Part shown: positions 1 to 35,462 of the stretch, in pieces
How positions within the stretch are numbered: the first letter of the stretch is position 1
How the letters are laid out: every line of letters starts with the position of its first letter
Assembly: GCA_016937945.1 (NCBI GenBank)
Contig: JAFGVP010000090.1
Span: 1-35,462 of the forward strand
Direction of reading: 5' to 3'
Source of the DNA: Pontiellaceae bacterium
GTDB taxonomy: Bacteria > Verrucomicrobiota > Kiritimatiellia > Kiritimatiellales > Pontiellaceae
DNA: 35,462 nt
Notes under the pieces: model-generated
What the model was told of the DNA's origin: nothing
What the model saw: only the letters and a program-made list of their open reading frames with translations
Database searches by the model: none
Position numbers and translations under genes: made by a program

Positions 1-509
1 ATCTCATGCGCCACGCCGGCCGCCAGCAGACTCAGGGCGTGCAACCGCTCGGACTCAATGGACTCTGCCGTGGTCTCCCGCTCCCGCGTGACATCCCGGA
101 ATATGACAACCGCGCCCTCTTCCTTCTCATCCACAGCCGCCAGCGGGACCACATAAAACTCCATGAACCGATGCTGCGGATAGGTGATCTCGATTTCGCG
201 CCGGACCAGCTGACTCCACTCATACTCATCCAGATCCAGAACGAGATCCCAGTGAATATCCTTCAGGTACCGCTTGATCGGAATGCCGAGCGCCGTATCG
301 AGCCTGAAGCCGAGAAAAGACTCGGCCGCACGGTTTGCATAGACAATCTGTGCCTTGGGATCCAATACAATGATTCCCTCTTCAAGCGCCTGAAAAATCG
401 TTTCCATCAGCCCCTTTTCGTGCGCCAGACGCAGAAAGTACGACTGCAGACTGCCTTTATCCAGATGATCCAGATGATCGACCAGCTTTTCAAAAAATCC
501 AGGTTTCAT
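1..509 (-). CDS. PAS-domain sensor histidine kinase, N-terminal part (cut by window edge)
   Basis: The minus strand reads 169 codons from ATG at 509 before running off the window. The protein begins MKPGFFEKLVDHLDHL. A PAS domain occupies about residues 35-145, with the typical pattern GIIVLDPKAQIVYANRAAE at 45-63 and the PAC ending VVIFRDVTRERE. The start of a HisKA dimerisation domain follows, LHALSLLAAGVAHE, with the phosphoacceptor His at residue 168, almost the last residue visible. The ATPase domain must lie to the left. There is no membrane segment in the visible part, so it is probably a cytoplasmic sensor kinase. The architecture resembles NtrB-like or sigma-54-network kinases, but the ligand and partner are unknown. 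No strong ribosome-binding site precedes the ATG; a GTG lies further upstream in frame. Confidence 0.85.
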   Translation of the reverse strand, partial: MKPGFFEKLVDHLDHLDKGSLQSYFLRLAHEKGLMETIFQALEEGIIVLDPKAQIVYANRAAESFLGFRLDTALGIPIKRYLKDIHWDLVLDLDEYEWSQLVRREIEITYPQHRFMEFYVVPLAAVDEKEEGAVVIFRDVTRERETTAESIESERLHALSLLAAGVAHE

Positions 510-511
510 GC

Positions 512-525
512 TGGCACATGTGCCA
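512..525. promoter_or_regulatory. Perfect 14-bp palindrome just upstream of the kinase start
   Basis: TGGCACATGTGCCA reads the same on both strands and ends three bases upstream of the kinase ATG at 509. Its position would suit an operator or a translation-control site, but it is short, occurs once here, and may be chance. It is not a sigma-54 promoter, because the GG-N10-GC spacing is absent. Confidence 0.25.
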
Positions 526-731
526 TTACGGCACACATAATGCAACAAAAATATGTCGCATAAACATGAGACGTTATGTCGCTAAAGCACCCTGTTCAAC
601 CCGATTTCACATGCTTTCATCTGATTGTTCTGGCACGTTGGCATCAAATCGTATATTTTATTCCAGTCACTTGAGTGGAGCGTAAGCAGCTCTTGCGACG
701 GCATAGGAAATCAGAAACTACGGCAAAAAAG

Positions 732-1895
732 ATGAAAACAAAATCGTGTTACTCCACCCAAAGCGACCCCTATCGCGCAGGAAATGAAATCGGGGCGGGG
801 CTGGCCGAAATTGACCCGGAAGTCATATTCCTGTTTCCGTCCATTCACTATAGGGGGTCGCCCGAGCTGGCAGAAGCCATCTATGACGAGCTGAACACGG
901 ACAAAGCGATCCTGATCGGCAGCACCGGTGACGGTTTTTTTGAAAAGATGTATACCGGCCACGTCGGTGTGAGCGCACTAGGCATCAATAGCGGAGGAAA
1001 GATCCGATGGCACATGGCAGCAAGCACCGGAGTCGGCAGCGATCCCGTCCGCGCTGCAGCCCGATGCACGGAACAGCTTAAGCTCTCCCTGAGAACAAAC
1101 GAACCGAAGTTTTACTTTCTCTGCAGTGATTTCAGAACAGACACAACCCAACTGGTGAATGCCCTCAAATCCTCCATTCGCCCGCCCCTTGTGGGAGGAA
1201 GCGCGGCCGATGACTTCAGCTTTGATCGATGCTATGTATATGCCAACCGCGAAGTACGCGAGGACTGCATGGCTCTACTGGCCGCAGAAGGCGACTTTGA
1301 ATATGAAATTCTCGTGGCGAATGAGATGCAGGATCTCGGCCGCCCGGGAATCATCACGGCATGCCATGGGACCATGGTACAAACGATTAACGAACGCCCT
1401 GCCAACCAGTTTATTGAAGAGGAAACCGGCCAGCCGCTCAACTCACTGAACGAAGGAGTGCTGACCATAAAGCTTATGAACAGCAAAAACGAAGAGCCGC
1501 ACCTGCGCTCGATGCTGCTCGTCGGCGACAGCGAGCATGAAGGAAGCATTCTGCTGTTCGGCGGTGTAGATAATGGCGATGTTGCACAAATCTGCCACGC
1601 GCCGCCGGAGCGGGTGCTTGAAAATTTCCGGCAGCTGGCAGGCTCAATTAAGAATCTCAACTTTGTCCCCAGTGCCGCCCTGCTGGTCTCGTGCGCCGGA
1701 CGAAAACGGGTGCTGGGAGAATCCATTCGAGAGGAAGTCGAGCTCCTTAAAAAGCAAAACCCTGAAATCCAGGCTATCGCCGGCTATCCATCGTACGGCG
1801 AATTCGGACCCATCCGCCAAAACGGAAGTTATTCAGCCACTCTATTCCACAACATGACCTGCATTATGCTCCTGATAGGAGAGAAAAACACGTGA
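732..1895 (+). CDS. FIST-domain sensory protein (FIST_N/FIST_C)
   Basis: The product is about 387 residues, with the layout of FIST proteins: an N-terminal FIST domain (about residues 10-200, with SDPYRAGNEIGAGL, VIFLFPSIHY, AILIGSTGDGFF and PPLVGGSAADDF) and a C-terminal FIST_C domain (about 210-375). FIST domains are predicted to sense small ligands, perhaps amino acids, and pair with histidine kinases, chemoreceptors or cyclic-di-GMP enzymes. No signal peptide or membrane helix is seen, so it is probably cytoplasmic. The next gene, a hybrid kinase, overlaps it by four bases, implying translational coupling and a shared function. I chose ATG 732 because homology begins right after it; an in-frame GTG at 675 would add 19 residues. 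Neither start has a clear ribosome-binding site. It is probably the input partner of the kinase. Confidence 0.82.
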   Translation: MKTKSCYSTQSDPYRAGNEIGAGLAEIDPEVIFLFPSIHYRGSPELAEAIYDELNTDKAILIGSTGDGFFEKMYTGHVGVSALGINSGGKIRWHMAASTGVGSDPVRAAARCTEQLKLSLRTNEPKFYFLCSDFRTDTTQLVNALKSSIRPPLVGGSAADDFSFDRCYVYANREVREDCMALLAAEGDFEYEILVANEMQDLGRPGIITACHGTMVQTINERPANQFIEEETGQPLNSLNEGVLTIKLMNSKNEEPHLRSMLLVGDSEHEGSILLFGGVDNGDVAQICHAPPERVLENFRQLAGSIKNLNFVPSAALLVSCAGRKRVLGESIREEVELLKKQNPEIQAIAGYPSYGEFGPIRQNGSYSATLFHNMTCIMLLIGEKNT

Positions 1896-3853
1896 ACTAC
1901 CGATTTTTCAGCCTAACCAACCCTTCGCCGGAAGGCTTTACCTGCCAGCGCCCCGAAAAACGCGATCTACTCGGATCGCACGTGGCCCTTCACGCCTGTA
2001 CCATTGAAGAGTGCACCGGCCTCATGGACCAATTCACTGAGCGGGTGGCCGGCCTGATTATCACCCCCGGAGAGCACTTCTCGTACAAGCCGATCGGACC
2101 GCACCTCTGGCACCTGCAAACATCACAGGACGCGCGCTATAAGCTGCAGGAGATCGCCGAATTTACGCTCCGGCAGATTGAGTCCGGGCTGGCCGCGGCC
2201 GAGGAAATCACGCAACTGAGAACCCAGCTTGAAAGAAGTCTGCGCGAACATCAGGAAGCACGAAGAGAGCATGGACACCAGAGCACCTATCTAACGGAAA
2301 AGGTGCAGACTCTTCGAGACGAAGTGCAGAAACGGCAGGCCATCGAAGCCCAGCTGCACATGTATAAGATTTTTTCGGAAAAAGCCGTACAGGGCATGGG
2401 ATGGATCAACCTCAAAGGCGATGTGATGTATGCCAACCCCGCGGCGCAGAAGATCATCACCGGCGCCCCCGAAAAAAACATTATCGGAACTAATATTGCC
2501 GATTTTTTTCCTCCGGACGAACACGCCCGCATCATGAACGAAATTATTCCATACGTCCTCGAGGAGGGACAATGGAGCGGCGAACTGCGGGTAAAGCGAA
2601 TCGGAACCGATGAACTCATTCCCATCGGCGACACCGCCAGCCTGATTCATGACACCCAGACCGGAGAACCGTTGCTCGCCAACGTGATTTATGACCTGAG
2701 AGATCAACGAAGAATCGAAGAAGAGCGGATTAAAATCAAAAAACTGGAATCGGTAGGTCAGCTTGCGGGCGGCATCGCACACGACTTTAATAACCTGCTC
2801 TCGTGCATTCTCGGAAATATTTCCCTCGCCGCTGAATCCCTTGAAATCAACTCCGATGCAGGCCATCTGCTTGAGGATGCCCGCAAAGCCACCCTGCAGG
2901 CCAAAGGCCTGACACAACAGCTGCTGACCTTCGCGGAAGGAGGCGACCCGATCCGGAAAACAGCTTCCATTGACAACGTCATTAAAGACTCGACTGAATT
3001 TGTCCTGCATGGCAGCAACATCAAATGCCGATACAACATTCCGGATGATTTATGGAAGGCTGAAATTGATGCCGGACAAATCAGTCAGGTTATACAGAAT
3101 CTGGTCCTGAATGCCATTGAAGCCATGCCGGACGGCGGCTCCATAACCGTGGCCTGCGGAAATAAGCCGGCCCGGAACGGCCATGATGCGGACTGCATTA
3201 AGATTATGGTTATTGATGAAGGATGCGGTATTTTACAGGAGGATCTGGAGCGGGTATTTGATCCCTACTTTACCACCAAGGACGGCGCCAGCGGTCTGGG
3301 ACTTTCTATCTGCCACTCCATTATTTCCAAGCACGGGGGCAGCATCTCCATTGAATCACATCCCGGGCACAGGACGTCAGTGAGTATTCTGATTCCTCGC
3401 ACGGTTGAAAAGGCGGAGGAGCCTGCAGCAGTACCCTTGCGCGAATCCCAACCGCTTGAATCCGGCAAACTCAGGATTCTTGTGATGGATGATGAACCCC
3501 TGATCCGTAAAACATGCCAACGCATTCTCACAAGACTCGGTCACGAAATTTACACCGCCAAAGACGGGAACGAGGCGGTGGAAGTGTACAGGCGGCAACA
3601 GCAGGCCAATGCCCCGATCCAGCTCTCTATCATGGACCTCACGATCCCGGGCGGACTCGGCGGCCAATACGCGGTCAAAGCGGTTAAAGAGATTGACCCC
3701 GGCGCTCTCGTTATTGTTGCCTCGGGCTACTCGAGCGACCCGGTCATGGCCAACTATACGGAGCACGGCTTTGCCGCCGCGATCGCAAAGCCGTTTGAAA
3801 TAGCCGAACTGCAGGAAGTCATCAATCAGCTGGGACGCGGCGCGCCGGCATAG
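1892..3853 (+). CDS. PAS hybrid sensor histidine kinase with C-terminal receiver
   Basis: This 653-residue soluble kinase starts at GTG 1892, overlapping the FIST gene stop. Residues 1-95 form a domain I do not recognise. Residues 100-155 look like a coiled coil, and PAS spans about 160-285. HisKA has LAGGIAHDFNNLLS with His297. The HATPase has its N box around LVLNAIEAM (400-412), VIDEGCGI with Asp442, and the glycine box GASGLGLSIC near 466-474. The receiver (about 527-645) has acidic LVMDDEP at 530-536, phosphoacceptor Asp582 in SIMDLTIPGG and Lys633 in AIAKPFE. All catalytic residues are present, so it should autophosphorylate and relay to its own receiver. Because it is coupled to the FIST gene, the natural inference is that FIST supplies the signal. 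No DNA-binding output is encoded next to it, so the downstream target is unknown. Confidence 0.9.
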   Translation: MNYRFFSLTNPSPEGFTCQRPEKRDLLGSHVALHACTIEECTGLMDQFTERVAGLIITPGEHFSYKPIGPHLWHLQTSQDARYKLQEIAEFTLRQIESGLAAAEEITQLRTQLERSLREHQEARREHGHQSTYLTEKVQTLRDEVQKRQAIEAQLHMYKIFSEKAVQGMGWINLKGDVMYANPAAQKIITGAPEKNIIGTNIADFFPPDEHARIMNEIIPYVLEEGQWSGELRVKRIGTDELIPIGDTASLIHDTQTGEPLLANVIYDLRDQRRIEEERIKIKKLESVGQLAGGIAHDFNNLLSCILGNISLAAESLEINSDAGHLLEDARKATLQAKGLTQQLLTFAEGGDPIRKTASIDNVIKDSTEFVLHGSNIKCRYNIPDDLWKAEIDAGQISQVIQNLVLNAIEAMPDGGSITVACGNKPARNGHDADCIKIMVIDEGCGILQEDLERVFDPYFTTKDGASGLGLSICHSIISKHGGSISIESHPGHRTSVSILIPRTVEKAEEPAAVPLRESQPLESGKLRILVMDDEPLIRKTCQRILTRLGHEIYTAKDGNEAVEVYRRQQQANAPIQLSIMDLTIPGGLGGQYAVKAVKEIDPGALVIVASGYSSDPVMANYTEHGFAAAIAKPFEIAELQEVINQLGRGAPA

Positions 3854-3889
3854 ACAGCGCGCCTGTTCCAACGAGCGGGCATCAGCCCG
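3839..3889. terminator. Possible bidirectional terminator region between convergent genes
   Basis: Two short GC-rich hairpins span the gap between the convergent kinase and chemoreceptor genes. GGCGCGC (3839-3845) pairs with GCGCGCC (3857-3863), and CGGGC (3876-3880) pairs with GCCCG (3885-3889). Neither is followed by a clear T run, and each overlaps a coding end, so this is weak. Confidence 0.25.
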
Positions 3890-5630
3890 AAACCCCCATC
3901 ACCAGCTGCCCCAACGCACCGACGATTTCGTCCATGCTTTGAGCCTGACTGAGCAGTTCCGTTGCCGCACTGGCCGACTCTTCTGCATGAGCAGCATTAC
4001 CCTGGGTAACACGGTCAATCTGGGTAATTGCAGCGCTGATCTGCGTCAGGCCGATCGCCTGTTCGCGGCTTGATCCGGCAATCTCCTCGATTAACGCGGA
4101 TGTTCCGGATACTTTCTCAACGATCTCGATCAGAGCGGCTTCTGCATCACTCACCACGACTTCGCCATTTTTCGCATGCGAGACCGCCTCATCAATCAGC
4201 GCCGTGGTTTCCCGTGCTGCTTCCGCAGAACGACGAGCCAGGTTACGCACCTCTTCAGCCACGACCGCAAAACCTCTTCCGGCTTCTCCGGCACGGGCGG
4301 CTTCAACGGCGGCATTCAGTGCAAGCAGATTGGTCTGGAAAGCAATCTCATCAATGACCTTCACGATATTGGCGGTCTTCGAGGAACTCGACCGGATATC
4401 ATTCATAGCGGCCTCAACCTTCCGCATTGCCTCACTGCCGGCCGTCGCGGCGCCGGCGGCACCGGCGGCCAGCTCGTTCGCGGTCTCGGCACTTGTTGCC
4501 GATTTATCGGTGATCGTGGAAATCTCTTCAAGACTGCTCACACTCTCTTCCAGCGCAGCAGCCTGCTCGGAAGCACCACTGGCCTGCGACTGGGCCGAGG
4601 AAGCGATCTGATGCGAAGCACTGGCGACGTTTTCAGATCCGGCCTTCAGATCGCGAACCATGGCACTGAGCACATGCACCATCCGCTGAACCGACCAGAT
4701 CAAGAGAACCGTTACAAACAACACGGTCAGCCCGGCCAAAACCAGCACGGTATTCTTGACCGTCTGGTTTTCCTGCTCAAGCAGTGCGAGCTCACTCTCT
4801 GCGTCACTTGCCTTGCCCTTGATTTGGATAATACTCGCATCGATGCGGCTTTCAATGGATGCCCCCAGCTTATCAAGATGACCTCGCATAACGGCAAAGG
4901 CCTGATCTGACTCAGCGGCGTGCATCTTGCGCTGTACAACATTCACGGCAATTTCATCGGCCTGTTGAAACACACTGACTGCCAACGCATTCCATGACTC
5001 AAATTCTGCGAGAAAATTGGCATAAGCCGTCTTTGCCTCTGCACTGAATACCGCGGAAGCAGCGGCGCAGCGCTCCTTCACCTGATCGGCATTCTCAAGA
5101 TAGGTTGCTTCGTGCGCCTGAATCTTCTCAAGATCGGTTTCATCATACAGACTCAGCAGCGCGACAAAAGACTGGTAGAGGTCCCGATCCGCATTGACCA
5201 GCAGGCACGTGGCATCAAGCAACGGAACCGCCGACGCGGCACCGGCATCACTTTTTATAAGTTCAGCAGTCTGAGCTTCGATAAGTCCCACCACTTGGTC
5301 CAGATCATCGCGCATAGCTGCAAAAGAAGCACTCACGGAATTCATCTTGGATTGCTGCTCAAGCAGACCGGCCTTCAATGCGGATGAGTCCTGCAACACC
5401 TGACCGCCGGCAGCACTCCATTGGTCATATGATCCCTTAAACGTGCTATACATCTGCATTTCATCGGCGTCCATAACAGCGCTCGAATGTGCGACCCGAT
5501 CATGGATCTGGACTTTGTTTTCCTGATGGTCTGCAGCAATCTGATCCAAACTGCCCAGATTTTCCTTATCCATCACTTTGTGCTCGGCCACATAGGCCTG
5601 ATAAACGCAACAAAACCACTTGCTGCGCAT
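3882..5630 (-). CDS. Methyl-accepting chemotaxis protein lacking its first transmembrane helix
   Basis: Chemoreceptors signal ligand binding to CheA/CheW. Numbered from ATG 5630 (582 residues), there is a helical sensor region (about 10-290), one membrane helix at about 293-315 ([18 protein letters not shown]), and a cytoplasmic hairpin whose tip [19 protein letters not shown] (about 428-446) is diagnostic. The sensor region is a duplication: residues 8-80 align without gaps to 150-222 (YQ..VA, EN, W.A, VFQ/VLQ), about 22 identities. Repeat two is preceded by a helix ending NADRDLYQ. Repeat one has no such helix and there is no first membrane segment, only MRSKWFC before VYQAY. The N-terminus therefore seems to have been deleted. 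No HAMP domain is obvious. A sigma-54 promoter sits immediately upstream, and its predicted start falls at about 5631, so translation may start at 5630 (leaderless) or at GTG/ATG codons near 5573-5591. A TTG at 5666 would lie upstream of the transcript. Confidence 0.85.
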
Positions 5631-5641
5631 CCCTAACGTAG

Positions 5642-5657
5642 AGCAAACAAAGTGCCA
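5642..5657 (-). promoter_or_regulatory. Sigma-54 (RpoN) promoter of the chemoreceptor gene
   Basis: The minus strand reads TGGCAC-TTTGT-TTGCT, an exact match to the -24/-12 consensus, with GG and GC separated by ten bases. The predicted transcription start is about 5631. A 17-bp inverted repeat, TAATGT-N5-ACATTA at 5682-5698, lies about 60 bases upstream of the start and could bind an activator, although enhancer sites are usually further away. The promoter implies control by a sigma-54-dependent AAA+ activator. Confidence 0.75.
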
Positions 5658-5805
5658 TAGTAGCAAATTATACTAATACGATAATGTTAAAGACATTAAC
5701 TGCCGACCGGCATGCGACTTAAGAAAATTTCAGGTCATAAATGACGATCAACAAGCGAGTTAATGAAGGGGCCTAAAGGTCGCAATTCTGATCATTAAAG
5801 AAGGA

Positions 5806-7554
5806 CTATTCGACACCCGCGCCGCTTTTCCAGTATGGCGAAGGAATGAACCCCAGTCCGCAAACCACCAGTTGGGAAAGCACGAAAACCATCAGCCAGA
5901 ATCCGGCGGAATCAGTAAATCCATAGGAGTGCAGCCCCACACTGAGCTGATTGACCCCGAACCACGACCACGCCGTCACGATATTACCGAAAACGGCCAT
6001 CACGGCAAAACCCCGATGTCGGATCATTCGGCCGTAGCGGGCATGAAGCAGAATCGCATTCCACATGACGATCAGAAGGGCGCCGTTTTCCTTCGGGTCC
6101 CAGCCCCAGAACCGCCCCCAGGAGTCATCTGCCCACAGACCGCCAAGCACCGTTCCGACAAAGCTGAACAGCAGCGCAAAGCAGGTGGTTCCATACATCA
6201 TGCGGTACATATCATCTTCGGTTGCCGCATCCAGCCGCCGCGTAAACAGACCGGCCAGAATATAAAACAGCCCCATTCCTCCTACGACAAATGTGGCCAC
6301 ATAGCCCATCGCCACGGTAATCACATGCGTCGCAAGCCAGAACCGCGTATCGAGCACCGCACGCATCTGCTCCATCGTATCGCCATCGCCGGCCAGATAC
6401 TGCGCGATCAGCAGGGTGAGAAAACCAGCAATACTGCCGATCAGATTACCGACGCCGCGCGTCCGGTCGCGGAAACCGATTTCCAGAATAATGCCGCAGG
6501 CCACGGCCGCCCAGCCGATAAAAATGGCGGAAGAATAGAGATTGGTAATCGGCGGATAGCCGGAAAGGAAACAGCGTGCAACAATTCCGAAGGTGTGCGG
6601 AATAAAAGAGGCAGCCATCAGGATTCCCGCAACATCCAGCAGCCCGTCCTTGCGCAGCAGCCAACCGAAACAGCTCAGCAGGAAAACCAGCAGATACATC
6701 CACTTAGCCCGCACAAACGCGTCAAGCCGGTTGAAAAAGAGCTCAAACCCGATCTTATGAAATGCGGCCGGATTCTCCTCATTCAGCTGCGAGCCATATT
6801 CCATCAGCGACCGGTTGAATCCGTCCACATCGCCGACGCGATACGCCTGCAGAAATGCCGCATATTTCATCGCCAGCGGATCCGCCGACGTCATGGGCCC
6901 TGAAAGCAGCGAGCTCATCAGCGGGCGCCAGCGCTCCTGCCCCGTATGCGGGGCAACAGCCAGCGGAATCGAGTTGCGCTCCAGCTGCATATAGCGCTGC
7001 GCCGTCGCAAGGCGTTGCTCCAGCGGAATCACGGAAGGATCTTCGAACGATGCCAGCGTACTCTCAAAAAGAAAGACCTTGTTGGACAGCCTGATAATCT
7101 GCCGATCGTAAAGATCGCGGGCCCGGTTTTCTTTGGCAAAGGCCGTTCGGGCCAGCTGATCCAGCTCCTCCATACGCGGCGCCAGCTCCATGTAGGAATA
7201 GCGGAAGCGCTTACGCTCCTCAAGCCCCAGACTGGAGAGCACGTCCAGGTTTTCGATCCGGAATACTTTATAGTCCAGCGCCTCGTGCTTTCCCGAAATG
7301 CCGTCGAGCAACCACTCCACGGCGGAAAGGCTCCTGCCGTCATCCGTGCGGATCGACTGCCGCCCAGAGAGCACGGTCAGCAGGTTGCGAGCAAAGGTAT
7401 CCACCGGTTTCCGGCGCCCCTCATACTTCAGCGGAAGCCTTGCAAACGCCTGCGTCTGAAAGGTGTCCGGCGCCTGCTTCGGCGGAGCAATTCCGATCAG
7501 GAAAATGAATGCCGCAAAGAAAAGCGTTAACAGGCGGATGATTGTACGCAGCAT
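5806..7554 (-). CDS. ccsA: Cytochrome c assembly protein CcsA/CcmC-like (system II)
   Basis: This integral membrane protein of 582 residues handles heme for attachment to apocytochromes c. The family's WWD motif is clear at about 474-491 (WADDSWGRFWGWDPKENG). Conserved histidines that could ligate heme lie at about 320, 410, 504 and 542. Residues 1-22 form an N-terminal membrane anchor, followed by a long extracytoplasmic region (about 25-280) and then a C-terminal block of eight or so helices. The long N-terminal extension is found in CcsA proteins of several non-proteobacterial phyla. Its ATG overlaps the stop of the upstream resB gene by one base (TGATG), so the two are translationally coupled and together form the heme export and ligation complex. 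Confidence 0.92.
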   Translation of the reverse strand: MLRTIIRLLTLFFAAFIFLIGIAPPKQAPDTFQTQAFARLPLKYEGRRKPVDTFARNLLTVLSGRQSIRTDDGRSLSAVEWLLDGISGKHEALDYKVFRIENLDVLSSLGLEERKRFRYSYMELAPRMEELDQLARTAFAKENRARDLYDRQIIRLSNKVFLFESTLASFEDPSVIPLEQRLATAQRYMQLERNSIPLAVAPHTGQERWRPLMSSLLSGPMTSADPLAMKYAAFLQAYRVGDVDGFNRSLMEYGSQLNEENPAAFHKIGFELFFNRLDAFVRAKWMYLLVFLLSCFGWLLRKDGLLDVAGILMAASFIPHTFGIVARCFLSGYPPITNLYSSAIFIGWAAVACGIILEIGFRDRTRGVGNLIGSIAGFLTLLIAQYLAGDGDTMEQMRAVLDTRFWLATHVITVAMGYVATFVVGGMGLFYILAGLFTRRLDAATEDDMYRMMYGTTCFALLFSFVGTVLGGLWADDSWGRFWGWDPKENGALLIVMWNAILLHARYGRMIRHRGFAVMAVFGNIVTAWSWFGVNQLSVGLHSYGFTDSAGFWLMVFVLSQLVVCGLGFIPSPYWKSGAGVE

Positions 7555-8975
7555 CAGTTGTCCCTCCGCAAATAGTGCCTGAACGTCAGAATAAACTGCG
7601 CCGTCATACCCACAAAAACAATCATGCAGGAGAGATACGGAATCATCCAGACATCGTTCCGGACAACCTGCAGCACGGTTCCGCTGTCATCGGGCAGATA
7701 GCCGGATTGATAAAACGTGCGCCGCGCATACCGCAGCGGATTGTTCATCCAGATGCGCAGTTCGCGATCAACCTCATCCCCCTGATTCACCAGCCGGATC
7801 TCGCTCGAAAAATCACGCGGCATCTGGGTGCCTTCATACCGCTCATGCCGGAAATCCAACAACGTGATCGCATACGCACTGCCCGATGGCGATTTCAGGT
7901 ATTCCCGCTTCGGCCGGAAATAAACTTCATATGAGCGGCCCCCTACCCCGATATGCGTCGGCATGTCCCACGCCCGTTTAACAAAGTTCGGATAAAACCA
8001 CGTCGTCAGGATATAACGCCCGAGCGATGCTCCGCTTTCGCGATCAATCAGTTCCACATCGACCGCCGGTGCATTACGCTCGCCCATGGTGCCGCTTACC
8101 GACCGTTTTGCCGCAATATACAGACGCGAACCATACCCTTCATATGCGGGATAACGGTCCCGGTTGGCCGCAGGCACATTATCCAGCGGCACCGGACTGT
8201 TGGAATTCAGCATGTAGCGATGCACTTTAATATCAAACGGCTGGCCGGCAGGATGCAGTACATCGCCATTTTTGAGCATCCGGTGCGGAATTGCGGTAAC
8301 CACCTGCCGAGCAGGATCCGTGGTTTCCGTAAACGCCAGCTCAAACTCGCGGGTGCGATCGACATAACTGACGGTTTCCCCCTCCTCCAGCGTCATCGAG
8401 GATTCAACCGCAAAATGCGCCGTAACAAATTCCCCGATCAACAGAAACAGGATCCCGCCGTGCAACATCACCATTCCGGCGCGCTGTCGATAGAGCAGAT
8501 GGCACGCAAAGAAAAGAACGCCGGCCGCCAGCGTACCGCGCCCCAGGCGAAAGAACACGCGCCAGAACGCATCATCCTCCGTAATCGCCACCGGTGCCGT
8601 ACCCCAGCCGAACATCACACCGGCCACGACAATCACTCCCAATATCAGCGCCAGAAGACCGGCCGTAAGTCGCCGCCCGCGGGCCAGCACTTTGAAGGTC
8701 GATGAATGTACTGCGATCAGGTTCAGCGAAAGCAGGCATCCGATCAGAAACCCGCCGGGAAAAGGAATCCTCAGATCATGCGGAATATTCCAGTTGCGCG
8801 GAAAAAAGATATAAAGGTCAATGTACGCAATGTAGCACCGGAAATACTGTTCCATGACGGTCCAGATGTCCCGGTCCACCTGCGCCAGCGTGCCGGCGAA
8901 AACCAGCACCATGCCCAGCGCCAGCAGCACAACCGTGAGCTTCAGCGATAGAAAAAAATCAATGACCTTGTTCAT
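7554..8975 (-). CDS. resB: Cytochrome c biogenesis protein ResB (Ccs1)
   Basis: The protein has 473 residues. N-terminal membrane helices include about 9-30 (LSLKLTVVLLALGMVLVFAG), with three more by about residue 170. A large extracytoplasmic domain spans about 175-440, and a last helix near 445-465 (YLSCMIVFVGMTAQFILTF). The start MNKVIDFFLSLKLTVVLL and the GTLAQVDRDIW segment are typical of ResB. ResB works with CcsA to deliver heme and join it to CXXCH apocytochromes outside the membrane. It is the middle gene of a lipoprotein-resB-ccsA operon: 70 bases separate it from the upstream lipoprotein, and its stop overlaps the ccsA start. I see nothing degenerate in it. Confidence 0.9.
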   Translation of the reverse strand: MNKVIDFFLSLKLTVVLLALGMVLVFAGTLAQVDRDIWTVMEQYFRCYIAYIDLYIFFPRNWNIPHDLRIPFPGGFLIGCLLSLNLIAVHSSTFKVLARGRRLTAGLLALILGVIVVAGVMFGWGTAPVAITEDDAFWRVFFRLGRGTLAAGVLFFACHLLYRQRAGMVMLHGGILFLLIGEFVTAHFAVESSMTLEEGETVSYVDRTREFELAFTETTDPARQVVTAIPHRMLKNGDVLHPAGQPFDIKVHRYMLNSNSPVPLDNVPAANRDRYPAYEGYGSRLYIAAKRSVSGTMGERNAPAVDVELIDRESGASLGRYILTTWFYPNFVKRAWDMPTHIGVGGRSYEVYFRPKREYLKSPSGSAYAITLLDFRHERYEGTQMPRDFSSEIRLVNQGDEVDRELRIWMNNPLRYARRTFYQSGYLPDDSGTVLQVVRNDVWMIPYLSCMIVFVGMTAQFILTFRHYLRRDN

Positions 8976-9045
8976 GAACCCTCAATAAGACAGAAGCGAA
9001 CCCCGATATACAAGGTTTTCGGCCCCGGTCCGGCGCAAAACCGTT

Positions 9046-9636
9046 TTACTCAATCTTTATGCTTTCGATAAAGGCCCGGATATCCGCCGCATGAGCCTTC
9101 AGTTCGTCGACCGATCCCTTTGCCGTGAAATACCAGTAATTCGGCGCCAGATCGATGATTGCGGCAATAATCCCCTTGCCTCCGCTTTCATTATAGATTT
9201 CCACATAGGCAGAGGGATGCCCGTCAACCGAGATGGACTCCACCTGCTTGAGCACCTCCGGCAAAGCGTCCGGCATTTCCACCTGTCGGCACCAGCGCGC
9301 GACGTTGCTCTCTACATCGCCCATGGTCAGAGAAATCAGGTAAAAATCGATGGATGTTCCGCCGATAACATAGCTCGCCATACGCATTCCTGAAGCACCC
9401 TTTTCGGTCCACGCATCGGGAAGATAAGCAGAAAATCCCCGCGTCGGCATCTGCTGCATCATGGCGTTATGAGCCTGTATGACCGCCTCGTTATCCGCAG
9501 ACGTTCCGCCCATGGTCACGGTCGGCGCAGGCGCAGCCGGCTCTTCCTTCGACGGAACCTCGTAGGTTTCGATCTCCTCGCGACTGCAGCCCGTCAGGAC
9601 CAGTCCGGCCAGCACCGGCAACATGAATATCCTCAT
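9046..9636 (-). CDS. Predicted lipoprotein of unknown function, first gene of the cytochrome c assembly operon
   Basis: The 196-residue product begins MRIFMLPVLAGLVLTGCSRE: a charged start, a hydrophobic stretch and a lipobox (LTGC), so the mature protein should be lipidated on the cysteine. Residues 22-45 are a low-complexity linker rich in E, P and A. The rest is a compact domain of mixed strands and helices that I do not recognise (motifs GFSAYLPDAW, YWYFTAKGS). ATG 9636 fits the ribosome-binding site best: GGAG lies six bases before it, but only three before the adjacent ATG at 9639. A good sigma-70 promoter lies just upstream. Its place ahead of resB and ccsA suggests an accessory role in extracytoplasmic heme handling or cytochrome folding, but nothing in the sequence proves this. 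Confidence 0.8.
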   Translation of the reverse strand: MRIFMLPVLAGLVLTGCSREEIETYEVPSKEEPAAPAPTVTMGGTSADNEAVIQAHNAMMQQMPTRGFSAYLPDAWTEKGASGMRMASYVIGGTSIDFYLISLTMGDVESNVARWCRQVEMPDALPEVLKQVESISVDGHPSAYVEIYNESGGKGIIAAIIDLAPNYWYFTAKGSVDELKAHAADIRAFIESIKIE

Positions 9637-9662
9637 CATCAGCTCCTTTTTCGAAGAATCGC

Positions 9663-9691
9663 AATATAGGAACGGGCCGGCCCAATGTCCA
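9663..9691 (-). promoter_or_regulatory. Sigma-70-type promoter of the lipoprotein-resB-ccsA operon
   Basis: The minus strand reads TGGACA, a 17-base spacer, then TATATT, each hexamer one mismatch from consensus. The transcription start should fall near 9655, giving a leader of about 20 bases that contains the GGAG ribosome-binding site. Confidence 0.6.
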
Positions 9692-9723
9692 CTAATATCA
9701 TCATGTTAACCATATTTACCCTC

Positions 9724-9752
9724 TTGCAATTGCCTACATCCTTGCCTATCTT
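9724..9752 (+). promoter_or_regulatory. Candidate sigma-70 promoter of the heme/siroheme operon
   Basis: TTGCAA, a 17-base spacer and TATCTT are read on the plus strand. An alternative pair lies just downstream: TTGAAT (9755-9760), 17 bases, TGTAAA (9778-9783). The second overlaps two copies of ACATGT (9775-9780 and 9783-9788), each its own palindrome, which could be an operator. The promoter faces away from the cytochrome assembly operon. Confidence 0.4.
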
Positions 9753-9826
9753 TTTTGAATTCACGTGGAATCGGACATGTAAACATGTTACTTCGTTAGA
9801 CCAATCCTGTGAAAATAAAGCATACT

Positions 9827-11323
9827 ATGAATCTGAACAGACCAGCCCAGAACGGAATCCCGATCAATCTATTTATCGCCGATCGCGCCTGCCTTGTTGT
9901 CGGCGGAGGGCGCGTTGCGCTGCGTAAAGCCCAGCTGCTGCTCGATGGCGGCGCCCGCGTGACGGTCATCAGCCCCGAGATCTGTGACGAGCTTTCGGCC
10001 ATAATTGACGAAGGAAAAATATCTCACATTCCGCGGCGGTTTGAGGACGGGGATGTGAATGCCGTCTATATGGTTTATGCGGCAACCAGCAGCCGCAGCG
10101 TGAACCGGCATGTACTCGAATGCTGCCGCGCAAATCGAGTACTATGCTGCTGCGCCGACGGTAACTGGGCAGACAGCGACTTTACCACGCCGGCCATCAC
10201 GCGGTATAAGGATTTAACACTTTCCGTATCCTCCGGCGGTAATGACTGCCGACAGTCAAAAATGGTCAAAAACAGTCTGGCCCGACATCTGAGGATGATC
10301 GATTCCGCCCACCTCGTCGTGGTCGGAACTGACCATCATCATCTGACGGTGGAAGAGCGCGAACCGTTTCATCTGATCGGACCGCGTTTCGAACGCGCCG
10401 GTTTTATGATCATGCAGCTTTGGGGCATTCATGAATACATGATCCTCAACACCTGCAACCGGGTGGAGGTTATTGCCGTGGTATCGGAAGAGACGGCAAA
10501 AAACGGTATTCTGCGCCACATCATGGGCTTCACCAACCTGAAGGAAGATAAGTATTACCTTAAAAGCGGCGAAGAGGCATTCGAGCACCTCTGCCTCGTG
10601 ACTGCCGGAATGCTCTCGCAGACGCCGGGTGAAAACCATATTACCTCCCAGATGAAGGAGGCGCTGGAGATCTCCAAAACCCGGGGATGGGCCGGCAACA
10701 TGATGCAGGAATGGATCTCCTCCGCCCTGTATATCTCAAAGATCATCAAGAACCGGATCGGTCCGCAGCTGAAAAACTATGAAATCGAAGAACTTTCTCT
10801 GCGCTACCTGGAAGCACATAACCTGATCAATCGGGAAACCACCCTGATGGTGCTGGGCGCCGGCATGGTTGGCCGAGGACTGGTGAAGGACAGCCTCCCG
10901 CTCGTTGGCCGCATTATCTGGTGCTACCACGTAAACAGGCCGGAGATTGAGCCTGCATGGGCGGATCGCATCGAGCTGTTTACCTTCAATGAAATGAAAA
11001 ACAAGATCACCGAGGCCGACATCATTGTCAGCGCAACCGATGCTCCCGGCTATCTGCTTCATCTGGGGCACGCCCCGTTTTTCAATCAGGAACGGCCGAT
11101 TACCGTGATCGATCTGGGAATGCCGCGCAATATTGACCCCGAACTGGACGACCTTTCCGCCGACGTGACCGTAGTCGATCTAGACGGCCTCAAATACTGG
11201 TACCGGCGCGAACTGACCGACATGAACAATATCCTGTCGCAGAGCCGCGAAGTGGTTACCGAAAACCGGAATCTCTATGACAAAATCACCAACAGTTTTA
11301 AAAGCGGGAACCCGCCCCAGTAA
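9827..11323 (+). CDS. hemA: Fused precorrin-2 dehydrogenase (siroheme synthase N-terminal type) and glutamyl-tRNA reductase
   Basis: The product is 498 residues from ATG 9827; a GTG at 9809 would add six. Residues 10-155 form a Met8/CysG-N-like NAD domain: LVVGGGRVALRKAQLLLDGG, then DFTTPAITRYKDLTLSVSSGG. Such domains oxidise precorrin-2 to sirohydrochlorin and may insert iron. Residues 162-498 are glutamyl-tRNA reductase, which makes glutamate-1-semialdehyde, the first precursor of tetrapyrroles. Its catalytic Cys210 lies in MILNTCNRVEV, with GENHITSQMKEAL, the NADPH fold LMVLGAGMVGRGL and IDLGMPRNIDPEL. The C-terminal dimerisation domain is only about 45 residues, half its usual length. The gene's last 47 bases also encode the start of the next gene. 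Fusing the first pathway step to a siroheme branch step suggests a siroheme or heme route via sirohydrochlorin. Both assignments are firm. Confidence 0.9.
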   Translation: MNLNRPAQNGIPINLFIADRACLVVGGGRVALRKAQLLLDGGARVTVISPEICDELSAIIDEGKISHIPRRFEDGDVNAVYMVYAATSSRSVNRHVLECCRANRVLCCCADGNWADSDFTTPAITRYKDLTLSVSSGGNDCRQSKMVKNSLARHLRMIDSAHLVVVGTDHHHLTVEEREPFHLIGPRFERAGFMIMQLWGIHEYMILNTCNRVEVIAVVSEETAKNGILRHIMGFTNLKEDKYYLKSGEEAFEHLCLVTAGMLSQTPGENHITSQMKEALEISKTRGWAGNMMQEWISSALYISKIIKNRIGPQLKNYEIEELSLRYLEAHNLINRETTLMVLGAGMVGRGLVKDSLPLVGRIIWCYHVNRPEIEPAWADRIELFTFNEMKNKITEADIIVSATDAPGYLLHLGHAPFFNQERPITVIDLGMPRNIDPELDDLSADVTVVDLDGLKYWYRRELTDMNNILSQSREVVTENRNLYDKITNSFKSGNPPQ

Positions 11324-13397
11324 CCTCGCACTGACCCAGACACGGCAGGCACTTGACCGGATTGAGGGCATGCTTGATGGGATTCGCTTCGAGATTTTGC
11401 CCATCACATCGGTTGGCGACACCGACCGCTCCACCGACCTGAGAGAAAGTCCGCCGGACTTCTTTACCCGGGAACTTGATCAGGCCCTGCTTGCCGAAGA
11501 TGTTGATTTTGCGGTACACAGCGCCAAAGACCTGCCCGCCCCGATGCCGGACGGAATTGACTGGTTCTGGCTGCCCTGGCGGGAAGAGCCGCGCGACGCA
11601 CTCATTCTCGCCCCCGGTCGTCAGCTTTCCGACCTGCCGGAAAATCCGGTCGCCGGCGTCAGCTCCGAACGTCGCGAAGCCTACTGCAAGAAGAAATTCC
11701 CCCACGGGATCCAGAAAACCATTCGCGGCAATATTGAAGAACGCATTGCCCAGGTAGACGCCGGCGTTTTTGATATCGTGGTCATGGCCGGTGCCGCGCT
11801 CGTCCGGCTCGGCCTTGAAGAACGAATTACGCAGTGGATTCCGCTGAATGAACTCGAAGTCCCCGAGGCTCAGGGCTATCTGGCCATCACCTTCCGCAAA
11901 GGTGATGAACGACTCATGGCCTTGCGATCACTCTTTTCCCGAACCGTGGTTTTTGCCGGCGCCGGCGTCAGCAACCGGGAGCTCTGCACCATCGCGGCCC
12001 TGCGCGCCCTCAACCGCTGTGACGTCTGCCTGTACGATTCACTGATTGATCCATCGCTTCTGAATGAACTTCCGCCTGGATCTGAAGCCATTGATGTCGG
12101 CAAGCGATGCGGCGCCCATAGCCAGGAGCAGCACGAAACCACGAAACTGATCTGCGAACTGGCTCGCCAGAGCAAGAAAGTACTGCGTCTCAAGGGCGGC
12201 GATCCCGGGATTTTCGGACGACTGGCCGAGGAGACCTCGGCGCTGGAGGCGCTTGAAATTCCGTTTCACGTTATCCCGGGCATCAGCGCCCTGCAGGCCG
12301 CGACAACGGGCACCGGCATGCTGCTTACACGACGCGACGTTTCCCGCGGCTTTGTAGCAGTGACTCCCCGCATGCAGGGCGGCGGCCTGGCCACCTGCGA
12401 TGCGTCGATGAAGGATCAGCTGCCCGTCATCTATTACATGGCGATCCGGGCGGTCGACCGCATTGCCGCACAGATGATTGATGGAGGGCATGCGCCTGAG
12501 ACTCCGGCGGCGCTGGTCTTTAATGCCGGAGGAGAGGATGAGGAAATCTTTCGAACCACACTCGATGAACTGCCGGATTTTGCCGGCAATCATTGCACCC
12601 GCAAACCGGGCCTTATCGTGGTAGGCGAAGTTACCCGTTATGCCTTCAGAAACAATCTAGGAGCACTTCAGGGTCAGCGTATTTTGATCACGGCATCCGA
12701 AGCCCTCCAGCAGAAAACCGCAGACCAAATCCGGGATCTCGGCGGACGCCCCGTGCAGTTTCCGCTGATCCGGCTCGTCTGCCGGCACGATCTTACAATG
12801 ACCTGCAGCGACTATGACTGGCTGGTCATCACATCCCCGTCCTCGGTCCGGGCCTTCATGGAAATTGTGCAACAGCGGAAAACGGACTTTCGGACCATTC
12901 CGAAAATCATGGTCTGCGGTCGCGGAACGGCCGCGGAGTTTGCTGAATACGGAATTCGGGTAGATGCCCGGCCGGAATCCGGCTTCAGTGCGAATTCCCT
13001 GATTGAACTGAGCAAATCGACGCTTAAACCGGGCGAAAGAGTGCTTCGGGTTCGCTCCGACAAAGCCGGCCCGGAACTGGCCGATGCCCTCCGGAAAACC
13101 GGAGCGGAAGTCGATGATGTGGTGATCTACGATAACGTCCGCGTTGAGCACGCCGAACTGCCGCCCTTTGACGCGGTCTTTTTCGCCAGTGCCTCCGGTG
13201 TTGAATCACTGGTCGGGCAATGGGGAGAAAGCGCTCTTGCCGGAAAAACCATGGTCGTCATCGGTCAGCCCACAGCTGATGCGCTGGACAAAATTAACCT
13301 TAAGCCGGACGTTATCGCCAGGGAAGCGACTGTCGATGGAGCCATCCAGTCGCTGGCAGAGCATCTCGTTTCCCGACGGATGGCATCGAGTAGCTGA
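11277..13397 (+). CDS. Three-domain fusion HemC (lacking domain 3) - CobA uroporphyrinogen-III methyltransferase - HemD uroporphyrinogen-III synthase
   Basis: There are 706 residues. Residues 7-222 match porphobilinogen deaminase: TRPSNLALTQTRQAL, TSVGDT, VDFAVHSAKDLP with catalytic Asp85, the cofactor-binding arginines in SSERREAYCKKK, IRGNIEERI and PEAQGYLAI. The chain then leaves HemC where domain 3 should begin, so the cysteine that carries the dipyrromethane cofactor is absent. Residues 223-458 are CobA/SUMT: VVFAGAGVSNRELCTIAAL, DVGKRCGAHSQEQHE, VLRLKGGDPGIFGRLAEET and PGISALQAATTGTGM. Residues 465-700 are HemD (RILITASEA, WLVITSPSSVRAF, LRVRSDKAGPEL). The enzymes are consecutive: porphobilinogen to hydroxymethylbilane, to uroporphyrinogen III, to precorrin-2, which the upstream dehydrogenase would use. 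The only plausible start is ATG 11277, inside the end of the previous gene, because the conserved TRPSNLAL lies in the overlap. Whether the deaminase part is active is uncertain. Confidence 0.9.
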   Translation: MTKSPTVLKAGTRPSNLALTQTRQALDRIEGMLDGIRFEILPITSVGDTDRSTDLRESPPDFFTRELDQALLAEDVDFAVHSAKDLPAPMPDGIDWFWLPWREEPRDALILAPGRQLSDLPENPVAGVSSERREAYCKKKFPHGIQKTIRGNIEERIAQVDAGVFDIVVMAGAALVRLGLEERITQWIPLNELEVPEAQGYLAITFRKGDERLMALRSLFSRTVVFAGAGVSNRELCTIAALRALNRCDVCLYDSLIDPSLLNELPPGSEAIDVGKRCGAHSQEQHETTKLICELARQSKKVLRLKGGDPGIFGRLAEETSALEALEIPFHVIPGISALQAATTGTGMLLTRRDVSRGFVAVTPRMQGGGLATCDASMKDQLPVIYYMAIRAVDRIAAQMIDGGHAPETPAALVFNAGGEDEEIFRTTLDELPDFAGNHCTRKPGLIVVGEVTRYAFRNNLGALQGQRILITASEALQQKTADQIRDLGGRPVQFPLIRLVCRHDLTMTCSDYDWLVITSPSSVRAFMEIVQQRKTDFRTIPKIMVCGRGTAAEFAEYGIRVDARPESGFSANSLIELSKSTLKPGERVLRVRSDKAGPELADALRKTGAEVDDVVIYDNVRVEHAELPPFDAVFFASASGVESLVGQWGESALAGKTMVVIGQPTADALDKINLKPDVIAREATVDGAIQSLAEHLVSRRMASSS

Positions 13398-13440
13398 GGA
13401 AGGTTGCCCTCCCTCGGCTCTCACACCACCTTTTTATTTT
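13393..13440 (+). terminator. Probable terminator of the heme/siroheme operon
   Basis: An 11-base arm (13393-13403) pairs with 13408-13418 around a TTGC loop, with one G-U pair and one mismatch. A T-rich tract follows at 13430-13440. The hairpin begins at the stop codon. The gap of about 11 bases between stem and T tract makes it imperfect. Confidence 0.45.
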
Positions 13441-13551
13441 ACCCACAAGTATGGATTCGGGCCAGCCTGAACATTTCACCAATAAAGAAGCGTTTCCTTT
13501 GTTACCGACTAAAATGCAGGCTCTTACATCAGAGAAACAAAGAGAAACGCT

Positions 13552-14118
13552 ATGACAAAATGTACCCAGACGGTTTTCGCTTTTCCATCCTGTAAATCCC
13601 GAAAGTCCGCGCGGACTTTTCGGGCGGAAATATCACCTCATTCGGCGGGCTGCAACTTCTACGGCAGGCGGACTCTCAGCTTGGGCTGATCCGTTCTGCG
13701 GCACCACAGGAAATCATCCTGGACTTTGATGCCACTGACGATGCGGTGCACGGAGAGCAGGAAGGTCGTTTCTTTCACGGATACTACGACCGCTACTGCT
13801 TCCTGCCGCTCTACGTGTTCTGTGGTTCACAGCTGCTTTGCGCCTACCTGCGCCCCTCGAAGATCGACGGCGCAAAACACGCGTGGGCGATCCTTTCGCG
13901 GCTCGTCAAACGACTCCGGCAGGCCAGGCCGGAGGTAACCATCATCTTCCGCGGCGACAGCGGCTTCTGCCGCGGGAAAATACTGCGCAGGTGTGATCGC
14001 CACGGCGTGGACTACATCCTTGGACCGGCCAAGAACAAAAGACTCAAGGCCATGGGCGCTGCATTTATGGCCGAGGCCGAAGCCCGCTTCTGCGAAACCG
14101 GTGAAAAGCAACGGCTTG
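13552..14118 (+). pseudogene. IS1380-family transposase remnant (frameshift, internal deletion, 3' truncation)
   Basis: ATG 13552 opens MTKCTQTVFAFPSCKSRK, typical of IS1380 transposases. One base seems lost near 13609, after which a second frame continues with ADFSGGNITSFGGLQLLRQA. That frame then jumps directly to the DDE core, EIILDFDATDDAVHGEQEG, followed by FFHGYYDRYCFLPLYVF and VTIIFRGDSGFCRGKILRR. In full members of the family about 120 residues lie between these blocks, and about 150-200 more follow GEKQRL, where the match stops near 14118. The remnant therefore retains the first two catalytic Asp regions but cannot be active. Terminal inverted repeats were not identified; the left end should lie between about 13440 and 13550. 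It marks the left edge of a block of decayed genes. Confidence 0.8.
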
Positions 14119-14134
14119 AAGTCGCCCCAAGCTT

Positions 14135-14558
14135 TCAAACGGGGAGTTGCTGTCGCTGAAATACCGACAATCCGTCATAATACACATCGCTACTGCTTTT
14201 ATAAAACGATTGCCAGCCCAGCGAGTGCCCGAGCTCATGCGGAATCAGGGAGCGGAAATCTATCATCCCCGTCGCCGGCGCATCCACCCCGAAGCTCATG
14301 GGAAAAGAGTCGTTGTATAGAATATAGCTGTCCCATGGATTCGAAATATCAACCGCTTCCCGCCAGGCAACTTCAGCATCGGTCAGGTATACCGGCCAGC
14401 TACTCCGCGCTTCATGCCATGGTATTAGTCGAACTGTTCCAGACCTCCCCGACATCATAGCGGCAAATGTTAAACCACCCATGCGAATCAATGGTTACCG
14501 CACCAACGGACGAAGCATACAGGAGCGCTCCGATGCAGAGAGATCTCTTTATCGGCAT
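14135..14558 (-). pseudogene. Secreted HELGH zinc metalloprotease, frameshifted and 3'-truncated
   Basis: ATG 14558 begins MPIKRSLCIGALLYASSVGA, a signal peptide, and the frame continues VTIDSHGWFNICRYDVGEVW to a stop at 14412. A second minus-strand frame carries on with EARSSWPVYLTDAEVAWREA and SLIPHELGHSLGWQSFYKSS, containing the zinc-binding HExGH motif, and stops at 14135 beside the transposase remnant. A single frameshift near 14415-14430 would join both pieces into one reading frame. The protein then ends shortly after the active site, where about half of a metalloprotease would be expected to follow. It resembles secreted metalloproteases with a FR-x(4)-HELGHxLG core found in PEP-CTERM-bearing bacteria, but the family is inferred from the motif only. 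The upstream flagellin-like remnant overlaps its start by ten bases. Confidence 0.6.
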
Positions 14559-14818
14559 TTCCCGATGCACCTCACATTAAAGCGCCGGGCCACGCACAGG
14601 CCTCCGTCATAAATACAGGAATCCTCATCCAGATCCTGATTGGCCGCAATCGGAACACGATTAACAATAGCAGCTTCGATGTTGGTCAGCCAACCGGCGC
14701 CAACCGATAGATTCAGCGTGCTCAAACAGACCGGGTGCCGAACCAGTTGATGGTTGGCATGATCCTGCGGGGCGGCCTTCTGAACGCCCAGCGATGCAAT
14801 ATTGGTCGTGATCTGCAT
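14549..14818 (-). pseudogene. Flagellin-like N-terminal remnant
   Basis: A very strong ribosome-binding site (AAGGAGGAG at 14822-14830) precedes ATG 14818. The product starts MQITTNIASLGVQK, which matches the export-signal start of flagellins. The likeness fades after about 14 residues: the rest (89 in all) has lost the flagellin pattern, and no other frame restores it. It is therefore either a decayed flagellin gene or an unrelated short protein with a similar start. Upstream on the same strand, TAAGTCAC, about 11 bases, then TCCGAATAA (about 14885-14913) loosely resembles a sigma-28 flagellar promoter (TAAAGTTT-N11-GCCGATAA). The decayed metalloprotease begins inside its end. Confidence 0.4.
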
Positions 14819-14962
14819 GTGCTCCTCCTTGCCCTGATGCAGTCTACAGAATACTTTCCGCACCTCCGTGTACGGCTTTCGGACTTATTCGGACGCCGTA
14901 TTTCGTGACTTAAATCGTGCATAGACGATTCGGTATATTTTTCCGCTATCTTCTTCGTCTTA

Positions 14963-15249
14963 TCACTGCGCTTTCATCAGGCAGCCAGAGAAAATATGAG
15001 AATGGATGGTATGCGTTCTGAGCACCATTTCCAGAGCAGTTTCCTTATAGCTCAGGCCTTCGGCAATAAACTGAAGTACCGTCCGCTCCCGCATGGAAAG
15101 AAGCTCGCGGTCCGGTTCCTGTCTATGCCAAAGGCGGCATCGGCCCCCGTGAACGCGCCGACCAGACTGAATGTTCTTTCAGAAAAAAGCCTATCCACCA
15201 TGTTCTTCAGATAAACTCACTGTCCCGCAACGATACAGACATTAATCAT
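14963..15249 (-). pseudogene. LuxR/NarL-type response regulator, destroyed by stop, deletion and frameshift
   Basis: ATG 15249, preceded by GGAG, reads INVCIVAGQ, then an in-frame TGA, then VYLKNMVDRLFSERTFSLVG and AFTGADAAFG, which is the first part of a receiver domain. The phosphoacceptor half of the receiver is missing. In another frame the helix-turn-helix follows: RELLSMRERTVLQFIAEGLS and YKETALEMVLRTHTIHSHIF, ending at a stop at 14963. Intact members have about 210 residues; the sum here is under 95. The start lies 13 bases after the stop of the upstream REC-kinase gene on the same strand, so it was evidently the third cistron and the likely DNA-binding output of that two-component operon. 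A short plus-strand frame over the same bases is a shadow. Confidence 0.75.
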
Positions 15250-15261
15250 CATGCACTCCGT

Positions 15262-16443
15262 TTATGCCTGATCCAGCAGGGCCCACTCGTCGGCACCGGT
15301 CCCCTCTTCAAGAACCGGAAAAACTGCTTCGAGCACAATTCCTCCGCTCTTTCCATTGCGCACGGAAACCGAACCTTTAAAGAGTCTTACAATGTGCGAA
15401 GCCAATGCGTTCCGCAGACCGAAGTCTCCCCCGGGAACCACCAGCGTGCGTTGCCCTCCGACTTCAAAAAAGGAATCCAGACTCTCCTTCGAAAGCGACG
15501 GGCCGGACGTAATGAATGAAATAGAAACCTTGCCTTGATGGACAACCGTGTCGATGCAGACCTGCTGTCCCGCCTCGACGCACATCGTTGCCACACCGAG
15601 CAGATCCGCACAGGCTCGGAAAAACAGATTGGAATTGGCCAGAACCCGAACCTTTTGCGCGATTTCAGCAGATGGCAGAATAACAAATTCCGCGTGGCTT
15701 CCTTCCAACTCATCAAGTGCTCCCTGAATAGCGGTATGCACGCGGACGGCCGACATGCGGAATGATGAAGAATCAACGTTGATGGAAGAGAGCAGGCACG
15801 CATCATCAACCAGCTTGAGCATACGCTGGCGCGCGTGTTCGTAGTCGTCTTTGAATACCCGGAGTTTGGAATCGGCCGGAAGCTCGTCGAACACATAATC
15901 GCCTACGCCGAACAATCCGGTCAGCGGGGTGCGGATTTCGTGCGAAAGCACCGAGAGCCATTGCGACTTTGCATCATCCCAGACTCCGAGACGGCGATGC
16001 GCCTCGGCCAGTTGAACGGCTCCCTGCCGAACCTGCTCCTCCATATCCAGCTGGAATGCGCGCAGCTTCAGGTGGGTTCTGACCCGGGCAAGAACTTCGG
16101 CCTCATGAAGCGGCTTGGTAACATAGTCAACCGCACCGACATCGAATGCCTTTACCTTATCCTCGGGATCGGTCAGCGCACTCAGAAACAGAACCGGAAT
16201 ATTGGCGGCTGCACGCCGGGATTTCAGGGTACGGCAGACTTCATACCCATCGATCTCCGGCATACAGATGTCGAGCAGGATGAGATCGGGCGTTTCATGT
16301 TCAAGAACCGACAGCGCCATTACTCCGCTGGGAAATGCCACGACATCATAACCGCCCTCCTCACGAAGCATGGATTCAAGCACGTTGAGGTTTTCAGGCT
16401 CATCATCAACAATCATGATGGTTTTCGTTCGTGTCTGTGTCAT
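15262..16443 (-). CDS. Receiver-HisKA protein with a degenerate ATPase domain
   Basis: There are 393 residues. The receiver (about 7-122) is complete: IMIVDDEPENLN with Asp13/14, phosphoacceptor Asp58 in LILLDICMPEIDG, and Lys110 in DYVTKPLHEAE. A coiled linker leads to HisKA, WLSVLSHEIRTPLTGLFG, with His168. The last 130 residues occupy the place of the HATPase domain but lack its marks: the N box NLLxNA has become DLLGVA (about 280-285), no DxGxG box is present (ITSGPSLS instead), and the glycine lid is GGDFGLRNAL. The protein probably cannot autophosphorylate; it may act as a phosphatase or as an acceptor and dimer partner of the larger kinase upstream, which it overlaps by four bases. It is cytoplasmic. 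Its stop is 13 bases before the decayed LuxR regulator. Confidence 0.85.
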   Translation of the reverse strand: MTQTRTKTIMIVDDEPENLNVLESMLREEGGYDVVAFPSGVMALSVLEHETPDLILLDICMPEIDGYEVCRTLKSRRAAANIPVLFLSALTDPEDKVKAFDVGAVDYVTKPLHEAEVLARVRTHLKLRAFQLDMEEQVRQGAVQLAEAHRRLGVWDDAKSQWLSVLSHEIRTPLTGLFGVGDYVFDELPADSKLRVFKDDYEHARQRMLKLVDDACLLSSINVDSSSFRMSAVRVHTAIQGALDELEGSHAEFVILPSAEIAQKVRVLANSNLFFRACADLLGVATMCVEAGQQVCIDTVVHQGKVSISFITSGPSLSKESLDSFFEVGGQRTLVVPGGDFGLRNALASHIVRLFKGSVSVRNGKSGGIVLEAVFPVLEEGTGADEWALLDQA

Positions 16444-19400
16444 CGCGACTCCTTTTCTTTCAACAGTGTTTCAAGTGCCGAATAATCATAACTATCCGCA
16501 CACCGGCTCATGTAGGCACCCAATTCAGGCTGTTCGTCGGAAACCTGCTTGATCAACTCTCTCAAGCCCTGAACATATCCCCGCCGTACAACAGCCAGAC
16601 AGTCTTTTACCAGATTTCCCGGAAGCAGTTCAACCATCGGCACAAAACTCGACGGCTGTTGTTTCTCCGGTGGACGGGCGACCGTTTCGTATCGGTAACG
16701 AACCCCGACCGCCTGTTCGATTCCCTGGAGCAACTGCGCATCACGCAGCGGCTTCGGAAGAAATCCATTGGCTCCGATGCTCATCAGCATCTGCTCGTCA
16801 TCCGGATGGGCCGAAGCCGTCATGACCAAAACCGGCAAACCTTTCAGCGCAGGGTTGGAGCGGATCGCCTTGAGCGTTTCCGTTCCGTTCAGCTTCGGCA
16901 TCTTTTTATCGAGCAGAACCAGATCAAATTCCGGGTCTTCGGCAAGTCGCTCCAGCGCCTCTTCGCCGTTCGTTGCCATCTCTGTCTTGAAGCCGATCGA
17001 CCCCAGCAGCAACGCGAGCATTTCCAGGCTGTTTTTATCATCTTCAACCAGTAGCAGGCGACGCACCGGCTCATCCGCAGCCAGAGAGATAATTCGCCGC
17101 GGATCCGCTGTCGCCGGTTTTGCGGCACATTCATCGGCAAGGAAACTGAAGCAGAACCGACTGCCCTTTCCGACCGTGCTTTCCACAACAATATTGCCGC
17201 TCATCGCACGGGCATACTGCCGACTGATCGCCAGACCGAGTCCGGTTCCCTTACCGGTGCTCCGACCGGATGCCGCCTGCTCAAAAGCTGAAAATATGTT
17301 TTCCAGTCCATCCGCTTCGATGCCCACGCCGGTATCCTCTACCGTAAGTTCCACCATCAGTCCCCCTGCCCCCCGCGCTTGCTCCCGGAGTGCAGCAGTA
17401 ATCCGTACCCAGCCGGCCGGCGTAAACTTAACGGCGTTTCCGACCAGATTGATCAGAACCTGCCGAATCTTTCCGTTATCGGCATGAATACACGCCGGCA
17501 AGGATTCTTCGACCTCCAGCTCAATGGCGAGATTCTCGGCATCGGGATGCTGGTCAAACATCTGCCGGATCTCCTCCAGCAGCGGACGAAAATAGAAGTC
17601 CACGGAAGAGAGTTCCACATGGGTCGATTCATTCCGGGAAAGCAGCAAGACATCGTTAATGAGCTCCAGCAGATGATTCCCGCTGTCGAGAATAACGTTC
17701 AGTCCCTTGCTGCAGACCGCATTGCTGCGGCTTCCGCCGCAACTCCGACGGAGAATCTGCGAATATCCCAGAATCGCGTTCAACGGGGTCCGGATTTCGT
17801 GCGACATGTTTGCCAGAAACATGCTTTTGGCGCGGGCGGCTTCCTTCGACTCCTCGCAGGCGCGCAACAGATCCTGCTGCATGGCCTGCATCTGCTCAAT
17901 CATCTCGGATTGTTTCTCCGTGAATCGCGCAAGTTTCTCTTCGGAAGAACGGCGTATTTTAAAATTGGCAAACATTTCCGCCATAACCCGCAACAGCCCC
18001 AGTTCCTCCTCCTGCCAGTCGCGAACCGCCTTAACGGCATCAAATCCGACAAAACCCAGGCAGACCGACTGATCCATCAACGGAATCGTGATCAGCGACT
18101 TGATTCCCTGTGGCTCCAGAACGGCCCGCAGGTTGCTCGACTCGAGCAGATCGTTCACGCACGGCACATGCACAATCTTTCCCTTCCGATGTGCCCCAAC
18201 CCAGTCAGGAACAACGTCGACCGGAATATCCTGAAGATTTTCAATCTCGGGAGAGATCTCGCCGGCACACCATTCATGCGTATTCGACATGATCTGGTTC
18301 TGCCAATCATAGGAAAACAGATAGGCGCGATCGGCTCCGATCAGCGTGCCGATCAGGTGGAGCGCCTCCTTAATCGCCGCATCCTGCCCGGCCACCGGAA
18401 TATTCACAAAACCGGTTGCAAGGCGCATCAACTCCCGCTGAATACTGGAAAGCCGACGGATCTGCTCTTCCGACTTCTTGCGATGGGTAATATCCTGGGC
18501 ATACCCGACGGTGCCGATCACATCGCCACGGGCATCAATCACGGGCGTTTTAAAGGTTTCAACCCAAAGCCGGTGACCCTCGTGCTCAATCGGTTCCTCC
18601 ACCCTGACGGAAGTTCCCTGGGCCATGACCACCTTATCGTCCAGCTGATACTGCTCCGCCAGCTCGGGCGGCCAGATATCCGCATCACTCTTGCCGCACA
18701 GATCGGACGGATGCTCCATGCCGCAGGCTTCAGCAAAGGATCCGTTAACAGAAAGGAAGCGGCTGTCGCGATCCTTGAGCCACACGAGTCCCGGCAGGTT
18801 TTCCAGAATGGCCGACTGATAGGATTCCCTTAATTCAAGCGCAACCTCGGCCTTCCGGCGCTCCGTAATATCGCGTGCCACGCCCTGAACCGCCTGCAAT
18901 TGACCGTCATCGGAAAAGACGGATCGCGTATAGAGCTCCACCAGCACGTGGCGGCCATCCTTGCGGATAATATCAAAGCAGTATAAGCCCTCTTCGTGAT
19001 CACCCATGATCCGCGCCTGTAGCCGCTCATAAACCATCATCTGGTATTCAGGTGCCACCAGATCGCTGATATTCATGTTCAGCAGTTCCTGCTCCGTATA
19101 TCCGGTCATTGCAAATGCCGCAGCATTCACGTAAATGCAGTTTCCTTTGAGGTCAGTCTGGTAAATGACATCCAGCGTGTTATCCACGATATACTGATAC
19201 TGCTGCTTGGCCAGTTGCAGATCCTCTTCAAACCGCCGCCGCTCGGTAATATCGCGACTGATTCCCAGCAGACCGATCAGTGTGCCGGATGCATCGCGCA
19301 GCGGAGCTTTCAGGGTATCCAGCAATACGCGCCGGCCATCAGGATAGTCAACCCACTCATCGTTACTGCGTTTCTTCCCGTCTGCCATCATCGCGGCGTC

Positions 19401-19706
19401 CTGCCCGCGGAAAAATTCCGCAACCGCCACCGGAAAAAGATCATAGTCCGTATGGCCGACGATTTCCTCGCGGGAGCACCCGACAAATTCAGCAAAGTGG
19501 GTATTGCAACCGAGGTAAACACCCTTGAAATCCTTGAAAAAGACGATATCCGGCATCGAGTCCAACAGGCCGGACAGCAGGGATGATTCATGGCGTCCGC
19601 AACGATCATTCAGTTTCGATGCCAACGCGCGGATCTGTTGCCGGAGCTCATCGTTCTCCTGCTCCAGTCTACGACTTACGCAATCGTTGGATATATTTTC
19701 TTCCAT
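16440..19706 (-). CDS. PAS-PAS-PAS-GAF hybrid sensor histidine kinase with receiver
   Basis: The product is 1,088 residues from ATG 19706. A coiled coil (about 10-35) leads to three PAS domains (about 45-160, 170-285 and 300-415), each ending in a (D)ITxR/K segment. GAF covers about 425-585. HisKA has FLANMSHEIRTPLNAILGYS with His636. The HATPase is complete: INLVGNAVKFTPAG with Asn757, VEDTGVGIE with Asp791, and GKGTGLGLAISRQ. The receiver (about 882-1000) has LLVEDDKNSLE, phosphoacceptor Asp933 in LVLLDKKMPKLNG and Lys985 in FLPKPLRDA. A C-terminal helical tail of about 70 residues has no obvious phosphotransfer histidine. No membrane helices are seen, so it senses a cytoplasmic signal. ATG 19745 would add 13 residues but lies upstream of the transcription start predicted from the sigma-54 promoter. 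It overlaps the next gene by four bases. Confidence 0.92.
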   Translation of the reverse strand: MEENISNDCVSRRLEQENDELRQQIRALASKLNDRCGRHESSLLSGLLDSMPDIVFFKDFKGVYLGCNTHFAEFVGCSREEIVGHTDYDLFPVAVAEFFRGQDAAMMADGKKRSNDEWVDYPDGRRVLLDTLKAPLRDASGTLIGLLGISRDITERRRFEEDLQLAKQQYQYIVDNTLDVIYQTDLKGNCIYVNAAAFAMTGYTEQELLNMNISDLVAPEYQMMVYERLQARIMGDHEEGLYCFDIIRKDGRHVLVELYTRSVFSDDGQLQAVQGVARDITERRKAEVALELRESYQSAILENLPGLVWLKDRDSRFLSVNGSFAEACGMEHPSDLCGKSDADIWPPELAEQYQLDDKVVMAQGTSVRVEEPIEHEGHRLWVETFKTPVIDARGDVIGTVGYAQDITHRKKSEEQIRRLSSIQRELMRLATGFVNIPVAGQDAAIKEALHLIGTLIGADRAYLFSYDWQNQIMSNTHEWCAGEISPEIENLQDIPVDVVPDWVGAHRKGKIVHVPCVNDLLESSNLRAVLEPQGIKSLITIPLMDQSVCLGFVGFDAVKAVRDWQEEELGLLRVMAEMFANFKIRRSSEEKLARFTEKQSEMIEQMQAMQQDLLRACEESKEAARAKSMFLANMSHEIRTPLNAILGYSQILRRSCGGSRSNAVCSKGLNVILDSGNHLLELINDVLLLSRNESTHVELSSVDFYFRPLLEEIRQMFDQHPDAENLAIELEVEESLPACIHADNGKIRQVLINLVGNAVKFTPAGWVRITAALREQARGAGGLMVELTVEDTGVGIEADGLENIFSAFEQAASGRSTGKGTGLGLAISRQYARAMSGNIVVESTVGKGSRFCFSFLADECAAKPATADPRRIISLAADEPVRRLLLVEDDKNSLEMLALLLGSIGFKTEMATNGEEALERLAEDPEFDLVLLDKKMPKLNGTETLKAIRSNPALKGLPVLVMTASAHPDDEQMLMSIGANGFLPKPLRDAQLLQGIEQAVGVRYRYETVARPPEKQQPSSFVPMVELLPGNLVKDCLAVVRRGYVQGLRELIKQVSDEQPELGAYMSRCADSYDYSALETLLKEKESR

Positions 19707-19745
19707 TGGATCTGTTCCCGACACTCCGGACGTTGCTACCTTCAT

Positions 19746-19762
19746 AGCAAGCCAAGTGCCAA
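19746..19762 (-). promoter_or_regulatory. Sigma-54 (RpoN) promoter of the kinase operon
   Basis: The minus strand reads TTGGCAC-TTGGC-TTGCT, an exact -24/-12 match with GG and GC ten bases apart. The start of transcription is predicted near 19735, leaving a leader of about 29 bases before ATG 19706. This decides the start codon and puts the kinase, the REC-kinase and the former LuxR gene under sigma-54 control. Confidence 0.75.
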
Positions 19763-19823
19763 ATTCTTGCCCGTTCTAAAAATATTTTGAGAAAAAATGC
19801 GATCCGGCCCGTAACCAAAAAAA

Positions 19824-20036
19824 TCAGCCATGAAGTATTAACAGTCCCAGCAGCCCGCCAAGTCCCGAAGCAAAGATTGCCGCGCTGGCCATCATGCTCA
19901 AAACACCGGCCGATATGCGCAGGCCCGATACCATCATGACGGCCCCGCCACGCTCACTGCTGAAAGAATGTTCCTCTGCCGCCGTGCCGGCCTCCGGTCC
20001 GCGGCCCTGAACCTCTGAAGAAACATTACCTCTCAT
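19824..20036 (-). CDS. Small membrane protein of unknown function
   Basis: This is a 70-residue product from ATG 20036, preceded by GAGGAG ten bases upstream; GTG 20045 lies almost on top of that site and is less likely. The first 32 residues are polar and acidic with many Glu, Ser and Gly. The last 35 form one or two hydrophobic segments rich in Gly, Ala, Ser and Met (VLSMMASAAIFASGLGGLLG), so it should be a single-pass or hairpin inner-membrane protein. A run of seven T follows the stop. I do not recognise a family. It lies upstream of, and on the same strand as, the sigma-54 kinase operon, but that operon's promoter lies between them, so they need not be co-transcribed. Confidence 0.5.
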   Translation of the reverse strand: MRGNVSSEVQGRGPEAGTAAEEHSFSSERGGAVMMVSGLRISAGVLSMMASAAIFASGLGGLLGLLILHG

Positions 20037-20264
20037 CTGAATCACGCTCCTCTGTGGGCTAAAAGTATTGATTGCCGCCGGTCACACCTGCTCTGTACAT
20101 ACTCCACGCCCCGATGCTCACCCCGATCAAAGACCAAAACCGAAAAAGGCAAAAAATGATCGAATCGCAAATGAGAGAATGCAAAATCAGGCCAAGTTTG
20201 GTCCTGCATGATGCGTCGAAGTCCGCTAGCCTTCGTCACAATATTCAAAACAGAGGAATTCCTT

Positions 20265-21812
20265 ATGCGAAAATATACTGCCCTGTTGGCATCCACATTA
20301 GCCTTGATGACTGTACTCCCGAACGCAAAGGCTCAACAACCCCGCCGGCGCAATCCCCCCCGGTACGTATTTTTCTTCCTTGGCGACGGCATGTCGTCGG
20401 CCCAGGTTCTAGCGGCGGAGGCCTATAAATCCGGTAACGAGGATGACTCTTCGGCCATGCGTACTCCCGAGAAACGGCTGAATATGACGCAGATGCCCGC
20501 CACCGGACTCGCCACGACCTTCTGCGATACGCGCCTGATCACCGACTCCGCGGCCGCGGCTACCGCATTTGCATGCGGGATTAAAACCACCCCGGGAGCC
20601 ATTGGAAGGAATACCGAACTCAATGCCTCGTTCCATAGCATTGCTGAGCTGGCCCAGACACAGGGCCGCGCAATCGGCATTGTCTCCAGCGTATCGCTCT
20701 CCCACGCAACGCCGGCGGGCTATTATGCAAACGTAAACAGCCGCAACAACTATTGCGAAATCGGCTATCAGGCCTCCCAAAGCGGCTTTGAATTCTTTGG
20801 CGGCGGCCTCTTCCCTCAGATGGACAGCGATAATAATTCAGGAAAAATCAAGCTTCAGCAGGCCTTTGCCGATGCTGGATACACCATTCTCCGAAAAAAA
20901 GACGAGATCCTCGGGCTCAATGGAGAACAGGGAAAAGTGGTCTGCTCCGTAGCCACGTCCTACGACGGCGATGCCATGCCCTTCTCCATCGATCACCCGG
21001 AAGAGGATTTTTCGCTGGCCGAAATCACGCAGGTAGCCATTAACTATCTTCAGAACGATCCGGAAGGCTTCTTCATTCTGGTGGAAGGCGGCAAGATCGA
21101 CTGGGCCTGCCATGGCAATGACGCCGCAACGGCACTTCAGGAAGTAATTGCTTTTGATAACGCCATCGGAACCGCCCTTAACTTCATGACGGCGCATCCC
21201 AATGAAACCCTGATCGTGGTTACCGGCGACCACGAAACCGGCGGATTAAGCATCGGATTCCGCGGCAACAAATATCAGACCGACCTCGCACGCCTTCGCG
21301 GCCAGACCAAATCCGGCGTCCGCTTTATCGCGACCGACCTCGCCGCTTACAAAAAATCCCACAAGTGGATCGGCATTACGGAGAGCAATATTGACGACGA
21401 GATGAAATCGCTTATCAAATCCTGCTTCGGACTGGAATGGAATGATCTGACGGCTTTTCAGAAAGAGCAACTCGAGCGGGCCTATGATTATACCATGAGC
21501 GGCAAAGAACCGGACAGCCGCCCCAGCGGATATGACCTTGAGGCCGTCACCTCCGTCGATTATCTGACCTACGGCGGAACCGATCCGCTGACCGTTACCA
21601 TCACGCACATCCTTGCCAACGAAGCCGGACTCGACTGGACAACCTCCAGCCATACAGCGTTGCCGGTTCCCGTATTTGCAGCAGGCGCCGGGGCCCGCAG
21701 CTTCAGCGGATTTTACGACAATACCGACATCGCTAAAAAGCTTGGGCGCATGATGCAGCTCCCCGAGATTCCTGCTGAAGACGAGAGCCGAAAAGGCCCG
21801 TCTGCTTACTAA
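20265..21812 (+). CDS. phoA: Secreted alkaline phosphatase (PhoA family)
   Basis: The product is 515 residues. ATG 20265 is chosen because AGAGGA lies eight bases upstream and the protein then starts with a signal peptide (residues 1-23, cleavage near NAKA/QQ). All family motifs are in order: metal-binding Asp41 in FFFLGDGMSSAQ, the catalytic serine 95 in LITDSAAAATAFACG, Glu274 and Asp279 in LVEGGKIDWACHGND, Asp322 and His323 in VVTGDHETGG, and His463 in TTSSHTALPVPVF. It hydrolyses phosphomonoesters outside the inner membrane using two zinc ions and usually magnesium, releasing phosphate. No Pho box was recognised upstream. It is a single-gene unit closed by a strong terminator. Length and motifs are normal. 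Confidence 0.93.
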   Translation: MRKYTALLASTLALMTVLPNAKAQQPRRRNPPRYVFFFLGDGMSSAQVLAAEAYKSGNEDDSSAMRTPEKRLNMTQMPATGLATTFCDTRLITDSAAAATAFACGIKTTPGAIGRNTELNASFHSIAELAQTQGRAIGIVSSVSLSHATPAGYYANVNSRNNYCEIGYQASQSGFEFFGGGLFPQMDSDNNSGKIKLQQAFADAGYTILRKKDEILGLNGEQGKVVCSVATSYDGDAMPFSIDHPEEDFSLAEITQVAINYLQNDPEGFFILVEGGKIDWACHGNDAATALQEVIAFDNAIGTALNFMTAHPNETLIVVTGDHETGGLSIGFRGNKYQTDLARLRGQTKSGVRFIATDLAAYKKSHKWIGITESNIDDEMKSLIKSCFGLEWNDLTAFQKEQLERAYDYTMSGKEPDSRPSGYDLEAVTSVDYLTYGGTDPLTVTITHILANEAGLDWTTSSHTALPVPVFAAGAGARSFSGFYDNTDIAKKLGRMMQLPEIPAEDESRKGPSAY

Positions 21813-21821
21813 CAGATAGTT

Positions 21822-21849
21822 CCGAGAAAAACCATCCGGTTTTTCTCGG
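21822..21849 (+). terminator. Strong hairpin terminator after the alkaline phosphatase gene
   Basis: CCGAGAAAAACC (21822-21833), loop ATCC, and GGTTTTTCTCGG (21838-21849) form a perfect 12-bp stem ten bases after the stop codon. There is no long T run after it, but T5 lies inside the second arm. Confidence 0.75.
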
Positions 21850-21888
21850 GTTCCTCTCATCTATATAACTGGATAAAACCTATCTTGC

Positions 21889-21909
21889 CTGTTGATAAAC
21901 TGTCAACAG
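21889..21909. repeat. Inverted repeat CTGTTGA-N7-TCAACAG
   Basis: A perfect seven-base inverted repeat lies in the leader between the phosphatase terminator and the TetR gene promoter. It could be a regulator-binding site; it is too weak for a terminator. Confidence 0.3.
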
Positions 21910-21969
21910 CGACACAAACAACTCCATAAACACTTACTAATGAGAATCTTAAATAGGTGATCCTTTCGG

Positions 21970-21998
21970 TTGACAACTTTCCATCCACTTCATAGGCT
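21970..21998 (+). promoter_or_regulatory. Candidate promoter of the efflux operon
   Basis: A perfect -35 hexamer TTGACA is followed, after 17 bases, by TAGGCT, a poor -10. The predicted start falls near 22005-22010, just ahead of the palindromic operator and about 35 bases before the TetR start codon. Confidence 0.4.
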
Positions 21999-22010
21999 CC
22001 CGAATCATTA

Positions 22011-22030
22011 TTTTAAATGACTATTTAAAA
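22011..22030. promoter_or_regulatory. Probable TetR operator: 20-bp palindrome
   Basis: TTTTAAAT-GACT-ATTTAAAA is a perfect eight-base inverted repeat around four bases, 12 bases before the TetR-family start codon and at the predicted transcription start. Position, size and symmetry fit an autoregulatory TetR operator. The binding itself is inferred. Confidence 0.55.
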
Positions 22031-22042
22031 CGGAACGCGCCT

Positions 22043-22678
22043 ATGACAACAAAAAAAAGGCTGATTCGATCTGCCTGCACCGTGTTTGCTGCGAAAGGAT
22101 ATCGGGATGCCACTGTGGCGGAGATCTGCGAAAGTGCAGAAGCCAACATTGCGTCGGTTAATTACCATTTCGGTGATAAATCCAACCTCTACTACGCATG
22201 CTTCATGCATCTGTTTGGCGTGGTCGAAAGAACCTACCCGGAGCCGGAAACGACCGATCCGGAAACCTGGCTGCACGCGTTTGTTCGAACCCGTATCCTG
22301 AACATTCTCGATGACGGCGAAGCCGGACTGCTCCCGAAACTGATGCATCTGGAAATGGGCCAGCCGACGGAAATCCATGGCCGGCTTTTTGACGACGCCA
22401 TCCGTCCGCGCCACAAACGCATTGTTGAAATGATCGGAATCTTCCTTGGAGAAGATACCGATCCGGTGGCAATTCAGGTTGCCGCCGCCAATTTTACCAG
22501 TCTTCATATTTTCATGAATATCGGAAAGCAGCAGGCAGGGAAACCAGGCCCCTTTGAACAGGACCGCCCCATTGGAAAAAGCGAGTGCAGCAAAATGGCC
22601 AATCAGGTGGCCGCGTTTGCCATGGGAGGACTTCATGCAACCCGCGCCCACCTGAACCAACAGAGGAACCCCTCATGA
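22043..22678 (+). CDS. TetR/AcrR-family transcriptional regulator (CecR-like)
   Basis: The product is 211 residues. The N-terminal helix-turn-helix is typical: LIRSACTVFAAKGYRDATVA, EICESAEANIASVNYHFGDK, SNLYYACF. The helical ligand-binding part follows (about 60-205) and, with the ASVNYHFGDKxxLY core and MHLEMGQPTEI segment, resembles the CecR (YbiH) group. Such proteins repress efflux genes until a drug or metabolite binds. It is the first gene of the efflux operon; its stop overlaps the ATG of the NodT gene (ATGA), so it is translationally coupled to its likely targets. CGGAA lies eight bases before the start codon. The palindrome in its leader is the probable operator. Confidence 0.88.
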   Translation: MTTKKRLIRSACTVFAAKGYRDATVAEICESAEANIASVNYHFGDKSNLYYACFMHLFGVVERTYPEPETTDPETWLHAFVRTRILNILDDGEAGLLPKLMHLEMGQPTEIHGRLFDDAIRPRHKRIVEMIGIFLGEDTDPVAIQVAAANFTSLHIFMNIGKQQAGKPGPFEQDRPIGKSECSKMANQVAAFAMGGLHATRAHLNQQRNPS

Positions 22679-24063
22679 CCCCCCGCAACTTTATTATGAT
22701 TGCCGCCCTCCTTCCGCTGGCCGGATGCACAATGCTGAAGCCGGATCACGATGGCGCGCTGAACGCATATGTTGCCGAAACCTATTCGCGACAAGGCGGA
22801 GACGCCGCCGGAGAAGGTCCTTGGTGGAAGAGCTTTAACAGTCCGGAACTGGATCGCCTGATGGACGAGGCTTTCTCAGGAAACCTTTCCCTGGCGAAGT
22901 ATGCCGCCCGGCTCAGGCAGCAACAGGCGCTGGCCGCCAAGGCCGGCGCGTCCGGAATTCCGACACTCTCCGGAACCGGGTCAGCAGGAACCACCCGCCC
23001 CGACATTACGGAGAGCCGGAAGGTTGACGCCTACGCGCTGGGCCTCTCGGCATCCTATGAACTCGATCTCTGGGGCCGGGTTGCCTCAACAGCCCAAACT
23101 GCGGCACTCAGCCGGGAAGCCAGCCGGTTTGACCTGCAAAGCGCAACACTCTCGCTTTCCGCAAATATTGCGGACACGTGGCTGGCCATCATTGCACAGG
23201 AAAGCAAGCTGGACCTACTGCGCGGCCAGCTCGATGCAAATACAAAGACCCTTGAACTGCTTCAGCTCCGTCAGCGCAATGCCATCTCGACCCAGCTTGA
23301 TGTGCTGCAGCAGAAACAGGTGGTTGAGTCGACCAAGGCACTGATTCCGGCGGCTGAACTGCAACTCGAACTGCTGAAATCGCAACTCAATGTACTGCTC
23401 GGGCGCATCCCGGGAGCTCCGGTTGAACTCAGCACGAAGACTCTTCCGGCCCTGCCGGATCTTCCCTTCTCGGGAATCCCTGCCGACCTGCTCATCAAAC
23501 GGCCCGATATCCAGGCCGGACTGGCCCGACTGGAATCGAAGGAGTATGCCGTTGCCGCGGCACGTGCGGATCAATTGCCGACCCTGACTCTGAGCGGTTC
23601 GCTTTCCGCATCGGACAGCGATCTTGGAAACCTGCTCGATAACTGGGCCGGCAACCTCGCGGCCGGATTGGTTGCTCCGCTGATCGACGGAGGACGGCGC
23701 CGTTCGGAGGTCGCATATCAGCAGGCGCTGACCGACGAAGCACTGGCCGCCTATCAATCAACTGTGCTGACCGCCATTACGGAAGTGAACGATGCACTGG
23801 CCACTGAGCAAAAAACGGCGGAGCAGCTGGCTATCGAGGAGCAACAGCAACAAACTTTATCATCGCAGCTCTCCGAAGCAGACCTCCGATATCGCAAAGG
23901 CCTGAACACCTATCTGACGGTTCTCAATGCGCTCTCCGCAAAACAGAGCCTCGAACGCAGCCTCATTACCACCCGAATCAATTATTACACGGCCCGTATC
24001 GAGCTTTACCGCGCGCTCGGCGGCGACTGGAACATCAACCTTTTAGAACCCGCTTCAAAATAA
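22675..24063 (+). CDS. Outer-membrane efflux channel lipoprotein, NodT/OprM type
   Basis: The product is 462 residues from ATG 22675, which has GAGGAA five bases before it; an upstream in-frame ATG at 22585 lies inside the TetR gene and is rejected. The N-terminus PRNFIMIAALLPLAGCTML has a signal peptide with lipobox LAGC, so the channel should be lipidated and trimeric in the outer membrane. Two TolC-type outer membrane efflux repeats follow, with family landmarks WWKSFNSPELDRLMDEAF, SYELDLWGRV and, at the second repeat, LLIKRPDIQAGLARLESKEY, together with PTLTLSGSLSASDSD. It forms the exit duct for the RND pump encoded downstream. Ten bases separate it from the membrane-fusion gene. Confidence 0.92.
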   Translation: MTPRNFIMIAALLPLAGCTMLKPDHDGALNAYVAETYSRQGGDAAGEGPWWKSFNSPELDRLMDEAFSGNLSLAKYAARLRQQQALAAKAGASGIPTLSGTGSAGTTRPDITESRKVDAYALGLSASYELDLWGRVASTAQTAALSREASRFDLQSATLSLSANIADTWLAIIAQESKLDLLRGQLDANTKTLELLQLRQRNAISTQLDVLQQKQVVESTKALIPAAELQLELLKSQLNVLLGRIPGAPVELSTKTLPALPDLPFSGIPADLLIKRPDIQAGLARLESKEYAVAAARADQLPTLTLSGSLSASDSDLGNLLDNWAGNLAAGLVAPLIDGGRRRSEVAYQQALTDEALAAYQSTVLTAITEVNDALATEQKTAEQLAIEEQQQQTLSSQLSEADLRYRKGLNTYLTVLNALSAKQSLERSLITTRINYYTARIELYRALGGDWNINLLEPASK

Positions 24064-24073
24064 GGATATTAAA

Positions 24074-25222
24074 ATGAATCCGCAAAACCTGCTTAAAAAC
24101 TGGATCCTGCCCATCATCATTATCTCCCTCGGTTATGGGGGCTATAAACTCCTGCTGAAACTCAAGCCGCAGGCCAAAGTGGTTCCTCCGACGGAACGCA
24201 TTGTTCCGGTCAAGATTCAGGAACTTGGCTCAATCGCAACACCGGTCCAGCTGCATGCCGCCGGAACCGTTGAGGCCGCCAAACAGATCGCCCTCCAGCC
24301 GGAAGTATCCGGCCGGATTTATAAAACCGCAGAAGCGTTCCTTCCGGGAGGCGAATTCAAGGCCGGCGAACCGATGCTCTGGATTAATCCTGTCGATCTG
24401 GAAGCCGCACTTGCCCAGACGCGCAGCACGCTGGCGCAGGCGGAATATGCGTATCGGCAGGAACTCGGCTGGCAGGAGGTTGCCCGGCATGAATGGGACC
24501 TTATTGAAGACCACTCCACCGTCACCGAACTGGAAAAGGAACTCACCCTGCGCAAACCGCAGCTCGACCAGGCCAAAGCCCAACTCGATGCCGCCCGCGC
24601 CGCCGTTGCCAAGGCCCAACTCGATCTGGACCGCGCATGCATCAAGGCCCCGTTCAATTGTCGAATCATTTCCCGCTCGGTTGAACTCGGCTCGCAGATC
24701 ACCACGCAGACGACGCTGGCAACCCTCTCCGGAACCGACGAATACTGGGTCCGCGCCACGATTCCGGTGGAAGACCTGCAATGGCTGGAAATCCCCGGAA
24801 CCACCGCACGCATCCGCCTCGGCAAAACCTCCGAAAAATATGTGGCCGCTGAAGTATTTGCCCTGGAACCGGCGATCGAAAGCAATGGCCGGCTCGCCCG
24901 CATTGTCCTGCGCATTCCGAATCCGACAACCCGCACCATCCCGATCCTGATCGACTCCTATGTCTATGCCGATCTCGAAGGCCGCTCGGTAGAAAATGTT
25001 TATGCCATTCCCGCCGATGCCCTTCATCAGGGAAGCGTGGTATGGCTGATGAACCGGGAAGACCGCCTTGAAATCCGCCCCGTCAGCGTCCTGTGGAGAA
25101 CCCGGGATCAGGTCTTCATTGGCGAAGGCCTTGCAGACGGAGAAGGCCTGATCATCACCGACATTCCCTCGCCCATCCCCGGAATGAAACTCGCCTCAAA
25201 GCAGGAAAAAAAAGCGGAGTAA
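24074..25222 (+). CDS. RND efflux periplasmic adaptor (membrane-fusion protein)
   Basis: The protein is 382 residues. An uncleaved N-terminal anchor lies at about 11-28 (WILPIIIISLGYGGYKLL). The lipoyl half-domain appears as VEAAKQIALQPEVSGRI near 67-83. A long coiled coil with AQTRSTLAQAEYAYRQEL and LDQAKAQLDAARAAVAKA spans about 112-185, and the second lipoyl half ACIKAPFNCRIISRSVELGS follows. Beta-barrel and membrane-proximal domains complete the chain. It bridges the RND pump in the inner membrane and the NodT channel. AAGGA lies nine bases upstream of ATG 24074, and only three bases separate it from the pump gene. There are no defects. Confidence 0.9.
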   Translation: MNPQNLLKNWILPIIIISLGYGGYKLLLKLKPQAKVVPPTERIVPVKIQELGSIATPVQLHAAGTVEAAKQIALQPEVSGRIYKTAEAFLPGGEFKAGEPMLWINPVDLEAALAQTRSTLAQAEYAYRQELGWQEVARHEWDLIEDHSTVTELEKELTLRKPQLDQAKAQLDAARAAVAKAQLDLDRACIKAPFNCRIISRSVELGSQITTQTTLATLSGTDEYWVRATIPVEDLQWLEIPGTTARIRLGKTSEKYVAAEVFALEPAIESNGRLARIVLRIPNPTTRTIPILIDSYVYADLEGRSVENVYAIPADALHQGSVVWLMNREDRLEIRPVSVLWRTRDQVFIGEGLADGEGLIITDIPSPIPGMKLASKQEKKAE

Positions 25223-25225
25223 GCC

Positions 25226-28200
25226 ATGTCTGACCCGACCATTTCCAATGAAAAGGGCCCGATCGCGTGGATGGCCCGCAATGCCGTTGCATCCAACCTG
25301 CTGATGATCATTCTCATGGTTGGAGGCCTGATTTTCGCCTCACAGACCACGCAGGAATTCTTTCCCGATTTCGAAGCCGACACCGTCACCGTATCCGTCG
25401 CCTATCCCGGCGCTTCGCCGGAAGAAGTCGAACGCGGAATTATTGAATCCATCGAAGAGGCCGTGCGCAGCGTCGAGGGCGTCGATGAAGTCACCTCCGT
25501 GGCCCGCGAAGGCGCCGGCATTGTTACCATCGATCTGCTGACCGGCGTAAACCGCATGCAGATTTATCAGGACATCAAGTCCGAGATCGACCGGATTACC
25601 ACCTTCCCGGAAGAATCCGAGCAGCCACAGGTGAGCCTAGTAAACCGCGAAATGTCGGAAATCCGCTTCGCGCTCTACGGCGACCTTTCCGAACACGACC
25701 TGCGCGAGCTCGGCGAGAGCGTCCGCACCACCCTGCTCAACGATCCGTCAATTACCCGCGTTGAGCTGAACAACGTGCGCAGCCTCGAAATATGGGTTTC
25801 GGTCTCCGCCGATAACCTGCGCAAATATAACCTTACCATTCCGCAAATCGCATCAAAGATCCGGACATCTGCCGTGGAACTTCCGAGCGGCGGACTGAAA
25901 ACCACCGCCGGCGAACTGCTGGTCCGCGTGAGCGACCGGCGCGACTGGGCCGAAGAATTTGCCCAGATTCCAGTCATTACCACCGCGGACGGCGTGGTTG
26001 TCCGGCTGGGAGAAATTGCCGAGGTGGACGATACCTTCGCAGATTCCGACAACTCCACCCTCGTGGACGGGAAACCGGCCATCGAGATTGAAGTCTACCG
26101 AATCGGAACCCAAACCCCGATCGGGATTGCGACAGCCACCCGCAAGATCATGAAAAAGACCATGGCCCAGCTGCCGCCCGGCGTAGAAATGATGGAACTG
26201 CGCTGTTCGGCCGACATGTTCAAACAGCGCGCAGTCCTGCTGTTGAAAAACGGCGGATACGGACTCCTGCTCGTCATCCTTCTGCTGGGGCTCTTTCTCG
26301 AAACGCGTCTGGCCTGGTGGGTCATGCTCGGAATTCCGATCTCCTTCCTCGGATCCTTCCTGCTGCTGCCGCAGATCGGCATCACAATCAACATGATCTC
26401 CATGTTTGCCTTCATCCTGGCGCTCGGCATCGTGGTTGACGACGCAATCGTGGTCGGCGAAAACATCTACGAACATGAACAGCGCGGCGAACCGCGCCTG
26501 CGCGCCGCCATACTCGGAGCGCGCGAAGTCGCCCTGCCGGTTACCTTCAGTATTCTGACCAACGTCGTAACGTTCGTCCCGCTGATGATGATCCAGGGCC
26601 CGATGGGTAAATTCTTCAAGGTTATGCCGATCGTCGTGATCAGCACCTTTATCATCTCCCTGTTCGAATCCCTCTTTGTTCTGCCATCCCACCTCGGCCA
26701 CCACACGACCGGGTTCTACAAGCTGCTGGACCGGGTTCGTGTTAAATCGTGGATTCTGGGTTTGGTGGCAATCGGACTGATTGGCACTGACTTCAGACCG
26801 AATACTGAACTCTTTGACTGGAATCTGTTCGGCCTTTCCATTCGCATGGGACGCGGCAGTCTGATTGGGTTGATCCTGCTGACACTCATGCTGGCGGCGC
26901 TCCTGCACCCGGTCGGCACCTGGCTGCTCGGAAAGATCCACATGGTTCAGCAGGGTTTTGCCCGCAAATTCCGCCATTGGGTCGATTGCGTCTACGGCCC
27001 GTTTGTCGAGCGGGTCATCCGCATGCGCTACATGACCGTCAGTATTTTCATCGCGATCCTCGTTATTGCCGTCGGCATTATTGCAGGCAAGCACCTTCCA
27101 ATGATCTTCATGGAGGGCGTCGATGCCGATTATTCGGTGGTGACCGCCGTTCTGCCCTATGGTTCCGATGTGGAAAAAACCAAGGCGGTTGAGGAAAAAC
27201 TGATTGAATCCGCCATGCGGGTGGCGGAAAGCCACGGCGGAACAAATCTGGTGACACATGTCAGCAGCAAGATCGGCGGTTCGTTCGACGGCGTCTCCGG
27301 TGGCCACGTGGTCGAAGTATATGCCTACCTGACCGATATCAAAATCCGCCCGATCTCCACCCAGGCATTTACGGAACAGTGGCGGAAAACGCTCGGCTCC
27401 ATTCCCGGCATTAAAACCATTCAGTTTGAATCCGACCGTGGCGGTCCCGGCGGCGGACGCGGCCTGTCGGTTCAGCTCTACCACGCCAATAGCGAAACCC
27501 TGGAGCAGGCCGGCAGTGAGCTGGCGGAAATGCTTTCGGAATATACCGTGGTCAAGGATGTCAGCGACGGCTACACGCCCGGCAAGGTCCAGTTTGATAT
27601 CGAGCTGCTGCCCGAAGGACAGGCCCTCGGACTGACCTCCAGCGATATTGCCAGCCAGCTTCGCGGTGCCTTCTACGGCTCCGAGGCCCTCCGCCAGCAG
27701 CGCGGACGGAATGAGATCAAGGTTCTGGTCCGGCTGCCGGAAGAGGAACAGAACACGGAATATGATTTCCAGCGGCTTCTCATCAAGACACCGGCCGGAA
27801 CCGATGTCCCGCTCAGCGAAATTGCGACCGTTTCGCGCGGCCGCGCCTATACCTCCATCAATCGCAAAAACGGCAACCGGGCACAGACCGTTTCCGCCAA
27901 CATTGTGCCGCGCCGCGAAACCGCCTATGTTATTGAAGAGGTCAACACCAAGCTGATTCCCCAGCTGAAGGCCAAATATCCGGGACTCAGTCACGGCTAT
28001 GAAGGCCGGCAGGCTGACCAGCGGGAAATGATGCATTCGCTGATGATCGGATTCCCCTTGGCGCTCTTCGTGATCTACGCCATGCTGGCCATTCCGTTCA
28101 AGAGTTACAGTCAGCCGCTGATCGTCATGCTGTCGATCCCGTTCGGGATTGTCGGGGCGATTATCGGCCACCTGACGCTCGGATATACGCTGAGCATGAT

Positions 28201-28534
28201 GAGCATGATGGGCATTGTGGCCCTGTCCGGCGTGGTCGTGAACGACTCGCTCGTCCTGATCGAGTATGCCAACCGGCTGCGCGACCAAGGGCTCGACTCG
28301 CACGATGCCGTAACCCAGTCGGCCACCCGCCGATTCCGGCCCATTCTGCTGACCACCCTGACGACATTCTTTGGACTGATGCCAATGATTTTCGAAACCT
28401 CGCGACAGGCCCGGTTCCTGATCCCGATGGCGATTTCGCTCGGCTTCGGCATTCTGTTCTCAACCTTTATCACGCTGGTACTCGTTCCTTCTCTTTATAT
28501 GGTAATCGATGACTTCCACCGGCGTTTCGACTGA
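25226..28534 (+). CDS. RND multidrug efflux pump permease (AcrB/MexB-like)
   Basis: The permease has 1,102 residues and follows the adaptor by three bases, with GGAG before its ATG. TM1 is near 22-40, the first periplasmic porter block spans about 45-335, TM2-TM6 lie at about 345-490, and the second half repeats the pattern (TM7 near 604-622). Proton relay aspartates 405 and 406 sit in ALGIVVDDAIVVGENIYEHE, and the equivalent second-half region is VVVNDSLVLIEYANR. It uses proton influx to expel substrates across both membranes with the adaptor and NodT channel. Between the end of TM6 (VLPSHL, 490) and the Y-PFV motif (590) the loop has about 100 residues, some 45 more than usual, with two hydrophobic stretches at about 509-521 and 545-566 that could be extra membrane segments. 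The substrate is unknown. Confidence 0.93.
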   Translation: MSDPTISNEKGPIAWMARNAVASNLLMIILMVGGLIFASQTTQEFFPDFEADTVTVSVAYPGASPEEVERGIIESIEEAVRSVEGVDEVTSVAREGAGIVTIDLLTGVNRMQIYQDIKSEIDRITTFPEESEQPQVSLVNREMSEIRFALYGDLSEHDLRELGESVRTTLLNDPSITRVELNNVRSLEIWVSVSADNLRKYNLTIPQIASKIRTSAVELPSGGLKTTAGELLVRVSDRRDWAEEFAQIPVITTADGVVVRLGEIAEVDDTFADSDNSTLVDGKPAIEIEVYRIGTQTPIGIATATRKIMKKTMAQLPPGVEMMELRCSADMFKQRAVLLLKNGGYGLLLVILLLGLFLETRLAWWVMLGIPISFLGSFLLLPQIGITINMISMFAFILALGIVVDDAIVVGENIYEHEQRGEPRLRAAILGAREVALPVTFSILTNVVTFVPLMMIQGPMGKFFKVMPIVVISTFIISLFESLFVLPSHLGHHTTGFYKLLDRVRVKSWILGLVAIGLIGTDFRPNTELFDWNLFGLSIRMGRGSLIGLILLTLMLAALLHPVGTWLLGKIHMVQQGFARKFRHWVDCVYGPFVERVIRMRYMTVSIFIAILVIAVGIIAGKHLPMIFMEGVDADYSVVTAVLPYGSDVEKTKAVEEKLIESAMRVAESHGGTNLVTHVSSKIGGSFDGVSGGHVVEVYAYLTDIKIRPISTQAFTEQWRKTLGSIPGIKTIQFESDRGGPGGGRGLSVQLYHANSETLEQAGSELAEMLSEYTVVKDVSDGYTPGKVQFDIELLPEGQALGLTSSDIASQLRGAFYGSEALRQQRGRNEIKVLVRLPEEEQNTEYDFQRLLIKTPAGTDVPLSEIATVSRGRAYTSINRKNGNRAQTVSANIVPRRETAYVIEEVNTKLIPQLKAKYPGLSHGYEGRQADQREMMHSLMIGFPLALFVIYAMLAIPFKSYSQPLIVMLSIPFGIVGAIIGHLTLGYTLSMMSMMGIVALSGVVVNDSLVLIEYANRLRDQGLDSHDAVTQSATRRFRPILLTTLTTFFGLMPMIFETSRQARFLIPMAISLGFGILFSTFITLVLVPSLYMVIDDFHRRFD

Positions 28535-28545
28535 TTGGAAGCACT

Positions 28546-29889
28546 GTGAGTAAACTTATCAAGGGAAGCGTTCCCGTCCATCTGGTCCAGCTGACCCTGC
28601 CCAGTATCGGCGGCATGTTTGCCATCATGGTGTTCAACCTGACGGACACCTATTTTGTGTCACGGCTCGGAACCGACGAACTGGCCGCCATGGGCTTTAC
28701 CTTTGCCGTGGTCATGATGGTCGGGGCCCTGTCCATCGGATTCTCCACCGGCTCTGCCTCCATCATCACCCGAGCCGTAGGCGCCGACGATTATGCGCTC
28801 GCACGAAGAGCGGTATCCGACGGACTGTTCCTGACCATTCTGGTTACGCTGTTGGTCAGCGTATTCGGCTATTTTTCCATCACGCCGCTCTTTTCGGCAC
28901 TCGGCGCCGAAGGACACGTGCTGGAGCTGGTCCGCGATTACATGCAGTACTGGTTCATCGGCGCCGTCGTGGCCATCATGCCGCCGGTCTGCGACAGCTG
29001 CCTGCGCGCCGGCGGCGATATGATCCGTCCCCTGCTGGTCATGTGCACCTGCGCCGCCATGAACATTATTCTCGATCCGATCCTCATCTTCGGCTGGGGC
29101 CCCATTCCTGCGATGGGGATGCAGGGTGCCGCACTTGCCACGATTATTGCCCGCCTTTTCGGCATGACGGCCTCGCTGGCCTTTCTGCATTTTAACTCCC
29201 GGCTGATCGACTGGAGCCGCCCGCATATCCGCGTCCTGCTCAGTTCATGGAAGCAGATTCTTACACTGGGAATTCCGGCGGCGCTTACGCAGGTGCTCAA
29301 CCCGGTAGCCCAGGGCGGCTATATGCGCATGGCCTCCTCCACCGGCGGCGTATATGCCGTGGCCGCCATGGCAACCGGCACCCGGATCGAAAACTTTGTG
29401 TTCATTATCGCCATCTCCTACGGCATCGCCATTGTCCCGTTTGTTGGACATAACTATGGCGCCCGCGCTTTTGACCGCATCCAGCAGGCGCGGCGCATCA
29501 GTAACGGCATGGCGATCGTCTATGCCATCATTACCCTTCTGCTGCTTCTGCCGTCTGCCGGATTTCTTTCAGGCCTGTTCAGCCAAGAGAAGCAGGTGAT
29601 TGAAATGAGCCGGCATTATCTCATTATTGCAACGCTCGGACATGCGGGTTTTTATATCTCAAACTGGATGAGCCAGTTGCTGAATGTGATCGCACATCCT
29701 ATCCCTGTCATGATCATCAATCTGAGCCGTGTTTTTATCTTTCTGCTGCCGCTCTGCCTGCTGGGATGCCACCTTTTCGGGTTTCGCGGGCTTCTTATGG
29801 GAATCGCGGCCGGAAACACGCTCGCCGGACTGCTGGCCTACCTTCTGACAAGAAAACAGCTGCAAACTGCCTTGGCATCAAACACATAA
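28546..29889 (+). CDS. MATE-family multidrug efflux transporter
   Basis: The product is 447 residues from GTG 28546, with GGAAG four bases upstream and an 11-base gap after the RND gene. Two similar six-helix halves are visible. Typical MATE features are LVQLTLPSIGGMFAIMVFNL and TDTYFVSRLGTDELAAMGF in the first helices, FSTGSASIITRAVGADD, and MQGAALATIIARLFG. MATE proteins export cationic drugs or metabolites across the inner membrane in exchange for sodium or protons. Being the last gene of the TetR-NodT-adaptor-RND operon, it probably hands substrates to the periplasm where the tripartite pump can take them up. There is no degeneration. Confidence 0.92.
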   Translation: MSKLIKGSVPVHLVQLTLPSIGGMFAIMVFNLTDTYFVSRLGTDELAAMGFTFAVVMMVGALSIGFSTGSASIITRAVGADDYALARRAVSDGLFLTILVTLLVSVFGYFSITPLFSALGAEGHVLELVRDYMQYWFIGAVVAIMPPVCDSCLRAGGDMIRPLLVMCTCAAMNIILDPILIFGWGPIPAMGMQGAALATIIARLFGMTASLAFLHFNSRLIDWSRPHIRVLLSSWKQILTLGIPAALTQVLNPVAQGGYMRMASSTGGVYAVAAMATGTRIENFVFIIAISYGIAIVPFVGHNYGARAFDRIQQARRISNGMAIVYAIITLLLLLPSAGFLSGLFSQEKQVIEMSRHYLIIATLGHAGFYISNWMSQLLNVIAHPIPVMIINLSRVFIFLLPLCLLGCHLFGFRGLLMGIAAGNTLAGLLAYLLTRKQLQTALASNT

Positions 29890-29958
29890 GCCTTTCCTGC
29901 TTCCGAAAAGAGAACTTGCTTTCCTCACGGCACGAAGAGTGCTAGGATTATCAACAGT

Positions 29959-30279
29959 ATGAAAGATGTACCTATAGATGATATTGCCTCCGGCACCATT
30001 CTGGCGGCGTCGCTGATGAGCGAGAAGGGCTCCCTGATTCTTAGCCGGGGAACCGTGCTCTCGGATAGCATTCTGGCCCGCCTGCGCCGGATCGGCGTGG
30101 AAGCCCTGCCAGTCAGCGTAAACCAGGAGAAGCTTGAGCAGGAGCGAAGCGACCTGAGAGAGGCCATTGAAAAGCGGTTTCAGGGTTCGGAACGAAATCC
30201 CTACCTGCAGGAACTTAAGCGAATCGCCATCGGACACCTGAACGGCGAATCCTCGGAAAATCCAACCCAGATCGTATGA
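29959..30279 (+). CDS. Small conserved-looking protein of unknown function, first gene of the HDOD operon
   Basis: The product is 106 residues, MKDVPIDDIASGTILAASLM onward. The pattern of a target-like KDVPIDDIASGTILA start, SEKGSLILSRGTVLSDSILA and RLRRIGVEALPV resembles the short N-terminal unit that precedes HD-GYP phosphodiesterases, so it may be such a unit encoded as a separate gene. A charged helical tail follows at about 55-80. There are no membrane helices. The next gene begins with ATGA over its stop. Only AGGA, 12 bases upstream, could act as ribosome-binding site; the TGCTAGGAT sequence covering it (29940-29948) also looks like an extended -10, in which case the mRNA leader would be nearly absent. 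Confidence 0.65.
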   Translation: MKDVPIDDIASGTILAASLMSEKGSLILSRGTVLSDSILARLRRIGVEALPVSVNQEKLEQERSDLREAIEKRFQGSERNPYLQELKRIAIGHLNGESSENPTQIV

Positions 30280-31136
30280 TGATCTATTTTAACGAACAAA
30301 CGAACGAAAAACTGGAAGACGTCCTGAACCGGCTGGGCCGTCTCCCGCCCCTGCCCGAGAGCATTCAGCGGATCAACCGCATGATCGACAGCGAACAGAC
30401 CACGCTCGATGCGGTCGGCCATGAAATTGCCAAAGACTACGCCCTGTCGGCACAGGTTCTCCAGCTGATCAACTCCAGCTTTTACGGATTTTCCGACCGG
30501 ATTTCCTCCATCAAGCAGGCGGTTGTCCTGCTGGGCCTGAATGTGATCCGAACCCTTACCGGAACGTCCTGGGTATCGGAAATGATCAAGGACAGCTCAA
30601 AAGGGCTGCATCACCATTCGCTCGCAACCGCTCGTACCAGCTATGTTCTCTCCGGCGCACTCAGCATTGGAGAGCCCGAAGAGATTGCTTCGCTCGGACT
30701 GCTGCACGACCTGGGCAAAGCCGTATTGGCAAAATTCCTTCCCGAAGATTTCCAGCAGGTCCGTAACATTACCGACCATAACAATATCTGTTTCCATCAG
30801 GCCGAACTGGAGGTGCTGGGCGTAACGCATGCCGTCGTCGCGGGCCGGCTGCTGCAGAAATGGAACCTGCCGGAGCGTGTGGTTCAGCCGATTTCCCATC
30901 ATCACGACGAAAAACTACCGGATGCATTCCGGAAGGAAACCGCCCTCCTGCGCCTGGCAGATCTGATGGTCCGCGCTGAAGGCTGCGGTTATGTCGGCGA
31001 TCTCTCCATGCCCGACTTCCCCGGAGAAATCGCGGAAGAACTTCATCTTTCGCTCGCAGACCTGCATATGCTCGCGGATGAGGCATATGACCAGATGCGA
31101 AGAATTCCACGCTACATAGGAGATCGGGCGTTATGA
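30276..31136 (+). CDS. HDOD-domain signalling protein
   Basis: The product is 286 residues. The HDOD domain covers about 15-215: LGRLPPLPESIQRINRMI, DYALSAQVLQLINSSFYGF, SSIKQAVVLLGLNVIRTL, and LHHHSLATARTSYV. The HD-like region LGLLHDLGKAVLAKFLPEDF keeps HDxGK, and later SHHHDE. HDOD proteins are relatives of HD-GYP phosphodiesterases that mostly lack enzyme activity and act in bacterial signalling. The retained HD residues here leave a metal site possible. It overlaps both neighbours by four bases (ATGA at 30276-30279 and at 31133-31136), so all three are made together. The role is inferred as signal transduction in a cytoplasmic complex with the PAS protein. Confidence 0.85.
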   Translation: MMIYFNEQTNEKLEDVLNRLGRLPPLPESIQRINRMIDSEQTTLDAVGHEIAKDYALSAQVLQLINSSFYGFSDRISSIKQAVVLLGLNVIRTLTGTSWVSEMIKDSSKGLHHHSLATARTSYVLSGALSIGEPEEIASLGLLHDLGKAVLAKFLPEDFQQVRNITDHNNICFHQAELEVLGVTHAVVAGRLLQKWNLPERVVQPISHHHDEKLPDAFRKETALLRLADLMVRAEGCGYVGDLSMPDFPGEIAEELHLSLADLHMLADEAYDQMRRIPRYIGDRAL

Positions 31137-32194
31137 ACATGAATGTTCAAAACTGCATTTTTCATTTTCCTGTCCCGCTGATCACCCTGAGTGACCGACT
31201 GGATCTCACCGGTGCCAGCCGCATGGCTTTCTCGCTGTTTCGCGTTCGCTACCGGGCGGAAGACGGCGAAAAAAACCTGAAAGCCCTGTCAGATGTCCTG
31301 CTGAATGATCCATCGTTCGTGTATGCCATCGGCGAAGCCAGCTTTAAACTCACCCGCATAGGAAGTCATATCAAGCTGAGATGGAAAAGCGCCGATCGGA
31401 TTTATGATATCAGTATCAGCGCCATGCCGCACCCCGACGGGCTGCAATACGGCCTCAGTTTTGATGATGTAACCAAGCAGCTGGATATCGAACACAACCG
31501 GGAAGTCACCCGAAACTATCTGGAACAGATTATCGACAGCCTGCCGCTGGGCATTGTGGTGACCGACTGCGAAATGCGCGTCACGGCCATTAACCGCGCG
31601 CAACAGGAAATCATGACCGCGCAGGGACAGGATATGTCGTTGCTCAGCGCCGTCGGCTCCCTGCTTTCGGATCTGCTGCCACAGCATGAAGCCATGCCGT
31701 GGCCGCTGGTTGCCAGCCGACTGTTTGAACAGCGCAAGGCCATTCACCGCATGGAACACTCCTGGACCGATAATGGAAAAACCCGCACCTATTCCTCAAG
31801 CATCCTGCCGTTGCAGCGTGAGTCCGGCGACCTGATCGGCGCCATGCACATTACCGAGGACATCACCGAAAAAATGCGCCTTATGGCCGATGCCCGCGAG
31901 GCCGACATGCTGGCTGCACGACTTGAAACCCTTCAGCACACCGTCGTGACGCTCAACCATGTGATTAACAACAAGCTGATGAGCCTGATGTGCAATATTG
32001 AAGTCGCCCGAACCACCGGCGAACAGCTGTCGCCCAGCAAGCTCCGGATGCTGGAAGAGGCGCAGGACGAAGCCGAAGGCATTGCCCAATTCATTCGCGA
32101 TCTGGCAGACATCAAGGAAATCAAAATCACCGACTATCTCAAGGGCGGCCAGAAAATGCTGGATGTCTACGGCGAGGATGGCCAGTTTGGCTGA
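31133..32194 (+). CDS. PAS protein with kinase-type dimerisation helices but no ATPase domain
   Basis: There are 353 residues. Two PAS-like regions are seen: a divergent one at about 15-112 and a clear one at about 126-245 (SLPLGIVVTDCEMRVTAINR, then GDLIGAMHITEDITEKMRL). From about 255 to 330 two helices follow with an H-box-like core, LETLQHTVVTLNHVINNKLM, with His276 in the place of the phosphoacceptor. The chain ends soon after (DIKEIKITDYLKGGQKMLDV) with no N, G1 or G2 box. It is therefore a sensor with a dimerisation domain but no kinase catalysis; it could be phosphorylated by another kinase or simply dimerise. It is the last gene of the HDOD trio. No ATPase domain follows in another frame in the 169-base gap, so truncation at the gene level is not evident. 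Confidence 0.8.
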   Translation: MNMNVQNCIFHFPVPLITLSDRLDLTGASRMAFSLFRVRYRAEDGEKNLKALSDVLLNDPSFVYAIGEASFKLTRIGSHIKLRWKSADRIYDISISAMPHPDGLQYGLSFDDVTKQLDIEHNREVTRNYLEQIIDSLPLGIVVTDCEMRVTAINRAQQEIMTAQGQDMSLLSAVGSLLSDLLPQHEAMPWPLVASRLFEQRKAIHRMEHSWTDNGKTRTYSSSILPLQRESGDLIGAMHITEDITEKMRLMADAREADMLAARLETLQHTVVTLNHVINNKLMSLMCNIEVARTTGEQLSPSKLRMLEEAQDEAEGIAQFIRDLADIKEIKITDYLKGGQKMLDVYGEDGQFG

Positions 32195-32363
32195 TCGGCC
32201 ACAACCGGCAGAAAATCAATCGGGATTTCGGCGGTCTTCCGGCAACAAGCTTCCGGTAGTTTTGGCTGGCAAATAAATCTGAACCACTCACTATTTCCCT
32301 CATTACAGCAAGACGCGGGCTGACAAAGATTTTTTCAGCCTTCGCGCCGGAGAAGGAATACGC

Positions 32364-34589
32364 ATGAATGGTACGGGAAAAAAACAGGGGTATTCGTTCG
32401 GCACCTTCAAAGGGGTTTTCACCCCGAGTGTGCTCACGATCTTTGGTGTTATCATGTACCTGCGTTTCGGCTGGGTGGTCGGAAACGTCGGAATTGCCCA
32501 GACCCTGCTGATTGTAACGCTCGCCACTTCCATCACCTTCCTGACCGGTTTGTCCATCTCGGCCATGGCCACCAACATGAAGGTCGGAACCGGCGGCGCC
32601 TACTATATTATTTCCCGCTCCCTCGGCATCGAAGCCGGCGTCGCCATCGGGATTCCGCTGTTCTTTGCCCGCTCCTTTGGCGTGGCATTTTATATTGCCG
32701 GTTTCACAGAAGCGGTGATGAGCATGATGGGCTACGACCCCGTTGCACAGGCCATGACCGCCAAGATGATCTCCGCCGGAACCCTTGTGGCGCTCACGGC
32801 TCTGGCCTACATTTCCGCCGACCTTGCGCTTAAGGTCCAGTTTTTCATTATGGCGACGATCCTCGCGTCGCTCGTCTCGTTTTTCCTCGGGGCCGGCGAT
32901 CCCGGAACCCTGGGCCTGCCGCCCGGAACCGTCGCGCCGCCCGCGCTCGAATTCTGGCCCGTATTTGCAGTGTTTTTCCCGGCAGTGACCGGAATTGAAG
33001 CAGGGCTTGGCATGTCAGGCGACCTGAAGGATCCGGCAAAATCCCTGCCGCGCGGAACACTTGCCGCAATCACGGTCGGCTACGTCGTCTACATGGTGTT
33101 ACCGATCTTTATTGCCTCAAACGTCAAGAACCTGGATCTGCTTCGGGTCGATTACAACATCATGCAATCTATCGCCCGCTGGAGCTGGCTGATTGTGGCC
33201 GGCATCTTTGCCGCATCGCTCTCCAGCGCCCTCGGATCTCTGCTCGGCGCCCCGCGCATGCTGCAGGCTTTAGCAAATGACCGCGTGATCCCGCCGTTTA
33301 TCGGACGCGGTTTCGGCAAGGACAAGGCCGACCCGCGCATTGCAACCGCCATCGCGTTTGCCGTAGCTCTGGCGGCCGTCCTGCTGGGCGACCTAAATGC
33401 CATCGCACCGGTGCTCTCGATGTTTTTCCTGCTCTCCTACGGACTGCTCAATCTCTCCGCCGGACTGGAAGGCCTGATTGAAAGCCCCTCCTGGCGCCCT
33501 AAGTTCAAGGTGCATTGCGGCCTCTCTCTGCTGGGATCCGCCGGATGCTTTGCCGTGATGCTAATGATCGATGCCGGTCAGACCATCCTCGCCATCCTGA
33601 TCACAGCCTTGGTCTTCTATCTCGTAAAACGCCGGCGGCTCAACGCGCATTGGAGCGATATGCGCTACGGCATTCTCACTCTCCTGGTTCGTTTTGCCGT
33701 GCACCGCCTCAACAAACTCAAACCCGATGAGCGGACCTGGCGGCCCAATATTCTGGCGCTGAGCGGGTCCCCGAAATCACGCTGGCATCTGATTGAAATG
33801 GCCTCATCACTGACGCGGCATAGCAGTGCTCTGACCGTTGCAAGCGTGCTCCCGGTGGAGGACTGGTCGGCTGAAAAAGTGCATAGCATGGAAGATTCCA
33901 TGCGCGAATACCTCGAAAAACGCGAAGTGGATGCCATGGTTAAAATCTTTCCGGCATCCGACACGCTTAACGGGGCGTCGGCCCTGGTCCGTGCTTATGG
34001 CTATGGCCCCCTGACGCCAAACACCATTCTGCTGGGCGACACGGAAAACCGCGAAAATTTCACGGAGTTCGCCGAGCTTATCAAACTGGTCTATCGCACG
34101 CAGCGCAACCTCATCATGGTGCGTGACAGCGAGCTCGAAACCTTGTCGGAAGACGATGAAATCCATGTCTGGTGGGGCGGCGATTCCAATAACATCGGGC
34201 TCATTCTCACGTTGGCCTATCAGATCCAGAAGAGTCCGATATGGAACCAGTCAAAACTGATCCTGAAGACCATCGTGAAAACGGAAGATGAACAGGCAGC
34301 TGCCATCGAACGGCTTGAGCACTTTATTGAAGAACAACGGATCCCGGCCAAAGCCGCCGTTACCATCAAGGACCAGCCAAGCTATTACGACATGATCCGG
34401 ATCGCATCGGCCAACGCCGGACTGGTTTTCATGGGCATGCGGCCTCCCAAGGAGGACGAGTCGACGGAGCTGTACAGCCACTATTACGAAAACATGATGC
34501 AGGCGACGGAAGGTATGCCGCCGCTTGCATTTGTTCTGGCCGCCGAACCCATCGCCTTCCAGCAGATTATCGGATTGTCGGACCGCTAG
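32364..34589 (+). CDS. SLC12-like cation-chloride cotransporter homologue (APC superfamily)
   Basis: The product is 741 residues from ATG 32364, with AAGGA seven bases upstream. Residues 10-440 hold about 12 membrane helices. The start, FGTFKGVFTPSVLTIFGVIM then YLRFGWVVGNVG, closely follows the pattern of the first helix in SLC12 (NKCC/KCC) proteins. ISAMATNMKVGTGGAYYIIS, FFPAVTGIEAGLGMSGDLKD and SALGSLLGAPRMLQALANDR are further family marks. Residues 450-741 form the cytosolic SLC12 C-terminal domain (NILALSGSPKSRWHLIEMAS, IHVWWGGDSNNIGLILTLAY). Eukaryotic relatives carry Na, K and Cl; bacterial ones are poorly studied, so ion or amino-acid substrate is open. It is transcribed alone and converges on the porin remnant six bases later. 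The 169 bases before it hold nothing I recognise. Confidence 0.85.
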   Translation: MNGTGKKQGYSFGTFKGVFTPSVLTIFGVIMYLRFGWVVGNVGIAQTLLIVTLATSITFLTGLSISAMATNMKVGTGGAYYIISRSLGIEAGVAIGIPLFFARSFGVAFYIAGFTEAVMSMMGYDPVAQAMTAKMISAGTLVALTALAYISADLALKVQFFIMATILASLVSFFLGAGDPGTLGLPPGTVAPPALEFWPVFAVFFPAVTGIEAGLGMSGDLKDPAKSLPRGTLAAITVGYVVYMVLPIFIASNVKNLDLLRVDYNIMQSIARWSWLIVAGIFAASLSSALGSLLGAPRMLQALANDRVIPPFIGRGFGKDKADPRIATAIAFAVALAAVLLGDLNAIAPVLSMFFLLSYGLLNLSAGLEGLIESPSWRPKFKVHCGLSLLGSAGCFAVMLMIDAGQTILAILITALVFYLVKRRRLNAHWSDMRYGILTLLVRFAVHRLNKLKPDERTWRPNILALSGSPKSRWHLIEMASSLTRHSSALTVASVLPVEDWSAEKVHSMEDSMREYLEKREVDAMVKIFPASDTLNGASALVRAYGYGPLTPNTILLGDTENRENFTEFAELIKLVYRTQRNLIMVRDSELETLSEDDEIHVWWGGDSNNIGLILTLAYQIQKSPIWNQSKLILKTIVKTEDEQAAAIERLEHFIEEQRIPAKAAVTIKDQPSYYDMIRIASANAGLVFMGMRPPKEDESTELYSHYYENMMQATEGMPPLAFVLAAEPIAFQQIIGLSDR

Positions 34590-34595
34590 AGCCGG

Positions 34596-35414
34596 CTAAA
34601 AGGTGTAGCGGGCCAGAACTTCGATTTTCTGGTAATCGATCGCGCCGGCGCCGTTTCCATCGAACTCGCAGTCAAAGAGACGCAGGTTCAGGTTGAAGCC
34701 GTGACCGAAATCGTAGCCGGCCTGATATTCGATTTCCGTGCTTTGGGTCCCGATGCTGCTGGCGTTGTAGGAATGATCCGCCACAAGAAAGTGCGTCCAG
34801 AAGGCCCCGTTGGAATATTTGATTTTGCCGTATACAGAATCCAGTCCCTGCATGGCGGCCTGATTATTAAACGGGAGAACCTGATCGGTACATGGCATGT
34901 AATCGCGCATCCACAGGGGCTTGGTCAGGGTCTGCGTTCCGCCGTCCTCTCCGCTCATGCCAATGTATCCGGCGCTCAGAGTGAACGGACCGGTCTTGAA
35001 ATAGGGAGCGGCAGTCCATGCCCAGGCATCGTCACGGCCGGTTCCTGAACAGGCATGTACGGCATACCCATCAGCCTTCAGCCCAAGGGTCGCCTCCGAT
35101 GCAAGCTTCATTTTTGAATCGGTATCGAGCCCGTAGACATGGGCATATCCATCGTGGATGTAAATGAATGGATTCAGCGCAGCGGCGCCCAGCGATGTAT
35201 TTGCTTCGGCAAAGAAGGCCCAAGGAAACGCATCTGAGCCGTAATATTTATCATCCCCAAGATCCTGGGCATCGTTTATCCGCCCGAAATCCTCCATATC
35301 GTCATAATCCATTTCGGCGAAACGCCGGAAACCGCCGACCGTAACCGCCGCATTTCCCCACTCCTTGGCATTCACATCACTCGTGTCCAAAATAGAATTA
35401 AAAAGAAGGGGATC
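34596..35414 (-). pseudogene. Outer-membrane porin, C-terminal part (5'-truncated)
   Basis: The minus strand encodes about 270 residues of a beta-barrel protein: alternating aromatic and polar strands, Gly/Asn/Asp-rich turns, and a final strand KIEVLARYTF ending in Phe as outer-membrane barrels do. The texture (WAFFAEANTSLGAAALNPFI, AWAWTAAPYFKTGPFTLSAG) suggests a porin such as OprD or MOMP types, but the exact family is not certain. There is no signal peptide, no credible start with a ribosome-binding site (TTG 35390 is the first candidate), and the frame stays coding-like (PLLFNSILDTSDVNAKEW) right up to a stop at 35415-35417, where a long palindrome begins. The gene therefore seems to have lost its first part, probably to an insertion or rearrangement. 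Confidence 0.6.
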
Positions 35415-35462
35415 TCAGGTTAGATTTTTGTGACCAAACAAAACTTAACCTAAGGAGAGATC
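35411..35462. repeat. 52-bp imperfect palindrome at the window edge; possible mobile-element end or gene leader
   Basis: GATCTC (35411-35416) pairs with GAGATC (35457-35462), AGGTTA (35417-35422) with TAACCT (35446-35451), and TTTTGT (35426-35431) with ACAAAA (35438-35443). AAGGAG at 35452-35457 would be a good ribosome-binding site for a plus-strand gene starting just beyond the window. Because the porin frame ends exactly here, an insertion element or other mobile element is a reasonable guess, but the rest of it is not visible. Confidence 0.4.

What the first reader, a model, noticed from the sequence alone, without database searches (positions are those of the whole stretch)
11277..13397. 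HemC without its cofactor domain, fused to CobA and HemD
The porphobilinogen deaminase part keeps catalytic Asp85, the cofactor-binding arginines and IRGNIEERI, but stops at PEAQGYLAITFRKGD, where domain 3 normally begins, and CobA starts at once. Domain 3 carries the cysteine that anchors the dipyrromethane primer in all well-studied HemC. Either the primer is held non-covalently, another protein supplies the domain, the CobA part replaces it structurally, or the HemC part is not active and a second hemC exists. No frame between the two parts restores domain 3.
Basis: partly seen in the sequence, partly recalled or inferred. Interest (0 to 1): 0.8.

Follow-up and report, generated by a model that had tools for sequence, protein, structure and literature searches.

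The report
Bilane synthase lacking its cofactor domain
An enzyme that strings four pyrroles together on the way to heme and vitamin B12 has here lost the whole domain, and the cysteine, that is known to hold its built-in primer, and the same shortened enzyme turns up in several bacterial phyla, so it probably works without the covalently attached cofactor described in textbooks.

Summary
Confirmed. ORF 11277-13397 (+, 706 aa) joins HemC domains 1-2, CobA and HemD; HemC domain 3 (PF03900), which carries the dipyrromethane-anchoring cysteine, is absent from the protein and the genome, whose only hemC this is. It is neither an assembly error nor peculiar to the fusion: 41 of 43 hemC-bearing genomes sampled in the class lack domain 3, as do, by frame length and PF03900, 79 of 80 in Chlamydiota, and part of Omnitrophota. 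Short and full-length HemC lie on opposite sides of one supported branch. All 169 distinct short sequences keep Arg11, Asp84, Arg132, Arg149 and Arg176 (E. coli numbering), while lid and other positions changed. Three complete stand-alone short HemC beside other hem genes contain no cysteine, so no thioether anchor can exist there. Best explanation: an active hydroxymethylbilane synthase holding its primer non-covalently. Primer-free synthesis, or a new anchor in some branches, is not excluded. Free domain 3, second hemC, dead HemC and CobA-as-substitute find little support. Nothing was tested biochemically.

The parts
11277..13397 (+). 706-aa fusion: domain-3-less HemC, CobA (uroporphyrinogen-III C-methyltransferase), HemD (uroporphyrinogen-III synthase)
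   Evidence: AlphaFold2 model of the whole protein mean pLDDT 91.4, pTM 0.90
11301..11918 (+). HemC domains 1-2 (residues 9-214); last helix 211-217, then CobA strand 1 at 224-228
   Evidence: PF01379; secondary structure
11451..11480 (+). Altered active-site lid PPDFFTRELD (residues 59-68), where full-length HemC has GGKGLF-type sequence
11529..11531 (+). Catalytic Asp85 (E. coli Asp84)
   Evidence: in 169 of 169 distinct short and 97 of 97 full sequences
11685..11687 (+). Cys137, the only cysteine of the HemC part; absent in a same-genus relative (L033)
11919..11942 (+). HemC-CobA junction (residues 215-222): place where domain 3 would follow
11943..12641 (+). CobA part (residues 223-455)
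   Evidence: TIGR01469 205.3 bits, cut-off 185
12714..13349 (+). HemD part (residues 480-691)
   Evidence: PF02602 151.2 bits
9809..11323 (+). Upstream overlapping gene: CysG N-terminal (precorrin-2 dehydrogenase-like) domain fused to HemA; HemA lacks its C-terminal dimerisation domain
   Evidence: PF13241, PF05201, PF01488 and no PF00745 at E<=1; TIGR01035 matched to position 336 of 416; overlaps the fusion ORF by 47 bases

Best explanation
The HemC part belongs to a distinct, active lineage of hydroxymethylbilane synthase that consists of domains 1 and 2 only. It still binds porphobilinogen and the growing chain in the arginine-lined cleft, deaminates with the conserved aspartate and hands the bilane to HemD, here on the same chain. 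With the anchoring domain and cysteine gone, the primer (a dipyrromethane or a bilane) is most likely held non-covalently by the conserved Arg/Ser/Lys cluster under a re-shaped lid (DFFTR-type in place of GGKGLF-type). Shown: the architecture, the lineage-wide loss, retention of catalytic residues, absence of cysteine in some members, and their place beside other hem genes. Inferred: that it is active, and that the primer is non-covalent.
For: Domain 3 absent from protein and genome, from 41 of 43 hemC-bearing class genomes, by frame length and PF03900 from 79 of 80 Chlamydiota hemC genomes (50 of the 80 looked at in detail, 49 without domain 3), and from 20 of 20 other genomes with short HemC. 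Of 169 distinct short sequences 169 keep R11, Q19, S81, K83, D84, R132, R149, R176, Q198 and G199 (E. coli numbering) and 168 keep S13 and R155. Complete stand-alone short HemC without any cysteine: L131 (225 aa from its ATG), L252 (206 aa), L206 (216 aa), each beside other tetrapyrrole genes (named by eye). Short and full split at one branch: SH-aLRT 98, 95 after lid and other diagnostic columns were removed, 100/97 in the careful tree. hemB is present in all 43 hemC genomes of the class sample. The short stand-alone model L122 (231 aa, pLDDT 93.2) matches E. coli HemC 1pda at TM 0.87, rmsd 1.5. HemC is the best conserved part of the fusion: mean identity 56.6% vs 50.6% CobA and 45.0% HemD in 37 relatives; NG86 dN/dS about 0.1 for HemC in the two pairs where dS could be computed. 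No invariant new nucleophile appears: lid Asp at position 60 in 148 of 169, Asp at 48 in 156 of 169.
Against: No activity, product or cofactor measurement exists here. In characterised enzymes the cofactor cysteine is called invariant (PMC3949521, passages; textbook account in PMC7242693, passages). In the window's own group most members keep cysteines that could in principle be used: C137 in 27 of 38, C237 in 31, C251 in 35. In 45 of 169 short sequences a cysteine stands at E. coli position 172, which lines the pyrrole chain, as a new covalent anchor might. A very divergent domain 3 in another protein could escape a profile search. One fused genome of another class (G052) has no hemB hit, and the genome of the cysteine-free L206 (G348) has a ferrochelatase match with one internal stop, so not every carrier need have a working pathway. 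The tree is unrooted and its bootstrap had not settled.
Confidence: 0.55

Rival explanations
1. Primer-free synthesis: the enzyme starts on a porphobilinogen whose aminomethyl group stays intact and makes an aminomethylbilane (or passes an azafulvene straight to HemD) instead of extending a dipyrromethane.
For: No cysteine in several complete enzymes; Arg131, which helps E. coli HemC to bind its cofactor (PMC3945110, passages), is kept in only 126 of 169 short but 97 of 97 full sequences, and Gly173 became Ala in 154 of 169; short HemC is often fused to HemD (104 of 169 distinct; against 1 of 99 full).
Against: Residues that contact the cofactor rings (Ser128, Ser129, Arg132, Arg155, Ala170, Gln198) are kept in 172 to 177 of 177 short sequences. 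The fusion count is inflated by sampling around the window's class; among the Chlamydiota looked at it is 14 of 49, among the Omnitrophota short ones 5 of 20.
Confidence: 0.15
2. A new covalent anchor replaced the domain-3 cysteine, for example Cys at P0001 position 173 (E. coli Ala172) in many relatives, and another cysteine (C137, or C237/C251 at the start of CobA) in the window's group.
For: Cys173 in 28 of 28 sequences of groups B and C and in 45 of 169 distinct short against 3 of 97 full; Ala172 contacts the elongating chain in E. coli simulations (PMC3945110 Table 1, passage).
Against: No single cysteine is universal: Cys173 is in 1 of 38 of the window's group, L033 and L052 have none in the HemC part, and L131, L206 and L252 have none at all. 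Cys173 needs 6 changes on the tree.
Confidence: 0.18
3. Domain 3 is supplied in trans by an unrecognised protein.
For: Profile searches can miss very divergent domains; the cofactor domain of G316 itself scored below the PF03900 cut-off.
Against: 0 of 20 genomes at E<=1; nothing in the own genome; 0 of 92 Chlamydiota over the cut-off, and of the 10 with a match at E<=1 only that of G316 lies in a HemC frame. The direct neighbours of hemC in L252 look like known hem genes by eye; in L131 the upstream neighbour is a 136-aa protein that I read, by eye, as JAB/MPN-like.
Confidence: 0.06
4. The fused CobA (or HemD) part takes the structural place of domain 3.
For: CobA follows HemC directly in the window and in 59 of the 66 fusions of the Verrucomicrobiota-type set.
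Against: 60 complete short HemC frames carry neither CobA nor HemD behind HemC (two of them, L139 and L159, have HemA in front), 25 of 177 are fused straight to HemD, and L104, 74% identical in HemC to the window, is HemC-HemD without CobA.
Confidence: 0.03
5. The HemC part is inactive and another source makes the bilane.
For: Loss of the cofactor domain would be expected to kill a known HemC.
Against: Only hemC in the genome, hemB present, complete set of the catalytic residues examined, strongest conservation of the three parts; in Chlamydiota 79 of 80 hemC genomes also have a ferrochelatase match.
Confidence: 0.02

Closest known systems
Canonical hydroxymethylbilane synthase / porphobilinogen deaminase (E. 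coli HemC, PDB 1pda)
   Same: Domains 1 and 2, catalytic Asp84, the arginine cluster, Ser81/Lys83, Gln198; fold match TM 0.87 for a short stand-alone member
   Different: No domain 3, no Cys242 equivalent, lid GGKGLF-type replaced by DFFTR-type, Arg101/Thr154/Lys158 no longer conserved
NCBIfam NF002202 (PRK01066.1), a 241-position hydroxymethylbilane synthase model
   Same: A short HemC of the same length class; it matches stand-alone short HemC over most of its length
   Different: P0001 and the five short proteins tested stay below its cut-off of 251 bits; its description does not mention a missing cofactor site. That it describes chlamydial HemC is recalled, not tested.
CobA-HemD fusions and CysG-type CobA (TIGR01469)
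   Same: The CobA part passes the TIGR01469 cut-off; separate proteins that I read by eye as CobA-HemD follow short HemC in L122 and L131
   Different: Here HemC is joined in front of them in one chain

Membership tests
Hydroxymethylbilane synthase (HemC) | Sequence profile TIGR00212 above curated cut-off | tested here: met
   178.1 bits, cut-off 164, but only profile 1-211 of 293
Hydroxymethylbilane synthase (HemC) | Catalytic Asp84 and conserved active-site arginines | tested here: met
   in the lineage R131 is kept in only 126 of 169 short sequences, and E. coli Arg232 lies in the missing domain
Hydroxymethylbilane synthase (HemC) | Domain 3 carrying the dipyrromethane-binding cysteine | tested here: not met
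   for the window; for eight relatives
Hydroxymethylbilane synthase (HemC) | Covalently bound dipyrromethane cofactor | not testable with these tools
   Thioether form impossible in cysteine-free members; open for the window protein
Hydroxymethylbilane synthase (HemC) | Makes hydroxymethylbilane from porphobilinogen | not testable with these tools
   Needs expression and assay
Uroporphyrinogen-III C-methyltransferase (CobA) | TIGR01469 above cut-off | tested here: met
   205.3 bits, cut-off 185
Uroporphyrinogen-III synthase (HemD) | PF02602 above cut-off | tested here: met
   151.2 bits, cut-off 27.5
NCBIfam PRK01066.1 (short hydroxymethylbilane synthase) | Score above the curated cut-off of 251 bits | tested here: not met
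   124.4 bits

The most novel reading that the evidence does not exclude
A whole lineage of hydroxymethylbilane synthase, the usual form in the Chlamydiota and in the window's class as sampled here, and present in part of Omnitrophota and a few Bacteroidales, builds the tetrapyrrole chain with no covalently attached cofactor, either on a freely bound primer or with no primer at all; since the tree is unrooted, the two-domain form might even be the older one.
Probability: 0.6. Interest if true: 0.88.

Novelty: new variant of a known kind. Interest (0 to 1): 0.78.

Why it matters
The self-made, cysteine-bound dipyrromethane is the classic oddity of tetrapyrrole synthesis, and its cysteine is called invariant (PMC3949521, passages). 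A natural lineage without that cysteine would show that the tether is dispensable, would give small cysteine-free enzymes in which to ask what the primer does, and would change how this step is understood across a bacterial phylum. Short HemC are already named hydroxymethylbilane synthase by NCBIfam. Eight literature searches (open-licence PMC papers only, at most 20 listed per search) showed no paper, judged from titles and starts of abstracts, about a HemC with the cofactor site missing in nature.

Tried and rejected
Assembly error: rejected, the architecture recurs across genomes. Second hemC or free domain 3: not found within detection limits. CobA as structural stand-in: made unlikely by stand-alone and HemC-HemD forms. 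A universal replacement cysteine: looked for and not found. The first idea that Cys173 is the new anchor everywhere: kept only as a rival, because it is missing in the window's group and in cysteine-free members. Distances from Cys137, Cys173 or the lid to the cofactor site could not be measured: no model coordinates were in the Python box.

Limits of the counts. Not every short sequence has the Asp lid: position 60 is Asn in 13, Gly in 3, Gln in 2 and His in 2 of 169. The 66 fusions include the window itself. In one search L001 and L004 were dropped as duplicates; L177, L181 and L183 were dropped from the short set (GGKG-like lid and tails of 79, 30 and 93 residues; L181 also has no cysteine, and looks like a broken full-length gene by eye). 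In the trees (98 of 279 rows, picked by group quota) such rows were labelled full. Some loci were fetched twice under two handles; one search repeats the counts on distinct sequences (169 of 177 short, 97 of 99 full). Overlaps between the hemC, hemB and ferrochelatase genome lists were compared by eye. G159 has a second, partial PF01379 match and G228 two fusion copies. The twenty Bacteroidales loci were not analysed further.
Full report
What is there. The 706-residue ORF at 11277-13397 (+) reads HemC domains 1-2 (residues 9-214), CobA (223-455 by TIGR01469) and HemD (480-691). Domain 3 of HemC (PF03900) is not in the protein at E<=1, nor in the genome (also at E<=1), which is 94.6% complete, and PF01379 occurs once. 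The predicted model of the fusion is confident (mean pLDDT 91.4, pTM 0.90): HemC ends with its helix 211-217 and CobA's first strand starts at 224. The gene overlaps an upstream CysG_N-HemA fusion (9809-11323) that itself lacks the HemA dimerisation domain. hemB lies on another contig. Next to the pair, on the other strand, are a CcsA-like and a ResB-like cytochrome c assembly gene.

Not an artefact, not only this fusion. Of 194 genomes of the phylum, 119 have PF01379. Of the 43 such genomes in the window's own genus, order and class, 41 have it in frames of 489 residues or more and show no PF03900 over the cut-off; G056 and G177 have a full-length HemC, as has G200 in another draw of the class. 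Seven more genomes of other classes have frames of 713-769 residues. Of 66 fused HemC that I fetched (the window included), 38 are HemC-CobA-HemD close to the window (group A), 21 have a more divergent CobA (group B) and 7 are HemC-HemD without CobA (group C). A scan of named genomes found stand-alone short HemC in frames of 223-247 residues in Omnitrophota, Chlamydiae, WS1 and unnamed records, and fused ones in Bacteroidota, Spirochaetes and other records. In the phylum of the Chlamydiae record L166, 80 of 92 genomes have PF01379; in 79 the frame is 203-285 or 418-476 residues, and in one (G316) it is 332 residues with a weak domain-3 match (E 5.2e-4, below cut-off). Of the 80 I read 50: 35 short alone, 14 HemC-HemD, 1 (L183, G316) with a 93-residue tail. 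Omnitrophota (67 of 117 with hemC) hold both kinds. In Bacteroidales 38 of 198 genomes have hemC and four sit in frames of 690-737 residues. Twenty genomes with short HemC reached through the scan have no PF03900 at E<=1.

One lineage. In a tree of 98 of the 279 HemC rows (domains 1-2 only), full-length and short sequences are the two sides of one branch: SH-aLRT 98, 95 after removing the lid and other diagnostic columns, 100/97 with ultrafast bootstrap and SH-aLRT in the careful tree, and in 100% of 200 bootstrap trees (the bootstrap had not settled). One short row, L157 (WS1), lies next to the full side. The tree is unrooted, so loss in one ancestor and late gain of domain 3 cannot be told apart; loss followed by spread is my simpler guess, because full-length HemC is found in archaea and most bacteria (general knowledge; here the archaeal rows L134 and L151).

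What stayed and what changed. Among 169 distinct short and 97 distinct full sequences (E. coli numbering), R11, Q19, S81, K83, D84, R132, R149, A170, R176, Q198 and G199 are in 169 of 169 short sequences, S13 and R155 in 168. Most of these contact the cofactor or chain in the E. coli simulations of PMC3945110 (passages). Changed together are the lid (G60 to Asp in 148 and Asn in 13; L61 to Phe in 163), I48 to Asp (156), G173 to Ala (154), and positions conserved in full-length HemC (R101 in 97 of 97 full but 30 of 169 short; K158 93 against 21; T154 in 91 full). R131, which helps to bind the cofactor, is kept in 126 of 169. In the E. coli simulations the lid lysine K55 touches Q243, E305 and V306 of domain 3 (PMC3945110, passage), so a new lid is what loss of the domain would favour; that is inference.

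No cysteine, no thioether. No cysteine is common to the short enzymes. In group A, C137 is in 27 of 38, C237 in 31 and C251 in 35; L033, from the same genus and 71% identical overall, has none in its HemC part. Of 61 stand-alone or HemA-joined short frames, L131 (225 aa from its ATG), L252 (206 aa) and L206 (216 aa) are complete HemC with no cysteine; in L159 the HemC part of a HemA-HemC frame has none, and L181, also without, was set aside. By eye, L131 lies before cobA-hemD, hemB and hemL; L252 between hemA (confirmed by Pfam) and cobA plus hemB; L206 before hemD. For these a cysteine-linked cofactor is ruled out by composition, if the gene models are right. By contrast the 28 sequences of groups B and C all have Cys at P0001 position 173 (E. 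coli A172), a residue that lines the chain; 45 of 169 short against 3 of 97 full sequences have it. It may be a new anchor in those branches, which is why the covalent rival keeps 0.18.

Is it active? Indirect evidence says yes: sole hemC, hemB present in all 43 hemC genomes of the class sample, catalytic residues kept, and the HemC part better conserved than the fused CobA (33 of 37 relatives) and HemD (36 of 37), with NG86 dN/dS about 0.1 against L033 and L034 (dS is near saturation, and for L035 it could not be computed for HemC). In Chlamydiota 79 of 80 hemC genomes also have a ferrochelatase match, so the route to heme continues behind the short enzyme. Against: G052, a fused genome of another class, has no hemB hit, and the ferrochelatase match in G348, home of L206, has one internal stop. 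The 231-residue stand-alone protein L122 is predicted with pLDDT 93.2 and pTM 0.88 and matches E. coli HemC over 218 columns (TM 0.87, rmsd 1.5).

Mechanism. The most economical reading is a hydroxymethylbilane synthase that keeps a primer by charge and shape alone: the dipyrromethane sits in the largely unchanged Arg/Ser/Lys cage, four porphobilinogens are added, and the bilane is released to HemD. E. coli apoenzyme is reported to take up preuroporphyrinogen to form its cofactor (titles in the reference lists of PMC7242693 and PMC7907807; those papers were not read), so bilane binding by the protein is plausible. Primer-free synthesis giving an aminomethylbilane is the boldest alternative and would fit the frequent fusion to HemD. 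None of this was measured.

Literature. The cofactor cysteine is called invariant in PMC3949521 (passages) and is the account given in PMC7242693 (passages); human HemC binds the chain exclusively through Cys261 (PMC7907807, passage). Eight searches of the open library (at most 20 listed each) listed nothing that, by title and abstract start, treats a natural HemC without domain 3. NCBIfam has a 241-position HemC model that matches short HemC below its cut-off, so short sequences are known to annotators; I found no discussion of the missing cofactor site in what I could search.

Noticed in passing
window 9809-11323: The upstream CysG_N-HemA fusion lacks the HemA C-terminal dimerisation domain and the end of the CysG N-terminal model (matched to 135 of 205); HemA next to short HemC in L122 and L252 also shows no PF00745.
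   Followed up: partly
window 5806-8975 (-): CcsA-like (Cytochrom_C_asm) and ResB-like genes, a cytochrome c assembly pair, stand beside the tetrapyrrole operon on the other strand, hinting at a need for heme.
   Followed up: no
window 13746-14156 (+): Remnant of a DDE transposase (PF13701, profile positions 151-279 of 435) just behind the fusion gene.
   Followed up: no
L069-L081 and L086-L100, P0001 position 173: Cysteine at the E. coli Ala172 position in 28 of 28 group B and C short HemC: possible relocated cofactor anchor.
   Followed up: partly
L104:1853-3208: A Kiritimatiellales relative (74% in HemC) has HemC joined straight to HemD, the CobA part missing.
   Followed up: partly
L129 and L159 (same genome, G241): An Omnitrophota genome holds two different short HemC, one HemC-CobA-HemD and one HemA-HemC; real pair or binning mix unknown.
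   Followed up: no
L183 (G316): The one Chlamydiota genome of 80 with a longer HemC (332 aa frame, GGKN lid, weak domain-3 match); it groups with full-length HemC in the tree.
   Followed up: partly
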